Shown: positions 1 through 64,000 of the stretch, in pieces
Position numbering within the stretch: position 1 is the first letter of the stretch
Layout of the letters: every line of letters starts with the position of its first letter
Origin: a virus
IMG/VR virus record: IMGVR_UViG_3300042566_001051
Span: 1 to 64,000 of that record
Direction: 5' to 3' (one strand)
Length of the DNA stretch: 64,000 nt
Translations under genes and position numbers: made by a program
The notes under the pieces: generated by a model
Databases searched by the model: none
What the model was told of the DNA's origin: nothing
What the model saw: only the letters and a program-made list of their open reading frames with translations

Positions 1-1
1 A

Positions 2-2569
2 TTACACCTTTGCGAGGCGGCCGCCGATGCCCGAGCCCGAGTGCGACGCGGCGTTGGCGACGTCGAGAAAGAACAGGCCGGCGATCGCGCCGTAGCCCCA
101 ACCGCCGCCGTGGTAGGCAACGCACGATGCGCCACTGTAGAAAATGTCAGGGAATGTCGCGCTGGCGGCAGATGCGTTCGTCGTCTCCGGCGTGAATACC
201 GTACCAAGGTCGTAATCCGTTCCGGTGGTTGTCGCCATCGTTACCGGATACGTGCCGCTTGTTGGGGCGGTCAGCGAGCTCGTCTTGTAGGTCTTGTTGC
301 CGTTCTTGTCCCACACCATGAACTTGGAACTGGCGTCAGTTTGCAGGCCGTCGACCATCTGCCAGACGTTGCCCCAGAGGCCAACGATGCCGCGCCAGGT
401 GGCTTGCGCCACGGTAGCGTTATCGACGGCCAGCGCGGACGAGCCGGACACATGGCCTTGGCCGACCAGCGTCTGGCTATCGGAGCCGCCAATTTCGATC
501 AGCGCCAGGGTTTGGATCGCCGAAAGCTGGTAGATATTCCACAGGCCAAAGCCGGTGACGCCGCCGGTGTTGCGGTTGTTGGCGCGGGTCTGCATGGTCG
601 GGAAGTCGATGGAGACCAAAGGCGTATTTCCAGCGACGGAGCCGAGCTTGGTGCCGCCGTCGTTCGTGCCTTGGTACTTGCCCACCCAGAACTGGTCGAT
701 CTGCGCGCCGGCATTCATGAAGGCCGGATGCACGCTGAAGCCGGAGACGGGCTGGTCGGAAACCATCCAGTAGCGCTTGCCGGCATAGGTGCCAGACGGG
801 ACGGTGCCGGTCTTCAGGTAATACTTCGGCACCTTCATCATGGCCTGGCCGTCGATGGTCTGCGCAACCACGCCGGCATAGGTCGGGTGGTTGTTGAAGG
901 TCGCGGCCGTGGTCGTGATTGCGTTGAAATTCTCGTCGATGCGCTGCCAGGTGCCCGCGCCGCCGCCGGTGGCCGTGCAGACGATGCCGATGATCTGGGC
1001 GAACTGCTGCTTGGTTGTGAAGGCGATGTCGGACGACCACTCGGATGCGCCCAGACTGGTGCCGGTGTGGCGGACGCGCATCACGTACTGGGTCTGACCT
1101 GCAACCAGGACGCCGGCGGGAACCGTGTAGCTGGTCTTGGCCGTGGTGCTGGCGCCGGAATCGTGCAGCGGTGCCGCCCAGGAGCCGGACGCAAGTCGAA
1201 TCTGCCACTGGCTGGATGCGTGCGTGTCGGTGCCGCCGGTCGTGGCAAAGGCGGAGGATTGCAGCGTCGGCTGTTCCGGGATTTCGGTCTGGCCGTTGGT
1301 CGGCGTGGTGACGGTCGGCGTATTGACGTAGGCGTAGGTCGCCTTGGTCGTGAAGCTGGTGATCGTCGCCCAGTCGGACACAAGGCCGGCAACGTCCTTG
1401 ACGCGAGCGCGGACGTAGAAGGTGGTATTGACGGCAAGCACGCCGGCCGGAACCGAGTAGGTCATAGCCGACTTTTCGCCGGAGTCGTGCAGGACGCTGG
1501 CAAAGGTGCTGCTGGTGCTGATCTGGAACTGCGCCGTGGCGAAGGCATTGCCGGCCGGGCTGACGTAGTTCGAAGCGGTCAGCGTCGGCGTCTCGATGAC
1601 GTTGGTCGCGCCGGTGGCCGGGCTGCTGATCGTGGGCGCGTTCGGGCGCATGAGCGGATTGACGTAGCCGCCCTGCTCAGTACCGCCGCCGAGAGCGACG
1701 ATGTGCTTGATAACCATCGGCTCGCCATCGACCACCATGCGCAGATAGCCATCGCCGCGCATGGGCACGACGTATTCGTAGTCGGCGAAGCCTTCCGGCA
1801 CGCCGCTGGTGCCGCCGCCGGAACGACGAACCGACCAGGCGCGCTCAGTCCATGCCGTGGTGTAGGCGTCGCGGAAATACAGGCGGGCCTCACCGGCATT
1901 CAGGCTTCGGCGAATGACGACGGCGCGGGACGTGTTGTTGTCACCCAGGTTGAGAGCGCGAGACACCCACTGGCCGCCGATGGCGCCATCGACGCCGCCT
2001 TCGGGCCGTGCAACGAGCGTGGAGCCGGTCAGCTTGGCGCCGGCGCCCCAGTTGCGGGACAGGTTGGCCGCCAGGCGCAGGCGAGTACCGGAGTGAATCG
2101 CGGTGATCCGCACCAGGGCGGTATCGGTCGCATCGGACAGAAGGTAGTCTTCGCCGACTTTCACGCCGCTGGTATCGGCGATGTCCAGGGAGTCGTCGCC
2201 CATGATGCCGCTGGTGACGGAAACGCCCAGGTGGTTTTGCAGGTTGTAGCCGGCCGCGAAAAGCTCGAAGGCGATGCGGCGATTGCGGTACAGCCAGTCC
2301 AGGGTGACGGCATTCTGTACCGACGTGGGCGATGCCAGGCCGTTCAGGGTGCCGGAAATGCCGCCGATCTGGGTAACGATGGCGTTGATCGTCTCGGACA
2401 GGTTCGGCTTTCCGGCGCGGGCGGCCTCGATTTCGGATTCGATGGCCTCGGCGCGGTTGTCCAGGTTATCGAAATTCTCGTCGATTTCCTGGTAGCGCAC
2501 GTTCCAAAGGGACGGAACGGCATCCGGTTCATTGTTCGGGATGGGGGTGATACTGGGGTTAGGCAACAT
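2..2569 (-). CDS. Tail fibre / receptor-binding protein with C-type-lectin-like C-terminus
   Basis: This 855-aa protein is probably the distal tail fibre that binds the host. A short N-terminal coiled region (residues about 25-60) is followed by beta-rich sequence. Two tandem fibronectin-III/Ig-like repeats follow (about 310-415 and 419-520), each starting with a PT-P-T motif and ending SFTTK or AFTTK. The last 320 residues resemble the formylglycine-generating-enzyme / C-type-lectin fold (FWVGKYQGT, WRGIVGLWGNVWQ) and end in GGGW...AGLFF...NAAS...GGRLAKV. That ending is typical of the variable domain of retroelement-diversified proteins. The start has a good AAGGAG site 6 nt upstream. The stop codon is at bases 4-2, so whatever lies downstream is outside the window. 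Confidence 0.75.
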   Translation of the reverse strand: MLPNPSITPIPNNEPDAVPSLWNVRYQEIDENFDNLDNRAEAIESEIEAARAGKPNLSETINAIVTQIGGISGTLNGLASPTSVQNAVTLDWLYRNRRIAFELFAAGYNLQNHLGVSVTSGIMGDDSLDIADTSGVKVGEDYLLSDATDTALVRITAIHSGTRLRLAANLSRNWGAGAKLTGSTLVARPEGGVDGAIGGQWVSRALNLGDNNTSRAVVIRRSLNAGEARLYFRDAYTTAWTERAWSVRRSGGGTSGVPEGFADYEYVVPMRGDGYLRMVVDGEPMVIKHIVALGGGTEQGGYVNPLMRPNAPTISSPATGATNVIETPTLTASNYVSPAGNAFATAQFQISTSSTFASVLHDSGEKSAMTYSVPAGVLAVNTTFYVRARVKDVAGLVSDWATITSFTTKATYAYVNTPTVTTPTNGQTEIPEQPTLQSSAFATTGGTDTHASSQWQIRLASGSWAAPLHDSGASTTAKTSYTVPAGVLVAGQTQYVMRVRHTGTSLGASEWSSDIAFTTKQQFAQIIGIVCTATGGGAGTWQRIDENFNAITTTAATFNNHPTYAGVVAQTIDGQAMMKVPKYYLKTGTVPSGTYAGKRYWMVSDQPVSGFSVHPAFMNAGAQIDQFWVGKYQGTNDGGTKLGSVAGNTPLVSIDFPTMQTRANNRNTGGVTGFGLWNIYQLSAIQTLALIEIGGSDSQTLVGQGHVSGSSALAVDNATVAQATWRGIVGLWGNVWQMVDGLQTDASSKFMVWDKNGNKTYKTSSLTAPTSGTYPVTMATTTGTDYDLGTVFTPETTNASAASATFPDIFYSGASCVAYHGGGWGYGAIAGLFFLDVANAASHSGSGIGGRLAKV

Positions 2570-2584
2570 TGAGGGCTCCTTGGA

Positions 2585-2965
2585 TCAAAAACGTAGCTTC
2601 AGGGTCACGCCGTAGGTCTCCCCTTCTTCCGTGAATTTCGGCGCGAATGTCTTCCAGCCGACCAGATGCCCATCAGCGTCGATGAGACCAGCCTCGGAAA
2701 TGACGCCGCCGACGATTTCGCTTGAATCGACGACGCCCTTGCCCGTGACAGAAAGCAAATCTTCTTGTGAAATTGAGGTGAGCGGCTTGCGCAGCACTTC
2801 GTGATACAGCGCAGTTACGCTGCTGCCAGCCGCCTTTGGCGTCATATCGGCGTTGTGCCCCCCATCGCCAAATGCCACATAGGCAATCGGCGCAAGTGTT
2901 GCAACGCCGGCCATGTGTGCGGCCAGGCGTTGGCGGAATCCATTGACTGTAACGGCCTCAGACAC
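2585..2965 (-). CDS. Tail-collar fibre N-terminal domain protein
   Basis: The 126-aa protein resembles the conserved N-terminal domain of phage tail-collar fibres (DUF3751-like, as in P2 gpH), which attaches fibres to the baseplate. The motif YVAFGDGGHN near residue 30 and the following ALYHEVLRKPL segment are typical of that family. Here it stands alone rather than fused to a fibre shaft. The large fibre gene lies directly downstream, so the fibre may be built from two polypeptides. It sits between a gpI-like baseplate gene and the fibre, in P2-like order J-I-H. Confidence 0.65.
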   Translation of the reverse strand: MSEAVTVNGFRQRLAAHMAGVATLAPIAYVAFGDGGHNADMTPKAAGSSVTALYHEVLRKPLTSISQEDLLSVTGKGVVDSSEIVGGVISEAGLIDADGHLVGWKTFAPKFTEEGETYGVTLKLRF

Positions 2966-2968
2966 GCT

Positions 2969-4228
2969 CTACTCCTTGATGATTTCGAACTCGAAAGCCG
3001 GGTTTCTGGGGCCGCCGAGCTTCCATTGACCGGAAAGAGTCAGCCGGGCAGGCTTCGGTGGCAACATGACGGCAGGCTTGTGATCGTGGATTCTGAACTC
3101 GCCAAAACGCGGATAAACGGTCATTTTCCGGCTACGGAGCCGGCGCCCGTCTAGGCTGAAATGCCCGATCTGATAGGCGCCGCCGACCGTCCATGTGCCA
3201 TCAAGGCGGCGAATGCGCTCAAAAAGCGTCGTTGGCGGGTCAGGAATGAAATACTCTGGCTCAGGATCGGCGGGGATCGTTTCGACTCGCCACACCAGCG
3301 TATCGCCGGTTATTTCAACGTCAGCAAGGCCACTCGCCCGGCAACTCTTCAGGCGCCAATCGACCTTTCCGCCCTCCAGCTTCCCGAGCTTGAACGTGCC
3401 GAAATGACTTGGGAGGCGCGCCGGCTCGCCGTCGATACCCAACTTCCATCGGCCATCGTTCGCCTCGGTGATAACCCGACCGCACCACGGGTAGCGAATC
3501 GGTATGGTCTTGTCCATCGCCAGCGCGTAGCCCATCGAAACGGATATGCCAAAGGCAATGCGCAGCCAGAACCGGAACACGGGAAGCAGGCGCGCCGGGA
3601 TGACCGAGCGGATGATGTGGATCAGGCTGGCAATCGAGCGAGTATTGACGCTGAAATCCAGCGAAATAAGGATTCGACTGGTCAGGAACATCCCGGCGGT
3701 ATTCACCTTGCGGTTGGCCCGGCTTTCATCGGCGCCGACAATGCGCCGTCCAAGCCCCCAGGAGCCGTCCAGCTTCACGCCATCCTCGCCGACTTGATGC
3801 AGCCACCACGCGAAGCTTGGTTTCGTGGTGTAGAGCGCCGTCGGGTACGGGCTTTCCTTGTCGTGCCAAAGCTGTTCCACCTCGCATTCGTTGGGGAACA
3901 GCATTTGCAGGTAGGTGCGCAGGAAATGCAGGCCACGCCCCTGAACGTCGCCAGACTTCCAGGCCCGGTACAGGTAACGCGTTGCCGCCTCTTCACGGTC
4001 GCCTTGCAGTAGCACCAGACCGTCGGTATTGACCGCCTTGCGCACCAGATCAAGGGAGCCAAGATGCGCAGCACCAAGGACGTTCGCGTCGAACGAGTCT
4101 CCCGCAAGGTTGGCCCCGAACAGATCGAGGAATAGCTTCTTCAGGTCGGCCTCAACCTCGTTTTCGGCAAAGCTGCCTTCGAGGGGGCTTAGTCGCGGAA
4201 GTTGGGCGTTTTGGAAGTCAAGAGACAT
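2969..4228 (-). CDS. Baseplate/tail protein, P2 gpI-like
   Basis: The 419-aa product is a likely baseplate wedge component. Its first 200 residues resemble tail protein I (MSLDFQNAQLPRL start; LFLDLFGANL; ATRYLYRAW) and it directly follows a gpJ-like gene, as in P2. The C-terminal half has WKLG / WTVGG / WKLGG motifs recurring at intervals (about residues 265, 345 and 405), which suggest repeated beta-modules that may contact a fibre. It is longer than P2 gpI (about 176 aa), the extra length being that C-terminal part. A gap of 9 nt separates it from the upstream J gene, so the two are probably co-translated. Confidence 0.6.
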   Translation of the reverse strand: MSLDFQNAQLPRLSPLEGSFAENEVEADLKKLFLDLFGANLAGDSFDANVLGAAHLGSLDLVRKAVNTDGLVLLQGDREEAATRYLYRAWKSGDVQGRGLHFLRTYLQMLFPNECEVEQLWHDKESPYPTALYTTKPSFAWWLHQVGEDGVKLDGSWGLGRRIVGADESRANRKVNTAGMFLTSRILISLDFSVNTRSIASLIHIIRSVIPARLLPVFRFWLRIAFGISVSMGYALAMDKTIPIRYPWCGRVITEANDGRWKLGIDGEPARLPSHFGTFKLGKLEGGKVDWRLKSCRASGLADVEITGDTLVWRVETIPADPEPEYFIPDPPTTLFERIRRLDGTWTVGGAYQIGHFSLDGRRLRSRKMTVYPRFGEFRIHDHKPAVMLPPKPARLTLSGQWKLGGPRNPAFEFEIIKE

Positions 4229-4237
4229 GGCGGCCCA

Positions 4238-5734
4238 CTACCCGCCCCAGGACGGCGTGACGATATTGACCGTCTCGACGGTAACTGAGAGGCTTTCGGT
4301 GGCGACGTAGCGCCACATTTCAGGCCGGGCCGCCAGCGCTTCAGGTTCCAGGATATTGACGGTCAGGTCAGACTCTCCGCCGGAGAGCGCCGCAACCTTT
4401 TCGCGCAGCAGCGCATAAACTCGCTGATAGAGCGGGCGATTGCGGCCGCGCCGTGATGCTGCCGCCGTCTCGCCAAACTCCGACAAGATGGCCTCGATGA
4501 TTTTCTGGCGCACGTCGGAAGCAACGTATGAGGTTGCCACCCTGGCGCTGATGGTCATGGCGATCTTCGAGCGCACCGGGGTAAAGAAGCGCACCTTATA
4601 GCTGTCGTCGGCGGCCAGGATGGCGGCCTTTATTTCGCGCTGGGTGTCGGTGAGCGATTCGTTGGCGATCACCGCCGGCGGAACCGGTACAGCCGGGTCT
4701 TCTTCGGTCAGGATGCTTTCTTCGCCAGTGCTCGATAGGCAGGCGACGAATAGGGTATTGATGTTATCGAAGCTGGGGCCTCGCGCCCGTTCTTCAGCCG
4801 ATTCATTCCAGACCGACAAGAAGCGCAGCGTCGGAAAGTTCCTGCGCACCAAGAAATCGAACTCGCCCAGGAATACCGCATTGCCGTCATAGACAGACGG
4901 GTAGCGCGCCAGGTCTCGCAGCACCGACATGGGCGGCGGATTCTGACCAGGCAGCAGCATGGCATCCATCTTCATTTCGATGGCCGCCTCCAGCGGAGAG
5001 ACAAGGTACTCGAACGAAAACGGGCTGCCAAACGCCGGGCTTATGTCGCCGGCGGTATAGAACACGGCCAAGGTAATGGCGGCGCCGTCTCGTGGTTGCA
5101 CGCCGACCACGCCATCAAAGCCGAAGCGGACATAGACGCGCTGGCGGTCATCGGCCTCGATGTGGAATACCCGGTCATCCGGGAAGGTGTTGACGTAGCG
5201 GTCGCGGTAGGAGAGCTCTCCATCGCCATCGCTCACGGAAACGCCGCACAGGTAGGAATCGTCTTCGGATGGCGGTATTTCAATGGCGTAGAACGGCTCG
5301 CTACCGCTGACGGTGTGGCGAACGACCAGCGAGCGCAGTTGCACCGCCTCGAATGTCGCCTCTCCATCTGCCGGCACGCTGGCCGGTGTCTCAATCCTGT
5401 AGGAAAGCCCGGATGAATCAAGGATCGTTCTCCCTGATTCGATAACAAAGACCTCTCCGCCCTTATTTGCAGCTCGAATCCGCACCCTTGCCGGAGTCGC
5501 CTTGCGAACGATTCCGCGCATTGCAGCATCGGCCAGAACGGTAGCGTCCCGCGTTTTCTCGAACGGCTCAGACATGGCCGTTTCAAGCTGGGCGGAGAAC
5601 ATCGCCAGCATGGTTGCCATTGCATCAAGATGCTGTAACACGCGCGGGTCTCCGGCCTGGTACAGCGGAGCAATGGCCGGGTAGGATGAAATCGAATCGC
5701 GGATTGCCCGCTGAAAATCTGCCTTGGTCAGCAT
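4238..5734 (-). CDS. Baseplate J-family protein
   Basis: The 498-aa protein matches the baseplate J family (P2 gpJ / T4 gp6 relatives), which forms the baseplate wedge ring. Family features include the long N-terminal helical part (residues 1-80, LADAAMRGIVRKATPARVRI) and the beta-rich middle. The C-terminal part carries VRFFTPVRSKIAMTISARVA and VRQKIIEAILSEFGE. It lies between a small baseplate-type gene (1 nt gap) and the gpI-like gene, which is the standard order for contractile-tail phages. Confidence 0.75.
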   Translation of the reverse strand: MLTKADFQRAIRDSISSYPAIAPLYQAGDPRVLQHLDAMATMLAMFSAQLETAMSEPFEKTRDATVLADAAMRGIVRKATPARVRIRAANKGGEVFVIESGRTILDSSGLSYRIETPASVPADGEATFEAVQLRSLVVRHTVSGSEPFYAIEIPPSEDDSYLCGVSVSDGDGELSYRDRYVNTFPDDRVFHIEADDRQRVYVRFGFDGVVGVQPRDGAAITLAVFYTAGDISPAFGSPFSFEYLVSPLEAAIEMKMDAMLLPGQNPPPMSVLRDLARYPSVYDGNAVFLGEFDFLVRRNFPTLRFLSVWNESAEERARGPSFDNINTLFVACLSSTGEESILTEEDPAVPVPPAVIANESLTDTQREIKAAILAADDSYKVRFFTPVRSKIAMTISARVATSYVASDVRQKIIEAILSEFGETAAASRRGRNRPLYQRVYALLREKVAALSGGESDLTVNILEPEALAARPEMWRYVATESLSVTVETVNIVTPSWGG

Positions 5735-5735
5735 G

Positions 5736-6026
5736 TCACGTCCTCGGAACCTCGATCACTTGGCCGGCAACCTCGATTACAAGATCGAGGCGATCAGGCG
5801 GCGTCTGAACGCCATAGAGATTGATCGATCCAGCAGGGAGCGCCTGAAGAACGGCCACATCGGAGCGCAGCTTTTGCAGGAACGCATCCGGCGCGCCGTC
5901 GGTCTGCGGCTGCTGCAATAGAGCCTTCACGTCCTGCCCGTAGTCAGAGCCCAAATAGCCATTCACTGGCGTTTTCAGCCAGTGTCCGACCATGCCCTGA
6001 ATTTCATTGCCCGTTATCGTCGCCAT
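5736..6026 (-). CDS. Small putative baseplate protein
   Basis: The 96-aa protein has no motif I can name with certainty. Its position immediately upstream of gpJ, with a 1-nt gap, is where P2-type phages encode gpW/gp25-like wedge components. The alternating hydrophobic C-terminus (LDLVIEVAGQVIEVPRT) fits a small beta-structured baseplate part. It lacks the EPR-containing core signature of classical gp25 in a form I can recognise, so the assignment rests mainly on neighbourhood. Confidence 0.5.
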   Translation of the reverse strand: MATITGNEIQGMVGHWLKTPVNGYLGSDYGQDVKALLQQPQTDGAPDAFLQKLRSDVAVLQALPAGSINLYGVQTPPDRLDLVIEVAGQVIEVPRT

Positions 6027-6077
6027 GCCCTAATCCTATGGGGCTGGCAACGTCTGGCGACGCGGGTTTTTCCGCGA

Positions 6078-8591
6078 TCAGGCGTTACTCAGTCCGCCGG
6101 TGACGATATGAGCAATGCGGCGATCCTTCAGGTCTTGCCCGGCATCCTGCGACGGGGCTGCGACGGCGGCTGCCTTCTTCGTGTCGGCGGACGCCATTGG
6201 GACAGCAACCGTTGGCGCCTCGGCAATTGGCGGCGCTGTCGGAGCGACTGAAACCGGCGGTGCGCTTATGCTTGCGACAACAGGCGGCGCCGGCGAGGCA
6301 ATGGCGGATGATGGTGCCTGCTGTGATGCGACGGCCGTAGGCGCGGCGTCCTGACCGGCGAGCGCCAGAAGCCGATTTTTTTCTTCCACTGCGCGCTTGG
6401 CAGTTCCGGCCCTTACCCCTGCCGATGAGCTCGCAAACAGCTTGTCATTGTTCGCCACCTTGTAGTCCTGGATGGCGGAAACAATATCCGCATCGGACAT
6501 GCTGGCGGTGTCCTTGCCCTTCAGTGACTTCTCGATTAGGGATGAATTCCCTCCGAACTGAACTGACGTGCTCCATACGGCGTCCTGAACCGCCGCGCCG
6601 CGCCCGGAAAGGTCAATTCCGCCTTTCTTCAGCCGGTCGATTTGCGGGTCGTAGTGGCTGGCTTTAATGAAGTCGTGCTGGGCATTGCCGAATTCAGGAT
6701 CGGCCTTGGCGACTTCCTTCCATTTGGCGTTGAACTCAGGCGAGCCAGGCTGTAGTCCAGTGAACTGATCGCCGTATTTGCTCGACTTCAGAAATTTTTG
6801 CAGCGTTCCTTGCGTCGATGAAAGCTGATAGGTGCCATAGGATGCGCCTCCGAAGTCACCTTTCCCGCTTGACACGGTTCCGGCACCGCCTTTGCCCGAC
6901 TCGAACAACTTGCTTGTCTGGCCCAATACCCAGTTTCCGGCGGTCTTTGCGCCTTCCCACGCTTTTGCAACGCCCTTGCCGACGGTCGTGTTGTCAGCGG
7001 CCCACTCAGCGCCTTTCTTGACGCTATCGACTGCCTGCCCGCCGACCTCTACGGCCTTTGTTTTTGCTGATACAGCCGTGTCTGCGGCCCATGTTGCCGC
7101 CCTCTGTGCTCCGGCTTTTGCATCAAACCCGGTTTTGTCCTTGACGAATGAATTGGCGGCATTCGCTTTGTCTGCGGCCCAATCGACGGCTTGGCTTCCG
7201 GCATCCTTGATTCCCTTCCAGGCGTCCGACAGCTTTTCGAGCGCACCATCCCATCCCTTCTTCAGGAAGTCGGTTGTCGCTTCCCAGGCGCCAACGATCT
7301 TGCCGGGTATGTCCGCCTCACGCAGATCAGAAACCCAGCCCCCTACGGTGTCGCCGATTATCTGCCCAGCCTGGTCGCCAAAGAACATGCCGACAGCCCC
7401 GCCCAGGGCGCCGCCGATAGCAACCCCGATAGGGCCGCCGATTGCACCGGCCATTGCCCCCAGCTTGGCGCCAGCGAGCATGCCGCCGACACTACCGGCG
7501 AACCCGCCAACCGCCTTTCCTGCTTTTTCATCCTTCTGACGCCGGGTCAGCGAGTCGTCCGTTTCGCTGCTGTAAATGTCGGAGGCTGCTCCGACGCCGC
7601 CGATCAGCGCGCCAAGCAGCGGGATGCGGCGAAGCATGCCCTTGCCAGCACCAAGCAATCCTTTGCCAGCGCCCATCAAGCCCTTGCTGGCTCCACCAAG
7701 CATCCCAGCGCCGCCGGCCAGCATCGGCCCGATAACCGGGATTTTCGACAATAGGCCGGACATCATGCCAAGCAGGCCGCCGCCGTCTCCGCTGCCCTTT
7801 GCTTCCGGTTTTTCCTCAAGCAGCTTCAAGCTCTTGTTTGCCGCCTTCGAATAGGCCGTCTCTTCCTTCCTGAAGACGCTCAGGGTCGAGAAGATGCGCC
7901 GGAGAAAGCCGGTCTGCTTCTTGTCCTCACTGCCGCCGGTCAGCATTTCATAGCCGCGCGCCATCGGCTGGGCTACCTCATTGAACGCCTTGACGGCCGG
8001 GTCTGCCTCTTCCATGCCGCCGCTTGAATCGGCAACAGCGCCGACGATACGGTCAGCAATCGAGCGCAATGCGCCAGTATCGGCATCGTCCGCCGCATCA
8101 TTTGGCAGCAGCCCATCCGGGCGGCCATCGCCCTTGGTGAATCTGCCTCGCCCATCCCGTCCGGCAGGCTTTGCTACCGACTGTGGCGACTTCCGTTCCG
8201 GTCGCACCATGACGCCAGAGGCGCCAGACTTTGCCGATGTCGATGCGGCTTCATTTCCTTGCCCGCGAACCGGCGTGACAGCCTTCCGCAGCAGGGATGG
8301 AATCTCATCGCTGTAGCGGCGGGCTGGAATTGCTGACGCCGCGCGCTCTCGGCCCCTTGGTGTTGCCTTGACGGCCGGGTCTGCCTCTTCCATGCCGCCG
8401 CGAGGGGTAATAACCCTTGATGCGTCAGCGTGCTTCCCGCCACCTTTGACGGCCGCCTCGCTGGCGCCCATAACAGCCTTGCGGATTGCCCGAACATCGC
8501 TCCTGATGTCATCCCAGACCGCAAGCGCGCGGCCAATATCAATCGGGTCTCCGACAAGGAAGCCCTGCGCATCGTGCTTAAGTGCCGCCAT
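6078..8591 (-). CDS. Large tail protein with membrane-like region and C-terminal lysozyme domain (tape-measure candidate)
   Basis: The 837-aa protein has a charged N-terminal half and a long Gly/Ala-rich hydrophobic stretch (about residues 280-410, many GGxxG and AGAIGG motifs) that could insert in membranes. An Ala/Lys-rich helical part comes next. A domain at about 575-735 (GDFGGASYGTYQLSS, then QDAVWSTSVQFGG) resembles the muramidase found at the C-terminus of VgrG-3 and in phage tail lysins. No longer tape-measure gene is visible, so this is the best candidate for the tape measure as well as the tail-tip wall-degrading enzyme. Two copies of the segment GGMEEADPAVKA (near residues 70 and 195) come from a 37-bp perfect direct repeat. 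Confidence 0.6.
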   Translation of the reverse strand: MAALKHDAQGFLVGDPIDIGRALAVWDDIRSDVRAIRKAVMGASEAAVKGGGKHADASRVITPRGGMEEADPAVKATPRGRERAASAIPARRYSDEIPSLLRKAVTPVRGQGNEAASTSAKSGASGVMVRPERKSPQSVAKPAGRDGRGRFTKGDGRPDGLLPNDAADDADTGALRSIADRIVGAVADSSGGMEEADPAVKAFNEVAQPMARGYEMLTGGSEDKKQTGFLRRIFSTLSVFRKEETAYSKAANKSLKLLEEKPEAKGSGDGGGLLGMMSGLLSKIPVIGPMLAGGAGMLGGASKGLMGAGKGLLGAGKGMLRRIPLLGALIGGVGAASDIYSSETDDSLTRRQKDEKAGKAVGGFAGSVGGMLAGAKLGAMAGAIGGPIGVAIGGALGGAVGMFFGDQAGQIIGDTVGGWVSDLREADIPGKIVGAWEATTDFLKKGWDGALEKLSDAWKGIKDAGSQAVDWAADKANAANSFVKDKTGFDAKAGAQRAATWAADTAVSAKTKAVEVGGQAVDSVKKGAEWAADNTTVGKGVAKAWEGAKTAGNWVLGQTSKLFESGKGGAGTVSSGKGDFGGASYGTYQLSSTQGTLQKFLKSSKYGDQFTGLQPGSPEFNAKWKEVAKADPEFGNAQHDFIKASHYDPQIDRLKKGGIDLSGRGAAVQDAVWSTSVQFGGNSSLIEKSLKGKDTASMSDADIVSAIQDYKVANNDKLFASSSAGVRAGTAKRAVEEKNRLLALAGQDAAPTAVASQQAPSSAIASPAPPVVASISAPPVSVAPTAPPIAEAPTVAVPMASADTKKAAAVAAPSQDAGQDLKDRRIAHIVTGGLSNA
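7987..8023. repeat. 37-bp direct repeat, copy 1
   Basis: Bases 7987-8023 are identical to 8365-8401. Both copies lie inside the tail-lysozyme gene in the same reading frame, 378 bp (126 codons) apart. Confidence 0.85.
8365..8401. repeat. 37-bp direct repeat, copy 2
   Basis: Second copy of the repeat at 7987-8023. Recombination between the copies would remove exactly 126 codons in frame. Confidence 0.85.
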
Positions 8592-8595
8592 GCCG

Positions 8596-9501
8596 TTACG
8601 CCTTCATGAAAGTATCGAGTTGCGAGAACGACATCTGCACCTCCTGTAGTCCGTCCTCGCGGCGAGAAAGGCTGAATTCCAGATTCGCCGGACGGAATAA
8701 CCCGATGTCCTCGTATCCTCCGCGATTGCTGCCTCTGGTGATGAACGCATGCACGACCTTGATCGTGACGGCGTAGCTCGCCGGAACGCCGACAGTTCCG
8801 TCCCTTGCTGCTGCGGCCCCGTGGTGTGCAGCAAACCACTTCTTCAGGAAACCTGACTGGTCGTCCATCGTGGTCAGGCGCAACTCAACCGGCTCGTTTC
8901 CCTGTACGGAATCGACGACAGCCCCGCCAACCTTGCGCTTCTCGCCGGAAACGGTGAATGGGGCGTACTCAACATCGGTGGCGAACAAATTGAACCGCTG
9001 CGATACATCTCCTTGCAGCTTGCTCGATACCTCGATCAGGAATAGGTTTTTCTTGGCGAGGCGCTGCCCGCGCATGTCGTCATAGATACGCCGCGCCTCG
9101 GTCGGGCTGATGCCGCCAAAAAGCGGGGTAGAGGCGCCCCAGTACATGGTCTGCGATGCGACGCCGCTCATTCCTGGAAATAGGTTGTTCAGCATGCCGG
9201 AATCCAGAATGCGCATTCCGGCGCCCTCCCAGTTTCCATTCATGATGTCGCCAACGGCGCCGGCACCAACATTGAGCGCCCGCTGCGCTTGGATTGGGAT
9301 GTGCTTATTGACGAGGTTCATGGCGGCATTCGTCGCCATGTTTGCCCCCATGCCAGCAACCGTAGCCGCCAGCTTGCCGCCGCCAAAAGCATTGGCCGCC
9401 TTGGCCGCAACGCCGCCGACGGAGGAACTGATTCCCGAACTGATGGAGCCCATCAAGCCATTGCTGGACAGGCTTGCAGCCACGTTATTGTACAAACTCA
9501 A
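8596..9501 (-). CDS. Tail/baseplate protein, tube-initiator-like
   Basis: The 301-aa protein begins with a Gly/Ala/Ser-rich hydrophobic third. A compact C-terminal domain (about residues 150-301; FLIEVSSKLQGDVSQRFNLFATDVEYAPFTVSGEKRKV) looks like the tail-tube-type beta-barrel of gp19/gp48/gp54 proteins. I chose the TTG at 9501 over the ATG at 9528. A GGGAGG site lies 5 nt before the TTG, and the TTG overlaps the stop codon of the preceding HNH reading frame (TTGA). It sits just upstream of the tail-lysozyme gene. The role as a tube-baseplate adaptor is inferred. Confidence 0.55.
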   Translation of the reverse strand: MSLYNNVAASLSSNGLMGSISSGISSSVGGVAAKAANAFGGGKLAATVAGMGANMATNAAMNLVNKHIPIQAQRALNVGAGAVGDIMNGNWEGAGMRILDSGMLNNLFPGMSGVASQTMYWGASTPLFGGISPTEARRIYDDMRGQRLAKKNLFLIEVSSKLQGDVSQRFNLFATDVEYAPFTVSGEKRKVGGAVVDSVQGNEPVELRLTTMDDQSGFLKKWFAAHHGAAAARDGTVGVPASYAVTIKVVHAFITRGSNRGGYEDIGLFRPANLEFSLSRREDGLQEVQMSFSQLDTFMKA

Positions 9502-9936
9502 AGCAGCCTCCCATTCTCGGCGGCCCATCGCTCAGGCGGTTTTGCACCCTTCCTCAAATTGCACGTCGGGCAGAGTAGTTGCAGATTGGCCTTGTCGTTC
9601 GATCCGCCAAGCACCAGCGGCTGGATATGATCGACGTGGTAGCCATCGGCGATGCTGACGCGGCAGCAGGCGCACTTGCCGCGCTGAAGCCGGAATAGCC
9701 GCTTGATGTCGGCTGCCGTGTGCTTGCCGCCGACGCGCTTCTTCATGGCAAGTCGATTGTAGAAACTAGCCCTTCTGGCCTCTGGATTTGCTTTCGCCCA
9801 AGCAGAGGCCCTGGCATTGGTTGCCAGCTTCACCTCTGGCCGACTGTGGTATGCAAGAACCTTGGCGGCATTCTCTGGCTTCGCTCTCCATCGATTGCCG
9901 CGAGCAGCGTAGGCATCGCGGTTTCGCTTGAAATAT

Positions 9937-9961
9937 CGGCTATTCGTAAAAGCATGTGGAA
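9937..9961. repeat. Terminal inverted repeat, left end
   Basis: 25-bp terminal repeat beginning CGGCTATTCGTAAAA and ending TGTGGAA. It matches the reverse complement of 10454-10478 at 22 of 25 positions; the three mismatches are adjacent, at positions 16-18. Confidence 0.9.
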
Positions 9962-9986
9962 ACCTGCCGCCCAGTGGCGGCAGGTT
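9961..9986 (-). terminator. Strong hairpin at the end of the cargo gene
   Basis: AACCTGCCGCC and GGCGGCAGGTT form a perfect 11-bp stem with a 4-nt loop (CAGT). It lies 15 nt after the stop of the cargo gene on the - strand. The sequence after it is only moderately T-rich (TTTCCACATGCTTTT), so it may terminate or protect the transcript. It abuts the terminal inverted repeat. Confidence 0.6.
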
Positions 9987-10000
9987 GCGTGTGGAATCGT

Positions 10001-10399
10001 TCAAACCGGAACCCATTGCTCAGGGTTGATGCCAGGATTTGTCCAGCCAACCACCACGCCATCTGCGCCGACCTTGAAGATGATGTAGTCGCCGTAACCG
10101 TTATCACCGACGCACAGGAGGTCGTCAGGGACGTAATAGCCCTTCCATTTGGCGATGCGCTTCTTGGCCTCATCCAGAAGCCAGTATTCGCCGGCATCGC
10201 ATACCTTGTAGTGAATGTCAGCTTCAATGCCTTCAGGCCAATTCATGATGCGGCCCGTAGCCAGTTCGATAACCGGCTCCCACGAGGTTCCTTTTCGGCA
10301 CGGAATCAGCGTTCCGTCGCTGTCTTCCTTGCCATTTACGGTGGCGTCTTCCCAATAGCGAATGTCCGCGCCAACCTCGATGAATTTAGCTTGTTCCAC
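10001..10399 (-). CDS. Cargo protein of the insertion element, unknown function
   Basis: This 132-aa acidic protein has a compact core, KVCDAGEYWLLDEAKKRIAKWKGYYVPDDLLCVGDNGYGDYIIFKVGADG. I believe scattered homologues with the GYGDYI motif exist in proteobacteria, but I know of no function. The chosen start is GTG 10399, with AAAGGA 6 nt upstream. The frame stays open to GTG 10459 inside the terminal repeat, which would give 152 aa. It is the only gene in the element. It is not a recognisable transposase: there is no DDE or HUH motif. Confidence 0.65.
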   Translation of the reverse strand: MEQAKFIEVGADIRYWEDATVNGKEDSDGTLIPCRKGTSWEPVIELATGRIMNWPEGIEADIHYKVCDAGEYWLLDEAKKRIAKWKGYYVPDDLLCVGDNGYGDYIIFKVGADGVVVGWTNPGINPEQWVPV

Positions 10400-10453
10400 G
10401 TCAATCCTTTCCACACACTTTTGCGTTTTCTGGTTGTTGCTTGGATGGGTCAG

Positions 10454-10478
10454 TTCCACACCGTTTTACGAATAGCCG
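10454..10478. repeat. Terminal inverted repeat, right end
   Basis: Partner of the repeat at 9937-9961, followed immediately by the second AAATAT target copy (10479-10484). It contains the alternative GTG start (10459) of the cargo frame. Confidence 0.9.
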
Positions 10479-10710
10479 AAATATCCAGCCATGTGGGCGG
10501 CGTGGTGCGCCTTGTTTTCTGGCCTGGAGTAATACTCTGCCGCATAGGCTGCCGCCTTTTCCTTGGCCTCCTTGCCGCTCCGCCTGGCTTTGTTGTACTC
10601 AGACCAGCAATCTCGGCAACTGCTGCGGAGGCCGTCTTTCTTGGCCGCATCCTTGCTAAATTCAGAGCAATCCTTTTCAGCCCCGCATTTCGAGCATATT
10701 TTCAGCATGG

Positions 10711-12273
10711 CTATTCACCCCCGAAGCCGCCGCCGTCCTGTGGAGGCTTGGCATCCACGATGGTAGCGAACAGCTTTGCCTGATCCTCGTCGAGCATCAT
10801 GGTCTTGGTCAGGAACTCGCTCATGATTTCCTTGCTGGCGCCCATTTCCTTCATCATCTGCATGGACTGCACCAGCAGCATGCCGGCATTCATTGAGTCG
10901 GCACGCGTGCGCTGTTTTTCTGACTCAAGGGCTGAAATTGAGCCGAAGAAGTTGATAACCCAAGGGCGCTCTGTCGGGCTGAACACCACGCCGTAGCGGC
11001 GCATGGTGTGGATGTCGATCACATGATTGAAGAACTCTGACAGCGCAACGCGAATGATGCGCGCCCGCTCCGCAGCCTGAGCGGAAACCCGGAAGAATCC
11101 GCCCTCTCCCAGGCCGCCGGAAAGCTGGTCAGCGAAACCAAGCATTGAAAGATCGACGCCGATGGCGCCAGACAGTAGGCGGGCATGGAGCATCACATCC
11201 TCAATCGTGATACTTCCAGCGCGGCCAGACTGCCCGCCATTCGATGGGCCGATATTGGTCAGTTGCTTTTCGTTGAAAACCGGAATGATGTGGCGGATAC
11301 GCTCCATGACCGGGCGCCCGCTCTTTACGGCCTCTTCGGCGTGCGACTTTGACGCCTTGAGCATGTCCTTGACGGACTCCACAAACCGCTCTTGCTGCTC
11401 CAGGGTCATGGACTCAAGATTGACGGCTACCATCTGCTCATCAATCGAATCCATCCAGCGCTGCCCGACAAGTCCAAGTAGTGATGCGGTCAGGTTGTCG
11501 TAGGCTTCCTCGGCGTTGTACAGCAGCGATCCGCCGGCCATGCTCGGCATGACAGGCAGGCCGTCAATATCGTCCTCGGTGATGGCCAGTCGCAGTGACT
11601 TTTCCACCACGCCATGCTGCGGAACCCACTGGGTACGCGGCATCTTCATGCGCGCAAGCTGCGACACGTCAAGGCGCTCGAAATTGCGCTCACCGGTGTA
11701 GATGGCGTAGCCGACCGTGCGACTCCCGCGCTCGAATGGCTGCACCAGCGGAGGCCGCACCATTTCATCGGCGTAAAGGTCGATCACGCCGCGCGAGTCG
11801 GCATAAATTCTGGCGTAGGCATCACCGAACACTGCCCCCGTGTAGGCGATCTGGAAGGCTACGCGGTTGAATAGCGGCGTCAGATCGGCCGCAACTTCCT
11901 CGGCGATGGTAGAAAGCTGCTTGTTCTTTTTGGCGTCCGGGGTCTTTTCGACAAAAACAAGGTCGCCGTTCGTCTCGTGGCCTCCCAGGGCCGAAGTTAC
12001 CAACAGCAGCAAGGCCGTTGAAACAATCGGGTCGGACTCCATTGTCGACCACTTGTCGTAGATAATCTGTCGAGACCTGGCCGACCGCTTGCCTGTTCCC
12101 AGTAGGGAGGCGACGGTAGTGCTTCCGGCGCCATACAGGAATGTGTCGGATTGGTCGATCTGGTTTGCCGGGCCAAGAAATGACGATGCCCAGCGGCGCG
12201 CCGTCATGCCGAAGCGAGAGAAAATCCCGGCGGATTTGGTTGGAACCTTGATCGGTGCGTTGGAAATGGACAT
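10711..12273 (-). CDS. Portal protein
   Basis: The 520-aa protein resembles portal proteins of large myoviruses. Portals form the dodecameric vertex through which DNA is packaged and the tail attached. Supporting segments are the N-terminal region preceding DKWSTMESDPIVSTALLLLV, a beta-rich middle (DAYARIYADSRGVIDLYADE; VGYAIYTGERNFERLDV) and a long helical part. The IEDVMLHARLLSGAIGVDLSMLGFADQLSGGLGEGG segment is typical of portal stem regions. Unusually, it lies about 32 kb from the terminase, behind tail and antirestriction genes. A HigBA module and an HNH gene flank it. Confidence 0.75.
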   Translation of the reverse strand: MSISNAPIKVPTKSAGIFSRFGMTARRWASSFLGPANQIDQSDTFLYGAGSTTVASLLGTGKRSARSRQIIYDKWSTMESDPIVSTALLLLVTSALGGHETNGDLVFVEKTPDAKKNKQLSTIAEEVAADLTPLFNRVAFQIAYTGAVFGDAYARIYADSRGVIDLYADEMVRPPLVQPFERGSRTVGYAIYTGERNFERLDVSQLARMKMPRTQWVPQHGVVEKSLRLAITEDDIDGLPVMPSMAGGSLLYNAEEAYDNLTASLLGLVGQRWMDSIDEQMVAVNLESMTLEQQERFVESVKDMLKASKSHAEEAVKSGRPVMERIRHIIPVFNEKQLTNIGPSNGGQSGRAGSITIEDVMLHARLLSGAIGVDLSMLGFADQLSGGLGEGGFFRVSAQAAERARIIRVALSEFFNHVIDIHTMRRYGVVFSPTERPWVINFFGSISALESEKQRTRADSMNAGMLLVQSMQMMKEMGASKEIMSEFLTKTMMLDEDQAKLFATIVDAKPPQDGGGFGGE

Positions 12274-12311
12274 GTCGCGCCACAGTCATAGACGATGGCA
12301 CGAGGGTAGCG

Positions 12312-12342
12312 CGGCGGGATTGCCCGATTCCCGCCCGTTTTC
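12312..12342. other. Stem-loop between portal and antitoxin genes
   Basis: GGCGGGA and TCCCGCC can pair around a short loop, followed on the + strand by CGTTTT. It could be a weak terminator for + strand transcription or a structure in the - strand message. No gene lies in this 79-bp gap. Confidence 0.35.
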
Positions 12343-12352
12343 CGCTACAGGG

Positions 12353-12658
12353 TCAGGCGTGCGCGATTTCTGGATGCAGCTTGAGGCCCAGCGCGTGCGT
12401 TACCTTGAGAATGGTCGCAAAACTCGGATTCCCTTCGCCTGAGAGCGCCTTGTAAAGGCTTTCGCGCCCAAGGCCGGTTTCCTTGGCGAGCTGCGTCATG
12501 CCCTTGGCGCGGGCGATAGTGCCCAGCGCCTTGGCGATGAAAGCGGCATCGTCGCCAGCTTCTTCCATGCAGGCTTCAAGGTACATCACCATGTCCTCGT
12601 CGGTCTTGAGGTGCTCGGCACTATCCCATTTGCGCAGTTTCAGCGTTCCCATTTTCAT
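12353..12658 (-). CDS. higA: HigA-like antitoxin (addiction module antidote)
   Basis: The 101-aa protein matches the addiction-module antidote family. The N-terminal half (MKMGTLKLRKWDSAEHLKTDEDMVMYLEACMEEAGD) should bind the toxin. A helix-turn-helix follows at about residues 50-85 (TQLAKETGLGRESLYKALSGEGNPSFATILKVTHALGLKL). The toxin gene is immediately upstream, 3 nt away; toxin-first order is usual for HigBA. The antitoxin should neutralise the toxin and repress the shared promoter. Confidence 0.85.
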   Translation of the reverse strand: MKMGTLKLRKWDSAEHLKTDEDMVMYLEACMEEAGDDAAFIAKALGTIARAKGMTQLAKETGLGRESLYKALSGEGNPSFATILKVTHALGLKLHPEIAHA

Positions 12659-12661
12659 CTC

Positions 12662-12952
12662 CTACAGTTGCCGCGCCAGTTCAAGCGCGGTCTTGATGTC
12701 CTTCGATTGAGTGGATTTGTCGCCACCCGCCAGCAGAATCACAATCTCCATGCCGCGCTGCGCGAAATACACGCGATAACCCGGCCCGTAGTGAATACGC
12801 ATCTCCGACACTCCCTCTCCCACTGGCTCGCAATCACCGAAATTGCCATCTTCAGCCCGGTCGATGCGGGCCTGAATCCGGCGAATCGCTTGCCTGTCAC
12901 GCAGCCCGGAAAACCAATCGTCGAACGTTTCTGTGGTGTGAATGATCTTCAT
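12662..12952 (-). CDS. higB: HigB-like RelE-superfamily toxin
   Basis: The 96-aa toxin matches the phage-derived Gp49/HigB addiction killer family, with TFDDWFSGLRDRQAIRRIQARIDRAEDGNFGD, then MRIHYGPGYRVYFAQRG and LLAGGDKSTQSKDI. Members cleave mRNA, usually on the ribosome. I chose ATG 12952 rather than the longer frame to 13003, because the -10 box of the promoter overlaps the upstream ATG and places the transcript start just ahead of 12952. The module could stabilise the prophage or exclude other phages. Confidence 0.85.
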   Translation of the reverse strand: MKIIHTTETFDDWFSGLRDRQAIRRIQARIDRAEDGNFGDCEPVGEGVSEMRIHYGPGYRVYFAQRGMEIVILLAGGDKSTQSKDIKTALELARQL

Positions 12953-12959
12953 GCGTTCC

Positions 12960-12988
12960 ATTGTATAAATTGGGATACACAAAGTCAA
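12960..12988 (-). promoter_or_regulatory. HigBA promoter with inverted-repeat operator
   Basis: On the - strand a -35 TTGACT (12983-12988) and a -10 TACAAT (12960-12965) are separated by 17 nt. The spacer and -10 contain TGTAT...ATACA, an inverted repeat suited to autorepression by HigA. The transcript would be nearly leaderless at ATG 12952. Confidence 0.75.
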
Positions 12989-13142
12989 TGAGAACGACAG
13001 CACCGAAACGTTCGTCTATTCGTCGGCGGCAAAACAGGATATGTTCGCCGCGTTGTTGCATCTCTCGCCGTTCCGGGACATAATCAACCCGCTGCCGCAA
13101 CAACGGCAGTCGGGATTGGCGTCCCGGAATCTACAGGCGGAC

Positions 13143-13167
13143 AAGCCGCCAGCAATGCGGCTTTTTT
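13143..13167 (+). terminator. Intrinsic terminator ahead of the C4 element
   Basis: AGCCGC / GCGGCT stem with a 7-nt loop followed directly by six T residues on the + strand. It lies in the roughly 320-bp leader of the antirepressor operon and would end short transcripts entering from upstream. Confidence 0.6.
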
Positions 13168-13189
13168 CATGTCCGTCGGCATGGCGCAC

Positions 13190-13280
13190 CTGTTTATGGG
13201 CGGGCCGTGCGGGGAGTCTTCGGACTCGCCGGTTTCCTGTAGGCCGGTACGCCAACCTGTACGGTTCCGCCCACCCTGAT
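13190..13280 (+). ncRNA. c4: C4 antisense RNA element
   Basis: The sequence matches my memory of the phage C4 RNA consensus. It includes ATGGGCGGGCCGTG, a stem GGGGAGTC-TTCG-GACTCGCC, the CCGG-TTTCCTGTAGG-CCGG hairpin and ACGCCAACCTGTACGG. An outer stem pairs TGGGCGG (13197-13203) with CCGCCCA (13267-13273). C4 RNAs of P1/P7 silence the linked antirepressor by pairing near its translation start. A segment repeated on both sides (GATTGGCGTC at about 13114 and 13279) may take part. An overlapping + strand frame encodes ...AAFFMSVGMAHLFMGGPCGESSDSP..., possibly an Icd/Ash-like peptide, but I see no good start for it. Confidence 0.7.
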
Positions 13281-13327
13281 TGGCGTCGGGGAAGCGGAGA
13301 CATAAACCGCACTACAGGAGTAATGCC

Positions 13328-13942
13328 ATGACTGCAACAGCACTCGTGCCCGTCTTCACCAGCACTATCCAGAATCAACCCGCCCAGCTTTGCAATGCCC
13401 GCGACCTGCACGCCTTCCTTGATGTCGGCCGTGACTTCGCCACCTGGATCAAGGATCGAATCGCCGAATACGGCTTTTCAGAGAATGATGACTACTTTCT
13501 GATTGATTCCCCGAAACGGGGGAATCAAAAAAGCCGTGGCGGAGACCGGCGCAGCAAGGATTACCACCTGACTCTGGACATGGCGAAGGAACTGGCAATG
13601 GTCGAACGCAACGAGAAAGGCCGGCAGGTTCGCCGCTACTTCATCGAATGCGAGCGCCGGGCATTGGCCGCCGTCCCGCCAGCGCCGACTTTGCCGAAGT
13701 CCGGCCTTGGCCGCTCGCTGCGGGAGGAAATCCGGCAGGCCGTGGCCGAAGCGGTGGGGGCCGAACTGCCGAAGCTGACCGCGCCGCTCTACAGCCTCAA
13801 GAATGTCTGGGCGCACCTGTCCGCCGGAAATGGCATGTACATCGACAGCGACACCCTCGCCGAGATTGCCAGCGACTGCAATGCGAAACTCGCCAGTCGG
13901 GCGGCGTTCTATCAGCAACGGGCGCTGGCGGCGAGGCATTGA
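13328..13942 (+). CDS. ant: AntA/AntB-type antirepressor
   Basis: The 204-aa protein has the AntA/AntB domain in its first 110 residues (ARDLHAFLDVGRDFATWIKDRIAEYGFSENDDYFLI, then DYHLTLDMAKELAMVERNEKGRQVRRYFIECER). A distinct C-terminal part follows. Antirepressors bind and inactivate phage repressors, so this one could lift CI control. ATG 13328 has CAGGAG 8 nt upstream. It reads on the + strand against the surrounding late genes and is preceded by a C4 RNA element, as in P1-type immI loci. Confidence 0.8.
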   Translation: MTATALVPVFTSTIQNQPAQLCNARDLHAFLDVGRDFATWIKDRIAEYGFSENDDYFLIDSPKRGNQKSRGGDRRSKDYHLTLDMAKELAMVERNEKGRQVRRYFIECERRALAAVPPAPTLPKSGLGRSLREEIRQAVAEAVGAELPKLTAPLYSLKNVWAHLSAGNGMYIDSDTLAEIASDCNAKLASRAAFYQQRALAARH

Positions 13943-13944
13943 AA

Positions 13945-14478
13945 ATGGCACAGAAAACCGAGTTGACCGCAGCATTGCTCCGGGAACTGTTCGACTACGG
14001 TACTGACACCGGCCTTTTCACGCGCAAGGTCAGCACGACCAACCGCGTGAAGGTTGGTGACGTAGCCGGCGCCAAAAACCAGAAGGGCTACATCAACATC
14101 ATGGTTTGCGGCAGGCTTCACCCGGCGCACCGTCTGGCGTGGCTGTACGTGCATGGGGTCTGGCCGCAAGGCCAGATTGACCATATCAACGGCATCCGGG
14201 ACGACAACCGCATCGGTAATTTGCGGGAAGCAACCAATGCCCAGAACAAGCAGAACATGCGAGCGGCACGGTCGGACAGCAAAACCGGCCTGCTCGGCGT
14301 CCGTTGGAATGATCGGCACCAGTGCTGGCAGTCCCGGATCATGGTGGATGGCAAGGGGCGGCATCTGGGCAACTTCGGCACCGCAGAGGACGCCCATGCC
14401 GCCTACCTGTCAGCCAAGCGCGAACTTCACGAATTCGGCGAAATCGCCAAGGCCGGGGCTTCCATGTCGGCATCGTAG
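13945..14478 (+). CDS. HNH endonuclease with AP2 DNA-binding domain
   Basis: The 177-aa protein combines an HNH core (AHRLAWLYVHGVWPQGQIDHINGIRDDNRIGNLREAT, about residues 55-95) with a C-terminal AP2 domain (TGLLGVRWNDRHQCWQSRIMVDGKGRHLGNFGTAEDAHAAYLSAKREL). These are free-standing homing endonucleases. It starts 2 nt after the antirepressor stop and its last 52 bp overlap the convergent gene at 14427-14858. It is a paralogue of the proteins at 42120-42827 and 59649-60188. Confidence 0.85.
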   Translation: MAQKTELTAALLRELFDYGTDTGLFTRKVSTTNRVKVGDVAGAKNQKGYINIMVCGRLHPAHRLAWLYVHGVWPQGQIDHINGIRDDNRIGNLREATNAQNKQNMRAARSDSKTGLLGVRWNDRHQCWQSRIMVDGKGRHLGNFGTAEDAHAAYLSAKRELHEFGEIAKAGASMSAS

Positions 14479-14858
14479 AGCGTCCAGAATTCTCCGCTCT
14501 CGCCGTCGAGCATGAATTTGTTGGTGTAGATCATCTGGGTGCGCAGGTACTCGGTGCGGAACTCATCGGCGGCGATGAGCGTTTCGACATCGGTTTCGCC
14601 CCGGTATTCCTTGGCAATCAGCGGGTCGGACTGGTCGCCAAGGTTGTACCCGTTCCGGTTCATGACTTCCTTGAGGGCAAACCAAAACGGCCCGTAATCT
14701 CGATACCTCGGCGGATCGACGCGCAACCGCTCGGCAACAACGCCCAAGCCAAACGCCAGGAGATTGGAAAACCCCCGGTTGGCCCGGAGGTTTGCGGAGC
14801 GCTCCGCGACGAGCGCCTTGAGCATTTCCTTGTCGAACTTGTATTCAGTGAAGGCCAT
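14427..14858 (-). CDS. Hypothetical protein next to the DarB-like gene
   Basis: The 143-aa protein has no motif I recognise. Its N-terminal half is helical and basic (EYKFDKEMLKALVAERSANLRANRGFSNLLAFGLGVVAERL); the C-terminal half is acidic and aromatic (TQMIYTNKFMLDGESGEFWTLYDADME). It follows the 2143-aa antirestriction gene by 10 nt on the same strand and may belong to that cassette. Its 3' end is overlapped by the convergent AP2/HNH gene. Confidence 0.55.
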   Translation of the reverse strand: MAFTEYKFDKEMLKALVAERSANLRANRGFSNLLAFGLGVVAERLRVDPPRYRDYGPFWFALKEVMNRNGYNLGDQSDPLIAKEYRGETDVETLIAADEFRTEYLRTQMIYTNKFMLDGESGEFWTLYDADMEAPALAISPNS

Positions 14859-14868
14859 GATTCATTCC

Positions 14869-17800
14869 TCAAATTGAACGGGTTGCGTCGGCAAGCTCAA
14901 GCTGCTCGGCTGCCCTTGGATAGGTGCTGACGAGATAATCCCACGTCGAGCGATAGACGTTCCATACCAGTGCATCGCCGTCCCACTTGAACTTGCCAAA
15001 GCCGGCCAGGTTCGCGCAGTTCTTGATGGTCTCCTTCCACGGCTTGGTATTGCCCTTGATGCCCACCACGTCGGTAGGAAGATTTCCCTTCGGTGCGGAG
15101 CCGGACAGTGCCTTGCTCACGGCCGCCTCGATGGCCGACTTGTAGGCCCAAGGAAGGTAGTCGCTGGCTGGGTCTTTGCCCTTATAGTCGAACCATGACG
15201 CAGCGCCCTGCATGAACGATGCGGCCTGCTCACGAATCTCAGGCTCGGACTCGCCAGTTAAGGCGGCCTTCAAGTTGTCGAGCGATACCGTCTTCTCGAT
15301 CTGCTTCTGCAACCAGATGTCGAAGTCGTCGAAATCTGCAATGGTCAGCTTTACGCCCGTTGCGGCAGCGTACTCACGCAGCGCGTCAAACTTCGATTCG
15401 CTGCTGCTGCCATGCTGCCGGCGCTCAACCGCCAGGCTGCTTGATACTACGAAGCTGCCGGAATCGAAAGACTTGATAACGCTCGCCTGGGAATCGAAGA
15501 TGCTGCGCATGGCCGGCGTCTTGTCGGCATCGTTCGGCAGAATCACGAATGGGAAATGCGGCTGCGGAAGCTGGTACTCATGGGCGCTGTAGGCCGCAAT
15601 GGCTTCAACCTTGCGGCGTTGCGCGACTTCCGGCACGACCTTGTTGAAACCGTTTTCGACAGTACCCCCCTCGTTGATCCGGTCTTCAATCTCAGCCGCC
15701 TCAGTGATGCAGGCATCGTACTCTGCGGAGCCCTGGTAAATCCACTCGCCGGCCATGATGTCGCGGTCGGCCAGTGGCGAACCGTCACGGCTTCGGCCAA
15801 AGGCTCCAGGGCGGCCATTGACCAGCGTCAGCACGGCCAAGCCGGAGCCAAGCCGGACGAATGCGCCATGCAGGAGCGGCTTGCCGTTATAGACGATGCC
15901 GTTCCCGTTGGCGATGGCGTCCGCCACGGCCGCCGGATAGGCGCCAGACTCTTCGGCCTGACGGAAGAAGCTGGACTTCGATTCATCGATCATGGATTTC
16001 GCCATATCGACCTCGGACTGCCATTCGTTGGAGATCGTGCCTCCATCGATGGCATCAATGCCGAAGGTCGGCCAAATCTTGCCCAACAGCATGGACTCGA
16101 TGTCGTCATCCTTTTGCTTTTTGCCGCCGCGCACAGCAGTAAAGAAGCTATCCAGGGAGACGGTTTCCTTGCTCTGCCCGCCGGCGCGCCACTCGCTGCG
16201 ATAAATGGTCGCGGAGCCTTCAATCTGGCGGCGAAGTCCGCCGATGCTTGCCATCAATTCAGCCAGCAGGCTTTCGTTCTTGGCAACAGCCGTTGCCGTG
16301 GCCTTCGGGTTGTTGATCCGGTCGCGCAGCATGCCGGCCTGCTTCTCCATGTTCCACAGGCCGATGATCTTGCGGATGATGAAATTCGCCGGCGTCGGGT
16401 TCTCGCTCAGGAAAGCATTCTGCTTGCGGATGGTGTCGATGTTAATCATCTGCCGGTCGCGGTTGCTTGATGCGCGCGAAGCTGCCTCCTTTGCGGCGAT
16501 GGTTTCCTGCATGCGGCGCATTGCGTCAGCATCGCCTACAACGTCGATCAGGGCCTCCATCTGCTCCTTCGACAGGCCGCCGGTGACGGCAACGCTATCG
16601 GAACCATTCACATCCATAACCTGGCTGATCCAGTCGGCTTTCTTGTTCACCATTGCACGCTTGCTGGTGTCAAAGGTTCCGTCGGCATCGTAGTAGTAGA
16701 GGCTGACGCGCGCCGTCTTATTGCCCTGGCGGACGCCGCGCCCATTGCGCTGCTCCAGGCTATCTGGCGTCCATCCGATGGTCAGATGGTGGATAGCCTG
16801 CGTTCCCTTCTGGAGGTTGATGCCGACCTCTGCCTTCTCGTTGGCGATCACGACGCGGTACTTGTTGTCCTCGCCGCCGGCGTTGAACCCGTCCTGCACC
16901 GCCATGATTTCATCGGGTGCATTGTTGGTCTTGCCGGTGATGACAGCCACGGCGCCAGACGGCACGCCGGCGCGCTTCGAAAGAAGGCGCTTGATCTTGT
17001 TATGCAGCGGCAGGATGTCGCAAAACACGATCTGCTTGACGATGGGCGACTTGCCGCCGCTCTCGTCAATTCCGCGCGGCGTGGCTTGTTCGTGCTGGAA
17101 GTTCTCCAGCATGGCGGCCAGTTTCGGAGGGACGGAGACATCCAGGTCAAGGCCAAGTTTTTCGGCGATGGCTTCGAATGCGCTCTGGGTATCTGGGTCG
17201 ATGGTGTCAATCGCAACCCGGTTTCCATCGATCGCCTTGGCGCGAACCTCGATCTTCAGGAGCTCGCTCTCATTTCCTGCGGCGTCCTTGGTGGTCTTAC
17301 GGCCAACAATGGCGCTCTCATCGGTCATTGGCGACGGGCGCGGACGGTCTTCGCTGAACCGCTTGGCGTTGAACTGCTCAATGGCTGCCTTTGCCTTGTC
17401 TGCCTGGGCTGCAATGAAACTGTAGAAGGTGGCGCGCTGGTCAAGCTCAGGGTCGGCGATCAACAGCGTCATCTTGTTGATGAGGTTGAACGGGTGCCCG
17501 ACCAGTGCCATTTCCTCGCCGAAGTGGCGCGAGACTTCATCGAATGCGCCCTTGTCTCCACGGTTCGGCGACTTCTCGGAGATTTCGTCAATGGCCCAGC
17601 GGAAAGCGCCCTTGTAGAGCTTCAGGCGATCAACGATGTCCTTGGGAAGCGTCACCGGTGTAGCCTTCTCTTCGCGGTCAGGAACAACAATCTGCTCGCC
17701 GACATCCTCTGCTGAACGGATGGTGAAGGCGCTCGAAAGCGCCTTGCGCAGCACGCCGACGTTGTTGAGGCCGACGAACACGTCCGTGGTGCGAGCTACG

Positions 17801-20800
17801 CCGTCCATTGTCACGTCGTCCTGGTTCTCCTTGGCGCACATCATTTCCATGAAGTTGTCGGCGCCCTTGATACCAAGGCACATGTCATTGACGCGCTCAT
17901 GCCCAATGGCCAGCGACAGCATGGCGTAGATTTCCAGCGGGCTATTGGTGATCGGCGTGGCGGTCAGCATCAGGACGCCATCCTTCAGTTCCGACTTTCC
18001 ACGGATGAGCCAGGATTTGGCCTGGGCATCAATGCCGCGCTTCGATGCCGGAGACAAGGAAAGGAACTTGGCGGCCTTGAAATCGACGGTCTGGGCGGAA
18101 TTCTTGAAGACATGCGCCTCGTCGAACACGATGCTATCGACGCCCATGTCTTCAAGATATGGGGCGCTGCCGCTCTTGTTTGACAGGAAGGAAAGAAGTC
18201 CGGCCTGCTTGCCCTTGGCGCGCTCGTCCTCCTTCTTGTCCTCGCTCTCGGCAAAGCTGGCGTCAGCCTTGCGCATGAACTGCTCATAGGAGGCGATGGT
18301 TTCGTCTCGCAGTCGGATGCGCTCGAACGCTTCCAGTGTCATGAAAATCTTGCTGTGCCGGTTCTCCATGACGGCCGTCAGGTCGGCGTCGAAGTTCGAC
18401 GAGCTCACAACCGGTTTTCCGCCCTTGCCTTCGCGCAGGCCGACAAACAGGCAGTCGTCGGTTGAAGAATAGGCGCGCATGGCCTCCTTGCGCCAGTTGG
18501 ACAGCACGGAATTGGGAACCACGAAGAGCGTCTTGGTCTTGACGCCGATGCTCTGGGCGTATTGAACCGCAACCAGTCCCTGGAAGGTCTTGCCAAGCCC
18601 TACGCCATCGCCGTTGCCGCCACCAAATTCGCGGCCTTGCAAGCGGACAAATGCGTTTTGGTAGCCATGCAGCTTGAGTTCAGGGTTAAGGCCAGGAACC
18701 GGCAACGGCGATTCGTCGCTGACAGAGCGGAAGCGCAGCTTCTCGGGGTCGGATGCGACACTTTCCAGTCGGCTCACAATGGCGCGATTGCCGCGCACCC
18801 AGCCGTTGAACTGCTCGTTGGCGGTATTGACCATCTTGCGCAGCTCCTGGAGCGCCTTGGCATCATCCATGCCAAGTTTGGCGCCGCCAAGCGTAATGGT
18901 GCCGTTCTTCAGGTAGTCTCCGATGCGGTTCAGCAGCTTCTCGCGGTCGGTCAGCTTGCTGCCAGGAACATCAATATCGACGCGCTTTTCGCCAGTCTTC
19001 TCGTCATAGATGACAGAGGCAGACGGATGCACGAAACGGCGAAGGAATTCCGCCTTCTCTTCCAGTGTGACGTGAGGACTGAACAGGTTGAAGGTCAGCT
19101 TCGACACATCAACCTTGTCGATTCGGGCGGCGGCGTCCAGCTTCTGGCGCAGCAGCTTGGCCCGGATTTTCTCGTCGGTTGCTGCGGCGATGTCGGCGTC
19201 GGCGCGCTTCAGGAAGTCGGCGTAGTTGCCGACGTAATAGTCATCGGCGCGGGTGACGCTCTTCCCGTCAGGGGAGACGCACCAGGCCGGGTCTTCGTAT
19301 GGCTCGAATCCATCGCCATAGATGGCCTTGGCCTCGTCCATGCCGGCCCAGATGGATTTCGTTTTGTAGCGCAGCCCCTCGAAGCTGGAATCTGCCGTGA
19401 TTTCGACGGTTGGCGCCTGCTGCTGCACATCGCCACGCCACACGGCGGAGAACCCGGTTTTCTTCTGGTAGTGGTTGCCGATTGTGGCGAGCCCCTCCTT
19501 AACCTTCCCGCCAAGCACGGACGGCCGCTTTTTCGCGGCCACGGATACGCGCTGCATGGCGTCGGTCAGGGCGGGATATTCCTCGGCGAAATTGACGCCG
19601 ATTTCCTCGCCAAGTCGCTCTTCCAGGACTTGGGCGACTGACATCCCAACAATCCCGGCATTCCAAAACTGTGCGCGCTCGCCGGCGTCCTTCAGTCGGC
19701 GGATTTCGGCCATTGCGCCGCGTAGCCACGCCGGTATGTCGAGAGATTGCGAAGTCTCGATCATGTAATCGACGCACTTTTCAGCCTCGATCCAGGTGAC
19801 GCGGCTCTCAAAGGCGGAATACGGCGTCTTCAGCTTCCCGACCAGTTCGGCGGCGTCCGCGCTTTCCTCGCTGCGCATCATGGGCACCCAGCGGCCGCCC
19901 TGCATCTGAAGCGTCTGGCCGGACTGGGTGATCGTATCGCCATCGCGGTAAATGATCGGCGTGGTTTCAACCGTGCCCAGCAAGTCCCAATTCACTCTGG
20001 AATCAGGGAAGCGCTTCAGCATCTTGCCGATTTCTCCGACGCTGGCCTGAGTGATGACGCGATCCACGTCGCGGAACTTGTTCGGGTCTTTTGGAACGAA
20101 GTCGCCCAGCACGAATCGCTTTCCTTCGCCGTCGAAGTAACGGCCCTCGATGAACGGCTGCCATTGCACATTGGCATCGATCAGGGATTGCGGCGACTGC
20201 TCGCGCAATTCGGCGATCTTATCCAGGGTCTCGCGGCTGTACTTGCGGAAAGCAATCACGTCGGTCATGGTGTCGGCGCTTGCTGTGCCGAATACCGCGT
20301 TTGGCAGCCGGTAGGCGCCAAGGAATTCAGCCGCGTAGCTCGCCTTGACGCGCAATTCCTCTTCCTTGCCGCCCTTGCCGGAGACGCAGCGCGGCGGCGT
20401 GATGAAAACAGCCAGGCCGCCAGGCTTCAGCTTCTCCAGGGAGCGCAGAATGAAGTAGTTTTGCAGCGGCTCCTTCTGGTAGCGGTTGTCGTGCAACTGG
20501 TTGCCGCCTCGATCTGCGACGCCGCCAAACGGAACATTTGTCACGATGGCGTCGTATTGCTCGTCCGGCGTTCCGGCTGCCACCTTCTCGAAAGGGGCAA
20601 CAGTAGCCGTATAGCCTGGGCCTGCATTCACCAGTCCATTTATTCGGCCTGATGTCTCGTTGAGCTCCACGGCGTCAATAGCCGCGCTCAGTGGCGCCGT
20701 AGCGCCGAAAATGCCAACGCCAGCGCACGGGTCAAGCACCTTGCCGCCCTGAAAGCCAAGCTCTGACATCAATTCCCAAACGCCCTCGGCAATCGGCTTC

Positions 20801-21300
20801 GGGGTGTAATACTCGTAGGCGCTGCCCTTCTTGCCGTCGGCCCCGACCAGCGCGCCGCCTGTACCGGAATACTTCGCAAGCGCCAGCTTTTCCTCTGGCG
20901 TCAGCCGGGACGGATCAATCTCGCCGGAATCGATGCGCGACAAAAGAGACATCGCGGCCGCGTTGTCCTTCTTGCGCTGGGCTGGCTTGCGGTTCGGGTC
21001 GAATTCGTAATACTGCGCCGTCTGGTTGCGCGGCGCCTGCGGCTCTTCGCCGCCTTCCTGCCGCTGTGAAACCGGTTCCGCGCGGGCGGCATTGGCGCCA
21101 AGATCGACGCGAATCTGGTTGGCTCTGGACGCCAGTTTCAGGCGTTTGACGGAGGCCAGCGGGCCGTCGCCGACATCCTTCAGGCCAACCTTGATCTTGG
21201 CAAGTTCGCCGACCAGCTTCAGGCGGGCCAGCAGCCCGCCGCTTCCGACGGCATCATCAAAGGCGATTCGATTCAGCATTTCTCGTTCTTCCTCATGCAA
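14869..21300 (-). CDS. darB: DarB-like polyvalent protein: DNA methylase plus SNF2-type helicase
   Basis: This 2143-aa protein joins an adenine-methylase-like domain (SAM motif VLDPCAGVGIFG near residue 190; catalytic-type motif VTNVPFGG near 255) to a superfamily-2 helicase. The helicase motifs are Walker A GVGLGKT near 900, DEAH near 1060, LTATP, and RNGRGVRQG near 1520. In phage P1, DarB has this layout, is packaged in the head and is injected to protect DNA from type I restriction. The extra C-terminal 600 residues are typical of polyvalent proteins of phages and conjugative elements. The catalytic NPPF/NPPY motif reads NVPF here. It overlaps the next upstream gene by 8 nt. Confidence 0.8.
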   Translation of the reverse strand: MHEEEREMLNRIAFDDAVGSGGLLARLKLVGELAKIKVGLKDVGDGPLASVKRLKLASRANQIRVDLGANAARAEPVSQRQEGGEEPQAPRNQTAQYYEFDPNRKPAQRKKDNAAAMSLLSRIDSGEIDPSRLTPEEKLALAKYSGTGGALVGADGKKGSAYEYYTPKPIAEGVWELMSELGFQGGKVLDPCAGVGIFGATAPLSAAIDAVELNETSGRINGLVNAGPGYTATVAPFEKVAAGTPDEQYDAIVTNVPFGGVADRGGNQLHDNRYQKEPLQNYFILRSLEKLKPGGLAVFITPPRCVSGKGGKEEELRVKASYAAEFLGAYRLPNAVFGTASADTMTDVIAFRKYSRETLDKIAELREQSPQSLIDANVQWQPFIEGRYFDGEGKRFVLGDFVPKDPNKFRDVDRVITQASVGEIGKMLKRFPDSRVNWDLLGTVETTPIIYRDGDTITQSGQTLQMQGGRWVPMMRSEESADAAELVGKLKTPYSAFESRVTWIEAEKCVDYMIETSQSLDIPAWLRGAMAEIRRLKDAGERAQFWNAGIVGMSVAQVLEERLGEEIGVNFAEEYPALTDAMQRVSVAAKKRPSVLGGKVKEGLATIGNHYQKKTGFSAVWRGDVQQQAPTVEITADSSFEGLRYKTKSIWAGMDEAKAIYGDGFEPYEDPAWCVSPDGKSVTRADDYYVGNYADFLKRADADIAAATDEKIRAKLLRQKLDAAARIDKVDVSKLTFNLFSPHVTLEEKAEFLRRFVHPSASVIYDEKTGEKRVDIDVPGSKLTDREKLLNRIGDYLKNGTITLGGAKLGMDDAKALQELRKMVNTANEQFNGWVRGNRAIVSRLESVASDPEKLRFRSVSDESPLPVPGLNPELKLHGYQNAFVRLQGREFGGGNGDGVGLGKTFQGLVAVQYAQSIGVKTKTLFVVPNSVLSNWRKEAMRAYSSTDDCLFVGLREGKGGKPVVSSSNFDADLTAVMENRHSKIFMTLEAFERIRLRDETIASYEQFMRKADASFAESEDKKEDERAKGKQAGLLSFLSNKSGSAPYLEDMGVDSIVFDEAHVFKNSAQTVDFKAAKFLSLSPASKRGIDAQAKSWLIRGKSELKDGVLMLTATPITNSPLEIYAMLSLAIGHERVNDMCLGIKGADNFMEMMCAKENQDDVTMDGVARTTDVFVGLNNVGVLRKALSSAFTIRSAEDVGEQIVVPDREEKATPVTLPKDIVDRLKLYKGAFRWAIDEISEKSPNRGDKGAFDEVSRHFGEEMALVGHPFNLINKMTLLIADPELDQRATFYSFIAAQADKAKAAIEQFNAKRFSEDRPRPSPMTDESAIVGRKTTKDAAGNESELLKIEVRAKAIDGNRVAIDTIDPDTQSAFEAIAEKLGLDLDVSVPPKLAAMLENFQHEQATPRGIDESGGKSPIVKQIVFCDILPLHNKIKRLLSKRAGVPSGAVAVITGKTNNAPDEIMAVQDGFNAGGEDNKYRVVIANEKAEVGINLQKGTQAIHHLTIGWTPDSLEQRNGRGVRQGNKTARVSLYYYDADGTFDTSKRAMVNKKADWISQVMDVNGSDSVAVTGGLSKEQMEALIDVVGDADAMRRMQETIAAKEAASRASSNRDRQMINIDTIRKQNAFLSENPTPANFIIRKIIGLWNMEKQAGMLRDRINNPKATATAVAKNESLLAELMASIGGLRRQIEGSATIYRSEWRAGGQSKETVSLDSFFTAVRGGKKQKDDDIESMLLGKIWPTFGIDAIDGGTISNEWQSEVDMAKSMIDESKSSFFRQAEESGAYPAAVADAIANGNGIVYNGKPLLHGAFVRLGSGLAVLTLVNGRPGAFGRSRDGSPLADRDIMAGEWIYQGSAEYDACITEAAEIEDRINEGGTVENGFNKVVPEVAQRRKVEAIAAYSAHEYQLPQPHFPFVILPNDADKTPAMRSIFDSQASVIKSFDSGSFVVSSSLAVERRQHGSSSESKFDALREYAAATGVKLTIADFDDFDIWLQKQIEKTVSLDNLKAALTGESEPEIREQAASFMQGAASWFDYKGKDPASDYLPWAYKSAIEAAVSKALSGSAPKGNLPTDVVGIKGNTKPWKETIKNCANLAGFGKFKWDGDALVWNVYRSTWDYLVSTYPRAAEQLELADATRSI

Positions 21301-24300
21301 GTTCAGCGGTGGCGGCCATCATGGCGTTCTGGTAGGCACTCACGGCCTGCTCGAACAGGCTGACAAGCGCGGGGTCGGTTTGCTGGCGGTAATAGGCGGC
21401 CTCCAGTGAGTCGGCCAGTTCAGGCGCAAGAATGTCAGGGACGTTGCCGTCGATCACGGACTGGAACAGCGCCTGGTCTGCTTGCTTTTGCCGGTCTTCG
21501 GGCGAAGCTTCTGGCGCGGCCTCCTGCGTAGCGGGCTCGCCCTTGCTCTTGATCTGACCGATGGTCTTTGGCGAGAAGTGGAAATCAAGCTCAACGCCGG
21601 CGCTGATGAGTTCTTCGATGCTGATGTAGCCAAGCTCGCCGCCATAACCCAAGTCAGCCAAGCCGAAAGCCTGCTGGGTGCCTTTGCCTTCCATGTCCTT
21701 TTCGGTGATGTACCAGTCAGCGGCACCCCTGAAGTAGTGGAGGTGCGCTACAGCAGAATCTCCCATTCCGTCCTGGTCGTAGGTCTTGGGCATGGCGGCG
21801 ATGACGCCGGCCAGTTCTTTCATCTTGTCCGCGAAGAACTGCCATTCTTCGCCCATGAGTCCGGCGATCACGGCCTTGTTCTGACCTTCCGACATCCAGA
21901 CGTTCATGCCGGTATCGGTCAGCATCTTGAGCGCGGACGCGCGATCTTTTGCCGGTCCTTCAATCGCCTCGGGCACCGCGTTCGCTGCCTTGGTGGAAAA
22001 TAGGGCGTCAATCATCGCTGCTGCATCCTCATCGGAATAGGTTGCCTCCGTGCCGGATGGGAATACGACGCGCTGGTCGCCGGACGCGCCGACGAACACC
22101 ATTGCCTTGCCGTCGCCGCCAATGTCGATACGCCCAACCACTTCTCCGCCCTTCTTGACTTTGCCGACATAGCCGTCGGAATCAACGCCGTCGAGCGAGA
22201 CGGAATCGAAGCCGTCGCGTGGCTGGTTGTCGATATGCGGATACTTGGCTTTCATTTCAGGCGTGCGCAGCAGGTTCCGCGCGCCGGTATGGCGAATGCG
22301 CTTGGTCAGGTAGTCGCTGATGGTGCGAGCGTCGTGGGCATAGTCAGCCAGGCGCTTGTCCTGCTCCGGCGTCAGATCGGGAATGCCGGCCTTGCGGTTG
22401 ATGGCGATGTCGATAAGGCTGCGCAAGCGGCGCTTGGCCTCTTCCTTGTCCATGACATCGCCGGCCGCCGTCCATCCGTATGCCGATTCAGGAACCTTCG
22501 CAAACTTGGCGTCCGATGCGATGAAGTCGCGGAAATACTGGAGCAATGCCTTGGTCGCGGAAATGGCCTGCTTTTCGACGCCAAGGTAGGCGCCGTCGGC
22601 GCTGTCCAGGGTCGCGGATTCCGCCTCGAACAGCCCGCCAATTTCCTCTTCGCTCGGGCCGTAGTCAGCCTCGGAAAGGATTCCGATGGCCTCCTTGATG
22701 CTGTCGGAGACTTCGGCCTCAAGGTTGGCCTGGCCGATATTCCCCTCGGCGCGATTGATCGGCTCGTTGGTGGCAACAACATCAAGCGCGCGCTCAAGCT
22801 CGGCAACGGCAGCGCCTACGCCGTCCAGCGCCGCACCGGAGAACATCCCCCAATCGACACTGGCGCCGTTACGCTGGGCCGCTTGATCCATTTCCTTGGC
22901 TGTGACGAACGGGGAGTATTCTGGCTTGTCCAGGTAGTCGGCGAGCCACGCCTTGAATTCGTCCGTTGCGCTGGCGAACTGATAGGCCGCATCAACACTC
23001 ACTGCCTTGTCTCCGTCCGCATTTCCGACTGGTTCAATGGCGCCGACTGATTCAAGCGCTTTGCGCAGTCCGCCGAATGCCATTGCCGCCTTCAGGAAGC
23101 CGTTGAAGCTGCGGTTGTTGACGTAGCGGAGCGCGCTCCCCTTCTTCATGCCGTAGATCGTTGCTGCGCCCTTCTTGCCGGTGCCGGCCTCGTCGTATCC
23201 TTCGGCAAACTGGCGCAACAGGTACTGCTGCCCATCAACCACGTCGGCGCCGTCTCGCACCTTCATGCTCTTCAGCCAGCCCCAGGAATCCCTGACGCCT
23301 TCCTCAGCCTTGCGAGCCTGCCACGCCGCATCTTTAGCGGCCTCAATCTCGGCGCGCTTCTCGGCTGTGATGCCAGCCCATTCGTCGATCTGCTTGGCGC
23401 GCTCCTTCTGAGTCTTTGCCAGCTTGAAGCCTGCCGCCCGTTCGAAAATCTCCATGCTGGCCTTGTTGCTGTCGCTGCCAACGCCGGCCAGGATGCTGCG
23501 CAGCGCCTCGGCGTCCTTTTCATTGACGGCGGTGACGACGCGGGAAACCCAGTCGCTACGCTGCCCCATGTCGATGCCGTGCTTGCGATAGATGGCGCGG
23601 GCCGCGTCTTCAAGTGAAGCGTCTTCAGGAAGGGCTGCAAGCTCCGCCTTGCCTGCCTCGATCAGTTTTTCCTTGGCGATGGCTTGAATCTTGTCCATTG
23701 CCTCGCGGTAGGCATCCATTGCCTTGCTTTGTGCCTGGAATTCCTCGGTTTCAGTGACACCAGACAGGCGGGAATCCCATGTCTTCATGCCGGCCGCCTC
23801 CAGAGCATCGCGGGCCTTGATAATCGGCCGTTCGCTGTTGGCGGCGCTTTGCAGCTTCTGGATTTCTGCCGTCGCGCTGGCGTTGTCGACGATCCCTTCC
23901 CAATTCACGGCAGCCACGGCGGCATTGACCATCGCCGCCTCTTCTCCCCACGCCTTGATGTAGGCGTCGATCAGGGCCTGTTCGTTTGAAGCAGGGGCGC
24001 CTTCTGCCTGAAGCGGCGGGAGCCCAAACCCCTCGCGCCAGCGGTTCTCGTTCTGCTCCTTGTCTCCAATCTTGGTTATCGCGGCATAGCTGCGCTCCAT
24101 GTCTTCGATCATGCTTGCCTTGGTATCGCTCTTGAACCCTGCTCCGTTGCCGTCAGCGGGGTTCATCTCCTTGCCGTTTTCCAAGACGCGAACGCCCCAT
24201 ACCCGCTGTTTCCCTTGCCTGATCTTGACGGCGAAAGCTTGGAATTTGACGGAGCCGACAGAGAACACATCGGGCGACTCATCCTGTTCGCCGGATTTCT

Positions 24301-26020
24301 GTGTCAGTTCGGCCAGCAGGGCGTCATCATCGGCTGCGGTCAGCGTGCTGGTGTCCTCGGCCACGGTGTATCCGGCCTTGCGCAGTTGCTCAATGGTTGG
24401 CTCGGCATGTGCTGCCAGCACCTTGCCGCCCTCGGCTCCCGGTGTGGCATTGATGATGTTCCACGCCTTTTCGCCTTCCGGCGTGTCCGGGAAGAACGAC
24501 GTAAAGAGGCCGTCGGCGCTGTTGCGATAGGTGATGTCGGGCTTCTGCTGCGCAGACTTTGCGGAGGCTTCCGGCACGACAGAGGCAATAGCCTTTTCAA
24601 CGTCATCCGGGTGGTTTTCAAGAATCTTGTCGATGGCAGCAAATCGGCCTAGCTTCAGGGTAACAACCGTCACCAGCGACGGGCTTGCGCCGACTTGCGT
24701 GATCTGCTCGTCAGTCATGCCTTCGAGGATGGCGCGAGCCGCTTCCTCTCGCTTGGCAAGTGCAGCCTGCTCTTCGTCCGTCAGCAGTGTGCGGGCCGGC
24801 GCAGTCTCAGCGGCCACTTTTGCCACTTCGAGTTCATGCTGCGCCGTCGCCAACTCGGTTTCCAGCGTGGTGATTTCATCCTTCAGCGCCTGGATTCCCT
24901 GCATGCGCTCCGCGCGCTTGGTGTTGGCGCGCTGGAATGCCGGGCTGTTTTTCTCGGCAAGCCGAATGATGCGGCGTGCAACTTCGCGGACATTGAGGTC
25001 TTCGCCGCGCTCGGGCGCCACAACGATGGTGATGTCCTTCTTGTTCAGGAGCCACTTCCACGAGATAACCTCATCACTCGCCGCCATCTTGTTCGGCGTC
25101 ACGTCCGGGTTGTGGAAGAAGATCGAAACGGTTTGGCCGTCGGATAGCTCGAAAATGGCTGCCACGTTGGCGACGCCGCGCTGCTTGAATGGCTCGGTAA
25201 CCTGCATGGCAACCGGCTTGACGGACTCGCCAGAGCGAACCATGACGCCCTGTAGAACCTCCATCTTCCGCTCCAGCTTGGCGTATGGCGTCACCAGTGC
25301 ATCAAACGCCAGGGCGCCGTCGGCGTCTTCAATGATGTCCTTGGCGCTCACAGCGTCCAGCAATAGGCTTTCGCCAGCGTCTGATCGCCGGATTTCGTAC
25401 AGCACTTGGTCAAGGGTCTGGTCGTAGGGCAGCGCTTCGCTGTTCCATTGCACTTTGCGGGTCATGGTTTCGAGTCCTTCGTGAGGGAGATTTTCAGCAC
25501 GCAGCGGCCGGCGCATGTCTCCATTCTTGAGCCACCACTTGAGTTGAGAAACGGATAGGGAAACGACGCTGGCGAGGCCATTCCAGCCGCGCTCGTAACT
25601 GTCCAGGTAGGCGCGCCGCGCGGACTCTTCGTCCGGGTAAGCAAGCATCACCTTGTGCTCGTCGAACTTTCCGCCGACGTTCTGGTTGATGACGAATGCC
25701 GCCTGGGATTGGGGGTAGAAGCCGATGAAGCAATCAACGCAGTCGCCGTCGTTGCCTTTTGTGCCGTTGATGTAGCCGTAGTGGGCCGCCATCCGGCTTG
25801 CCCAGCGCTTTCCGGTCTTGGAATCGATCCCGGTTCGATAGCTGCCGCGCGGCTGCTCGATGGCAATGGCCAGGCCGTAGATGTTGGCCCGGCCTACCTT
25901 GTAATTTCCAGAGAGGCATTGCGCCTCGGTCGGCGCCGGAATCGGGTTATCCCCGAAGGCGCCGCCGTGGGCGGCAGTCTCGATCTGAAGGAAGGTGGAA
26001 TCGGCGCTCATGCACGGCAT
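21293..26020 (-). CDS. Giant polyvalent protein with inorganic-pyrophosphatase-like and DUF2958-like domains
   Basis: The 1575-aa protein begins with the domain named InPase in polyvalent proteins (about residues 45-165; GSYRTGIDSKTGKRWASRM, HYGYINGTKGNDGDCVDCFIG, FDEHKVMLAYPDEESARRAYLDSYERGW). The middle is long and helical. A DUF2958-like domain lies at about 1395-1490 (AVAHLHYFRGAADWYITEKDMEGK, LGYISIEELISAGVELDFHF). Such proteins are thought to enter the host with the DNA and counter its defences. It lies between DarA-like and DarB-like genes, where P1 carries ddrB/hdf/ulx, so a virion-delivered antirestriction role is inferred. Confidence 0.65.
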   Translation of the reverse strand: MPCMSADSTFLQIETAAHGGAFGDNPIPAPTEAQCLSGNYKVGRANIYGLAIAIEQPRGSYRTGIDSKTGKRWASRMAAHYGYINGTKGNDGDCVDCFIGFYPQSQAAFVINQNVGGKFDEHKVMLAYPDEESARRAYLDSYERGWNGLASVVSLSVSQLKWWLKNGDMRRPLRAENLPHEGLETMTRKVQWNSEALPYDQTLDQVLYEIRRSDAGESLLLDAVSAKDIIEDADGALAFDALVTPYAKLERKMEVLQGVMVRSGESVKPVAMQVTEPFKQRGVANVAAIFELSDGQTVSIFFHNPDVTPNKMAASDEVISWKWLLNKKDITIVVAPERGEDLNVREVARRIIRLAEKNSPAFQRANTKRAERMQGIQALKDEITTLETELATAQHELEVAKVAAETAPARTLLTDEEQAALAKREEAARAILEGMTDEQITQVGASPSLVTVVTLKLGRFAAIDKILENHPDDVEKAIASVVPEASAKSAQQKPDITYRNSADGLFTSFFPDTPEGEKAWNIINATPGAEGGKVLAAHAEPTIEQLRKAGYTVAEDTSTLTAADDDALLAELTQKSGEQDESPDVFSVGSVKFQAFAVKIRQGKQRVWGVRVLENGKEMNPADGNGAGFKSDTKASMIEDMERSYAAITKIGDKEQNENRWREGFGLPPLQAEGAPASNEQALIDAYIKAWGEEAAMVNAAVAAVNWEGIVDNASATAEIQKLQSAANSERPIIKARDALEAAGMKTWDSRLSGVTETEEFQAQSKAMDAYREAMDKIQAIAKEKLIEAGKAELAALPEDASLEDAARAIYRKHGIDMGQRSDWVSRVVTAVNEKDAEALRSILAGVGSDSNKASMEIFERAAGFKLAKTQKERAKQIDEWAGITAEKRAEIEAAKDAAWQARKAEEGVRDSWGWLKSMKVRDGADVVDGQQYLLRQFAEGYDEAGTGKKGAATIYGMKKGSALRYVNNRSFNGFLKAAMAFGGLRKALESVGAIEPVGNADGDKAVSVDAAYQFASATDEFKAWLADYLDKPEYSPFVTAKEMDQAAQRNGASVDWGMFSGAALDGVGAAVAELERALDVVATNEPINRAEGNIGQANLEAEVSDSIKEAIGILSEADYGPSEEEIGGLFEAESATLDSADGAYLGVEKQAISATKALLQYFRDFIASDAKFAKVPESAYGWTAAGDVMDKEEAKRRLRSLIDIAINRKAGIPDLTPEQDKRLADYAHDARTISDYLTKRIRHTGARNLLRTPEMKAKYPHIDNQPRDGFDSVSLDGVDSDGYVGKVKKGGEVVGRIDIGGDGKAMVFVGASGDQRVVFPSGTEATYSDEDAAAMIDALFSTKAANAVPEAIEGPAKDRASALKMLTDTGMNVWMSEGQNKAVIAGLMGEEWQFFADKMKELAGVIAAMPKTYDQDGMGDSAVAHLHYFRGAADWYITEKDMEGKGTQQAFGLADLGYGGELGYISIEELISAGVELDFHFSPKTIGQIKSKGEPATQEAAPEASPEDRQKQADQALFQSVIDGNVPDILAPELADSLEAAYYRQQTDPALVSLFEQAVSAYQNAMMAATAELA

Positions 26021-26061
26021 GGTATGCCGCGCGCAACAGCCCGATTGGCGAGGTTTTCCGC

Positions 26062-26553
26062 TTACGCAGCGGCGGTTTTGACCGCTGTCAGTCCAGATAT
26101 TTCGGAGCGGACGGCGGCAATCGCCGACTTCAGTGCGTCGCGCTTGTCGGTGAGAACCTGCTCCATTTTTGGCGCTGCCGTGCGGATGCCGGCGGGAGGC
26201 TTCACCTTGGCCGCTGCAAGAATCTTCTGGAACTTCGAGCGGCCGGCATCCATCGCCTGAACAATCTCAGCGATAGCCTTGACGTGATCGTCCTGATTCT
26301 TGATTGGCAGCACCTTGCCGTTCAGCAGCACTTGGAAAATGTCGCCGCTCTGCTTGATGCGCAGCACGACGGTCTGGGAGTCGGCAAAGGTGAGCGCCAT
26401 TTCGCGGTAGGTGACGCCGGATGATCGCTTGAGCGCGGACGGGATGTCCTGCTGCACGACGTTGGCGCCGGCGCGCGAGAAGTAGCGGATGGCTTGCTTG
26501 GCCGCCTTATCCTTGGCCGTCAGGTCTTCGAAGCTGAAAAGTAGATTCTTCAT
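26062..26553 (-). CDS. DarA N-terminal-domain-like antirestriction protein
   Basis: The 163-aa protein resembles the DarA N-terminal domain. Supporting segments are FSFEDLTAKDKAAKQAIRYFSRAGANVVQQDI, then SSGVTYREMALTFADSQTVVLRIKQSGDIFQVLLNGKVLPIK and a lysine/alanine-rich tail. P1 DarA is needed to incorporate the Dar proteins into the head. Here the domain is free-standing and precedes the two giant polyvalent genes in the same operon, supporting a P1-like Dar cassette. The stop and start of adjacent genes touch at 26553. Confidence 0.65.
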   Translation of the reverse strand: MKNLLFSFEDLTAKDKAAKQAIRYFSRAGANVVQQDIPSALKRSSGVTYREMALTFADSQTVVLRIKQSGDIFQVLLNGKVLPIKNQDDHVKAIAEIVQAMDAGRSKFQKILAAAKVKPPAGIRTAAPKMEQVLTDKRDALKSAIAAVRSEISGLTAVKTAAA

Positions 26554-26843
26554 TATGCGTTATCCTCACAAAAAACATCCGGGCTTCCAGTCATGCAGAA
26601 CGATCCGCAATCAACAGGATCGCCGATTCGCGCAAGGTCTAGGCCGTTTACAAAAACCGTTGGGCTACCTTTTGCCAGGTTTCCACCGTGACATGGCGGG
26701 CAGCAGTGAACTGCCCAATCGTCTGTTCGTCGGTGGATTCCCAGGCCGTTAACAAATACGTCCGCGCTGGCCTGGATGTTTGGCCGAGAAGGCCAGCAAC
26801 CGTGTCCGGTACAGATGTCGGTGTGCCTATGAACCGCCGGCAT
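26553..26843 (-). CDS. PAAR-domain spike-tip protein
   Basis: This 96-aa protein has two PAAR-type repeats (HRHTDICTGHGCWP...ASADVFVNGLGIHRRTDDW and HGGNLAKGSPTVFVNGLDLARIGDPV) and metal-binding His/Cys residues. PAAR proteins form the sharp tip on the tail spike and bind iron or zinc. I chose ATG 26843 because the family starts at MPAV-R, although the frame is open to 26996. It lies downstream of the spike gene, as expected, with a 61-aa gene between. Confidence 0.85.
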   Translation of the reverse strand: MPAVHRHTDICTGHGCWPSRPNIQASADVFVNGLGIHRRTDDWAVHCCPPCHGGNLAKGSPTVFVNGLDLARIGDPVDCGSFCMTGSPDVFCEDNA

Positions 26844-27012
26844 CTTTGACAAGCTCCATGTAGCGGTCGTAAATCTTCGACCCCTCCATTGACGCCATCT
26901 GCATTGCCTCTGAGCGCACAACGGAATTCTTTTGACATACCGCCGTTTGCTCCATTGCGGCCGCAATTCGTTCGAGCGCAACAGCAACTCTCTCAATCAT
27001 CGCGTCGCTCAC
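26827..27012 (-). CDS. Small helical protein between spike and PAAR genes
   Basis: The 61-aa protein (MSDAMIERVAVALERIAAAMEQ...) is predicted all-helical with a heptad-like N-terminus. Its start overlaps the spike gene stop (ATGA at 27012) and its end overlaps the PAAR gene, so it is tightly coupled with both. I cannot name it. Coupling suggests a spike or hub accessory. Confidence 0.55.
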   Translation of the reverse strand: MSDAMIERVAVALERIAAAMEQTAVCQKNSVVRSEAMQMASMEGSKIYDRYMELVKDAGGS

Positions 27013-27572
27013 GTTTCCCCCTTCTTGGTCAGGTCGTCGCTACCTATCTTCCTGAAAATCTTCCCGCCTCCCCAGGCCGCAATCGCCTTAACTGCTTCCA
27101 TCCACGGATAAGTGATTGCGGCAAGGAATGGCCTTGGGTGCGGCAGGTTGTAGTCGATACGGGCTGCGTCAATCCAGATATTGTCTGGCGTCATAATTAC
27201 CGTACTTGACGCGCCACCCGTTCCGCAAACCAGCCTCAATTCCTGATCGGCGATCAGCTCAATATTCTTATGGTGCCAGCGCCTCCAATCGGTCGAATTT
27301 CCGGTTCTTGGGTTTCTTGCGCCAGTGATGACTGGGTAGCGCGGATCGCCGCCGACAAAGGCAACCCAAACGGCATCATCCGGGTTGATCTCTATTTCAG
27401 TTTCCCAAAATCCAGCGCGCGACTTGTCGCCTATTGGGTACTCGATTTCAGCTTCAGGTAGAACGTCCGCGCCGTCAGTCAATCCTGGGATTTCGATTCT
27501 GCAAGTTCTCCGTTCCTGGTCGTAGGATTTGACGATGGCCGGATAGCGCCCCGGCATGAGTCCGTATTCCAT
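27009..27572 (-). CDS. Baseplate spike protein, gpV/gp5 OB-fold type
   Basis: The 187-aa protein has the OB-fold signature of baseplate spike proteins (GRYPAIVKSYDQERRTCRIEIPGL, then YPIGDKSRAGFWETEIEINPDDAVWVAFVGGDPRYPVITGARNP). A beta-helix-like stretch follows (KNIELIADQELRLVCG). It forms the membrane-piercing needle, tipped by the PAAR protein. I chose ATG 27572, which overlaps the hub gene stop as TAATG, although the frame is open to 27875. Confidence 0.8.
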   Translation of the reverse strand: MEYGLMPGRYPAIVKSYDQERRTCRIEIPGLTDGADVLPEAEIEYPIGDKSRAGFWETEIEINPDDAVWVAFVGGDPRYPVITGARNPRTGNSTDWRRWHHKNIELIADQELRLVCGTGGASSTVIMTPDNIWIDAARIDYNLPHPRPFLAAITYPWMEAVKAIAAWGGGKIFRKIGSDDLTKKGET

Positions 27573-28471
27573 TACCCCTCCAGACTGCCCAGCCAAAGCC
27601 GGGTATAGGTGTTGCTGGCGCCGCCGTCGTCCGTGCCGCTCTCGAAGACATGCGCCGCCGTGATGATGCAGAGCTTGTCGCCGCCAACGAAATTGACAAG
27701 ATCGCCGGCGACAATCTGCCCAGAAAAGTCGATTTTCGATGTCTTGCGATGCACCAGGCAGCGCGTCATATTGCGCAGGCGCTGGACATCCTTGAACGGC
27801 GCGTAGCGCACCGCCCTGGGCTTTTCTTGGTTGCCGAACACGAAGCCTGCGGTCTCGTTCAGAGAAAAGAACCACGGCACTTCGTGGCGCTCCAGGAACC
27901 CGCTATCAACATCATCTGATGCGTTGTTTGGAAGATCGAGAACCGGCTTCTGCTTAAACAGATCGGGCAGGCGGACAAATTGCAGGCGGCCGGACTTCCA
28001 GCGCACGGCGCCGCCTTCTTCCTGCAATACGCGGGCGATGTGGAACGTCGGTGTTTCTCCGACCGGGCAGTAGAAGCGCGGAACAGGGAAGTCAGCATCA
28101 ACCGCCTTGATGGTCGCGCCGGCAGCCCGGTAGATCGCGGACAGGGCCGCGCTCTCCTTGATGATCGCCCGACTGCGCACAAAGGCTGCGCTGTGACACG
28201 AATCAAGCATGGCCGTGATGCGGATCGCGGTCATTTCGCGTTCGCCTTGAGCGGCCCGGCCAACAGCCCTGACAGACTTCACGATACGCAGCGAATCCCC
28301 GGTTCCAACAGAAACAAGCTGCCCCTCGGCGAGCCGCTTCTCCATGTCGTCGTCGCCGGCGCGGATTTCAGCCTCAAGCGTCACCGGTATGGGCGCCAGG
28401 TCGTAACGAAGCGCGGCCGACTTGATGAGGTCGCCGCGAATCTGCTTGCCGTCGGCGAGGAACAGAATCAC
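27572..28471 (-). CDS. Baseplate hub protein candidate
   Basis: The 299-aa protein is beta-rich, with DLAPIPVTLEAEIRA at the N-terminus and GETPTFHIARVLQEEGGAVRWKSGRLQFV in the middle. That resembles the gpD/gp27 hub fold, where a protease-susceptible domain reads ...I.VLQEEGG..RW. It is translationally coupled to the spike gene, as hub and spike genes usually are. The C-terminus (FSGQIVAGDLVNFVGG) fits a small OB-like domain. Confidence 0.6.
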   Translation of the reverse strand: MILFLADGKQIRGDLIKSAALRYDLAPIPVTLEAEIRAGDDDMEKRLAEGQLVSVGTGDSLRIVKSVRAVGRAAQGEREMTAIRITAMLDSCHSAAFVRSRAIIKESAALSAIYRAAGATIKAVDADFPVPRFYCPVGETPTFHIARVLQEEGGAVRWKSGRLQFVRLPDLFKQKPVLDLPNNASDDVDSGFLERHEVPWFFSLNETAGFVFGNQEKPRAVRYAPFKDVQRLRNMTRCLVHRKTSKIDFSGQIVAGDLVNFVGGDKLCIITAAHVFESGTDDGGASNTYTRLWLGSLEG

Positions 28472-28475
28472 GCCG

Positions 28476-28859
28476 CTACACCGTTATGATGGGGCGAAAG
28501 AAGGCCCGGTGCGGTAGCTCCGCCTCGAACTGGAGAATATCTGCCGCCACCTCGCTTGAGGATCGCCCGAAAACATCCATGCCAAGGCCACGAGAAGCCT
28601 CAAGCTGCAATGCCGTCTCGCGTTCGACGTACAGCAGGAACAGCGGCCGAATCAGCGCCCATTCTGAGTTGCTGATTTCAGTGTCGCCAGAAACGTCAGG
28701 CGCAGGCGATACACCCGCATGGGCGCGCAGTTCTGCATACCCGGCATAGAGACGGGTTGCAGCCACGGCCTGAGCAAGAACGGAAGGCCCGTCCAGCAGA
28801 TTGCCAGCCGGGCGCTCGTTCGTTGCGAAGTTATCCGCTAGGGCGGAAAGAGTTGCCAT
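28476..28859 (-). CDS. Hypothetical tail-region protein
   Basis: The 127-aa, mainly helical protein has no recognised motif. Its start overlaps the tail-tube gene stop by one base and it is followed after 4 nt by the hub gene. Between tube and hub genes, a baseplate or chaperone role is possible. Confidence 0.5.
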   Translation of the reverse strand: MATLSALADNFATNERPAGNLLDGPSVLAQAVAATRLYAGYAELRAHAGVSPAPDVSGDTEISNSEWALIRPLFLLYVERETALQLEASRGLGMDVFGRSSSEVAADILQFEAELPHRAFFRPIITV

Positions 28860-29359
28860 TACCGGTAGTCGCCGGAGTTACCAGGAACGACTTCGCCGAA
28901 GTAGTGGTAGAACAGCGTGCCGGAGAAGATCAGAATCTGGGAACGGTTCTCCCAATCGCGGTCTGGCGCGTCAAGCTGGATGAAGCAATCGACGATGCGC
29001 TTGGCCTTCAGGAACTTCTGAGGAGTGCCCTCGTAAATCTTGGCATTGAACGTGCCGCCCTTGGCGATCAGGCTGACCATCATGTTGTCGATGCTGCCAG
29101 CAACGGTCTCCATCATGGAAATCTGGCCCTGCTGCGCGATTTCGACTTGCTGCGGCTGCCACATTTTGGCGCCCATCGGCGTGGGAACTTCGATTTCACC
29201 AGCCGGAGAAATCTCAGGCCAAGGCGCCTGCTTGCACAGCAGGTAGTTCTGTTCGAAGCCCTCGATTTCGAACGTGAAGTCACTGGAAACAACCTTGGCG
29301 CCAAGCGCCTTGGTCGTGTCGTAAAAGCCTTTGAGGTAGGCGGCATTGGAAACGGTCAT
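28859..29359 (-). CDS. Tail tube protein candidate
   Basis: The 166-aa protein has the size and beta-rich pattern of tail-tube proteins (SDFTFEIEGFEQNYLLCKQAPWPE, then MWQPQQVEIAQQGQISMMETVAGSIDNMMVSLIAKGG and FNAKIYEGTPQKFLKAKRIVDCFIQLDAPDRDWENRSQILIFSGTLFYHYFGEV). The tube lines the sheath and conducts DNA. A degenerate copy of its first 50 residues occurs at 42824-43042. The start overlaps the o-spanin stop (ATGA). Confidence 0.65.
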   Translation of the reverse strand: MTVSNAAYLKGFYDTTKALGAKVVSSDFTFEIEGFEQNYLLCKQAPWPEISPAGEIEVPTPMGAKMWQPQQVEIAQQGQISMMETVAGSIDNMMVSLIAKGGTFNAKIYEGTPQKFLKAKRIVDCFIQLDAPDRDWENRSQILIFSGTLFYHYFGEVVPGNSGDYR

Positions 29360-29703
29360 GGCATGTCCTTTCGGTGAATAGGTTGCTTCCCTGCACTGTA
29401 TTGCACGGCATTTGGCTCAATCGGCGTGTTTTCCGGGCCTTCCTGGCAGGACTTGACGGCCGCCTCAAGCTCGGTTTCGTATCCCTGGCGCTGGCTTCGC
29501 TCGGCGCGCAAGGCTTTCATCTGCTCCCATATTCCTGAGCCGACAGGGAGCGAATCAACGGCAAGCGCAGGGCGATCAGGAATCGCCACCTTGCACGGAA
29601 CTGGTACGGGCACAAGAACCTCTTGAACCTTTGGGGCCGTGGATACGCACCCAGACAGTGCCACGGCCATCACGATGGCTATTGCAAACATGCGCATAGT
29701 CAC
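29356..29703 (-). CDS. Outer-membrane spanin lipoprotein (Rz1-like)
   Basis: The 115-aa lipoprotein has a signal peptide ending in a lipobox (VALSGC, Cys19) and a proline-rich segment (VPVPVPCKVAIPDRPAL) typical of o-spanins. It would sit in the outer membrane and join the inner-membrane spanin to fuse the membranes at lysis. It begins with an ATGA overlap on the i-spanin gene. Confidence 0.75.
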   Translation of the reverse strand: MTMRMFAIAIVMAVALSGCVSTAPKVQEVLVPVPVPCKVAIPDRPALAVDSLPVGSGIWEQMKALRAERSQRQGYETELEAAVKSCQEGPENTPIEPNAVQYSAGKQPIHRKDMP

Positions 29704-30131
29704 TTTCCTCTCTCTTCTCTAAGTTCGATGTCGAACGCCTCTCGTGCAGCAGTGCATTCGTCTGTTCCAGGCGGCAATTTGAGGCCCATGATGGCCGTTG
29801 CTTTGCTCTTGAATGCGGATGACTCGGCCTTTGCCTTGGCAATGGCGATGTCCGCCAGGCGCTGGCGCTCTGCCGAATCGGCGCGCAGCTTGTTGATGGC
29901 GTCGTTCTGGCGCTGCGTTGCGCCGACCAGTGCGTTGTAGGCCGTCTCAAATTCAGTAGCGCGATCCTCGGCGGCCTTCGCCCGCATCTCTAGCTTCTCA
30001 ATCTTTGGCTGGTAATAGGCTTGCGTGGCCTTGTGGCCTCCCCATGCGCCGGCTCCGGCGATAACGGCGACGGCCGCCAGCCATAACAGCCAGCGGTACG
30101 GGGCTGGGATAAGCGCGCTTGCGATGCTCAT
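29700..30131 (-). CDS. Inner-membrane spanin (Rz-like)
   Basis: The 143-aa protein has one N-terminal membrane segment (WLLWLAAVAVIAGAGAWGG) and a long periplasmic coiled coil (about residues 40-110, KIEKLEMRAKAAEDRATEFETAYNAL...). This is the i-spanin layout. I chose ATG 30131 over the longer frame because the membrane segment then lies at the N-terminus. It lies between a DUF6527-like gene and the o-spanin gene, with 4-nt overlaps on both sides. Confidence 0.75.
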   Translation of the reverse strand: MSIASALIPAPYRWLLWLAAVAVIAGAGAWGGHKATQAYYQPKIEKLEMRAKAAEDRATEFETAYNALVGATQRQNDAINKLRADSAERQRLADIAIAKAKAESSAFKSKATAIMGLKLPPGTDECTAAREAFDIELREERGK

Positions 30132-30508
30132 TTCACGGACTCCGGTAGGTCGGGAAGCGGTACGGTTTGGCCTGCCAGCTCGTGCGTGCAGTCGCTCAAG
30201 AACTGGATTTGGCCGTTGGTGACAAATGAATGGCAGATGCCGCACGGCCAAGGCCACGGCCCCTCGTCCGGGTATCGTTCTTGGTAATCGCAGGCGCAAT
30301 CACCGGGCTGCTGGCCTGGGTTGCAGTAATGCCCGGTTCGCACCAGCACGGACGGCGTGAAAGTCGGATTATCGGCGTTGCCGTTGTAAGTCCAGCCAGG
30401 CCCAGCGCCGTCGCCAATGCGAATCGTGTGAGTGTCCTTGCAGCCTGGGCAGTAGAACGCCACGCGGCCGCCTTCGACGGTGCGTAGCTTGCTGGAAATG
30501 GCGCCCAT
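30128..30508 (-). CDS. DUF6527-like Cys-rich protein in the lysis cassette
   Basis: The 126-aa protein has Cys and His pairs consistent with zinc binding: FYCPGCKDTH near the N-terminus, TGHYCNPGQQPGDCACDYQ and CGICHSFV later. It resembles the DUF6527 family common in phage lysis regions, whose function is unknown to me. Start ATG 30508 has GGGGA 8 nt upstream; ATG 30517 is the alternative. Confidence 0.65.
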   Translation of the reverse strand: MGAISSKLRTVEGGRVAFYCPGCKDTHTIRIGDGAGPGWTYNGNADNPTFTPSVLVRTGHYCNPGQQPGDCACDYQERYPDEGPWPWPCGICHSFVTNGQIQFLSDCTHELAGQTVPLPDLPESVK

Positions 30509-30509
30509 G

Positions 30510-31001
30510 TCAGCCATCCCCAAGGCACTGCCGGCACTCTTCATGCCGGCGCTTTGCCAGCCCGCCGCAGAGGCGAGCATTCTCAGGCGCTGCGCAGTTC
30601 TTCCCTTGGAAATATGTCCAGCGCAGAATTTCTCCGCATGCCCCCTTGTAGTCGCCGGCGTTCAGTTTCTTGACGATCCCAGACCGGCAGAATGCAGCGG
30701 AGCCGACGTTGTAGGAGAAGCCGACAAAGGCGTCGTACTCGTGTTGGTGAAGCGGGACGGTGACGCATTGCTTCAGCGCCCCCTCGAACTTCTGCACATC
30801 GGTCAGTGCGCGCGCCAGGGCCTTGGGCGGTGTAATCGTGTCGCCCATCTTGACGCCGCCGGTCGTGCCAAAGCCGATTGTCGGGACATCGCCCTTGACC
30901 GGGATGACGGCGCGTTCGGTGTAGCCCTCTTGCATGACGATCCCCACCAAGGCGGCAGCGGATAGGGTCAGCGCGGCAAGCGCATTGCGTGGCCGGTTCA
31001 T
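30510..31001 (-). CDS. SAR endolysin (GH24 lysozyme)
   Basis: This 163-aa protein has an N-terminal signal-anchor-release segment (ALAALTLSAAALVGIVM). The catalytic stretch follows at once (QEGYTERAVIPVKGDVPTIGFGTT, Glu25 being the likely acid), with YDAFVGFSYNVGSAAFCRS later. It should degrade peptidoglycan after release from the membrane. It starts with a 4-nt overlap on the holin-like gene. Confidence 0.85.
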   Translation of the reverse strand: MNRPRNALAALTLSAAALVGIVMQEGYTERAVIPVKGDVPTIGFGTTGGVKMGDTITPPKALARALTDVQKFEGALKQCVTVPLHQHEYDAFVGFSYNVGSAAFCRSGIVKKLNAGDYKGACGEILRWTYFQGKNCAAPENARLCGGLAKRRHEECRQCLGDG

Positions 31002-31207
31002 TGGTGCATCCTCGGCTGGGAGACGACGCGGGCGACTGCGGCGCCGACGACGGCAACAAACGATAGGGAGGCGAAGAGATTTCGCGGCAGCACGTCGATA
31101 AACAACGGCAAGACAACTTCAGCCCCGGAGAGCATGGCGGCAATGATGGAAAGGCGAATGCTCCACGCCCGGCGGGCGATGCGCTTCCAGTCGGGCAAAA
31201 GTTCCAT
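30998..31207 (-). CDS. Putative holin, two membrane segments
   Basis: The 69-aa protein has a basic N-terminus (LPDWKRIARRAW) and two hydrophobic segments (about 18-38 and 43-62). That topology fits a holin or pinholin that triggers SAR endolysin release. Start ATG 31207 overlaps the previous stop as TGATG; the frame is open further upstream but without support. Confidence 0.65.
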   Translation of the reverse strand: MELLPDWKRIARRAWSIRLSIIAAMLSGAEVVLPLFIDVLPRNLFASLSFVAVVGAAVARVVSQPRMHQ

Positions 31208-31506
31208 CAGTGCCCCCCGTTGATTTTCGATACGATGCCTGCCCACACGGCGGCCGCCAGTGCGGCAGCAGCAACGCCGAAGAAGGCCAACATGCCGTGA
31301 TCGGCTACCTTGCGAAGGCGCCGGCCAAATCGCAAGTCTTCCCGGAATTCCTCGACGCTCTCCGGTCGGTCAATATCCACACCAAGAATGGCGAACACCT
31401 TCTTGACGGCGGAGTCGGCAGCATCTTCCGATGCCTGCTCTGCATGGTGGCAAAGCTCCCGCTCTGCATCGCATGTCGCCATGCGCCTCATGGGCTTCTC
31501 GCTCAT
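31207..31506 (-). CDS. Small membrane protein of the lysis cassette (antiholin-like)
   Basis: The 99-aa protein has a charged helical N-terminal part and one C-terminal membrane segment (GMLAFFGVAAAALAAAVWAGIV, about 74-95). It directly precedes the holin-like gene, so an antiholin or second holin role is inferred. Start ATG 31506 overlaps the stop of the preceding frame (TGATG), with GAGG 8 nt upstream. Confidence 0.55.
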   Translation of the reverse strand: MSEKPMRRMATCDAERELCHHAEQASEDAADSAVKKVFAILGVDIDRPESVEEFREDLRFGRRLRKVADHGMLAFFGVAAAALAAAVWAGIVSKINGGH

Positions 31507-31841
31507 CACCGAGACCTCGCTACCGTCTTGGCGACTATCCCGCATGCGCGAATCACGTCATTGAGACGATTCACGATGGCTGCCTGTGTTTTCAACTCGG
31601 ACTCCCTTCCCCGCTTCCACTCTTCGAAGGGCTTTCCTTCGAAGAACTTCCTTGCCGTGCTGGCCTGCATAGCCAGCGCGTCGGTTAATGATGTGTGGGA
31701 ATATAGGGCGAGACTAGACGCCAGATTCGTGAGGTTTTCCGACCAACTCGCGCGCCATTCCAGAGAGGCAGGTATGGGCCGGAAATCGGGCTGGCGGCAA
31801 ATTGCTTGCAGCCCCTCCTTTCGGCATAGCCACGATGCCAT
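31506..31841 (-). CDS. Overlapping second frame of a tail assembly chaperone (frameshift candidate)
   Basis: This frame overlaps the 3' end of the gene at 31714-32484 by 128 nt and continues 208 nt beyond it. It encodes LASSLALYSHTSLTDALAMQASTARKFFEGKPFEEWKRGRESELKTQAAIVNRLNDVI, a compact helical segment. Its first ATG (31841) and the internal ATG both lack a ribosome site. The pattern matches phage tail chaperones (lambda G/GT), where the second frame is reached by ribosomal frameshifting. The shift needed here is +1 or -2. Confidence 0.55.
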   Translation of the reverse strand: MASWLCRKEGLQAICRQPDFRPIPASLEWRASWSENLTNLASSLALYSHTSLTDALAMQASTARKFFEGKPFEEWKRGRESELKTQAAIVNRLNDVIRACGIVAKTVARSR

Positions 31842-32484
31842 CCGATGTGAATTCGATCCTGAAAAGGTGGTGCAGCTTGTCGCGCCCGATCATGTACTTG
31901 GTCATGAGTGCGGCAAAGTCGCTCTCCGGGAAGGCCGACATCACGCGCATTCGGCCAACCAGGAACTCATCAAAAGCGCCTTCGCCGTCCGATGCGTCTG
32001 GAACACTCTCGCCGGAGCGCACCATCTGGCACGCCATGCCGCCCAACAGCCAGTGCAGCCGGCCGGAAATTCCCTCAACCTCACCAGTCATGCGCTCGAT
32101 TGATTCAGCCATCGCGCCGGTCAGGTGCCGGATGTGCCAGACATCGCCGCCGACCTCGCCAATCTCGACTGATGCAACCGCCGTTGGTATGTCGGATGCG
32201 CCGTCCAGGTAGTCGGAGTAGCGCCCATCACCCAGGGAGAAATCCGGGCCGTCCTCGGCTGTCGATGCCAGGTAGTGGCAGACGGCGAGCATGCGCTCCT
32301 GTACCGTCCAGTGCGCCGGGTCTTCGATGCCCTTGGATGTATCGACAGCGCGGCGCAGGAACGCCGTGCAGGACGCCTCTTCAAGATGCGCCGGCATGGC
32401 GGCAATGGCAATCGACTCGCCAATAGACAGTTCGCGCAGTTGTGCCGTCAGGCGCCTGGTGCGCAGAGGCGGGAAGTGGATCAT
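31714..32484 (-). CDS. Putative tail assembly chaperone, first frame
   Basis: The 256-aa protein has an N-terminal TAQLRELSIGESIAIAAMPAHLEEASCTAFLRRAV and WTVQERMLAVCHYLAST, a pattern I associate with tail chaperones of large myoviruses that coat the tape measure. Its 3' end overlaps another frame. AAAGGAGGGG at about 31818-31827 lies within that overlap and could stimulate frameshifting. It follows a tail protein gene by 14 nt. Confidence 0.55.
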   Translation of the reverse strand: MIHFPPLRTRRLTAQLRELSIGESIAIAAMPAHLEEASCTAFLRRAVDTSKGIEDPAHWTVQERMLAVCHYLASTAEDGPDFSLGDGRYSDYLDGASDIPTAVASVEIGEVGGDVWHIRHLTGAMAESIERMTGEVEGISGRLHWLLGGMACQMVRSGESVPDASDGEGAFDEFLVGRMRVMSAFPESDFAALMTKYMIGRDKLHHLFRIEFTSDGIVAMPKGGAASNLPPARFPAHTCLSGMARELVGKPHESGV

Positions 32485-32498
32485 GGCTTGCTCTCCTG

Positions 32499-33290
32499 TT
32501 ACAGGGATGCCGCTCTAGCCCAGTCGTTACGATCCAGGGCGGTGAGCGTGCAAAGGGTCATTGGAATTGCCAGTTCGACGTAGCGGCCGTTCTTATCGAC
32601 CGGCGAAGTCATCGGCTGCCCGATGGACTCAATCACCAGTGGCGAATAGATGCGCCCCTTGTATTTCATGGCGATGCGGGTAGGCGACTTGGAAGGCATC
32701 AGAGCCTCGACATAGCCCATGTCGCCCTTTGCCGTCTCGGCGGCTCGCGCCAGAACTGAGCCGTCTTTCGATAGCTCGATGGGCAGAGCCCACTCCATGA
32801 GCTTGTTGAATGGCGCCTCAACCTCCTTCATGGAGTCACGCCAGGCCCGGAACAGCGCCGTGACTTGAATCTTCACCGGCGGCATGCCGTTGAACACCTG
32901 GGTGGAATTCAGCTTTGTGATGCCGGTGCGGCCCTCGAACTGCGCGAGGAAATCGTTCGATTTCTGCTGCGCCCCGCCTTGCTCCTTCTGCTTGCCCATG
33001 ACCGAATCGACAATCGGCTGCAAAGCGCCTGATTGCAGCATCGCCATCAAGGCTGGCGCCTTCGACTCAGGCCCGGCCTGCTCGAATGGGCTCTGCCAGT
33101 TCAGTGCGATTTCCATGTTCGCCTCAGTGAGTGGGGCGAGCACGGTCTTGGGGTCAGTCTTGCCTGTCCGCCCCCAGGCGTCGTCTCCCGTCTTCGTCAC
33201 TTCGTAGAAACTGGCGATCAGGTGCGGCGATAGCCCATCCCAGAGAGAGGAAAGGGTGTTTGCATCAAGGCTTGGCATGTTCGTCGTCAT
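32499..33290 (-). CDS. Tail protein of unknown role
   Basis: The 263-aa protein has a C-terminal domain (SPTRIAMKYKGRIYSPLVIESIGQPMTSPVDKNGRYVELAIPMTLCTLTALDRNDWARA) resembling tube-like or baseplate adaptors. The middle is Gln-rich (GKQKEQGGAQQKSND). It begins right after a terminator that ends the sheath operon segment and precedes the chaperone genes. I cannot assign it further. Confidence 0.5.
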   Translation of the reverse strand: MTTNMPSLDANTLSSLWDGLSPHLIASFYEVTKTGDDAWGRTGKTDPKTVLAPLTEANMEIALNWQSPFEQAGPESKAPALMAMLQSGALQPIVDSVMGKQKEQGGAQQKSNDFLAQFEGRTGITKLNSTQVFNGMPPVKIQVTALFRAWRDSMKEVEAPFNKLMEWALPIELSKDGSVLARAAETAKGDMGYVEALMPSKSPTRIAMKYKGRIYSPLVIESIGQPMTSPVDKNGRYVELAIPMTLCTLTALDRNDWARAASL

Positions 33291-33293
33291 GGC

Positions 33294-33326
33294 AAAAAAA
33301 TGGCGCTACCGAGAAGCAGCGCCATT
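33294..33326 (-). terminator. Intrinsic terminator after the EF-hand gene
   Basis: ATGGCGCT and AGCGCCAT form an 8-bp stem with a 10-nt loop, followed on the - strand by seven T residues (33294-33300). It lies about 25 nt after the stop of 33352-34026 and may reduce expression of the downstream tail genes relative to capsid and sheath. Confidence 0.8.
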
Positions 33327-33351
33327 CCCCCGGTTAAGGTTGCAAGGGTGG

Positions 33352-34026
33352 TCAGATGCCCATCTTCCGGCGCATACGCATGGACTTCATGCGGCGCATC
33401 ATCGCGCCCGCAGAATGGCTCTTCATGCGCGCCTTGCGGATGGCGAGTTTCTGTTTTGCGGAGAGGCGCACCGTTCCGGAAATGCGCTTGCGGATGCGCA
33501 TCTTCTTGCCGCCGCGAACCGCCATCTTCATCTTGTAGACGGCATCCAAGGCGGGCTCCTGGTCGGACTCGCTGAAAACGAAGCTGTCGATTTCGGCGCT
33601 GGCCTCGTCATCGCCTTCCGGCAGCACAGAGGCAACCAGATCACGCACGCGGTCAGCGGCTTCATCGTCCCAGTCGTTCAACAGTGCGCCGGCGTCCTCT
33701 TCGGTTGCGCCGCACTTGACCAGATAGTCCCAGGCCGCATTGAGTGCAACTTCCAGCACGCCCTGTTCGTCCTCGGTGATGTCGCCGTCCTTGTTGGCAT
33801 CGGCAATACCCACCACGAGGGCCATCAGGCGGTCTGCGTAGCTCTCGCCATCGTCCAGATCGTCGGTTTCCGCCCATTGCTGGACGGCGGATACCGCAGA
33901 CATGGAAATGTCGGCGATGGTGTAGTTGTCGGCCCCTGCGAGCGCCGGCTCTTCGCCGGTGGAATCCAGGGTCTTGGTAGCATCGCGGCGCTTCATCGCC
34001 CCGCGCAGCAGTTCGGTCATGCTCAT
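33352..34026 (-). CDS. Virion-region protein with EF-hand loop and basic C-terminus
   Basis: The 224-aa protein has a canonical EF-hand calcium loop at residues 76-87 (DANKDGDITEDE; ligands D76, N78, D80, D82, E87). The acidic middle contrasts with a strongly basic C-terminal 65 residues (KMRIRKRISGTVRLSAKQKLAIRKARMKSHSAGAMMRRMKSMRMRRK). It lies between sheath and a terminator. I recall C-terminal relatives beside sheath genes in other myoviruses but no function; DNA or capsid binding by the tail is inferred. Confidence 0.6.
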   Translation of the reverse strand: MSMTELLRGAMKRRDATKTLDSTGEEPALAGADNYTIADISMSAVSAVQQWAETDDLDDGESYADRLMALVVGIADANKDGDITEDEQGVLEVALNAAWDYLVKCGATEEDAGALLNDWDDEAADRVRDLVASVLPEGDDEASAEIDSFVFSESDQEPALDAVYKMKMAVRGGKKMRIRKRISGTVRLSAKQKLAIRKARMKSHSAGAMMRRMKSMRMRRKMGI

Positions 34027-34053
34027 GTTTCTGTCCTTTCCTTGTGGGAGGGG

Positions 34054-35697
34054 TTAGCGAGTCAGCGTCTGGGTGACGAAAATCTGGCGGACGGTGCCGT
34101 CATAGCGAAGCCAGTACGAGCAATCCATCCGGTCGTAAGGCCGCACCTCATTTGGGCGAACGTCGAACTTCCACGCCTTGCCGTTCATTTCAGGCGCACT
34201 GGATGGAACCAGCCAGCCGGAAGACTCGGCGCCCTCGAAGAGCTCGACCAGGAAGTCCTGCATGCGCTTCACGGCTACCTGCATCGGCAGTTGCAGCATG
34301 TCCTTGCCGGCACGAGTGACGGCATCGTCGATGCTTGTGGACATGTCGGCCACGGAAATCAGCTTTTTCAGGCTGGATTCAACCAGGGCGCACGTCAGGG
34401 AGTCGCGGAAGACGTAGCGGCCGCCGCCGGTATAGACCTCGTACATCACCGGGTTGATCTTGGCGCGGGCCAGGGCGTTCAGTTCCTGGTCGCGTGGCGA
34501 ATAAACCTGGGTCATGCGAGTGCGACGGATAGGCCACTCGCGGCCGGCAATGACGTAGTTCTTCGGGGCAAAGCCCTTGGCATTGGTCTGAGCGTTGCGC
34601 AGGCAGGCGTAGGCGATGTTCAGCGTGGCCGTGCCAAGATGGCCCTTGGGGTTAATGCCCGTCGGGTCGTCCGACTTGATTGGAGACCAGAAGGCGTGCA
34701 TCAGGTGGGCCGTCATGCTGGCGCCCATGTTCAACTGCTCCACGAAGGTGATAGCCGCCTCCGGGTTCAGGTTGCCAGGGATGTCGAAGCGCAATTGACG
34801 GTTGGTATCGAACGCCAGTTGTGCCAGTTGCGCCAGCAGGGCCGGCGCCTGGGTGCCGCCGGACGAAATGTAGGCATAGTTGAACGGGGTGTATTGCAGC
34901 TTCTCGCGCGCAGCCATGTAGTCCTGCGTGGTGTAGCCGGTGCCACCTTCAGTGAAGCACACCAGGACGGCGGACTTCGCCCACTTCTCTTGCCCATTCA
35001 CGTCGTAGCCATAGGCCGGCGATGCGGGATCGACCGTTGCGCCGGCGCCGATGGTGCCGACTTTGATTTCGACCGCATCAGTCAGCGCCAAAGCAACGTC
35101 AGGCAGGTAGGCCGAGTTGCCGTAGTCGTCCTTGGCTTCCGGGTTCAGAGAGCCGTAGAACTCGTAAAGCAGGACGCCATCCTTGTCGCGGATGCGCAAG
35201 GTCAGCTTGTCGTTTGCGGCAGCTACTCCGCCAACCTTGTTTTCATCTGCCCGGTATTCGAGCTTGATGCCATCGTTGTAGCACTCAAGGTGCTTCACGG
35301 CGAACAGGTACGGCGCGACGGGATCGGTTTCCGATGCTGAAAAGGTGACAGCCTTGGTTTCTGCATCAACCGTTGCAACAGCCCACTTGATGATGGCGGC
35401 GGAGGTGGTCAGGCGCTGGACAACGGCCTCATAGGCGCCGTTGTTCAGGGCCTCGACGACATGCACCCAAGCCTCGTTGAGGGCGGAGACGCGAATCTGC
35501 TCACCCTTGCCGAGTTTCTTGAACACGTTGCCGCGATCAACCTTGAAAGGTTTGTCGATGCGGCCACGAGTGGCCCGCATCATGATGCCGAAGACCTGAT
35601 CGGCGTTGTCGGCTACCGGAATCTCGGAGTTATCGCGCAGCGGATTAAGCTGCACGCCGGATTCGGCGCCAAGTTGTCTCACAAAAGCGGTACTCAT
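34054..35697 (-). CDS. Tail sheath protein
   Basis: The 547-aa protein has the architecture of contractile tail sheaths. A variable N-terminal half precedes a conserved C-terminal domain (NYVIAGREWPIRRTRMTQVYSPRDQELNALARAKINPVMYEVYTGGGRYVFRDSLTC, then FEGAESSGWLVPS and a final strand VRQIFVTQTLT). The C-terminal strand normally links neighbouring subunits. It lies 12 nt after a small structural gene, in the capsid-sheath order common in myoviruses. Confidence 0.8.
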   Translation of the reverse strand: MSTAFVRQLGAESGVQLNPLRDNSEIPVADNADQVFGIMMRATRGRIDKPFKVDRGNVFKKLGKGEQIRVSALNEAWVHVVEALNNGAYEAVVQRLTTSAAIIKWAVATVDAETKAVTFSASETDPVAPYLFAVKHLECYNDGIKLEYRADENKVGGVAAANDKLTLRIRDKDGVLLYEFYGSLNPEAKDDYGNSAYLPDVALALTDAVEIKVGTIGAGATVDPASPAYGYDVNGQEKWAKSAVLVCFTEGGTGYTTQDYMAAREKLQYTPFNYAYISSGGTQAPALLAQLAQLAFDTNRQLRFDIPGNLNPEAAITFVEQLNMGASMTAHLMHAFWSPIKSDDPTGINPKGHLGTATLNIAYACLRNAQTNAKGFAPKNYVIAGREWPIRRTRMTQVYSPRDQELNALARAKINPVMYEVYTGGGRYVFRDSLTCALVESSLKKLISVADMSTSIDDAVTRAGKDMLQLPMQVAVKRMQDFLVELFEGAESSGWLVPSSAPEMNGKAWKFDVRPNEVRPYDRMDCSYWLRYDGTVRQIFVTQTLTR

Positions 35698-35709
35698 GGC
35701 CTAGCCCCC

Positions 35710-36075
35710 TTACTGAGCTTGCGTTTCAGTGGTAGCAGCGCCGCCGGTCTTGCCCTTGGTGGGCGCGACAACCGCAACCTCTTCGATGGTCAGTGCCAGT
35801 TCGTAGCCATTCAGTTCGGCGATCTGCTCGATGCTGGATGCCAGGCGCTGGAACTGGTCTTCGCTTTCGATGGAGACCTCTTTTTGACGGCCAGCCTCGT
35901 CGGCGCAGTGGCGAAGGTGCAGCCCCTCCACCTCGGGGAACACGGCATTGCGCGGCATGTGGTTCGTCACCACAACCTTGAACGGGTACTTGACCTTGGC
36001 GAACTCCTTTGCCACCAGATCATTGGCGTCCTTCCCGGTGAGGGAAGGAGCGCCCAAATCGACTTTACGGGTCAT
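35710..36075 (-). CDS. Small structural-region protein between capsid and sheath
   Basis: The 121-aa protein has a folded core (FAKVKYPFKVVVTNHMPRNAVFPEVEGLHLRHCADE) and a low-complexity C-terminal tail (APTKGKTGGAATTETQAQ). Its place right after the major capsid suggests a head decoration or head-tail protein. I do not recognise the family. Confidence 0.55.
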   Translation of the reverse strand: MTRKVDLGAPSLTGKDANDLVAKEFAKVKYPFKVVVTNHMPRNAVFPEVEGLHLRHCADEAGRQKEVSIESEDQFQRLASSIEQIAELNGYELALTIEEVAVVAPTKGKTGGAATTETQAQ

Positions 36076-36100
36076 GTTGGTTGCTCCTTATCCAGCCCGA

Positions 36101-37771
36101 TTACTTCAGGTTGGTGATGTTGATGAGTGCGCAGCCCAGCGAAGACGGGCCGTGCGGATTGACTGCCGTGAAGTTGCGGGCGTAGAAACCAGCGCCCTGC
36201 TTCAGGTCAGCCCCAACAGACAGCGGGATCACGGTCGGCGGAACGGCGTCGCCCAAAATGAACGGGTTGCGCGTCACGTCGGTAGCGCGGCCAACGCACA
36301 GAATTTGCGATGCGGTTTCGCTCTCGGTGATGCCCTTCGGGGTGTAATAGACCTCGAACCGGCCAAACAGGCGGCCGATGCGGAAGATGCCGGGACGCTC
36401 GGCGACGCCGGACGGCTCGAAAATCTCGCGCGGCAGCGACATGAACTGAGCGGCGACGTTCTTGCCGACGTACAGATGGGTGATACCGTGATTCATGGTA
36501 TCCAGCGCCATCTGCTGCGATGCGGCAGCCAGGACATGGCCGAAATCAAGCCAGAGCATCGCGCGGTTCATCTGCGGCGAACGTGCGGCCCACTCGAAGT
36601 CGTAATCAACTTGGTTGTTGGCGGCCAGGCGGCGAGCCTTAGCCAGAACCTCGTAGTGACGCTCATTGGCGAACTGCGCCTGAATGGCAATCACGCTCTC
36701 GCTGTACGGGTCGAGGCCCAATTCATTCGCCATCTGAGTACGGCTGTCGATGGTCTGGTGAGTGGTTACGCGCCAGGGCTTGGCGTGCAGCTTGTAGGTA
36801 TTGACCGCCGTGATGATCGAGGGGGTCAGTTCCGGGGCGCGCTCGTAGTCGATGAAGCCTTCAACGACGACCGGGATAGTGACGGGCATAGCCGGCGCAG
36901 TGGTCAGGGCATAGACGCCGGTATCGGTGTTGATGGTGCCGCCGATAACGTAGTTGGTGCCGGCGATGGTGATATTGCCGGACACGGGCGAGTTGCCGGA
37001 ACCGGTCGAATCAACTTCCTTGGCTGCCAGAACGCCATTCACATAAACCAGGGAGCGGCCACGCAACAGCTTGACGGCAGCAGCGCCGGCGTCGCAGGTT
37101 TCGTCGGTCGTCTGGATCGTGGTCAGCTTGCCGGTGACGGCGCCAGTATCGACAACCGGCATCGACTTGTTGATGCGGGACGAGGACACATAGGTATTGC
37201 CCGACAAGGAGCCGTCCATCAGCCCGCCCTCGGCATAGCGGCCGTAGGTATTGCCGGCGTTGTGGCTCATGATGGCAAGAACTGCCTCATTGGAACCGAT
37301 GTCGGCAGGCAGGTAGTGGGCGAACGGGATGGCATCGCCCATTGCGGAGAGAATTGCCACAATGGCGCGGTTCGGCTGCAATGCCAGGGCGTCGTGATGC
37401 GCGGAGCTTGCGGAGTCCAGGCTGAACTTGCGGCGCGCGGAGTCCGTGGTGGCAAAGGCCAGGTGCAGGGCTTGCTCGATCACGTCGGCAGGGGCTGCAA
37501 TGCCGTGCTGGGATTCGTAGGCGGAAACGCCATCGAGAATCGCGCGGGTGACGAGTGCTGCATCATCGCCCTTGGCTTCATCCAGAACGACTTGCAGGGT
37601 CTCGGGAACCTTGACGCCGGAATTCTGGTTGCTCGCGGTCGCAATGAAGTCTGCGGCAGCGGCGGAATCGAAGGTGCCAGCCTTGACGGCATTGTCCTTC
37701 AGGTTATCAACGAACTGGGCTACCTCGGCGGTTTCGCGCTTGAAGTAATCCTGGTGGATGCGCTTGGTCAT
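36101..37771 (-). CDS. Major capsid protein
   Basis: The 556-aa protein is the best major capsid candidate. It has an alpha-helical N-terminus, an inserted Ig/beta-type region (about 230-320) and a C-terminal core (MNRAMLWLDFGHVLAAASQQMALDTMNHGITHLYVGKNVAAQFMSLPREIFEP, FGRFEVYYTPKGI) like HK97-fold capsids of large myoviruses. The length is close to the P1 major head protein (558 aa). I chose ATG 37771, with AAAGGA upstream, rather than 37804. A hairpin ends the preceding gene, so it may have its own promoter. Confidence 0.7.
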   Translation of the reverse strand: MTKRIHQDYFKRETAEVAQFVDNLKDNAVKAGTFDSAAAADFIATASNQNSGVKVPETLQVVLDEAKGDDAALVTRAILDGVSAYESQHGIAAPADVIEQALHLAFATTDSARRKFSLDSASSAHHDALALQPNRAIVAILSAMGDAIPFAHYLPADIGSNEAVLAIMSHNAGNTYGRYAEGGLMDGSLSGNTYVSSSRINKSMPVVDTGAVTGKLTTIQTTDETCDAGAAAVKLLRGRSLVYVNGVLAAKEVDSTGSGNSPVSGNITIAGTNYVIGGTINTDTGVYALTTAPAMPVTIPVVVEGFIDYERAPELTPSIITAVNTYKLHAKPWRVTTHQTIDSRTQMANELGLDPYSESVIAIQAQFANERHYEVLAKARRLAANNQVDYDFEWAARSPQMNRAMLWLDFGHVLAAASQQMALDTMNHGITHLYVGKNVAAQFMSLPREIFEPSGVAERPGIFRIGRLFGRFEVYYTPKGITESETASQILCVGRATDVTRNPFILGDAVPPTVIPLSVGADLKQGAGFYARNFTAVNPHGPSSLGCALINITNLK

Positions 37772-37861
37772 AATCGTGAGTCCTTTCGGAAAGTTCAAAC
37801 ACAAGAAACGCCGGCTGGTAGCCGACTTGTGTGTATTCTGAAAGGCTGAAAACTGACCAAA

Positions 37862-37889
37862 CGGGGCTTTTTCCGGGTTTGCTGCCCCG
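37862..37889 (-). terminator. Hairpin upstream of the capsid gene
   Basis: CGGGGC (37884-37889) pairs with GCCCCG (37862-37867) around a 16-nt loop, followed by TTTGG on the - strand. It lies in the 125-bp gap after 37897-38382 and could be a weak terminator separating neck and capsid transcription. Nothing else is evident in the gap. Confidence 0.5.
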
Positions 37890-37896
37890 CCTCCGA

Positions 37897-38382
37897 CTAC
37901 GGCAAATCAAGGTCTCCGCGCCGGTTGCACACATACCGCGTCACGAATGGCGGGATATTGACGGTGGTCTCGGTGCCAACAACCTCATACGCCAGCCTCA
38001 CGTCATCCGACAGAACGAGGTAGATCACGTCTCGGTTGCGGATGTCGAAGAACCCAGGCATGCCGGACGGCTCTTCTGGCTCCACGAGAAAGCGGAATTC
38101 GGCGCCACTGCCGTTATTCGCATCCTGGCGATCCATCATCGGCGACGCCATGAACGCCTCTGCCTGCAATGCGTACCCGTTCCCAAGGTGGTCGTACTCG
38201 ACAGACTCTTCATCCTCGGAGTCCAGAACGCCAAGCCCGCCCATCGTTGGCAAGCCGCCGACGGGCTCGCCTCCGGTGCGCGTGACGCGCTTCCCGAATA
38301 CCTGGCACTCCCATGTATTCGGGTGGTTGATTACGACGTTGCGCGCCATGCGATTCACGGCGCTTGGTACATTAGTGAGCAT
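37897..38382 (-). CDS. Hypothetical neck/head-tail protein
   Basis: The 161-aa acidic, beta-rich protein (VEYDHLGNGYALQAEAFMASPMMDR; EFRFLVEPEEPSG) lies between a head-region gene and the capsid. It has no motif I can name. Position suggests a connector or completion protein. Confidence 0.5.
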   Translation of the reverse strand: MLTNVPSAVNRMARNVVINHPNTWECQVFGKRVTRTGGEPVGGLPTMGGLGVLDSEDEESVEYDHLGNGYALQAEAFMASPMMDRQDANNGSGAEFRFLVEPEEPSGMPGFFDIRNRDVIYLVLSDDVRLAYEVVGTETTVNIPPFVTRYVCNRRGDLDLP

Positions 38383-38384
38383 GC

Positions 38385-39485
38385 CTATCCTTTCAGTGCT
38401 GCCATGATGTCTTCTGGCGCTTTGCCAAGACGGCGAAGCTGGGCGATCAGGTCTTCCGCCGTAATTTCCCCCTTGTCGATCTGGGCCTCAAGCCGCCTGG
38501 TCGCTGCCGGCTTCTTGGCTTTCGAGCGGGGCGCGGCTTTCACGGCCGCCTTTGCCACCCGGCGCTCTTTTGCCTTTGCGGCTTCGGCCTTGCGCTGGTC
38601 GCTGGTCTTGATCTTTGTCACACTCTTGGCGTCCGCCGCCTCTTCGGCTTCATTCTGTGCGGCCTGAATGCGTGCAGTGTTGTCGGCTGACGCCTGCAAC
38701 TTCTCCATGTACTTCTCAAGGAAGCGCAGCACGGCGTTCGACGACTCTATTTCCGTCATCACGCGCAGCACATGCTTACAAGCAACGCCCTTCAGCCCAG
38801 GATTGCGAATCTTCGGGAAGCCCCATTCCTGCCGGCCAGCAGCAAAACCACCGATGGTGGCGACGTAACGCAGGAAATAGCGATGCCGGCCGCAGTCGCA
38901 ATCGAATGACAGCTTCTGCTTCCTGAGCCAGTTGGCTACCTGCTTTGGTGACTTCCGGTCTTTTGCCTCGGTGGCGGCCAGCTTGTGACCGGCTTCATCG
39001 AAGGCGTTGAACATCACAACGACGTGGTGCCGTGTAACGTCAGAATCCTTTCCGGCGTTGGTGATGAATCGAACCATGCCGTTGTGAGCGGAAACTGGGA
39101 TGCCGGACGTAATTTCCTTGCGCGCCTTGTCAATGTCGCTCGACGCTTCGTTTGGGTTCGCCGACACATAGGACAGCGGCTGAGACGAAGCCATGTCGAT
39201 CACCTGGCGGGCTGTGATGCCTTTCCCGCCCTTGAATCTCGACTGCGCCATGCGCATGTTATGGCGGAACGTAGCCAGGTCGTCTGAAGTGATTCGACGC
39301 GAGCCTCCGCCTATGGTCGTCATGAGTACGCGATTTGCGTCCCATTCGCCCTGAACCTCCTGCTTGGTCAGGATTATCGACTTCGGCGACTTCTCAGCCT
39401 CTTCCCGCTGCTTCTTGTCGGCAGAAAAGCGGTCTTTCGCCTCGCCGACGTGGCCCTTTACCTTGCCAAGCCATGAATCGGCCAT
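38385..39485 (-). CDS. SWIM-type zinc-motif protein in the head region
   Basis: The 366-aa protein carries a SWIM-like zinc motif (C196-x-C198 ... C236-x-H238; FDCDCGRHRYFLRY ... GVACKHVL). An Ala/Lys-rich basic stretch (about 290-330) and a short C-terminal helical domain (GEITAEDLIAQLRRLGKAPEDIMAALKG) follow. The conserved GGKGITARQVI and PLSYVSANPNEA segments precede the zinc motif. Similar proteins occur in other myovirus head operons, but I know of no role. The basic tail suggests DNA binding inside the virion. Confidence 0.6.
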   Translation of the reverse strand: MADSWLGKVKGHVGEAKDRFSADKKQREEAEKSPKSIILTKQEVQGEWDANRVLMTTIGGGSRRITSDDLATFRHNMRMAQSRFKGGKGITARQVIDMASSQPLSYVSANPNEASSDIDKARKEITSGIPVSAHNGMVRFITNAGKDSDVTRHHVVVMFNAFDEAGHKLAATEAKDRKSPKQVANWLRKQKLSFDCDCGRHRYFLRYVATIGGFAAGRQEWGFPKIRNPGLKGVACKHVLRVMTEIESSNAVLRFLEKYMEKLQASADNTARIQAAQNEAEEAADAKSVTKIKTSDQRKAEAAKAKERRVAKAAVKAAPRSKAKKPAATRRLEAQIDKGEITAEDLIAQLRRLGKAPEDIMAALKG

Positions 39486-39488
39486 GCG

Positions 39489-39827
39489 TTACCCCTCAGC
39501 CCAGGTGGGCGCGTAGTCTTCTCGGTATCCTGGGATGGACTCAAAGCCAGTGCGGCGCTTGATGGCGTAAAGCTGCCCTTCATTCGGCAGAACAATGCGT
39601 TTCTGTGGCAGCGGCTGATCTACGGTATCAAGCCCAGCGGCGGCCATGACGGCAAGGAACTCGTCACGCCGGCCATATACGCGCTGCGATACCAGCGTCA
39701 GGTCGAAAGCCTCGTCTGGCTTTGTCTCATAGAAAATTGCCGTGGCGTCCCAGGGCTTGGTGCTCTCGGCGAATTTGCGCACCTCTCGGTAGAAGGACTT
39801 GGCCGCTCGGGTGTCTTTTTCGATCAT
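39489..39827 (-). CDS. Tail/baseplate protein X-like (LysM-like)
   Basis: The 112-aa protein has the pattern of small LysM-like tail proteins (FDLTLVSQRVYGRRDEFLAVMAAAGLDTVDQPLPQKRIVLPNE). This resembles P2 gpX and T4 gp53 relatives, which help assemble baseplate or head-tail joints. It lies in the neck region rather than the baseplate cluster. Confidence 0.55.
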   Translation of the reverse strand: MIEKDTRAAKSFYREVRKFAESTKPWDATAIFYETKPDEAFDLTLVSQRVYGRRDEFLAVMAAAGLDTVDQPLPQKRIVLPNEGQLYAIKRRTGFESIPGYREDYAPTWAEG

Positions 39828-39833
39828 TCCTGG

Positions 39834-39953
39834 TCACTTCCCACGATATACCTTGTGCCAGGTGTCCCAGAATTCAGCGGCGACATCAAGCGGAAGAACG
39901 ATCGCTTTCGTGATCGCCTTGATCCACGCGCCGGCGTACCAATGAGCAAGCAT
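39834..39953 (-). CDS. 39-aa small protein in the neck cluster
   Basis: The frame reads MLAHWYAGAWIKAITKAIV...VYRGK: amphipathic, Trp- and Ala-rich, possibly membrane-associated. ATG 39953 has AAAGGG 6 nt upstream. The stop is 6 nt before the next gene and the start follows the previous stop by 11 nt. The tight packing and good ribosome site support a real gene. Confidence 0.6.
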   Translation of the reverse strand: MLAHWYAGAWIKAITKAIVLPLDVAAEFWDTWHKVYRGK

Positions 39954-39964
39954 GTCAGTCCCTT

Positions 39965-40453
39965 TCAGATTGTGATGACGCCGCCACGGGTCAGGAAGCG
40001 GAACGATTCAGCCATCTTCACGGTGCGCTCAACCGTATCGGAGCGGGTCGCGTGCAGGCACGTCGCCAATGCGGCAATCTGCCCGCAGGTAACGCCCTCT
40101 GCAATGCGGTATTTCGGCCCGCCGGCGTCGATGCCGTCTTTCTCGATAGCCTGATCCGGGTTGGCTCGCGCGGCGCGGTCAGCGAAAGCGATGCGCGAAC
40201 TCTTGCCGTCGGCGGCGATGCCGGCCTTCAGGGAATAGAACGCCGATATGGCGCGCATCAGATCGGCATCGGTAAAGAGCTCGTCGCGCGGTATGTCCTG
40301 GTCGTTGGTCAGCACGATACAGCCAGCCCGGCGCTCGGTTCGATAATCCGCCTCAGCCCCGACAACCAGGACGCGGGCATCAGGGTCGTAGGCTGAAAAA
40401 AGGCTGCACGGGCGGCCGCCGTAGCCGGTGAAAGTAGCCTGAATCTGGATCAC
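39965..40453 (-). CDS. Hypothetical head-tail connector-region protein
   Basis: The 162-aa protein has a beta-rich N-terminus (IQATFTGYGGRPCSLFSAYDPDARVLVVGAEADY) and a helical C-terminus. It overlaps the next upstream gene by 4 nt. The family is not recognised; head completion or connector function is suggested by position only. Confidence 0.5.
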   Translation of the reverse strand: MIQIQATFTGYGGRPCSLFSAYDPDARVLVVGAEADYRTERRAGCIVLTNDQDIPRDELFTDADLMRAISAFYSLKAGIAADGKSSRIAFADRAARANPDQAIEKDGIDAGGPKYRIAEGVTCGQIAALATCLHATRSDTVERTVKMAESFRFLTRGGVITI

Positions 40454-41229
40454 AGGTCGCGCTCCCCATTGACGACGTATGGCCTGACGACGACGGAGCC
40501 GCCGTTATCACCGCTCTCCATGCTCTCGGCGTTGATTTCCTGCACAAGCGGATAGCCTGCCGGGTCTGCCGTGCCTGGCGTGCCCTTGCCGTCGTTCGGC
40601 TGCCCCTCGGCAGGCGCGTCGAACAGCGGGATTTCGGCCTTCAGGGTGATGTCAATGGCGAGGATGGTGAGATTCTTCGCCTCGGTCTGGATTGACATGG
40701 CCGGAGCGTCCGGCGACTCGACCTGTACCGGCCAATCCATCGGCTCGCCGGCGAAGTTGTATCGCGCCGTGAATCGTCGATTCGGCACGGCATCAAGGAA
40801 CAGCAGGAACTGAGCGGCAATGGAGCGGGCGGACGGCTCGTCATGGGCGAATATGCAAATCTGCGCCCGGATGTCACCGGCGACGGCGCGAACACCGAAA
40901 ACGCGCTCCTTGTCATCGCCGGGAATCATGACCATGACAGATTCAGCTACCTGGCGGGTGAAGTCTCGCCCTGTCGGCGTGTAATCCTTGGCCATTGCAA
41001 CGATGATGACTGGCATGTTCGCCGGCTTGGTTGCGGCGCTGTCCGTGTCGTTACGCTGCCAGCTTGAAAGCATGTCCTCGGCCGCGTCGATCATCCTGGA
41101 CGGCGCCCAAACAACACTCTTTGCCAGGCCGCGCGTGACGTACCCCTCCAATGCTTTGGTGGTTGGCACGATGGAGGCGTAAAAGCCCCCCATGTATTCG
41201 CCGAACGCGGCTTTGACTGGCTGGAGCAT
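40450..41229 (-). CDS. Neck/tail-terminator-like protein
   Basis: The 259-aa protein has a central domain (RAQICIFAHDEPSARSIAAQFLLFLDAVPNRRFTARYNFAGEPMDWPVQVESPDAPAMSIQTEAKNLTILAIDITLKAEIPLF) resembling tail terminator or completion proteins of myoviruses. A disordered Gly/Pro-rich C-terminal tail follows. It lies between a head-assembly gene and connector-type genes. Confidence 0.45.
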   Translation of the reverse strand: MLQPVKAAFGEYMGGFYASIVPTTKALEGYVTRGLAKSVVWAPSRMIDAAEDMLSSWQRNDTDSAATKPANMPVIIVAMAKDYTPTGRDFTRQVAESVMVMIPGDDKERVFGVRAVAGDIRAQICIFAHDEPSARSIAAQFLLFLDAVPNRRFTARYNFAGEPMDWPVQVESPDAPAMSIQTEAKNLTILAIDITLKAEIPLFDAPAEGQPNDGKGTPGTADPAGYPLVQEINAESMESGDNGGSVVVRPYVVNGERDL

Positions 41230-41235
41230 TGGTAG

Positions 41236-42072
41236 TTACCGGGTGAATTTGCCCAACAGGCGGTCGTATAGCGGCGAGGAAGGCGCGGCATCTTCTGCCG
41301 GAGCGACGAAGGTGGGCAGATCGGCAGCCCGGAACAGCTTGGCGTCTCGGCTGATCCGGTCGGCGGAGCTGATCGAAACCGCTACCGGCAGAATTGATGC
41401 AGCATCAAGGACGGCAGATGGCTCAATGCCCTTCTTGGCGAGCATCGAGAGAAGCTGCTCGTTTTCCGATTGCAGGCGCTCAATCACGGCGCTCGTCGCG
41501 GAGCGCTCCGCATTGATGTTGTCCAGAATGGCGATCACGGCCTGAGCCTGCTCATCTTGCTCCGCCGCGTAAATGTCGTCGTAAGTCAGCGCGCCAACAT
41601 TCCCGCCCATCGCATCATCCAGTGCGATTCCACGGAATGAATTGTTCAGGTAGTTGGGCTGGGCAACATAGTCAAACCCGTAGAACTCCGGGCGAGACTG
41701 ATCTATCGCCGATGAAAACCCGCCCACCTTCTCTTCCCATAATTTGGCAGCAAGGCGGCCCGCTGCCGTATCGAGGAACTGGGCGCGGTGCTCAACGTTT
41801 CCGTCGTAGTCCGCCTTCAGGTAGGTGGTAACAATGGCCGGCTCGACCGGAGCATACTTACCGCCCTCGATACCGCCTTCGACTGGGGCCATGCCATAGC
41901 GGACGCGCGGAAGGTGCCCATAGAAGCCCAGCATCCCGCGCGACGCGACCATTTCCTGACACGCTGGGCCGTTGATGGCGTCACAAATGGCCTTAATGTT
42001 GAAATTACGATGCTGGCCGGTATGTTGCCGGCCGCGATCCTTGAGGTTGTAGCGGATAACCGGGGTTTCCAT
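41236..42072 (-). CDS. Head assembly protein (prohead core/protease region)
   Basis: The 278-aa protein starts METPVIRYNLKDRGRQHTGQHRNFNI and has a conserved beta-rich first half (MLGFYGHLPRVRYGMAPVEGG; HRAQFLDTAAGRLAAKLWEEKVGGFSSAI). A helical coiled part follows (ATSAVIERLQSENEQLLSMLAKKGI). The fold order resembles prohead core/scaffold proteins with an attached protease-like domain, but I see no certain catalytic triad. I chose ATG 42072 rather than 42120. Confidence 0.5.
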   Translation of the reverse strand: METPVIRYNLKDRGRQHTGQHRNFNIKAICDAINGPACQEMVASRGMLGFYGHLPRVRYGMAPVEGGIEGGKYAPVEPAIVTTYLKADYDGNVEHRAQFLDTAAGRLAAKLWEEKVGGFSSAIDQSRPEFYGFDYVAQPNYLNNSFRGIALDDAMGGNVGALTYDDIYAAEQDEQAQAVIAILDNINAERSATSAVIERLQSENEQLLSMLAKKGIEPSAVLDAASILPVAVSISSADRISRDAKLFRAADLPTFVAPAEDAAPSSPLYDRLLGKFTR

Positions 42073-42119
42073 CGTGCGAACTCCTTGTGAATAGGTGCTC
42101 GCACAATCTTCGCACTCCA

Positions 42120-42827
42120 CTACATGCCAATCATTGCCATTTTCCGCGCTTGCACCGCTTCATCCAGGGTATCGAACGTGCCGACGCAAACTTGCCTGCC
42201 GCCCTTGGTGTAGTAGGCGCGGAACCGGCCTCTGCGCACCCATACGCCCGGCTCACCCGTGCCTTTCTTGCGCTCAAGTCGCTCCGGTATGGCGGAAGGC
42301 TCTTCAAGCGTGCCGAATGGGTGCGTATCACGCTTGGCCTTCAGGTATGCAGCCTCTGCCTCTTCTGCTGTTGCGTAGCTGCCAAGGTATTTCCGCTTGC
42401 CGCCGGACTGGATCATCACGACGAACCGGCCCCGCTTGGTCAGGCTTACCCCAAGGATTCCAGCCTTGTTGTTCCAGTGCGCCTTGCGCTGGTTTTGAAG
42501 GTTCTCATCCCTGAGAGCTTTTCGCAGGTTTGCGATCCGGTTGTCAGCCTTGTTGCCGTTGATGTGGTCAAGCTCTACGGGCCACTCGCCGTAGTAATGG
42601 AGCCAAGCGAGTTGATGGGCTTGGTATCGTCTGCCGAATAATGCGATGCGGACATAGCCTGTGGATGACACTCCGCCGGCATCGGCCCCTGATTTTGCGG
42701 CACCCATGCTTTTCAGCCAGACGAACCTACCTGTATCGGGACAGTACCCAAGCGTCTTGCGCAAGACTTCTGCGGTCAACGTTAATTTATCGTCGAAAGT
42801 CGGCGCTGGCGGGACAGTGGTTTTCAT
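42120..42827 (-). CDS. HNH homing endonuclease with two AP2 domains
   Basis: The 235-aa protein has an HNH core (AHQLAWLHYYGEWPVELDHINGNKADNRIANLRKAL) followed by two AP2-like DNA-binding domains (GILGVSLTKRGRFVVMIQSGGKRKYLGSYATAEEAEAAYLKAKRD and GVWVRRGRFRAYYTKGGRQVCVGTFDTLDEAVQARK). It shares its N-terminal stretch (PAPTFDDKLTLTAEVLRKTL) with the protein at 59649-60188. Its start overlaps the stop of a truncated tail-tube copy, which suggests it invaded that gene. Confidence 0.85.
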   Translation of the reverse strand: MKTTVPPAPTFDDKLTLTAEVLRKTLGYCPDTGRFVWLKSMGAAKSGADAGGVSSTGYVRIALFGRRYQAHQLAWLHYYGEWPVELDHINGNKADNRIANLRKALRDENLQNQRKAHWNNKAGILGVSLTKRGRFVVMIQSGGKRKYLGSYATAEEAEAAYLKAKRDTHPFGTLEEPSAIPERLERKKGTGEPGVWVRRGRFRAYYTKGGRQVCVGTFDTLDEAVQARKMAMIGM

Positions 42828-43042
42828 TTACCGTTCGATACATCAGGCCACGGCTCGTTTCGCAGCAGGTAGTTTTGCTCAAAGCCTTCGATTTTGAAGG
42901 TGAAGTCGCTCGGAATGTCTCTTGGCTCAATGGCTTTGATTGAGTCGTAAAATCCTTTTAGATAAAGGTAATTTGGCGACTTTCTGTTGGCAAAAATATC
43001 TAATAGCCGCTTGTTTCTGCGATTTTGTTTGGCTCGTTTCAT
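42824..43042 (-). pseudogene. Truncated tail-tube paralogue
   Basis: Residues 25-72 (YLKGFYDSIKAIEPRDIPSDFTFKIEGFEQNYLLRNEPWPD) align closely with residues 8-53 of the tail-tube protein at 28859-29359 (YLKGFYDTTKALGAKVVSSDFTFEIEGFEQNYLLCKQAPWPE). The rest of the tube gene is missing: the frame stops where the AP2/HNH gene starts. The first 24 residues are unrelated and AT-rich. This looks like a remnant of a second tube gene or of recombination with a related phage. Confidence 0.75.
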
Positions 43043-43506
43043 TTTTCGCCCCGCCTGTTGCTAGCAAGAAAACTTTTCCCGCTGCTTACAGTTGCCTCGA
43101 CATCACGAAGTTGCCTAACCGTAATAAATTCGCTTCCATTCCCAAAAACAACAACAGAATCATCGGCACTCTCAAGATGTCCATTTAGAAATCTCGCAAA
43201 TGGCCCCATGACCTCAATCGCTGTTGCGTAGTTTTCATTGGCAATCGCAACAGCCCTTGAAAGCTCCGATTTTTGTCGTTCCTGGTCAGCCTGCATGCTG
43301 TCATAAAAATTCCCTTCTATGACTTCATAGTGTCTGCTCTCCAACAGATCAATAGCTGATTTGACTTGGCTATCTGGAGCGTTGATGAACATTGAAACCG
43401 CTCGCCTGATTAGCTCGCTTACCGGAACCCCTGTTTCGAGCGACATGGTTTTCAGCGCATCAAGCATGGGCTGAGGATAGTAGAAGTTCGTGCGCTTCAT
43501 TTTCAT
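43039..43506 (-). CDS. Ribbon-helix-helix DNA-binding protein
   Basis: The 155-aa protein starts MKMKRTNFYYPQPMLDALKTMSLETGVPVSELIRRAVSMFI, a ribbon-helix-helix domain (residues 3-40). A helical oligomerisation part and an acidic tail follow. I chose ATG 43506, which overlaps the preceding stop (ATGA), rather than the longer frame to 43605. Local GC is clearly lower than in the surrounding late genes. It may repress its own operon through the palindrome at 43796-43826. Confidence 0.65.
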   Translation of the reverse strand: MKMKRTNFYYPQPMLDALKTMSLETGVPVSELIRRAVSMFINAPDSQVKSAIDLLESRHYEVIEGNFYDSMQADQERQKSELSRAVAIANENYATAIEVMGPFARFLNGHLESADDSVVVFGNGSEFITVRQLRDVEATVSSGKSFLASNRRGEK

Positions 43507-43766
43507 TCTTTGCTTTCTTTGCGCTCTTTTAAGTCGTTGGGCGTCTTCGCGCGCTTTGCGATCATGCGAAGTATCTTCTTCCCGTACTTGTATTTTAGTC
43601 TCCAAAACGTGTCCTTATCTGCATCACTAATGAGGCCGCCTTTGTCCACGCACGCATCGCAAATCGAAATCCAAGCATTACACCACTCGTCATTTTGTCC
43701 AGATCCCTCCCAGAACGAAATGATATTTTCAATCTCGTTACCTGTAAGTTCTTTTATTTCACTCAT
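43503..43766 (-). CDS. Hypothetical protein of the AT-rich islet
   Basis: The 87-aa protein has an acidic N-terminus rich in Trp and Cys and a basic C-terminus (KKILRMIAKRAKTPNDLKERKESKE). No family is recognised. It is coupled to the ribbon-helix-helix gene and shares its low GC, so the pair is probably an acquired unit inserted downstream of the terminase. Confidence 0.5.
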   Translation of the reverse strand: MSEIKELTGNEIENIISFWEGSGQNDEWCNAWISICDACVDKGGLISDADKDTFWRLKYKYGKKILRMIAKRAKTPNDLKERKESKE

Positions 43767-43795
43767 TTTTCATCCAGTCTCTCTTAACATCCCGC

Positions 43796-43826
43796 TTAAT
43801 ATGTGCCATATCATAGCACATATTAA
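43796..43826 (-). promoter_or_regulatory. Palindromic operator/promoter of the AT-rich islet
   Basis: A perfect 11-bp inverted repeat (TTAATATGTGC / GCACATATTAA) surrounds a 9-nt centre. On the - strand the centre contains TATGAT, a good -10; TTTGCC 16 nt upstream is a possible -35. It overlaps the terminase stop codon. It probably controls the two genes that follow, with the ribbon-helix-helix protein as likely ligand. Confidence 0.6.
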
Positions 43827-45331
43827 ACGTCGGCAAACAAGCTCTCGGCACGAGACACAACGCTTTCTGCCAGGCTTCCGCTGAACCCGGCCCCACCCTC
43901 GCAAATCATGTAGGTGGCGTCCTCAAGGAACATGAAGCAGATCGCATCGAACAAGTCAGGCGACGGCAGGCCCATCTTCCGCATTTCGTCCTTCCGCTCG
44001 ATCACGTAGCGCGCTTTCTCGTCAAAGTGGAACGGAACCCGGCTCATCTGATCCAATAGCTCTTTCACCCACGGGCCGTCGGCAATACCAAGCCGCCCCT
44101 CCTTGGCGGCCCGCGCGGCATGCACCATCGCTTGCGCCCGCAGGTTGAAAAACCGCTCCTTGTTGCGCTGCTTGAAGCATGGCGCTCCCCATTTCACGCG
44201 CTTAACCTCTGGCAGCCCCATGCTTTCCAGCGCCTGGCAGACAGCAACGCCCATGCCGCCGGCGTCAACCAGCGTCGTGACGTTCTCCAATTCGCTTGCC
44301 GTATTGAAGATCGCCCCGGAAAAGTCTTGCAGGTTGCGCGTATTGGAATTGATCGGCACGCCTACAATCTGAACGCGGCGAGCGTCCGGCCCAAAATCGC
44401 TATGCCCTGTCACATGAGCGACAATGGCGACGGACTTGTCGCGGTACTCCCCAGCCCCCACGTCGCACGAAAGCATGATGCCGTAGCTTTCCCCTTGCTG
44501 AATTACCTTGCGCCCGATGCAGGCTTCGGCGGCCTTTCTGCCCAGCAGGTAGTCATCACGCGACTCGGGGAATTCGCCTAGCACCTTGATGGTGTATTCC
44601 TCTTCGGTGTATTCCTGCTTCTTTTCCTCGATGAAAGCCTTGGAAACCAGCGGCGAATCGTTCGAATCCATGCGTATCGCGTTCCATACACCGCCGTTGT
44701 GCATCGCCAGCTTGTTGTGGGTGTCGTAGAAGAACCCGGACGGTCTGGTGGGCTGCGAAAGCATCAGCATCCGGTTTCTGGCGTCCGTCAGCGCGCCCGT
44801 GATAACGGCGTAGTTCGGGTCTGGGATGCCGGATGCCTCGTCGGCAATCACCAGATACCAATCCCGGTGCATGCCGGCCAGATTCTCAGGGTTTCCGCGC
44901 GGCGCCGTCTTGGCGAAGACGAACCATGTCTGCTTGAAGCCCTTCACATAGACGCGCTCCGCCTCAAATGTGACGTAATCAGCAATCCACGACTGCCCGC
45001 CCTTGCTTCGGATCAGGTCAAGCACATCGGCCATTTCCTTCCATGCCACGTTGCGCACCTGTTCGATCTTCGGCGCGGTAATCATCGTGTTGGATTTCGG
45101 GTAGCACAACAGATGCCACAGGGCGATAACGGCCAATGATCGAGACTTTCCTGAGCCGTGGCCGCTTCGAACGGATGTCCGACTGCCTGGCGGAGATACC
45201 GAATCCAGCAATTCAAGCTGCTGGTGGGTCGGCATCATCCCGACCACCTCGGCGGCAAACCTCGCCAGGCTGAATGCGTACCTTGCGGCAAACGGTAGAT
45301 AGCGCGGGTCATCAAGCAGCCTCATTGCCAT
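43823..45331 (-). CDS. terL: Terminase large subunit
   Basis: The 502-aa packaging motor has Walker A SGHGSGKS (56-63), Walker B VIADEAS (161-167) and a C-terminal RNase H-like nuclease with its first acidic residue near D290 (MLSCDVGAG). It cuts and translocates DNA into the prohead. Its start overlaps the small-subunit gene by 20 nt. Confidence 0.9.
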   Translation of the reverse strand: MAMRLLDDPRYLPFAARYAFSLARFAAEVVGMMPTHQQLELLDSVSPPGSRTSVRSGHGSGKSRSLAVIALWHLLCYPKSNTMITAPKIEQVRNVAWKEMADVLDLIRSKGGQSWIADYVTFEAERVYVKGFKQTWFVFAKTAPRGNPENLAGMHRDWYLVIADEASGIPDPNYAVITGALTDARNRMLMLSQPTRPSGFFYDTHNKLAMHNGGVWNAIRMDSNDSPLVSKAFIEEKKQEYTEEEYTIKVLGEFPESRDDYLLGRKAAEACIGRKVIQQGESYGIMLSCDVGAGEYRDKSVAIVAHVTGHSDFGPDARRVQIVGVPINSNTRNLQDFSGAIFNTASELENVTTLVDAGGMGVAVCQALESMGLPEVKRVKWGAPCFKQRNKERFFNLRAQAMVHAARAAKEGRLGIADGPWVKELLDQMSRVPFHFDEKARYVIERKDEMRKMGLPSPDLFDAICFMFLEDATYMICEGGAGFSGSLAESVVSRAESLFADV

Positions 45332-45908
45332 CGGTAGCGCCCCGCTCCTTGCGCACAGCCTCGCGCATTTCCTCCGACTTCTTCATTGCCTGCGCAAACA
45401 TGGCGTCAAGCTCATCCAGCGTTGCCACGCCGCTTGAGTTGTCCTCGGCAATGGCGTCCAGCCCCCACGCCTTGCGCTCGCCTTCCTGTCTGATCTTGAT
45501 GGCCTCAGCCGCCGTCTTCGCCACGCGGGCAACGCCAAGCCCATCCTCGCCCAGCATGTCCTTCAACGTGAATAGCCGGCGATGGTCGCCCCATTCCTCG
45601 CGGTGCTTCTCGATCACGTCGGCGCGCAGATCAACCGACTCTGATTCAGTTAGCGGACTAACTTTCCCGCTAACTTTGCGACTAACTTTCTCGTCAGCCT
45701 TGGCCTGGGCGCGTTCAACAATGGTCTTGAGACTGGCCTTCTTAGCCCATCCTTCCTTGCGGGCGCGCTTGAGAACGGCAACGTCAGAGACGGACAAATT
45801 CATTTCCGTCACGATCCATGTGTAGCCGTCTCGCGGGTCGGTTTCCCACTTGGCGCGAATCCCGGCCCACTCTTCGGGAGACATTCGTTTTTTGGTCGTC
45901 GTGGTCAT
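45312..45908 (-). CDS. terS: Terminase small subunit candidate
   Basis: The 198-aa protein precedes the large terminase and has an N-terminal helix-turn-helix-like segment (TWIVTEMNLSVSDVAVLKRARKEGWAKKASLKTIVERA) as in small terminases that recognise the packaging site. A helical C-terminal part (LDELDAMFAQAMKKSEEMREAV) may bind the large subunit. Confidence 0.7.
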   Translation of the reverse strand: MTTTTKKRMSPEEWAGIRAKWETDPRDGYTWIVTEMNLSVSDVAVLKRARKEGWAKKASLKTIVERAQAKADEKVSRKVSGKVSPLTESESVDLRADVIEKHREEWGDHRRLFTLKDMLGEDGLGVARVAKTAAEAIKIRQEGERKAWGLDAIAEDNSSGVATLDELDAMFAQAMKKSEEMREAVRKERGATDGNEAA

Positions 45909-45930
45909 TTCTGCAACCTCTCTCAGATCG

Positions 45931-46548
45931 TCAGATCGTCAGGCTTAGTTGATTCGTGTCGGCGGCGGCGATGGAGCATTCAAGCCGGAACCGCGTCATC
46001 TTTGCCTTGGCGTTCTTGGCGGCATCGGCAGCGCGCCCGATTGATCCGGTCAGCCTGCTACCGGCTTTCATGTCCTCGAATTCAGGGTTGAGCTCAATGA
46101 ACCGTTCCAGGGCGGCGCCGGTCTCGTCAGAAGCAGCGAGCATCGTGGCAATCGCCTCTTCCATTGCCTCCACCTTGTTGTGCAATTTTCGCAAGGTCTC
46201 CATGTCTCGCCGGCGGGCCTTTTCCCACGTATCGAACAGCCACGCGGAGGTTTCGCGCTCCTGGGTCATGCGGGAGCCAGCCTCCCAGTCATCCGAACAG
46301 CCAAAAAGGTAGTCGATTGAAACCTCATACACGCTGGCGGCGCGCACGATCAGCCACAAGGGGACAGAGTTGGTATCGGTTGCCCATTCCACCTTGGAGA
46401 GCTTCGATGGATTCGAGTACCCAAGCCGACGGGCTGCCGCGCTCTGGGACATGTTGCACAGTTCGCGGGCCTCTCTCATCCGGGCGCCGATGGTTTTCAC
46501 CACGGCCGCCTGTTCGATTCGAGTTGATGAAGGTTTCTTCTCTGGCAT
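45931..46548 (-). CDS. XRE-family regulator upstream of the terminase
   Basis: The 205-aa protein has an N-terminal HTH (ARMREARELCNMSQSAAARRLGYSNPSKLSKVE, about 22-55) and a helical C-terminal half. I chose ATG 46548, which overlaps the previous stop as TAATG. At the end of the early PR operon and before the late genes, it is a candidate late-gene regulator; that role is inferred. Confidence 0.65.
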   Translation of the reverse strand: MPEKKPSSTRIEQAAVVKTIGARMREARELCNMSQSAAARRLGYSNPSKLSKVEWATDTNSVPLWLIVRAASVYEVSIDYLFGCSDDWEAGSRMTQERETSAWLFDTWEKARRRDMETLRKLHNKVEAMEEAIATMLAASDETGAALERFIELNPEFEDMKAGSRLTGSIGRAADAAKNAKAKMTRFRLECSIAAADTNQLSLTI

Positions 46549-47003
46549 TAGACCCCCTTGATTTTCCAGCCGCCGCCGTCCTTCTTCGCCAGTTTTTGGC
46601 AGAGGAAGAACCTGAACGGGAACATCCCGGCGGCGATCTTGAGCTTCTGCCAGCCGTCCTCCCGGATGAACCCACCTTTTGTCTCGTGAATCTCGAACTC
46701 TCCGTTGGGCAACATCACAGCGAAGTCCGGCGTATATCGTGTGTCGTCCGCCAACTTGAAGGTGATGGCCTCGTACTTCCACCAGGCGATTTCCCGCCTG
46801 GCCTTGCGCTCTTCCAGCATCCCGGCGTATTCCGCCTCGGTCCTGTTCATTCCTTGGTCGCGCTCGGCGCCAATAGCCACTGGAAGCGGTTGCGCTTTGG
46901 AAACTTCCGGCGCCTTCAATTCCTTCCTGGGCGGATTCGATGCAGCCGCGCGCTCCCGGTGGGCCGCAAGCTGCTCTTCTGACCATCGAACGACGTTACT
47001 CAC
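46548..47003 (-). CDS. DUF1064-like PD-(D/E)XK endonuclease
   Basis: The 151-aa protein has NRTEAEYAGMLEERKARREIAWWKYEAITFKLADDTRYTPDFAVMLPNGEFEIHETKGGFIREDGWQKLKIAAGMFPFRFFL. Its PDF...E-x-K-G residues form a PD-(D/E)XK-like active site of the DUF1064 family common in lambdoid nin regions. A Holliday-junction or similar nuclease role is inferred. I chose GTG 47003, which overlaps the preceding stop. Confidence 0.7.
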   Translation of the reverse strand: MSNVVRWSEEQLAAHRERAAASNPPRKELKAPEVSKAQPLPVAIGAERDQGMNRTEAEYAGMLEERKARREIAWWKYEAITFKLADDTRYTPDFAVMLPNGEFEIHETKGGFIREDGWQKLKIAAGMFPFRFFLCQKLAKKDGGGWKIKGV

Positions 47004-47223
47004 GGTCAGAGCCCCTCTTTTCAAGCCACGCCTTGCGGCCGGCGAGCACATCATCAGCCGCGATCACCCATTGCTTGCACTCCCTCGGGTAGGTTGCCGA
47101 CATGAATTCGTGCCCGTTTTTCTTCGGTGCGCACAGCCCAAAGCCGAACTTCGCCATGTCCTTGGCGTCCTTCAAGCGGAAGTGGTCGCAATCGACGCAG
47201 CGGACGGACTCGGCTACCGGCAT
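46996..47223 (-). CDS. Small Cys-rich protein
   Basis: The 75-aa protein has CVDCDHF...GLCA...ECKQW, four cysteines that could bind zinc. It resembles small nin-region proteins of unknown function. It overlaps neighbours on both sides. Confidence 0.6.
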   Translation of the reverse strand: MPVAESVRCVDCDHFRLKDAKDMAKFGFGLCAPKKNGHEFMSATYPRECKQWVIAADDVLAGRKAWLEKRGSDRE

Positions 47224-47507
47224 CGCGCCCCCAGTTTCTCAATGGTCAGCGCCAACAGATCGAGCTCGTTCAGTCGATAGGTGCGCTCAAACGCCTTCGC
47301 CCCCAGGCCATGAATGCCGGAAGCGCCCTGGTGATGCTCTGGGCACAGCGGAATCGTCAGGAAGTTGCTGGCGCGCTGACCCATGCCTTGCCCTTCCCGG
47401 ATGTGATGAACATGGGCCGGCGTGGCGCCAAGGCCAAGGTGATGGCACAGAATGCAGCCAACCTCGGCGACTTTGCCCATATGGCGCTTCTCGGCGGCCG
47501 TGCTCAC
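47214..47507 (-). CDS. Ref-family HNH-like nuclease
   Basis: The 97-aa protein matches the recombination-enhancement (Ref) family (GCILCHHLGLGATPAHVHHIREGQGMGQRASNFLTIPLCPEHHQGASGIHGLGAKAFERTY). P1 Ref is a RecA-dependent nuclease with this HNH-like core. It lacks P1 Ref's long basic N-terminus. It is coupled to the DUF1367 gene by a 4-nt overlap. Confidence 0.75.
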   Translation of the reverse strand: MSTAAEKRHMGKVAEVGCILCHHLGLGATPAHVHHIREGQGMGQRASNFLTIPLCPEHHQGASGIHGLGAKAFERTYRLNELDLLALTIEKLGARCR

Positions 47508-47980
47508 GAGTCGAACCTCATCAGCTCATCGACAACGCGCTCAACCTCAGACTCGGTCTCATACCCGGCATTGCGCAGCACTCGGTTCCAGACCACATTC
47601 AGCACGGCCCGGAAAACCTTCTCGAAACGATCCTCGGCCATGCTGGCAAAGGACAGGCTTTCCGCCTCAAGCCTCACCTCTCCGCGAGCGTTATAGACGG
47701 CCTTGTAGAAGCCAGCCAGGATGGTCATGTCCTTGCGGAACCGGTCAAAATCCTTGGATACCGCCTTGCCCTTGTAGGTCTGTGGCGTCTCAGGCTCCCA
47801 AACATCGAAGGCCAGCTTGAACAGGGCAAACGCCTTGCGGTGGAAGCGCACATTCCGGGCGCGCTTGATGGTGGCGCGGACACCTTGACCGGCTTTCAGC
47901 TTCTCCACCAACGCGCGGGCTTCCTCGTCTGCCGGCGCCAGGGCTCCGCCCGGGGTCTTGACCAGAACCAACTCAGTCAT
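47504..47980 (-). CDS. DUF1367 protein
   Basis: The 158-aa protein fits the DUF1367 family of lambdoid nin regions (RNVRFHRKAFALFKLAFDVWEPE, KDFDRFRKDMTILAGFYKAVYNARGEVRLEAESLSF, FEKVFRAVLNVVWNRVL). Function is unknown; it usually neighbours replication and recombination genes, as here. Confidence 0.75.
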   Translation of the reverse strand: MTELVLVKTPGGALAPADEEARALVEKLKAGQGVRATIKRARNVRFHRKAFALFKLAFDVWEPETPQTYKGKAVSKDFDRFRKDMTILAGFYKAVYNARGEVRLEAESLSFASMAEDRFEKVFRAVLNVVWNRVLRNAGYETESEVERVVDELMRFDS

Positions 47981-48759
47981 GCAGCAGCCTTCCCCCGGTA
48001 GCTTTCCCAGTCGAAGACGATTGACTCTCCGCCATCCTCGCGCAAACGGTCGAAAATGCGCTCACCAAGGAAGGCGCGAACATCGTCAAGCCCAAGGTTC
48101 GAAAGCATCAGCGTCGGGCGGCGCTTCTCATACCTCTCGTTCAGCACGTCGAACAGGATCAGCTTTTCGGTATCGCTTCCGAACTGGACGCCAACCTCAT
48201 CCAGAATCAGCAGATCGGGGAAGACCAGGGCGGCAATGGCGTCTGTCTCGCTCTCGCGGCTGTCACGGCTCCATGTGTCCTTTACCCTGCGAATGGCGCG
48301 CATCACCGTCGTGAAAAGAACGCTCCGGTTATCGCGCTGCATGATCTGCATGCCGATGCCGACGGCCAGGTGCGTCTTGCCAGTTCCGGGCTTTCCGAGA
48401 AACAGGGCGCTTCGCCCTGTCTTCAGCGCAGCATCGAAGTTATCGGCGTACCCCTTGGCGAATTCGAGTGCATTGCCCTGGGCGCCGGTCTTGACGACAA
48501 ACCTGGACAGGCTTCGATCACGGAACCGCTCAGGGATTCCAGCGTCGCCGATCTTGCGCTGCCACGCCTGCAAACGGCTCTCGCGCTCCCGCGTTTCAGC
48601 CTCGGAACGTTCTTTTGCGGCCGTCTCGGCGCCGCATGCCGGGCACCTCGACCAGATCGAGCCGATGAAGCACCGGCTTTCGTAGGCGCCGTGCGTTTCG
48701 CACACAGCGGGCTTGGTTTTCGGCTCGGCATGGAGCCCGATGTCAGCAATGGCCTTCAT
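47977..48759 (-). CDS. DnaC-like helicase loader ATPase
   Basis: The 260-aa AAA+ protein has an N-terminal zinc-type Cys cluster (C20, C30, C39, C42), Walker A GKPGTGKT (122-129) and Walker B LLILDEVG. It should load the host DnaB helicase at the phage origin, as lambda P or DnaC do. It follows the O-like gene with a 4-nt overlap. Confidence 0.85.
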   Translation of the reverse strand: MKAIADIGLHAEPKTKPAVCETHGAYESRCFIGSIWSRCPACGAETAAKERSEAETRERESRLQAWQRKIGDAGIPERFRDRSLSRFVVKTGAQGNALEFAKGYADNFDAALKTGRSALFLGKPGTGKTHLAVGIGMQIMQRDNRSVLFTTVMRAIRRVKDTWSRDSRESETDAIAALVFPDLLILDEVGVQFGSDTEKLILFDVLNERYEKRRPTLMLSNLGLDDVRAFLGERIFDRLREDGGESIVFDWESYRGKAAA

Positions 48760-49637
48760 AGCCTTCCCCCAGTCCCGTAATTCACGTTGTCGAAGTTGTC
48801 TCGCGGCGGAATCTTGGCTGCCGGGCGCGCGCCCTTGGCCTGCCCGCTGGCGTTGGAGCGGCGAATCCAGTTGCGCCAGGTGGCCTCCCAGTCGGCCTTG
48901 CGCGCATCGGCTCCGGCCTTGCCGTGCCAGTGGTCAGCAAAGCAGGCGGCTTCACGGCGCACGTCGTCAGCAGTCAGGTCGTTGCGCTCGGCAAGCGCCC
49001 ATTCTCCCCAAGCCTTCGGCAAAACCCAGCCTTCAGGCAAACGAGTGCCGGTAGGCGAGGCCTTTGGTTTCGGCGTAGCCGGAGGCGGAGCATCGCCGTC
49101 CTGCGACGGCGCCAAAGCTTGTTCCTGTTCCTGCTTCTGTTCCTGCTTCTGTTCCTGCTTCTGTTCCTGCTTCTGGCTTGGCAGGGGCTTAGAAGGGGCT
49201 TCAGAGGGGCTATCGCATTCCCCGCTTTCAGGGAGGTGGTAGGCGTCGCGGTATTTCGCATAAAAGCCTTGTTTTATCGGGCCTTCAGGCAGGTTTTCAT
49301 ACTGCTTTTGGATGTCTTTGACGCGGTTGTCAGACGCCTTCAGCGAGTCACCGATCTGGAATTTCGCCATTTCGTGAATCCAGACCGTTTCGGAGTCCTC
49401 GTCATAGGTGCAAAAACCCCCTTCGATCAGCTTTTTAAGCCCCTCATAAGCCCCTTCCAAGGGGCTTCCTGTCTCGTGAGAAATGTAGATAACAGGGCAG
49501 TTGAAGACCCCGATCATGTTTGAATGGGGGCTTGTCATCAGATACAGGGCAACGATCTGTGTTTGCATGTCGCCACGCAAAGAGCGGCCCGTTTTTCCAG
49601 TCCAGAACTGGGCAGAAACCTTCGAATAGTCACGCAT
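48756..49637 (-). CDS. O-like replication initiation protein
   Basis: The 293-aa protein has an N-terminal part (MRDYSKVSAQFWTGKTGRSLRGDMQTQIVALYLMTSPHSNMIGVFNCP) typical of phage replisome organisers and a Gln/Glu-rich linker made of KQEQ repeats. A C-terminal Trp-rich domain (WVLPKAWGEWALAERNDLTADDVRREAACFADHWHGKAGADARKADWEATWRNWIR) is common in O-like proteins. I chose ATG 49637, internal to a longer frame. Iteron-like repeats within the gene suggest it binds its own coding region. Confidence 0.75.
   Translation of the reverse strand: MRDYSKVSAQFWTGKTGRSLRGDMQTQIVALYLMTSPHSNMIGVFNCPVIYISHETGSPLEGAYEGLKKLIEGGFCTYDEDSETVWIHEMAKFQIGDSLKASDNRVKDIQKQYENLPEGPIKQGFYAKYRDAYHLPESGECDSPSEAPSKPLPSQKQEQKQEQKQEQKQEQEQALAPSQDGDAPPPATPKPKASPTGTRLPEGWVLPKAWGEWALAERNDLTADDVRREAACFADHWHGKAGADARKADWEATWRNWIRRSNASGQAKGARPAAKIPPRDNFDNVNYGTGGRL
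49127..49174. repeat. Four 12-bp tandem repeats in the replication gene
   Basis: Four perfect copies of GTTCCTGCTTCT, preceded by a half copy (49121-49126). They encode the KQEQ repeats on the - strand. The 12-bp unit keeps frame, so copy number can change without a frameshift. Confidence 0.9.
49183..49467. repeat. AGGGGCTT iteron-like copies (replication origin candidate)
   Basis: The octamer AGGGGCTT or its complement occurs at 49183, 49194, 49205 (one mismatch), 49437, 49448 and 49459. The last two form a perfect inverted repeat (AAGCCCCTT, 2-nt gap, AAGGGGCTT). Lambda carries its origin as iterons inside gene O; a similar arrangement is inferred here. Confidence 0.5.
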
Positions 49638-49890
49638 TCTTGGCGCCCTTCCTCGTGTTGCAGACGGTGCATAGAACGCGCAAATTCGACCTGTCGTTTG
49701 TTCCACCATTGGACTTTGGAACAATGTGATCGATGCTCAGATACACGCCTTCGGCGTGCGTGTAGTAGCCGTAGCCGCCCCTTGGAAACCGCTTCTCGAA
49801 GCCAGGAACTCCGCATGACGCGCACTTGAGCCCATCCTCGCGGAAAACACGCCTCCTGAGTGATGTCGGGACGCCAGAACCGTTAGGCAT
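49630..49890 (-). CDS. HNH endonuclease, small
   Basis: The 86-aa protein has CASCG...IDHIVPKSNGGTNDRSNLRVLCTVCNTRKG, a classic zinc-bound HNH core. It overlaps the start of the O-like gene by 8 nt. It may be a homing-type nuclease or part of replication/recombination. Confidence 0.75.
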   Translation of the reverse strand: MPNGSGVPTSLRRRVFREDGLKCASCGVPGFEKRFPRGGYGYYTHAEGVYLSIDHIVPKSNGGTNDRSNLRVLCTVCNTRKGAKNA

Positions 49891-49932
49891 AGCTCCCCCT
49901 TGTTGATCTGTTTTTCATGTTTTCTCCATCGC

Positions 49933-50178
49933 CTACTGAATCAGGGTGGCTTGCATTGCCGCCTCTTTGTTCTTCGCGTCCAGCTTGTACCGCGCAACCC
50001 GGCATTCCTCCCCGAAGCGGTTGTTCACCGCAACCAGTTCCCGGACGATTTCATGGCCCTGGGCCTTCAGATCGAAAACGCGAGCGCCAAGGCGGTAAAT
50101 GCCAAGTTCGCTCCAGGCTTCCATCGGGGTGATTGGCCCGCGCTTCAGGCGGGCAAGGAGGCGGTCGCACTGGCTCAT
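49933..50178 (-). CDS. Winged-helix phage protein
   Basis: The 81-aa protein (MSQCDRLLARLKRGPITPMEAWSELGIYRLGARVFDLKAQGHEIVRELV) is a small winged helix-turn-helix domain seen in many early phage operons. The regulated targets are unknown. It lies 4 nt after the CII-like gene. Confidence 0.7.
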   Translation of the reverse strand: MSQCDRLLARLKRGPITPMEAWSELGIYRLGARVFDLKAQGHEIVRELVAVNNRFGEECRVARYKLDAKNKEAAMQATLIQ

Positions 50179-50182
50179 GGCG

Positions 50183-50644
50183 TTACCCGCGAATGGCTTG
50201 CAACAGTTCGCCGGTCGCCTTCATGAGAGACAGCAACATTGGTTCGAGCATCTTTCGCTCGTCCGGGTCAAAGCGACCATCCTTGGCGGCGTCACTGCCC
50301 TTGCCAAGAACGTCGCCGACGGTGTGCATCAGCGTCAGGAACAGCCGGACGGCTTCCGCCGGAGAGCGCTGCTCAAGCTCAAAATCCATCGGAACCTGTC
50401 CGACAAGCTGGGCCAGGGCGAACACTGAGCGCTTGGCCTGAGCCAATACGACTATCTCCAAGATGGCAGAAAACGATGGTGGCGGCGCATCATGGTCGGG
50501 GTTGATGCCGTTCGATAGCGTGTTGCCATTCACCCCCATGACTTCGGCGATGGCCTTCACGCCGCCTGGGTATTCCTTTGAATCGGCCTGAAGCGCCAGG
50601 AAGAGCGCCCGATGTGTCTGCTTGGTCGGTCTTGTATGTCTCAT
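50183..50644 (-). CDS. CII-family regulatory protein (CP76-like)
   Basis: The 153-aa protein fits the phage regulatory CII family (PF06892 type): HTH segment VKAIAEVMGVNGNTLSNGINPDHDAPPPSFSAILEIVVLA followed by a helical oligomerisation part. It lies after cro and a terminator, as cII does in lambda, and is likely to influence the lysogeny decision. Confidence 0.75.
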   Translation of the reverse strand: MRHTRPTKQTHRALFLALQADSKEYPGGVKAIAEVMGVNGNTLSNGINPDHDAPPPSFSAILEIVVLAQAKRSVFALAQLVGQVPMDFELEQRSPAEAVRLFLTLMHTVGDVLGKGSDAAKDGRFDPDERKMLEPMLLSLMKATGELLQAIRG

Positions 50645-50708
50645 GACGAATGCCTTTCAAAAGTCGCCTATCGCCGAACCGGCGCCGGGCAGATACTTGT
50701 TTCACGCC

Positions 50709-50743
50709 AAAAAAATGGCGCCAGGCCGGAGAGGCCCAGCGCC
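50709..50743 (-). terminator. tR1-like terminator between cro and cII
   Basis: On the - strand an interrupted 10-bp stem (GGCGC-GGCC with GGCC-GCGCC) is followed by seven T residues (50709-50715). The 136-bp gap between cro and the CII gene holds this and no gene. It mirrors lambda tR1. Confidence 0.75.
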
Positions 50744-50780
50744 GCAAACCGCCTAATGGCGATGGAGGAAAAGGAAATGG

Positions 50781-51014
50781 TCATACCGATGTCTCGCCAG
50801 ACCCGCCTTCTGCGACATAGATGTCGTCAAAGGACACCGAGACACCACGCTCCTGGGCAGCCGCGATGATGCGGCGCGCCACGTCGGGAGAAACGTCCTG
50901 GCGCTGGCACTCGTAGTGGCTGATGTTGCCCTGCGATACGCCGATAGCCTCGGCGAATGACGCCTGAGACAGCCCAAGTCGCTCCCGAACTTGCTTGATG
51001 TTGTTCGTTCTCAT
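50781..51014 (-). CDS. cro: Cro-like repressor
   Basis: The 77-aa protein is a single XRE helix-turn-helix domain (IKQVRERLGLSQASFAEAIGVSQGNISHYECQRQDVSPDVARRIIAAA). It faces CI across the operators and is the first gene from PR, so it should act as Cro. Confidence 0.85.
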   Translation of the reverse strand: MRTNNIKQVRERLGLSQASFAEAIGVSQGNISHYECQRQDVSPDVARRIIAAAQERGVSVSFDDIYVAEGGSGETSV

Positions 51015-51020
51015 GCCGCG

Positions 51021-51049
51021 ATATTAGTCGGACTGTTGCGCCTCGTCAA
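51021..51049 (-). promoter_or_regulatory. PR promoter for cro
   Basis: On the - strand -35 TTGACG (51044-51049) and -10 TAATAT (51021-51026) are 17 nt apart. One operator copy overlaps the -10 and another overlaps the -35, so CI binding would block it. The design matches PL at 52817-52845. Confidence 0.8.
51023..51037. promoter_or_regulatory. Right operator, copy 1
   Basis: ATTAGTCGGACTGTT, with palindromic core AGTC-G-GACT. It overlaps the -10 of PR. Identical to the copy at 52804-52818. Confidence 0.8.
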
Positions 51050-51062
51050 TAGTCGGACTGTT
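51048..51062. promoter_or_regulatory. Right operator, copy 2
   Basis: AATAGTCGGACTGTT, in direct orientation 25 bp from copy 1 and overlapping the end of the -35 of PR. It lies on the CI side, suitable for cooperative binding or control of the CI promoter, which I cannot place with confidence. Confidence 0.8.
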
Positions 51063-51096
51063 TTGTAATTATTAGCCTGCGTAATAACCTACTGAC

Positions 51097-51990
51097 ATGC
51101 CAGCCAAACCACTCACGCCAGAGCAACAGGGTGACGCACAGCGCCTCATGGCCATCTTCGAAGAGCACAAGACCAAGCACGGCCTGACGCAGGCAACGCT
51201 TGCGGATGACCTTGGCTACTCGGTGCAAAGCTCTGTCAGCCAGTACCTGAAAGGAAAAATCCCGCTGAACGTTGAAGCGGCGGTGAAATTTGCAGGCCGT
51301 TTCGGGTGCGCAGTTTCTGAGTTCAGTCCATCAATTCAAAAAGAAATTGACAGGATTGCCGGTTTTTCAACCAAGTCAGGAGACGCAGGGAGGCGCAAAT
51401 TGACTGATTTTGAGAAAGAAAAAGAAAACGCAACCAAACTAAATCAGCAAATTGAAAATGATCGCCGCGCCATTGATGAGTATCTTGTGGCCGGCATGCC
51501 GGACGCTAAATTGATAGATGGTGAATTTAGCGTTGTTTCGGCGAACGATGATTTTGTTAGGTTTGAAATCTACGACGTGAGAATGTCAGCAGGGCCTGGC
51601 GCAGAGCAGGTAGCTCACCCTGATATGGTTGAGTACCTACCGGTTTTGAAAGAATGGGCGAACGAGAACCTTGGCACTACCGATCACAATCGGATAAAGC
51701 TGGTAACGTGCTCAGGGGTAAGCATGCAGCCAACAATTGACGACGGATCGCTGATGTTTGTTGATGTCACTGTCAAAAACTACCGTGGCGACGGGCTGTA
51801 TTGCCTTGCATTTAGAGACGGGCTGATCGTGAAAAGGCTGGTTGCCGACGTGAAAAGCCGTCGAATTCGCCTTGTCTCGGACAACCCTGATAAGACGAAT
51901 TATCAAGATCAAATCATTGAGCCTGACGAAGAGGATAGACTCACGATTATTGGTCAGGTGAAGAGGTGGTTCAAAACATGCAAGCCATGA
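51097..51990 (+). CDS. cI: CI-type repressor with LexA-like autoprotease domain
   Basis: The 297-aa repressor has an N-terminal HTH (about 28-65; LTQATLADDLGYSVQSSVSQYLKGKIPLNVEAAVKFA) and a linker. The S24 peptidase domain has cleavage site Ala165-Gly166 (RMSAGPG), Ser209 (CSGVSMQPTI) and Lys246 (LIVKRLV). RecA-stimulated self-cleavage would induce the prophage after DNA damage. It diverges from cro across two operators, and the antirepressor at 13.3 kb could give a second induction route. Confidence 0.9.
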   Translation: MPAKPLTPEQQGDAQRLMAIFEEHKTKHGLTQATLADDLGYSVQSSVSQYLKGKIPLNVEAAVKFAGRFGCAVSEFSPSIQKEIDRIAGFSTKSGDAGRRKLTDFEKEKENATKLNQQIENDRRAIDEYLVAGMPDAKLIDGEFSVVSANDDFVRFEIYDVRMSAGPGAEQVAHPDMVEYLPVLKEWANENLGTTDHNRIKLVTCSGVSMQPTIDDGSLMFVDVTVKNYRGDGLYCLAFRDGLIVKRLVADVKSRRIRLVSDNPDKTNYQDQIIEPDEEDRLTIIGQVKRWFKTCKP

Positions 51991-52745
51991 AAATAGCTGG
52001 TTTTTTGGCATTGATAACGGCAGCCGTCCCGTCGGTTGCTTTTGCCGATATTGGCGGCACATATTCAAAGAAAAACTCTATTGCTGAAATAAAGCAGCAG
52101 GGAAAATCTGTTGAGTTCTCAATCAATTCGTCAGCCAACCAAGGCGCCTGCGAATTAGAGGGTGTGGCGGCGATGATCGACGAAAACCGTGCCGCCTACA
52201 CATCGGGAGAAGGTTCCGACAAATGCGTTGCCGTACTTAATTTTTCAGGCGGTCAGCTTGTCGTGACAACCAAGGGGTGCGAAGGCTATTGCGGATTGAA
52301 TGCGGCCGGATCAATGGACGGAACATACAAGACGAGCAAGGGCGCAAATTCGGCGCCTCAAGGGGCCCTCGTGAGTGACGATAAGGCTTTTGCTATCGCT
52401 GGAGATATGTACAAGGCGTACCGATATGGCGGAGCAAGCGAGATGCTTGCAATTGAGAATTCATGCTGGAGCGCCCTTCACAAGCAAGGCAAGAAGAACG
52501 AGGCTGGCGCCGCCTCTTGTTCGGTTGCTGGGCTTTCAGGCGCCTTCGTAGAAGGAACCATTGCCAGAAGCCAGCGCAGGTCTCCAACCCCGATCTACAG
52601 CGGTGATGGGGTAAGAGGGAGAATACTGAAGAACATGGCTAAGGCTGGAATCGACGAGGCCCAGGCGCAACAGATTCTCGAAACATCGGTTCAGACAAAG
52701 CAAGGATCGATACTCTCCGGGCTATCAGCCGCTGGGATGCGGTAA
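51978..52745 (+). CDS. Secreted protein co-transcribed with the repressor
   Basis: The 255-aa protein has a Sec signal peptide (MQAMKIAGFLALITAAVPSVAFA, cut before DIGG) and four or more Cys that could form disulfides (GACELEG, DKCVAVL, GCEGYCGL, SCW). I chose ATG 51978 because GAGGTG lies 9 nt upstream; ATG 51987 (ATGA overlap with the cI stop) is the alternative. It has no family I recognise. Expression with CI means it is made in lysogens, so a lysogenic-conversion role is inferred. Its base composition is lower in GC than the late genes. Confidence 0.7.
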   Translation: MQAMKIAGFLALITAAVPSVAFADIGGTYSKKNSIAEIKQQGKSVEFSINSSANQGACELEGVAAMIDENRAAYTSGEGSDKCVAVLNFSGGQLVVTTKGCEGYCGLNAAGSMDGTYKTSKGANSAPQGALVSDDKAFAIAGDMYKAYRYGGASEMLAIENSCWSALHKQGKKNEAGAASCSVAGLSGAFVEGTIARSQRRSPTPIYSGDGVRGRILKNMAKAGIDEAQAQQILETSVQTKQGSILSGLSAAGMR

Positions 52746-52768
52746 CAGAACGTAGCGAACAAACAACG

Positions 52769-52793
52769 ACCCACCAATCGGTGGGTTTTTTTT
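52769..52793 (+). terminator. Terminator of the cI operon
   Basis: ACCCACC-AATC-GGTGGGT is a perfect 7-bp stem with a 4-nt loop, followed by a run of eight T residues. It ends the cI-secreted protein transcript before PL. Confidence 0.9.
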
Positions 52794-52803
52794 GGCCTAA
52801 ATA

Positions 52804-52818
52804 ATTAGTCGGACTGTT
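52804..52818. promoter_or_regulatory. Left operator, copy 1
   Basis: ATTAGTCGGACTGTT, identical to 51023-51037. It overlaps the first bases of the PL -35 box. Confidence 0.85.
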
Positions 52819-52845
52819 GACAGCATGAAACAGTCCGACTAATAT
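52817..52845 (+). promoter_or_regulatory. PL promoter
   Basis: Near-consensus sigma-70 promoter: TTGACA (52817-52822), a 17-nt spacer and TAATAT (52840-52845). Both boxes overlap operator copies, so CI would silence the whole + strand early operon in a lysogen. Confidence 0.9.
52829..52843. promoter_or_regulatory. Left operator, copy 2 (inverted)
   Basis: AACAGTCCGACTAAT, the reverse complement of the operator at 52804-52818. It covers the spacer and -10 of PL. Confidence 0.85.
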
Positions 52846-52851
52846 CCAGTC

Positions 52852-53453
52852 TCAGAAACAAGCAACGTCAGGCAACGCCCGGCGGCGCAACGCTCCTTAA
52901 CAACACGTTGGATGAATAGAGGCTAGGCCCGCAAGGGCGACAACCTCCTGCGCCGTGGCGCGTGCCGCAGAAGTAAAAGCACGCGAAATCCGAGGCTCCC
53001 TGGGGGAGTGGCCCGTGGGGCTGCGATGAAACCAAAGACTCGGTCGAAAGACGCCCATCCGGAGGTGGCGAGGTAACACCGGGCACCAAAGCGGCTTTTA
53101 ACAAGGCTGCTTTGGCGGCTGACCAGAGGGCCGACACAAATTCTCTGGAGGTCTGGCGGTTTCCAAAACTAACGCCCGAAGCATGAGAGCAAGCCGGAAG
53201 GACAGACCCTGGAATTCGTAGGCCAGCCGCAGAAGTCATGCGGTGAAACGCTGACGAACCGCGATCTACAGACGCAATCAGGAACCACCTTCCGCCGGTG
53301 CTCGCATTCGACACATGCCGCAACGATGGACGAAAGATTCGTGACAGCCCGGAGAGACGGGCACTAATCCCCCCCCAACGTAGCCGGAAACGTCCTCCCT
53401 TCCTCGCGCCCGCCGAGGCTTCCGGCAGCGGGCACTTTTACAAGGAGGCAACC
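52852..53453 (+). ncRNA. Long structured leader RNA of the PL operon
   Basis: About 600 nt between the PL start and the first gene hold no convincing + strand gene. Hairpins include GCCC-GCAA-GGGC (GNRA loop, about 52927), GCGCC-GT-GGCGC (about 52950), CCAAAGC...GCTTTGG (about 53086-53116), CCAGAG...CTCTGG (53123-53148) and GCCCG-GAGAGA-CGGGC (about 53347). GCCCGC...GCGGGC (about 53407-53432) lies just before the first ribosome site. GCCGCAGAAGT occurs twice (52964 and 53226). It could be an antitermination leader, as with the HK022 put RNAs, or a separate functional RNA. The identity is not recognised. Confidence 0.5.
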
Positions 53454-53714
53454 ATGCCGCAAGCAATCGATTACGGAGTCATGTCGGACGATGAGCAAGT
53501 AGGCCGCTTGTCTCCGAAAGACTTGGAAATGTGCGGGGTGGCGATGAAGCCATTCCGCGTCAAGGTCTATCGCCGCACGCCGGCAGGCCGTCAGGTTGAG
53601 CGAATCGGCGTTCTGGCTACATCGGGCTGCGATGCAATCCTCCGCGCCTTCGAGATTTTCGGCGACGGCGACGCAGTAGGCGCTTTCGCACAACCAGCCG
53701 GGAGCGTGCAATGA
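53454..53714 (+). CDS. First early protein of the PL operon, unknown
   Basis: The 86-aa protein (MPQAIDYGVMSDDEQVGRLSPKDLEMCGVAMKPFRVKVYRRTPAGRQVERIGVLATSGCDAI) has an excellent AAGGAGG site 5 nt upstream of ATG 53454. The C-terminal half resembles small domains that process amino-acid sequence repeats in phage early proteins, without a known function. As first gene after PL and the leader it should be strongly expressed on infection. Confidence 0.65.
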   Translation: MPQAIDYGVMSDDEQVGRLSPKDLEMCGVAMKPFRVKVYRRTPAGRQVERIGVLATSGCDAILRAFEIFGDGDAVGAFAQPAGSVQ

Positions 53715-53800
53715 AAAAGCTCCTATCTGATTTTCTGTACTACCTCAAACGCGGGCATTCGATTCAAAACGCCTGGCGCCTTGCGAGGCTGACTCTATGA
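53711..53800 (+). CDS. 29-aa early peptide
   Basis: The peptide MKKLLSDFLYYLKRGHSIQNAWRLARLTL is coupled at both ends by ATGA overlaps. It is basic and amphipathic. Very short, but the perfect coupling supports translation; small phage peptides of the type RGHSI..AWRLAR occur elsewhere in early operons as I recall. Confidence 0.6.
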   Translation: MKKLLSDFLYYLKRGHSIQNAWRLARLTL

Positions 53801-54033
53801 GCCGCACCGCGATTCATTTCCTCTGGCTGTTCGCCCTGGTCAATGCCGGGCCGGCGCTATACCTGATTGGCCGCAGCGATGGCAAAGAGGTTGCACAGCG
53901 CAGTTGCCCGCCTGCCCAGCAAGGCGAAAAGCTCTTGAGTACCGTTCAAAACCTGGACGGAACAGTCTGGTGCTCCTACGCGGAAAGCGGAACCGGATAC
54001 GGACGAGCGATCACCCGAAGGAAGGCGTCATGA
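53797..54033 (+). CDS. Small protein with N-terminal membrane segment
   Basis: The 78-aa protein starts MSRTAIHFLWLFALVNAGPALYLIG, one membrane anchor or uncleaved signal, then a soluble part with two Cys. It overlaps both neighbours by 4 nt. Function unknown; superinfection exclusion at the membrane is one possibility. Confidence 0.55.
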   Translation: MSRTAIHFLWLFALVNAGPALYLIGRSDGKEVAQRSCPPAQQGEKLLSTVQNLDGTVWCSYAESGTGYGRAITRRKAS

Positions 54034-54230
54034 GCCCATGTCAGTGCGCAGCCTATCCATTCCCTCATCGGCCAGATGGCGGCAAATGCATCAACCCCGG
54101 CACAGAACCGCGCTCATGCGGCGATTGCCATTACAGCCAGCGGCTTGTTGATCCCTACGGAACCGGCGACCGCTGGTATTCGATCACCGAGTGCACGGCA
54201 GACGACGGATGCCCTTGGGGCAAAGACTGA
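54030..54230 (+). CDS. Small Cys-rich early protein
   Basis: The 66-aa protein has seven Cys (CQCAAYPF, GKCINPG, SCGDCHYS, ECTADDGC) and probably binds metal. Start ATG 54030 overlaps the previous stop (ATGA). It precedes the nuclease gene by 10 nt. Confidence 0.6.
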   Translation: MSPCQCAAYPFPHRPDGGKCINPGTEPRSCGDCHYSQRLVDPYGTGDRWYSITECTADDGCPWGKD

Positions 54231-54240
54231 AAGGAAGACC

Positions 54241-55038
54241 ATGAAGGAAATCATCACCATCCGGGCAAGCAGCTTGTCCGATCTGATGGACTGCCCGGCG
54301 CGCTGGGCGGCCAAGCACATCGACAAGAAATGGATGCCGACATCAGCCGCCGCGCAGCTTGGCACGGCCGTTCATGCCGGCGCCGAAGCATTCGACAAGG
54401 CCATCTTGTCAGGCAGCCAGATCACGATTGACGACGCCGCTGGCGCCGTGGTCGATGCGATCAACAAGCCAGACGAGGAAGTCGATTGGAGCGAGCAGGC
54501 GCCAAGCGAGGCAGAACGCATCGCCCTGTCTCTGCACGTCAAGTATTGCTCCGAGATTGCGCCAGCGCAGATTTACACCGGAATCGAGGTTATGTGCGAG
54601 CGGCTGGAAATCTCCGATCTTGGGATTGCGCTGACCGGAACCACAGACCGCATTCGCCAAACCGCCGAAGGGCTTGGCGTTGCCGACCTGAAGACCGGAA
54701 AGACCGCCGTCGGCTCCGATGGCGTGGCGGCAACTGGTAAGCACGCCTTACAGATTGGCGTCTATGAGCTTCTGGCCGAGCATTCCACCGGCCAGCAGAT
54801 CACGGCTCCCGGCCAGATCATCGGCATGAACACGGCCAAGACGCCGGCCTCTCAGCGAATCGGAACCGGCGAAGTGCGCAATGCGAAATCGCTGCTGATT
54901 GGCTCAGAGGGCAGTCCGGGTGCGCTGGAAATCGCGTCGAAGATCATCCACAGCGGCATGTTCTACGGCAACGCAAGAAGCCAGCTATGCACGCCGAAGT
55001 TCTGCCCGATCTACGGGGCATGCAAGTGGAGGGGTTGA
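54241..55038 (+). CDS. PD-(D/E)XK recombination exonuclease (Cas4/RecB-like)
   Basis: The 265-aa nuclease has GTAVHAGAE (41-49), acidic residues D136 (GTTDRI) and D149, and K151 (ADLKTGK), the PD-(D/E)XK active site. Cys18 and the C-terminal CTPKFCPIYGAC could hold an iron-sulfur cluster, as in Cas4/AddB-type nucleases. It lies upstream of recT, so it is the likely exonuclease partner for single-strand annealing, like lambda exo or RecE. Confidence 0.8.
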   Translation: MKEIITIRASSLSDLMDCPARWAAKHIDKKWMPTSAAAQLGTAVHAGAEAFDKAILSGSQITIDDAAGAVVDAINKPDEEVDWSEQAPSEAERIALSLHVKYCSEIAPAQIYTGIEVMCERLEISDLGIALTGTTDRIRQTAEGLGVADLKTGKTAVGSDGVAATGKHALQIGVYELLAEHSTGQQITAPGQIIGMNTAKTPASQRIGTGEVRNAKSLLIGSEGSPGALEIASKIIHSGMFYGNARSQLCTPKFCPIYGACKWRG

Positions 55039-55039
55039 C

Positions 55040-55528
55040 ATGGCCCGCCCTGCAATCGAAATCAACACGGCAGCAATCGCCTGCATGTACTCAGCAGGCA
55101 AGCCGGCGTGCGAGATAGCGGAAGAAATTGGCGTTTCGACGCAAACCGTTCTCCGCCGGCTGAAGGCCGCCGGGATGCACGTCAAGCCGCAGGGCGAGCG
55201 AATGCGCGGGACGACTTCAAAGCCAGAATTCGTTGGCCCTGCCCTGCCGCGAGGCGCCCGCAACTCGATCAACAAGCTGGGTTCTTCCGGTTTGAGCAGT
55301 CAAGGCTATGTCCGCATCAACACCGGTTCGCGCAAGCGCCAATACGAGCATGTCCTGAAAGCAGAAAAGGCGCTTGGGCGGCGCCTAAAACCCGGCGAGG
55401 TCGTGCATCACATCAACTGCGACCGAACCGATAACCGAAGTGAAAACCTGCTTGTGTGCTCGCACAAGTACCACCTCCAACTCCACGCCAGGATGCGTCG
55501 CAACGACTACTGGCGCCAATTCAACTGA
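55040..55528 (+). CDS. HNH endonuclease with N-terminal HTH
   Basis: The 162-aa protein has an N-terminal resolvase-like HTH (AGKPACEIAEEIGVSTQTVLRRLKAAGMHV) and an HNH core (RQYEHVLKAEKALGRRLKPGEVVHHINCDRTDNRSENLLVCSHKYHLQLHA). Such free-standing homing endonucleases invade recombination operons. It starts right at the nuclease stop and separates it from recT. Confidence 0.8.
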   Translation: MARPAIEINTAAIACMYSAGKPACEIAEEIGVSTQTVLRRLKAAGMHVKPQGERMRGTTSKPEFVGPALPRGARNSINKLGSSGLSSQGYVRINTGSRKRQYEHVLKAEKALGRRLKPGEVVHHINCDRTDNRSENLLVCSHKYHLQLHARMRRNDYWRQFN

Positions 55529-55542
55529 AAGGACGGCCCAAC

Positions 55543-56676
55543 ATGGCTACCACTAACCTCTCCAACCTCCAGCAGGGGCAGCAGCAACAGACCGCCCGCC
55601 GACCCAAGACCATCTTCGACTTCCTGGACGACCCGCGCGTCCAGAAGGGTATCGGCGCCGTGGCCGGAAAGTTCCTGACGCCCGACCGCTTCCTGCGTTT
55701 GGCGATCAACGCGGTGAAGAAAACTCCGCTGCTTGCCCAGTGCGATCCGCAAAGCGTCCTGGGTTCCTTCATGGCATCTGCTGCCCTGGGCCTGGAGCCG
55801 AACACAGTACAGCAGCAAGCGTTTCTGATTCCCTACAAGAAGCGTGCCAAGGTCGATAACCAGTGGGTGGATATTTACGAATGCCAGTTCCAGATTGGCT
55901 ATCGCGGCTTTATCACCCTCGCCCACCGCTCTCCGCACATCGCCAGCGTCCAGGCCGAAGCGATCCACGACGGCGACCTGTTCGACCACATGCTGGGCTC
56001 CGAGTCGTTCCTGAAGTACCGCAAGGCGCTCAAGGATCGTGGCGGCCTGATCGGCTCGTTCTGCTACACGAAGCTGGAATCCGGCATTGAAATGGCGACC
56101 GTTCTTCCGCTCTCCGAGGTGGAGAAGATTCGCGGCAAGAGCGAGACCTACAACGCCCTGATGCGCAACGTCGAGCAGGCCGACAACCAGAAAGACCGCG
56201 AGAAGGCCGAAAAGAAGCTGGCCGAAACGCCCTGGGTCATGTGGGAAGACGACATGGCCGCCAAGTCGGCGATCAAGAAGCACGCCAAGCAGTTGCCGTT
56301 GATGCCCGGTGACGCGATGTCGGCCGCTGCTGAAATCGACTCCAACGCCGACCGCAACGTCATCGACATGTCGGCGATGGCTGACCCGGATGTCGTGCGC
56401 GGCGTGGTGCAGGACGGCTACAGCCCGCCGGCGATTGAGCACCAAGAGGCCGAGCACCTGCCCGCCGACCTTGGCAAAGGAAATCGCCAGGCCGAACCGG
56501 TTGAGGCCCGCCAAGCCCGCCAGCAGCCGGCCCGGCGCGCCGCCCAGGCCAACGTCGATCAAGAGACCGGCGAAATCCAGGGAGGCGGCGACAACTGGGA
56601 GCCGACGGCAGAAGAGCTTGCCGAGATTCAAGCGCGCGAACTCGCTGAGTCCGGCGGCTTCGGCAACGTCGATTAA
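55543..56676 (+). CDS. recT: RecT-family single-strand annealing protein
   Basis: The 377-aa protein has the RecT core in its first 230 residues (RFLRLAINAVKKTPLLAQCDPQSVLGSFMASAALGLEPNTVQQQAFLIPYK; CQFQIGYRGFITLAHRSPHI; WVMWEDDMAAKSAIKKHAKQLPL). A low-complexity C-terminal tail is longer than in E. coli RecT. It anneals complementary DNA strands and pairs with the nuclease upstream. I chose ATG 55543, with AAAGGA upstream. Confidence 0.9.
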   Translation: MATTNLSNLQQGQQQQTARRPKTIFDFLDDPRVQKGIGAVAGKFLTPDRFLRLAINAVKKTPLLAQCDPQSVLGSFMASAALGLEPNTVQQQAFLIPYKKRAKVDNQWVDIYECQFQIGYRGFITLAHRSPHIASVQAEAIHDGDLFDHMLGSESFLKYRKALKDRGGLIGSFCYTKLESGIEMATVLPLSEVEKIRGKSETYNALMRNVEQADNQKDREKAEKKLAETPWVMWEDDMAAKSAIKKHAKQLPLMPGDAMSAAAEIDSNADRNVIDMSAMADPDVVRGVVQDGYSPPAIEHQEAEHLPADLGKGNRQAEPVEARQARQQPARRAAQANVDQETGEIQGGGDNWEPTAEELAEIQARELAESGGFGNVD

Positions 56677-56721
56677 CTCACAACCACCGGGCGGCCACCG
56701 CGCCGCCCCAGGGAGAACCCC

Positions 56722-57243
56722 ATGCAAGTTATTCGCATCACCATGCCGGACGGCGCCAAGTACGACGTTCCGACAGAAATCATCGCCCGCAACCGGGCCA
56801 AGTATTACGCCGACAAGGAGTTTGACGGCGACATCGAGCGTTCGCTGGCCGAGGACACGCTCCCGCTCTTCCAGTCCGACGACTACGAAATTCACGACTG
56901 GGCCGCCAACAACATGAACTGGAGCGACGTGAAGGATCACGCGACCCTTGCATCGCTGCCGGAAGACAGAGAAGCGTCGCACCAGGAAGGCTGGATCAAC
57001 GGCGAGTACGAAATCATCGACAAGCCGGACGGCGCCGCTGCCGACCTTTTGAACCTTGAACGGCTGGCAAGCATGCCGCTGAAGGTCATCACCCGCTCCA
57101 TGTCTCTCGCCGGCGCCAGCAAGGTGCAACTGGTTTTTGAGACCGCAGGGGAAAAGCCGGTCGGGGCAATCATTCTGCTGACCGGCGACGACACCGAACG
57201 CTACCTGAAGGCCATCGAGGCGGAAGCTGAATCCGAAGGCTGA
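56722..57243 (+). CDS. Hypothetical protein of the recombination operon
   Basis: The 173-aa protein begins with a beta-hairpin-like segment (MQVIRITMPDGAKYDVPTEIIARNRAKYYADKEF), continues acidic and Trp-rich, and ends with a second beta-rich part (KVQLVFETAGEKPVGAIILLTGDD). It lies between recT and the Rad50-like gene and is likely to accompany them. The family is not recognised. Confidence 0.55.
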   Translation: MQVIRITMPDGAKYDVPTEIIARNRAKYYADKEFDGDIERSLAEDTLPLFQSDDYEIHDWAANNMNWSDVKDHATLASLPEDREASHQEGWINGEYEIIDKPDGAAADLLNLERLASMPLKVITRSMSLAGASKVQLVFETAGEKPVGAIILLTGDDTERYLKAIEAEAESEG

Positions 57244-57259
57244 CCACGAAAGGACGGAC

Positions 57260-59101
57260 ATGAAAATAGAATCCATTGGCGTCAGCAACTTCCAAATGCT
57301 GACCGACATCAACATCAATCTCGCCGGCACGCCGATCTGCCTGATCGCCGGCGCCAACGAACAAGGCAAGTCGTCATTGCACGAGGCCATCCGCTTCGCG
57401 CTGACCGGCGAAAGCACCCGCGTCAAGCTGAAGAAGGACATGGACGCCCTGGTGCGCGATGGCACGAAAACGGGCGGCGTCATCGTCCGCCTGGAAAACG
57501 GCAACAGCGCCGAGCTCGAATTGCCGGCCGGCAAAGTTTCGACGGTCGGCACGCTGGTCAATGACTTGCAGTTGAAGGCGCTTCCGCTGGTTATGGATGC
57601 CGGCCGCTTCGCCGCCATGACCGAGAACGACCGCCGTGCCTTCCTGTTCGATCTGTCCGGACTGCAATGCGACAGCAAGAACGTCGGCGACCGCCTCGTT
57701 GCGCGTGGCTGCGACGCCAAGAAGGTTGAGGCAATCGCCCCGCTGCTGCGCAACGGATTTCCGGCAGCCGAGACCGAGGCGCGAACCAAGGTGCGCGAGA
57801 AAAAGGCAAGCTGGAAGACCGTGACTGGCGGCGAGACCTGGGGAAAAGACAAGGCGGCAAAGTGGCAGCCGGCCGCCCTGCCTCCTGAGTCGGACAAGGC
57901 GGCGGGACGGGCGGAGAATGCGCGCCAAAAAGCCAGCGAGGTTGAGCGCGAGCTTTCGGCAGCGCAGCAGGAACTTGGCGCGGCCCGTGCCGAATTGCAG
58001 CGCCGGCAGCAGGCCGAGACCGAGCGCGAACATCTTGCCGAAAAAGCTGGCACCGTCGGCCGGTTTAAGTCAAAGCTGGCGCACGACGAGGCGGAATTGA
58101 AGCAGTGGGAGGCAAAGGTTGAAGAAACCCGCGCCAAGGCCGGCGCCGCAAGCGTCAATCCGAAAGCACCGGGCGAGTACCTGTTGCGCGGCCTGGCCGC
58201 CGTGGCAGACGAATTCCTTGTCGTGGCTGAAAATCACCATGACATCGAGTGGCCGGAAGGGCTAGTCAGCCGCGCATCCGCTCATTTGGCTGAATACAAA
58301 AAGCTGCATGGCTGGCCGTTCAAGAGCGGCGACCAGGCAGACCCGGAGGCAGTTGCGCGGTTGCCTGAGCATGAGCGCGCACTGACCTTGCTGCAAAGCG
58401 CCGTTGCCAACAGCAAGCGCGACCTGGCAGCCGCTGAAGCCGCCGCCACCAAGCTGGCTGAACTGGATGGCGAGAAGGTCGAGGCAATCGACTTGGAGGC
58501 GATTCAGGCCAAGGTCAGTGAGTTGAGCGAAAAGCGCAACGGCTGGCGCGCCGACGCCGAAAAATACCAGGCCATTGCCGAGCAGGCAAAGCGGCACCAG
58601 GAAGTCATCGACCAAGCGGCCGCGCTGCATGGCGACATCCTTGCGTGGTCTGACATCGCCGACGCCCTGGCTCCCGATGGAATCCCCGGTGAAATGCTGG
58701 CCGATGCCATCAAGCCGCTGAACGACCGACTGCGCGCAACGTCGATTGCCACTGGCTGGGATCAGGTTTCGATTGATGCCGACATGACCATCCGAATCAA
58801 CGGCCGCCTGTATTCGCTGGGCAGCCAGTCGGCGCGCTACCGGGCAAACATGGCGATGGTCGAGGCTATTTCGTTCCTGTCTGGCCTGCGCTTCTTCGCT
58901 ATCGACGAATTCGACTGCCTTGATTCCGATAACCGCATGGCTGGCCTCAAGTGGTTTCATCAGCTTGCGGTATCCGGCGATGCGGAAACGATGCTGGTGT
59001 TTGGCACCTTCAAGCAGCCGCCGCAAGCGCCTAACACGTTTCAGGTCTTGTGGATGGAGCGCGGCTCTGTCGGAGGTGACTCGTTACGGAGGGCTGCATA
59101 A
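57260..59101 (+). CDS. Rad50/RecF-like AAA ATPase
   Basis: The 613-aa protein has Walker A GANEQGKSS (31-39), a long coiled-coil middle (about 205-300 and 380-460) and a C-terminal half with Walker B (RFFAIDEFDCLD). This is the layout of SMC/Rad50/RecF ATPases. No separate SbcD-like phosphoesterase is adjacent, so it probably assists recT-dependent recombination or replication. Confidence 0.8.
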   Translation: MKIESIGVSNFQMLTDININLAGTPICLIAGANEQGKSSLHEAIRFALTGESTRVKLKKDMDALVRDGTKTGGVIVRLENGNSAELELPAGKVSTVGTLVNDLQLKALPLVMDAGRFAAMTENDRRAFLFDLSGLQCDSKNVGDRLVARGCDAKKVEAIAPLLRNGFPAAETEARTKVREKKASWKTVTGGETWGKDKAAKWQPAALPPESDKAAGRAENARQKASEVERELSAAQQELGAARAELQRRQQAETEREHLAEKAGTVGRFKSKLAHDEAELKQWEAKVEETRAKAGAASVNPKAPGEYLLRGLAAVADEFLVVAENHHDIEWPEGLVSRASAHLAEYKKLHGWPFKSGDQADPEAVARLPEHERALTLLQSAVANSKRDLAAAEAAATKLAELDGEKVEAIDLEAIQAKVSELSEKRNGWRADAEKYQAIAEQAKRHQEVIDQAAALHGDILAWSDIADALAPDGIPGEMLADAIKPLNDRLRATSIATGWDQVSIDADMTIRINGRLYSLGSQSARYRANMAMVEAISFLSGLRFFAIDEFDCLDSDNRMAGLKWFHQLAVSGDAETMLVFGTFKQPPQAPNTFQVLWMERGSVGGDSLRRAA

Positions 59102-59328
59102 TGTCAGCAAATCAAAACAACAAAAGCCGGGAGGAATTGGCGGGGTTCGATAATCTTCCAGACTCTGCAAACGTCAGGATTCGAATCGTCATGGGGCTGC
59201 TCTCCTGCTCAGACGCGACCGTCTGGCGTATGTCCAAGGATGGCCGCATACCCAAACCAAGGAAGCTCTCAAAGCGAGTAACCGCCTGGAACGTAGGCGA
59301 GTTGCGCAAAGCGCTCGCCGCACTGTAA
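59101..59328 (+). CDS. AlpA-like HTH protein
   Basis: The 75-aa protein has a MerR/AlpA-like winged segment (MGLLSCSDATVWRMSKDGRIPKPRKLSKRVTAWNVGELRKAL). AlpA proteins regulate excision genes. An excisionase-like role is possible, although no integrase is visible here. It starts on the last base of the preceding stop codon. Confidence 0.75.
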   Translation: MSANQNNKSREELAGFDNLPDSANVRIRIVMGLLSCSDATVWRMSKDGRIPKPRKLSKRVTAWNVGELRKALAAL

Positions 59329-59337
59329 GGGGCGGCC

Positions 59338-59652
59338 ATGACTCGATACTGCACGCAATACGGCGCCTATGAAATTGATAGCGTGCCAGGCCAACCCCAG
59401 CTTGCACACTGCCACGGCTTCTTTGTGGCACCGGAACATCGCGGCAAAGGGATTGGGCACTTCCTGAAGCAAGAGCAGATGCAGATGCTGGCATCGCTTC
59501 GCTACGACGCCGCAACTTGCACGGTCGACGGCGGGAATGCAGCCCAAAAGCGGGTTCTTGAAAAGGCTGGCTGGGCGAAAGTCGGCGGATTCAAGAACGG
59601 GAAAACAGGCGCTTTGACTGAGGTCTGGTTTTGGGAAGTTGGTTCGACATGA
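59338..59652 (+). CDS. GNAT-type acetyltransferase
   Basis: The 104-aa protein has the acetyl-CoA-binding motif VAPEHRGKGIG (30-40), a following helix and CTVDGGNAAQKRVLEKAGWAKVGGF. It is a short GNAT. The substrate is unknown; in an early operon it may modify a host protein. Confidence 0.75.
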   Translation: MTRYCTQYGAYEIDSVPGQPQLAHCHGFFVAPEHRGKGIGHFLKQEQMQMLASLRYDAATCTVDGGNAAQKRVLEKAGWAKVGGFKNGKTGALTEVWFWEVGST

Positions 59653-60188
59653 GCGCCGTATCGCCAGCGCCGACTTTTGACGAAAAATCCACGTTGACCG
59701 TAGAAGTCCTGCGCAACCTCATGAGCTACGACGCGGAAACCGGGATTTTCACCTGGAGAGGGAAGCCGAATGGCAGGGTTGCCCACGGCGCACAAGCCGG
59801 GACGCTGCTGCCGGATGGTTACGTCAGGATCAAGCTGCGCCGCAAGCTCTACCTCGCCCACCGGCTGGCATGGTTTTACGTGCATGGCGTCTGGCCGGAA
59901 AACGAGATTGACCACATCAACCGAACCCGCTCTGACAACCGCATCGCCAATCTTCGAGAGGCGACCAAATCAGAGAACCTTCAAAACCAGATTTCCGCCC
60001 AGCGCCACAACACCACGAGCAAGTTGCTTGGGGCGAGTTGGCACGAAGGCTGCCAAAAGTGGCAGGCGCAAATCTACATCAACGGGAAAGCCAAGTATCC
60101 AGGGCTATTCAAAACCAAGGAAGAGGCGCACGCCGCCTACCTTGCTGCGAAACGCGAACTGCACCCGTTCAGCACCATTGAGGATTGA
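59649..60188 (+). CDS. HNH homing endonuclease with AP2 domain
   Basis: The 179-aa protein has an HNH core (AHRLAWFYVHGVWPENEIDHINRTRSDNRIANLREAT) and one AP2 domain (KLLGASWHEGCQKWQAQIYINGKAKYPGLFKTKEEAHAAYLAAKREL). It is a paralogue of 42120-42827 and 13945-14478. The ATG overlaps the GNAT stop (ATGA). Confidence 0.85.
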   Translation: MSAVSPAPTFDEKSTLTVEVLRNLMSYDAETGIFTWRGKPNGRVAHGAQAGTLLPDGYVRIKLRRKLYLAHRLAWFYVHGVWPENEIDHINRTRSDNRIANLREATKSENLQNQISAQRHNTTSKLLGASWHEGCQKWQAQIYINGKAKYPGLFKTKEEAHAAYLAAKRELHPFSTIED

Positions 60189-60191
60189 TCC

Positions 60192-60812
60192 ATGCAAGAA
60201 CAACTGATTGAAATTCTATCCAGGGCAACCGGCTGGATGACGGCCGCCGAAATCGCCGCCGAAGGAAAGTGGCGCAGCGCATCGAATGTCTCTGTTGCCC
60301 TAAAGCAGCTTGAGAAGTCCGGCGCCGTTACTCACCGCTCCCGCATGACCGGCGACGGAAAGGAAGTCCAGTGGCGGCATGCCGACAAGGACTTCGACGA
60401 TGCCGGCGAGGTCGGCGCGAAGGCCAAGCGCAAGCCGAAAGGCGCCGCCGATCAGACGGACGCAACCAAGGCGCCGGAAATCAGCGCCGACGAATTGCGG
60501 GCAGAAATCCAGCGCCAGAAAGGCATTGCCCAGGAGTTCATCGACAAGGCAAACCGCCTTGAGCAGAAATTCTCCGAGGCTGTAGAGGAAGTGACCCGGC
60601 TTGACCGCGAGCTTGCGGCCGCCAAAGCCAAGGCCATGCCGGAGAAAAAATCCAGCAAGCCGCGCAAGCCGTTCAGCGTCACCGGTCTTGCTGGGTTCCA
60701 TGCAGGCGGCGACCGGGTGACGCTCTTCCTAGATCGTCGCCTTCACGCCAAGTCGATCACCTTGCCGGCTGACAAGTTGCACCAACTGGCAGAAATGGCG
60801 AGGGCAGCATGA
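60192..60812 (+). CDS. Winged-HTH protein with coiled coil
   Basis: The 206-aa protein has an N-terminal winged helix (MQEQLIEILSRATGWMTAAEIAAEGKWRSASNVSVALKQLEKSGAVTHRSRM), a charged linker, a coiled coil (about 95-145) and a C-terminal beta domain. The role is unknown, but it may bind DNA with the recombination proteins. Confidence 0.6.
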   Translation: MQEQLIEILSRATGWMTAAEIAAEGKWRSASNVSVALKQLEKSGAVTHRSRMTGDGKEVQWRHADKDFDDAGEVGAKAKRKPKGAADQTDATKAPEISADELRAEIQRQKGIAQEFIDKANRLEQKFSEAVEEVTRLDRELAAAKAKAMPEKKSSKPRKPFSVTGLAGFHAGGDRVTLFLDRRLHAKSITLPADKLHQLAEMARAA

Positions 60813-61381
60813 GCCAAAACAAGGAGCCTGAAAAGATCGTTCCCTATGACTCCGCCGAGGCCGCGAGCATCCAGACCGTAACCGGCTGGGTTTCTCGCTC
60901 CGGTCGATTCTGGGGAAACGACGAGCACATGGCGCGCTACGACGGCTGCACCCATCGCAAGTGTGACGCCTGTGATGCGCTGATACCGGTTCGCGGATAC
61001 ACGATCTGCGACCAGTGCCGCGAGTCCAAGGAAATCGAGAAATGGCAAGCGATGCCGCGCCAAGAGTGGGACGGCAAAAGCCTCCTGTATTCACAGGCGG
61101 CCGATGTTTTCTTCCAGGACTCCGACGACCTGTCATGTCACTGCGAAGAGAACGAATGCACGCCGCAATCGCTGCGCCTGGTGATATGCGATCCGCAATA
61201 CGCCAGACAGATCGACGCGGAAGACCACTACTCGGACGAACTGCCAGAAGACGGCGACCTTCCGCCGGAGCTTGAAGAGGCTTTCGAGCGACTGAACGAA
61301 GCGATCAAGGCATGCCGGACGCCGCTCTCGTGGATTCCAGGCAAGTTCGCACCGACCGACCAATCCGTAACCATTGACTGA
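60809..61381 (+). CDS. Zinc-motif hypothetical protein
   Basis: The 190-aa protein has a zinc-ribbon-like motif ([24 protein letters not shown], about 47-70) and a second Cys cluster (CHCEENEC). The C-terminus is acidic. It overlaps the previous gene by 4 nt. The family is not recognised. Confidence 0.55.
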
Positions 61382-61395
61382 AAGGGGATAGCAGA

Positions 61396-62517
61396 ATGCT
61401 CGCCCGCAACGCAACAATCCTGACATTTGCCGGCATCACGCTGGACACCATTGATGCCGCCGTTGCGCGGCGACCGTTCATCCCTTGCGGAGCCTCCGAG
61501 GCAAGCAGCCGAGGGTTTATCCCGCCAGTTGCCGGCATGGAGGGCCTGATCCGCTTCGCCGATAACGTAGCGGCAATCGCCATGCGTGAAGACGACAAGA
61601 TTCTTCCAGCCTGTGTCGTTCAGGCGGAGTCCAAGCGGCGGGCGGAAGAGATTGAAGAGCAGCAAGGCTACAAACCTGGGCGCAAGCAGATGCGCGAAAT
61701 CAAGGAGCTCGTCACCAAGGAATTGCTCGCCAAGGCATTTATCAGAACAACCGTCGTCCGCGCCTGGCTGGATTTCGGCGCCGGGCTGATGGTTGTCGAT
61801 GCCGCCAGCGAAACCAAAGTGGACAACCTCATCGGAACCCTGATCCGCAACTTCGACGAAATGCCGAAGCTGCGGCGCTGGCGCACCAAGGGCGTGCCGG
61901 CAAGCCACTTCACGGCATGGGTTCAGTCCGGCGAGGCGCCAGACTTCTTCACCATCGACGACCGCGCCCTTCTCACAAACCCGGAGGGCGGAAAAATCCG
62001 GCTCACCAACCAGAGCATGGTCGATGACGAGGTGCGGAGGCTGGTTGAGCACGGCCGGACATGCTCAGAACTGGCTGTGACGCACGCCGACAAGCTGTCC
62101 TTCGTTCTCACCCAGTCGCTGGTGCTGAAGCGAATCGCTCACATCGGCGTCAATGAAGAGCGCGACCCAGCCCAGGCGGACATGATGGAGGAAGAGCGCC
62201 ACGACGCCGAAATCATCCTGAACGCCGGCGCAGTCCGCGAAGCCTTTGCAGCCATCAACGAGGCGTTGGGCGGAATTCAGGAGCACGAAGAAGAGCCGGC
62301 GGCTTCAATTTCTGGCGTCGGCGACGAAGATGATCCGCTGTACGAGCAGGCCCGCCAGATCGTTATCGACAACGGCCGGGCGTCTATCTCGCTGGTGCAG
62401 CGCCATTTGCGCATCGGATACAACCGCGCGGCCCGGCTGGTCGAGCAAATGGAGCGCTTCGGCGTCGTCAGCCCGATGGATTCTTCCGGCTCGCGCAAGG
62501 TGCTGATGGCTGCATAG
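61396..62517 (+). CDS. rdgC: RdgC fused to an FtsK-gamma DNA-translocase-guide domain
   Basis: The 373-aa protein has RdgC in residues 1-255 ([87 protein letters not shown]). RdgC forms DNA-encircling rings that limit RecA. After an acidic linker (262-311), residues 312-370 match the FtsK gamma domain ([49 protein letters not shown]). That domain reads KOPS motifs in host chromosomes. The fusion is unusual. Confidence 0.85.
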
Positions 62518-62531
62518 CCAAGGGGAGCAAC

Positions 62532-63554
62532 ATGGCAGAAAACACGAAAATCGAGTGGGCCAACCACACGTTCAACCCTTGGTTTGGCTGCCAGAAGGTC
62601 GGGCCTGGCTGCGACCACTGCTACGCCGAGGGCTGGGCCAAGCGTAGCGGCCTGGTGCAGTGGGGGCCGGGAGCCGACCGGCGCCGCAGCAGCGAGGCGA
62701 ACTGGCGGAAGCCTATCAAGTGGAACCGACAGTCCGAGATTCAGCACAACGCTTGGCAGGCATTCAAGGAGGCGCATCCTGGACTCACCGATGCCCAGCT
62801 TGTTGATGCCGGCTTCTCCAAGCCCGAGCGGCCAAGGGTGTTTTGCGCGTCGCTGGCCGATGTCTTCGACAACGCCGTTCCTGACGCCTGGCGCATGGAC
62901 TTGTTCAGCCTGATCGCCAAGACGCCGTACCTTGACTGGCTGCTGGTGACAAAGCGCGTCGGCAACGTCATGCGGATGTGTTCCGGCGACGGCCTGATGT
63001 TCGACATGATCGCTGATCGTGTCTGGCTTGGCGTGACGATATGCAACCAGGAAGAGGCCGACCGCGACATTCCGAAGCTGATGCGGATACCCGCAAAAGT
63101 TCGCTGGTTGAGCATGGAGCCGCTACTTGGGTCAGTTGATCTGAGCCAGTGGCTTGACATCATCCAGTACGAGGACGGCGCCGCCTGGATGCGCCGCAAC
63201 ATCGGCCACTTGCACGACATGCTCGATTGGGTTGTGGTCGGCGGCGAGAGCGGGCCGCACGCCAGGCCGATGAATCCAGACTGGGCTTATGAGCTACGCG
63301 ACCAGTGCGATGCGGCTGACGTGCCTTTCCTGTTCAAGCAATGGGGCGAATGGGCAACGGCCGGAAACCGTGCATTCGGCACCGTCAAGGGCGAAGTGAG
63401 GCACATCCGGTCTGATGGCAGCTTCTGGGGTGACGATCTTCCAGAGGATGAAAACGCCGACGTGCTTACCGTGGTGAAGGTGGGCAAGGCGGCCGCCGGC
63501 AGGCTGTTGGGCGGCGTGCAGCATGACGGGTATCCGAAAGGAGGCGCAGCATGA
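62532..63554 (+). CDS. DUF5131 (phage Gp37/Gp68) protein
   Basis: The 340-aa protein matches the Gp37/Gp68 family: TKIEWANHTFNPWFGCQKVGPGCDHCYAEGWA at the start, LLVTKRVGNV, WLGVTICNQEEADRDI and WVVVGGESGPHARPMNPDW later. The clustered cysteines (C21, C28, C31) suggest an iron-sulfur or radical-SAM-like site, but the reaction is unknown to me. Confidence 0.85.
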   Translation: MAENTKIEWANHTFNPWFGCQKVGPGCDHCYAEGWAKRSGLVQWGPGADRRRSSEANWRKPIKWNRQSEIQHNAWQAFKEAHPGLTDAQLVDAGFSKPERPRVFCASLADVFDNAVPDAWRMDLFSLIAKTPYLDWLLVTKRVGNVMRMCSGDGLMFDMIADRVWLGVTICNQEEADRDIPKLMRIPAKVRWLSMEPLLGSVDLSQWLDIIQYEDGAAWMRRNIGHLHDMLDWVVVGGESGPHARPMNPDWAYELRDQCDAADVPFLFKQWGEWATAGNRAFGTVKGEVRHIRSDGSFWGDDLPEDENADVLTVVKVGKAAAGRLLGGVQHDGYPKGGAA

Positions 63555-64000
63555 CGCGCGATACTACAGAGGCCGATTTCCTCAAGGACGTGGCCGCGCA
63601 TGAAATGGAGGTTTTGCGCGACGACGGCGTCTATCGGCACATCCGATTCAAGAAGCCGGGAACCGGGTGCATGCACTTCGATCTAGTGACGTGGCCGGGA
63701 TACCTGGCCTACTCCGGCGACATGGGCTGCTATGTCTTTTCTCGCCTGAACGACATGTTCGAGTTCTTCCGCGCCGACCGGGAATACTTGCAGCGCGACG
63801 GGCGCCAGCTTTGCATCAATCTTGGCTACTGGTCGGAGAAATTGCAGGCCGTGGATGGGGGCCGGCGAGAAGGCTCCGCCAAGGAGTTCAGCGAAGAAAA
63901 GTTCAGTCGCGCCGTTATTGAAGACCTCATCGCATGGATTCGCGGCAACGCATACCGGACAACCAAAGATGAGCGCCGCGAGTTGTGGGGTGCGGTCATG
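63551..64000 (+). CDS. Hypothetical early protein, cut by the window end
   Basis: The frame is open from ATG 63551 (ATGA overlap with the preceding stop) to the last base, 150 codons with no stop. It starts MTRDTTEADFLKDVAAHEMEVLRDDGVYRHIRFKKPGTGCMHFDLVTWPGYLAYSGDMGCYVFSR, a phage protein type I have seen in early operons without a known function. Confidence 0.7.
   Translation, partial: MTRDTTEADFLKDVAAHEMEVLRDDGVYRHIRFKKPGTGCMHFDLVTWPGYLAYSGDMGCYVFSRLNDMFEFFRADREYLQRDGRQLCINLGYWSEKLQAVDGGRREGSAKEFSEEKFSRAVIEDLIAWIRGNAYRTTKDERRELWGAVM

Follow-up and report, generated by a model that had tools for sequence, protein, structure and literature searches.

A phage diversity-generating retroelement with one template repeat and two target genes, one in the tail module and one outside it

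Results

A tail protein gene runs to the edge of the analysed window

The window analysed here is the whole 64,000-nucleotide stretch formed by bases 1-64000 of the record IMGVR_UViG_3300042566_001051 (G000:C1), which is 75,125 bases long. The rest of the record, 11,125 bases, forms segment L002, and record coordinates are those of L002 plus 64000. The first gene of the window (2-2569, minus strand; target 1) encodes an 855-aa protein matching the tail protein family PHROG 5302 (E 5e-33). It comprises an N-terminal helix, beta domains, two Ig/FN3-like domains (approximately residues 310-520) and a C-terminal C-type-lectin domain that ends in a variable region (VR). The protein terminates in VAYHGGGWGYGAIAGLFFLDVANAASHSGSGIGGRLAKV, and its stop codon lies at bases 2-4, so that a single base separates it from the window end, in agreement with the initial annotation. 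Upstream lie a tail-collar-like gene (2585-2965), a 419-aa gene (2969-4228) and a baseplate gene (4238-5734), all on the minus strand, which places target 1 in the tail module.

Since the tail gene is on the minus strand and runs to base 2, its downstream neighbours were expected to the left of base 1. Window bases 1-163 are repeated at record 74963-75125 (minus strand) with three differences, and the relative L110 (IMGVR_UViG_3300044731_002498) can be aligned through the join without a break, at 94% identity across 5.3 kb. To the left of window base 1 the sequence therefore resumes at record base 74962 and runs downwards from there. The record is thus either circular or terminally overlapping, with the assembler's cut falling at the variable region.

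The retroelement cassette lies across the contig seam

Reading across the seam on the minus strand, we found the tail gene with its VR (VR1), its stop codon, a non-coding stretch containing a hairpin, a 193-aa gene, a 106-aa gene, avd, a template repeat (TR), a reverse transcriptase (RT) gene and an integrase gene. The initial annotation had proposed, from the protein C-terminus, a diversity-generating retroelement (DGR) just outside the window, and had suggested looking 3 kb leftward for a near-copy differing mainly at adenines, an Avd gene and an RT. All three are there: avd, TR and RT lie within 3 kb to the left of base 1, and the RT starts approximately 1.6 kb past VR1. The avd gene (record 73634-73984, minus strand) encodes a protein that matches bAvd and PHROG 3206 and scores above the equivalog cut-off of NCBIfam NF033474. 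The RT gene (record 72285-73337, minus strand) matches PF00078 (E 1e-21; 72516-73124) and PHROG 1423 (E 1e-124), and both frames are intact. The RT carries the motifs VGALTSQ and YMDD; group II-type RTs have QGxxxSP where DGR-type RTs have a VGALTSQ-like SQ motif. Among solved structures, the window-phage RT is closest to 8ub7 (E 4e-49), an entry titled simply 'Reverse transcriptase' that we take to be the BPP-1 RT.

Beyond the RT lies the integrase gene (record 70601-71833, minus strand). The gap between the two (record 71834-72284) contains several copies of a GATGGTAT-like motif, which may be arm sites for the integrase close to attP. A tRNA that could have placed attP was not found near the integrase.

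TR and VRs differ only at template adenines

The TR (record 73497-73599, minus strand) is a near-copy of two regions. VR1 at the window end (9-111, or 112 with a one-base extension; minus strand) falls inside the stretch 2-130 that had been flagged as a DGR variable region, and shares 85%-87% identity with the TR over 103 bases. Only 26 of the 103 TR positions are adenines, and all 15 differences between the TR and this VR1 fall on them (15/15; hypergeometric p = 1.9e-11). The VR1 copy at the right end of the record (74971-75073, minus strand) gives 13/13 (p 9.7e-10). The same TR also matches VR2 (record 66430-66532, plus strand), which forms the 3' end of a second gene, again with 13/13 mismatches at template adenines (p 9.7e-10). 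Read in the VR1 frame, the TR encodes WLSNGGNWSNGANAGLFYLNVNNAASNSNTNIGGRLAND; the codons replaced at the variable positions are therefore mostly Asn (AAC), as the initial annotation had expected. In almost every relative, too, a TR/VR pair with adenine-only differences lies a short way upstream of the RT.

The three differences between the repeated contig ends correspond to TR positions 9, 10 and 15, all of which are A in the TR. By our own arithmetic, three random differences in the 163-nt overlap would all fall on the 26 template adenines with a chance of approximately 0.004. The two contig ends are most simply read as two alleles of one VR.

A stand-alone paralogue of the lectin domain carries VR2

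The second target gene (target 2; record 65556-66539, plus strand) starts with an ATG at 65556 after AAGGAG and encodes a protein of 327 aa, whose homology is to the final third of target 1. Tail domains are absent from it, and no signal peptide was apparent by eye. The gene lies between ssb and dut, approximately 7 kb from the TR and on the opposite strand. The two proteins are ~51% identical in the lectin domain, and the paralogues are ~64% identical over their alignment. Pfam and NCBIfam gave no lectin call for either target, and the full-length structure model of target 1 was poor over the C-terminal lectin domain; we therefore read the fold from target 2. The target 2 model (mean pLDDT 86, below 50 over part of the VR) has a C-type-lectin fold, with TaqVP (Z 24.6; rmsd 2.7 over 248 residues, 25% identity) closest, followed by TvpA (Z 13.4) and Mtd (Z 11.8). 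This paralogous model bears out the lectin/FGE-like fold that had been suggested for the domain preceding the VR of the tail protein. In the phage collection, target 2 had distant matches only (25%-33% identity), and VR1 DNA had no match.

Between ssb and target 2, a terminator-like hairpin followed by a T run (GGCCCCACCTGGGGCC ATTTTTT) occupies record 65512-65527 (L002:1512-1527, plus strand). It is kept in L052 and absent from L053 and L055, and terminator-like sites in this interval are no more frequent than in shuffles; the hairpin may limit target 2 expression. Downstream of dut, a gene for a C-5 cytosine DNA methylase (record 67890-69809, plus strand) possibly serves evasion of host restriction.

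A conserved hairpin follows each VR

Past VR1, from record 74962 downwards, we found the hairpin GGCCCGC-CGA-GCGGGCC, with a 7-bp GC stem, starting 33 nt past the stop codon and ~40 nt after TR/VR identity ends. The stretch after VR1, hairpin included, recurs almost exactly after VR2. The three-base loop is CGA or CAA (CRA), and the stem is kept by compensatory changes: among 20 distinct sequences 91% of pairs form, and both sides have changed in four of the seven pairs. The covariation score was 0.235 against 0.057 for shuffled sequences, although the set was picked by loop and pairing and the chance-like L095 (two pairs) was left out, which favours pairing somewhat. None of 500 shuffles reached 0.235, and all slid versions scored lower.

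Homing in BPP-1 requires a hairpin at the corresponding position, and the GC-rich 7-10 bp hairpins reported for phage DGRs have a 4-nt GRNA loop and sit 4-34 bp from the VR (PMC3240598). The hairpin of the window phage differs in its three-base loop and in a slightly greater distance from the VR; loops of 4 nt occur in more distant relatives, and two of these are GRNA (GATA in L072 and GGGA in L073). By analogy, we presume that the hairpin is a retrohoming recognition element.

VRs are diversified between close relatives

We compared the VRs of close relatives, which differ on near-identical scaffolds. Among six close relatives, codons that read N, Y, S or T in the TR carried 3.7 distinct residues each, versus 1.1 for other VR codons and 1.3 for the remainder of the protein. 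When the window phage was compared with L110, target 1 had a dN/dS of 0.076 before the VR, versus 19 non-synonymous to 1 synonymous change within it. Target 2, compared with L052, showed a dN/dS of 0.033 outside the VR and a ratio of 16:0 inside it. TR position 36 is A in L110 and C in the window phage, and the L110 VR1 differs from the window-phage VR1 exactly there, as expected if adenines set the variable sites. A near-copy and an RT thus both lie within 5 kb of a fibre that is not invariant, the opposite of what the initial annotation had named as evidence against a DGR. Judging from the two assembled alleles and the differences between relatives, the RT and Avd are probably active.

A stand-alone second target recurs outside the tail module of relatives

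We looked for second targets in eight records with a related RT that exceed 60 kb or are whole genomes (G004, G006, G011, G013-G017). A stand-alone second target was present in seven of them, all but G011. Its neighbours vary: ssb in G004 and in a further relative, G019; a YqaJ exonuclease and a dATP/dGTP pyrophosphohydrolase in G017; a YqaJ-like gene in G006 that matches that of G017 by sequence; Mu-like transposase genes in G013; and, by eye, an integrase-like gene in G014. None of these neighbourhoods is a tail module; the remote target is kept in early, recombination or integration regions, and the orientation relative to target 1 varies as well. G019 also has two adjacent RTs.

The prophage of Gulbenkiania mobilis DSM 18507 (L016/G013) has an RT 91% identical to that of the window phage, the same order of VR target, two genes, avd and RT, and a distant second target, with 8/10 VR2/TR core mismatches at A. 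It differs in that its second target is on the same strand as its target 1, near Mu-like transposase genes (L145:9105-14286, just downstream of transposase A and B). That this prophage shares its tail and DGR region with the integrase-bearing window phage suggests module exchange around a kept second target.

Tandem DGRs with two RTs per cassette were found in Burkholderia sp. LMG 13014, Pigmentiphaga sp. NML080357 and Pseudothauera nasutitermitis (L018, L019 and L020). The RTs are 45% and 73% identical to the window RT, and each has its own TR; one TR serves the nearby target and the other serves a stand-alone second target on another contig. Mismatches of the second target to the TR upstream of the second RT fall at A in 12/12, 8/9 and 13/14 cases, respectively; the TR found first was rejected as its template, with 45-59 mismatches. 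We considered diversification in trans across chromosomes, and do not claim it because the contig geometry fits one split prophage in two of the three genomes: in G017 the target lies ~48 kb from the end of C1 and the DGR ~12 kb from the start of C2, and in G016 the target lies ~47 kb from the start of C2 and the DGR ~13 kb from the start of C7.

Discussion

The locus combines a DGR-type RT, a nearby TR with a 3'-end VR, adenine-only differences, Avd and, from the target 2 model, a C-type-lectin target. It is almost certainly a DGR of a temperate tailed phage related to Betaproteobacteria prophages, with one TR and two target genes. Following what has been worked out for BPP-1, the TR region would be transcribed, and the RT with Avd would copy the transcript into cDNA, misreading adenines. 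The cDNA would then replace the VR at the 3' end of each target gene, with the GC-matched 3' end and, past the stop codon, the hairpin directing its placement, while the TR itself would stay intact. By analogy with Mtd, target 1 is most likely the varying receptor-binding tip of the tail; homology suggests that the varied surface binds a host receptor. Reading the protein C-terminus from raw sequence thus correctly foretold a retroelement beyond the window; the second target, the downstream hairpin and the two VR1 alleles lay outside what that reading could see.

Could the locus hold an ordinary duplicated lectin domain, the TR being a tandem piece of the tail gene that has decayed, and the RT coming from a group II intron, a retron or a defence element? 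The RT does score against group II maturase and Drt models of NCBIfam, each time falling far short of the cut-off, but decay would not confine every TR/VR difference to adenines here and likewise in the relatives; with an Avd above its equivalog cut-off, an RT bearing the DGR-type SQ motif and TR/VR pairs of the same kind upstream of the RT in nearly all relatives, we give this explanation almost no weight. A DGR that diversified its VRs earlier and has since fallen inactive, leaving them fixed, is a less extreme proposal, and the homing signals are indeed deduced from identity only. Against it stand the two VR1 alleles in one assembly that differ only at template adenines, the intact RT and avd, and the different VRs on near-identical scaffolds, which together make it improbable.

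The alleles themselves could be challenged if the seam mismatches came from two tail genes forming a tandem target, for assemblers may collapse or misjoin repeats, and circularity is not provable from one record. Yet both ends agree completely in the 52 bases upstream of the VR, a stretch that retrohoming would leave uncopied, while the paralogue target 2 is far more diverged, and L110 has a single gene across the join; we consider two tail genes about as improbable as an inactive DGR. More room is left for the idea that target 2 is a non-functional or parasitic copy, for instance a recombination reservoir for the tail VR. It resembles the tail domain at about half of its residues, has no tail-anchoring domains, carries the same kind of VR and hairpin, and is preceded by the terminator-like site, even if such sites are no commoner there than in shuffles. 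This nevertheless seems unlikely, given the strongly constrained scaffold, the intact frames in relatives and the re-diversified VR2 of target 2.

Active one-template, two-target diversification remains the preferred reading. As a conserved and diversified lectin protein outside the tail, target 2 would best be explained as a second binding protein. Addition to virions and action as a soluble receptor blocker appear about equally likely. More tentatively, and with somewhat less than even confidence, we propose a conserved dual-use DGR in several phage backbones, in which one template varies both the tail tip and a stand-alone, early-region binding domain whose protein is not part of the virion. 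Target 2 could then act as a sensor, for instance, or as a variable decoy or receptor blocker that is produced in lysogens or set free at lysis. Why a temperate phage keeps diversifying a copy of its receptor-binding domain outside the tail gene is the question that this arrangement raises.

DGRs are common in phages. The window-phage system shares with that of Bordetella phage BPP-1 (mtd-avd-TR-brt) the strand, the order of VR gene, avd, TR and RT, the adenine specificity, the GC-rich hairpin past the VR stop codon (PMC3240598) and a tail-borne C-type-lectin target of the Mtd kind. Unlike BPP-1, it has two targets per TR, a CRA rather than a GRNA loop, and two additional small genes separating VR1 from avd. 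The Thermus aquaticus prophage protein TaqVP (5VF4; PMC6328139) offers the closest solved fold and is, like target 2, a free-standing C-type-lectin protein, whereas the window phage has the same domain both free-standing and at the end of a long tail protein. Phages nd4 and nd12, with their tentaclins, likewise have one TR and two C-type-lectin targets per phage; there, both targets lie in the cassette and are unrelated in sequence, and the tentaclin VR is near the 5' end (PMC10743442). The targets of the window phage, in contrast, are paralogous with 3'-end VRs, and the second lies ~7 kb off on the opposite strand.

More broadly, 28.6% of the DGRs in one catalogue are of the multi-VR type (PMC6642488), and remote targets acting in trans have been proposed in bacteria (PMC10907252). 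With phage DGRs, multiple VRs and two-target cases all known, the unusual part is the conserved non-tail second target. This arrangement did not come up in our literature searches, though it may have been described; the window contig or its relatives may already be present in the IMG-based catalogue of PMC8144416.

The two-target DGR of the window phage is complete, and several bacterial strains with sequenced genomes, including G. mobilis DSM 18507, harbour close relatives of it. Another relative, the 37,667-bp record IMGVR_UViG_3300002026_000203 (L054/L116), breaks off within target 1 on one side and within target 2 on the opposite side, which would fit an assembly failure close to each of the variable genes.

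Follow-up and report, generated by a model that had tools for sequence, protein, structure and literature searches.

A transposase-less, single-gene cassette in a phage HNH endonuclease gene with the ends of ISL3-family transposons

An HNH endonuclease gene in the 64-kb window, i.e. the whole stretch of DNA analyzed here, is split by a short segment with inverted ends and a single gene. The window belongs to a 75-kb phage record with a P1-like portal that is 68% identical to that of Xanthomonas phage Rb1. The locus raises the question of what kind of element this is, how it could move, and whether its gene or its ends define the family to which it belongs. By direct sequence reading, the element is 540 bp long (9938-10477), and the repeat GAAATATC is present as a perfect 8-bp copy on both sides (Table 1). 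The initial annotation had given a length of 542 bp and a 6-bp duplication, AAATAT, both of which result from a misregistration of 1 nt. The inverted ends that it described are present, but instead of 25 bp with 22 matches they are 24 bp long in the 8-bp register, start with GGCTATTCG and are identical over their first 14 nt. The single gene and the strong hairpin described there are both inside the element, and the hairpin is terminator-like without a clear T-run. In the window, this is the only site at which 14-nt inverted ends (up to two mismatches allowed) are flanked by an exact 8-bp repeat, and the same scan of 20 first-order random windows gave one match in total.

Table 1. Coordinates in the window of the element, its parts and the interrupted gene.
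Feature	Positions	Strand	Remark
Target duplication, left copy, GAAATATC	9930..9937		exact repeat
Target duplication, right copy, GAAATATC	10478..10485		exact repeat
Left TIR, GGCTATTCGTAAAAGCATGTGGAA	9938..9961	+	corresponds to transposase-adjacent end in autonomous relatives
Right TIR, GGCTATTCGTAAAACGGTGTGGAA	10454..10477	-	cargo-side end
Subterminal copy of TIR inner motif, CGCAAAAGTGTGTGGAA	10409..10425	-	14/17, +53 from cargo end
Partial subterminal motif, CGTGTGGAA	9988..9996	+	+51 from non-cargo end, position as in many relatives
Strong hairpin between TIR and partial repeat, 3' of cargo gene	9961..9986	-	fold z = -2.8
Cargo gene, 132 aa	10001..10399	-	probable start GTG at 10399 after AAAGGA
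HNH endonuclease gene, 5' part	10486..10708	-	
HNH endonuclease gene, 3' part with HNH domain	9498..9937	-	

Removal of the element together with one copy of the repeat restores an intact 220-codon HNH ORF, as initially claimed, and the restored protein is the same under the 6-bp and the 8-bp reading of the repeat. That the two HNH frames were once one gene is borne out by uninterrupted relatives in other viruses (e.g. L203, L204 and L219), which align on both sides of the junction with 37-41% identity; these relatives are distant, and no exact empty site was found for this phage. The HNH gene hit by the insertion was presumably dispensable. A location inside an endonuclease gene might also be expected of a selfish, homing-type insertion aimed at the HNH gene, in the manner of an intron, an intein or a nested homing gene, rather than of a transposon. 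We consider this extremely improbable because the element breaks the reading frame and has TIRs and a target duplication, and because same-type ends lie in unrelated AT-rich sites, with target duplications that are 77% AT compared to 47% in the flanks. The varied insertion sites of the cassettes L098, L426, L444 and others described below also contradict it.

A duplication of 8 bp instead of 6 bp points to the ISL3 family, of which this length is a trait. The 24-bp ends are of the ISL3 type, start with GG(C/G)T and match the ends of elements whose transposases hit DDE_Tnp_ISL3, and the subterminal copy of the TIR motif lies at the distance found in autonomous elements. ISL3 copies annotated in PMC6305408 have 8-bp repeats and ends such as GGGTATCCGGAATTTCTGGTTGAT. 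By sequence, the window element has ISL3-family features in both its 8-bp duplication and its GG(C/G)TAT-type (GG(C/G)T(A/C)T.CG) ends. In agreement with the transposase-less, TIR-bounded cassette proposed initially, which would need to be moved in trans, no ISL3 transposase domain was found in the element or in the whole 75-kb record. The element is, therefore, a derivative and not an autonomous ISL3 member, and we therefore assign it to the mobile insertion cassettes (MICs), in which a non-transposase gene lies between two inverted repeats without a nearby transposase, here with a target duplication. Thus, the window element is very likely (with a probability of roughly 0.88) a non-autonomous ISL3-family transposon of the MIC type, in which the transposase of a cargo-carrying phage ISL3 element was lost or never present.

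Several known systems share parts of this design. The ISL3 "transporter IS" ISPst2 and ISPpu12 (PMC6305408, PMC4133298) have, like the window element, 8-bp direct repeats and GGGTATCCGGAA-type 24-bp ends. Their passenger genes adjoin the transposase, and in the plasmid copies examined, the subterminal repeat is at +62 to +64. By contrast to the window element, they are plasmid-borne and combine their own transposase with resistance, metal or lipoprotein genes; about 50 relatives of the window element also hold a transposase and a passenger in one element, but these passengers are phage accessory genes, which close relatives exchange. MIC231 of Bacillus cereus (IS231) and the qnrD mic (PMC3913671) similarly have a non-transposase gene between IS-type inverted repeats and a target duplication, and they are moved in trans by the cognate transposase; however, they depend on another transposase family and reside on bacterial chromosomes or plasmids. 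MITEs and the Tn3-derived TIMEs (PMC4133298) are short and non-autonomous with inverted ends, as is the window element, but are usually gene-free, and TIMEs have Tn3-type ends.

Relatives were found by scanning viral contigs for GGCTATTCGTAAAA and keeping those matches for which a partner end and a perfect 8-bp duplication were present; other matches were treated as chance. L098, a 556-bp cassette in another viral contig, has the same ends, an 8-bp target duplication and one gene unlike the window cargo; its leader beyond the TIR is homologous to that of the window element (shuffle p<=0.0005), and the hairpin-bearing ends, in which a 3' hairpin lies between the TIR and the partial motif, are also alike (shuffle p<=0.0025). 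L132 (539 bp) holds the apparent start of an ISL3 transposase between its end and the partner end, and L109 (2,532 bp) a full ISL3 transposase (Pfam DDE_Tnp_ISL3, 4.4e-55), both with perfect 8-bp duplications. A search of viral contigs with a transposase profile gave 159 relatives, 80 of which were kept. In 51 of these 80 (49 distinct), consensus-type ends and an exact 8-bp duplication surround the transposase, the exact duplication being a requirement of the search and pairs with non-consensus ends having been discarded as noise. These autonomous relatives have same-type ends, 8-bp target duplications and ISL3 DDE, HTH and Zn-ribbon domains, and such elements are present in five cultured phages, i.e. 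the Vibrio phages Seahorse, Val-yong3 and K256, Escherichia phage Fraca and Caulobacter phage DMCA.

About 50 phage-derived ISL3 transposons have a common layout of TIR, leader, inner-motif copy at +53, cargo ORF, transposase and TIR; in the viral contigs, 0.36-3.0 kb with one or few ORFs separate one end from the transposase start. The leader is uniform and consists of the TIR, about 28 bp (often TATAAT-like), the inner-motif copy and the start codon. The inner-motif copy is at +53 in most relatives and up to +65 in others, and matches on average at 14.3 of 17 positions compared to 9.2 in shuffles; at least 12 of 17 positions match in 98% of relatives and in 1.3% of shuffles. At the transposase-side end, a full copy is found at background level and only a short GTGTGGAA-type part recurs. 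In the window element, the copy lies on the 5' side of the cargo gene as in the relatives and is followed by the Shine-Dalgarno-like stretch AAAGGA, and the cargo gene runs in the same direction as most cargo genes of autonomous elements; the TATAAT-like box is absent from its leader.

In bacteria, a pattern scan of 369 genomes of one class matched only the two already-known genomes, and an ISL3 transposase of this kind was present in 3 of 143 genomes. One bacterial genome (L275) has an 827-bp element with a HicA-HicB pair and the target duplication CAAAACTG, and Zoogloea (L276, 1052-7301) a 6,250-bp element with an ISL3 transposase and the target duplication TTTTTTTC. One-ended matches in MAGs of Poribacteria, Bacteroidetes and Mariprofundaceae (L278-L283, L285 and L287) were set aside as they have no partner end. 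As a separate observation, the 6.25-kb Zoogloea transposon also carries genes for a DUF6036 nucleotidyltransferase and a GIY-YIG protein, and a single ISL3-type end lies around position 5106 of L320 near BREX-like genes (by eye from translations), which suggests larger defence cargo on ISL3 elements in bacteria. In L284 (186-1550) and L324 (5022-6314), the ISL3 transposase has a C-terminal HNH domain (Pfam HNH 1.3e-4 in L284), and for a relative of it in Escherichia phage Fraca, the annotation likewise names an HNH protein. A gene for a small basic protein of 60-72 aa recurs in L344, L347, L364, L427, L444 and L464, beside the transposase or at the transposase-side end, and may encode a small regulator of the element.

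Do these elements move, and do they do so without a transposase of their own? The Vibrio phages K256 and K251 g2 carry an identical element of 2,484 bp that encodes a D12-type DNA methyltransferase and a transposase and is flanked by GAAAAGAG in K256 and by GAAAAAAG in K251 g2. K303, a relative of K256, has the exact empty site: its sequence contains one GAAAAGAG and matches the joined K256 flanks at 800 of 800 nt. No similarity to K303 was detected in the flanks of the K251 g2 copy. From this sequence comparison, an autonomous relative has recently moved between phages. Ten further transposase-less cassettes were found in viral contigs. Among the 20 elements with exact 8-bp duplications that were detected by scanning for CGGA(A/T)TAACGTGTGGAA, the transposase is absent from nine, complete in eight and truncated in three. 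L426 and L444 are one 760-bp transposase-less cassette, 97.6% identical, in two unrelated contigs with different target duplications and no flank similarity; their subgroup has no clear +53 repeat. This pair gives indirect support to mobilization in trans by a cognate transposase. Cargo families link the two kinds of element by sequence: the NADAR-like cargo of the transposase-less L440 is 64% identical to the cargo of the autonomous L345, and that of L437 56% to a cargo protein of the autonomous L330. Such comparisons establish movement as a unit, the length of the duplication and the kinship of the ends.

The window copy might instead be a dead remnant, i.e. an ISL3 element that was autonomous when it inserted, had its transposase removed by an internal deletion and is immobile now. 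Elements with truncated transposases do exist (L432, L434 and L189), and the window element resembles autonomous elements in the asymmetry of its two ends. However, no transposase fragment remains in the window element; given the perfect target duplication and the identity of both ends over their first 14 nt, the insertion is fairly young. Moreover, cassettes of the same build (L098, L426/L444, L437, L438, L440, L447, L456 and L464) are intact at their own target duplications, and L426/L444 documents movement without an own transposase. We therefore regard a dead remnant as unlikely.

The cargo ORF is an exchangeable slot, as comparison of close relatives demonstrates at the sequence level. 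In 15 of 16 distinct pairs of transposases that are 86-94% identical, the cargo is unrelated (transposase DNA at least 86% identical over 80% of the length; cargo compared by blastn or tblastx, E 1e-5), the 16 pairs being partly non-independent. The leaders of close relatives remain similar as far as the ribosome-binding region, and similarity returns at the transposase start codon or near it. Cargo matches in phage elements include several kinds of DNA methyltransferases, DpdA, NADAR, PAPS-reductase/SspD-like and Lar proteins as well as YopX, a Bro-N anti-repressor, DUF551 and HicAB. Plasmid members of the same clade, with the subterminal repeat at +62 to +64 where the element could be delimited, have ArsR with a permease, metallothionein, EmtA, GyrI-like and other genes in the same slot. 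Cargo thus appears to be matched to its vehicle.

The conserved unit is the ends plus the leader and not the cargo, and it is the ends that define the family, because none of 80 viral homologues of the window cargo (42-72% identity) has conserved ISL3-type ends around it and because same-type ends surround many unrelated cargo genes. In this respect, the initial idea of a family of mobile cassettes that spread among phages stands, while a conserved cargo gene as its unit does not. Cargo homologues without these ends had been named in advance as evidence against the proposal; all 80 are of this kind, which refutes the idea that the gene defines the element and leaves its mobility untouched. No autonomous element with the window cargo, and thus no direct parent of the window element, was found.

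The frame of the window cargo stays open beyond the GTG at 10399, which is the more usual and probable start, to a GTG inside the TIR at 10459 (10001-10459, minus strand, 152 aa). Because the frame is open from the TIR GTG through the repeat, 45 nt apart, in the window element, L437, L438 and L464, the element end may be translated in these elements as an N-terminal extension of the cargo (VExT...KT...VE). Homologues of the cargo are present in Pseudomonas phages, surrounded by small hypothetical genes, and on the Persicobacter plasmid pPP11 (L415, 2956-3369), with an RloB-family gene on one side, cas9 on the other and AbiEi close by. From the company that such genes keep, our guess is that the cargo functions in phage-host conflict. 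The cargo could also be a protective gene for an immunity protein of the SUKH type (SMI1/KNR4), in line with the RloB, AbiEi and cas9 genes beside the plasmid homologue and with a sub-threshold Pfam match of SMI1_KNR4 to cargo residues 93-144 (18.9 bits compared to a cut-off of 25.4). However, the confident structural model (pLDDT 96) has no PDB fold match at E < 0.001, no SUKH chain is among the best 50 listed fold matches, and the cargo has no PDB sequence match; in a viral structure library, the model retrieved one homologue and one SH3-like phage protein. A SUKH protein is, therefore, very unlikely, and the assignment to SUKH-1 was rejected.

For the non-autonomous transposon that we favor, we suggest the following model. 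An ISL3 transposase encoded elsewhere in the same cell, by an element of the host, a prophage or a co-infecting phage, would act in trans on the window copy by binding the TIR and the +53 subterminal repeat. The 540-bp DNA would be moved as a unit, leave an 8-bp AT-rich target duplication, and in this case have landed in the HNH endonuclease gene. The leader between the TIR and the cargo would supply translation signals, so that an inserted cassette could express its gene in a new genome, and is presumably used as a promoter, a -10-like box being also present in autonomous relatives; the hairpin would end the cargo transcript. Because the leader lies between two presumed transposase sites, the transposase could repress the cargo promoter. 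The cargo may be of benefit.

The entry of short accessory genes into phage genomes is mostly credited to recombination. We think it likely that phages share an ISL3 cassette system with constant ends and leader, an exchangeable slot, and autonomous carriers that move transposase-less cassettes, and that this system spreads accessory and probable counter-defence genes between unrelated phages. If so, genes for methylases, DpdA, NADAR, Lar and PAPS-reductase-like proteins would spread in this way, and "moron" genes would have a route other than homologous or illegitimate recombination; the ends, the target duplications, the exact empty site and the identical copies in unrelated phages are those of a transposon route. 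The slot gene changes faster than the transposase, and DNA modification or restriction is the target of several cargo genes, so that the elements could let phages swap counter-defence genes quickly. As single-gene cassettes are recognizable by their ends, this mobile share of the phage accessory pool is directly searchable. ISL3 elements with passenger genes have already been described from plasmids (PMC6305408, PMC4133298). In the literature of the PMC open subset, passenger genes of plasmid ISL3 elements and MICs from other families are described, but a set of phage cassettes with a cargo slot was not found there, and a phage-borne, cargo-swapping, partly transposase-less ISL3 population appears to be undescribed.

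Finally, other genes in the window merit mention. Near the portal gene, 12353-12658 and 12662-12958 (minus strand) encode a type II toxin-antitoxin pair with a TIGR02684 antidote (9.8e-40) and a TIGR02683 RelE/ParE-family toxin (7.4e-41). At 6078-8591 (minus strand), an 837-aa tail-region protein with a C-terminal T6SS VgrG3-type domain (Pfam PF21277, 8.6e-75) is probably a virion cell-wall enzyme.
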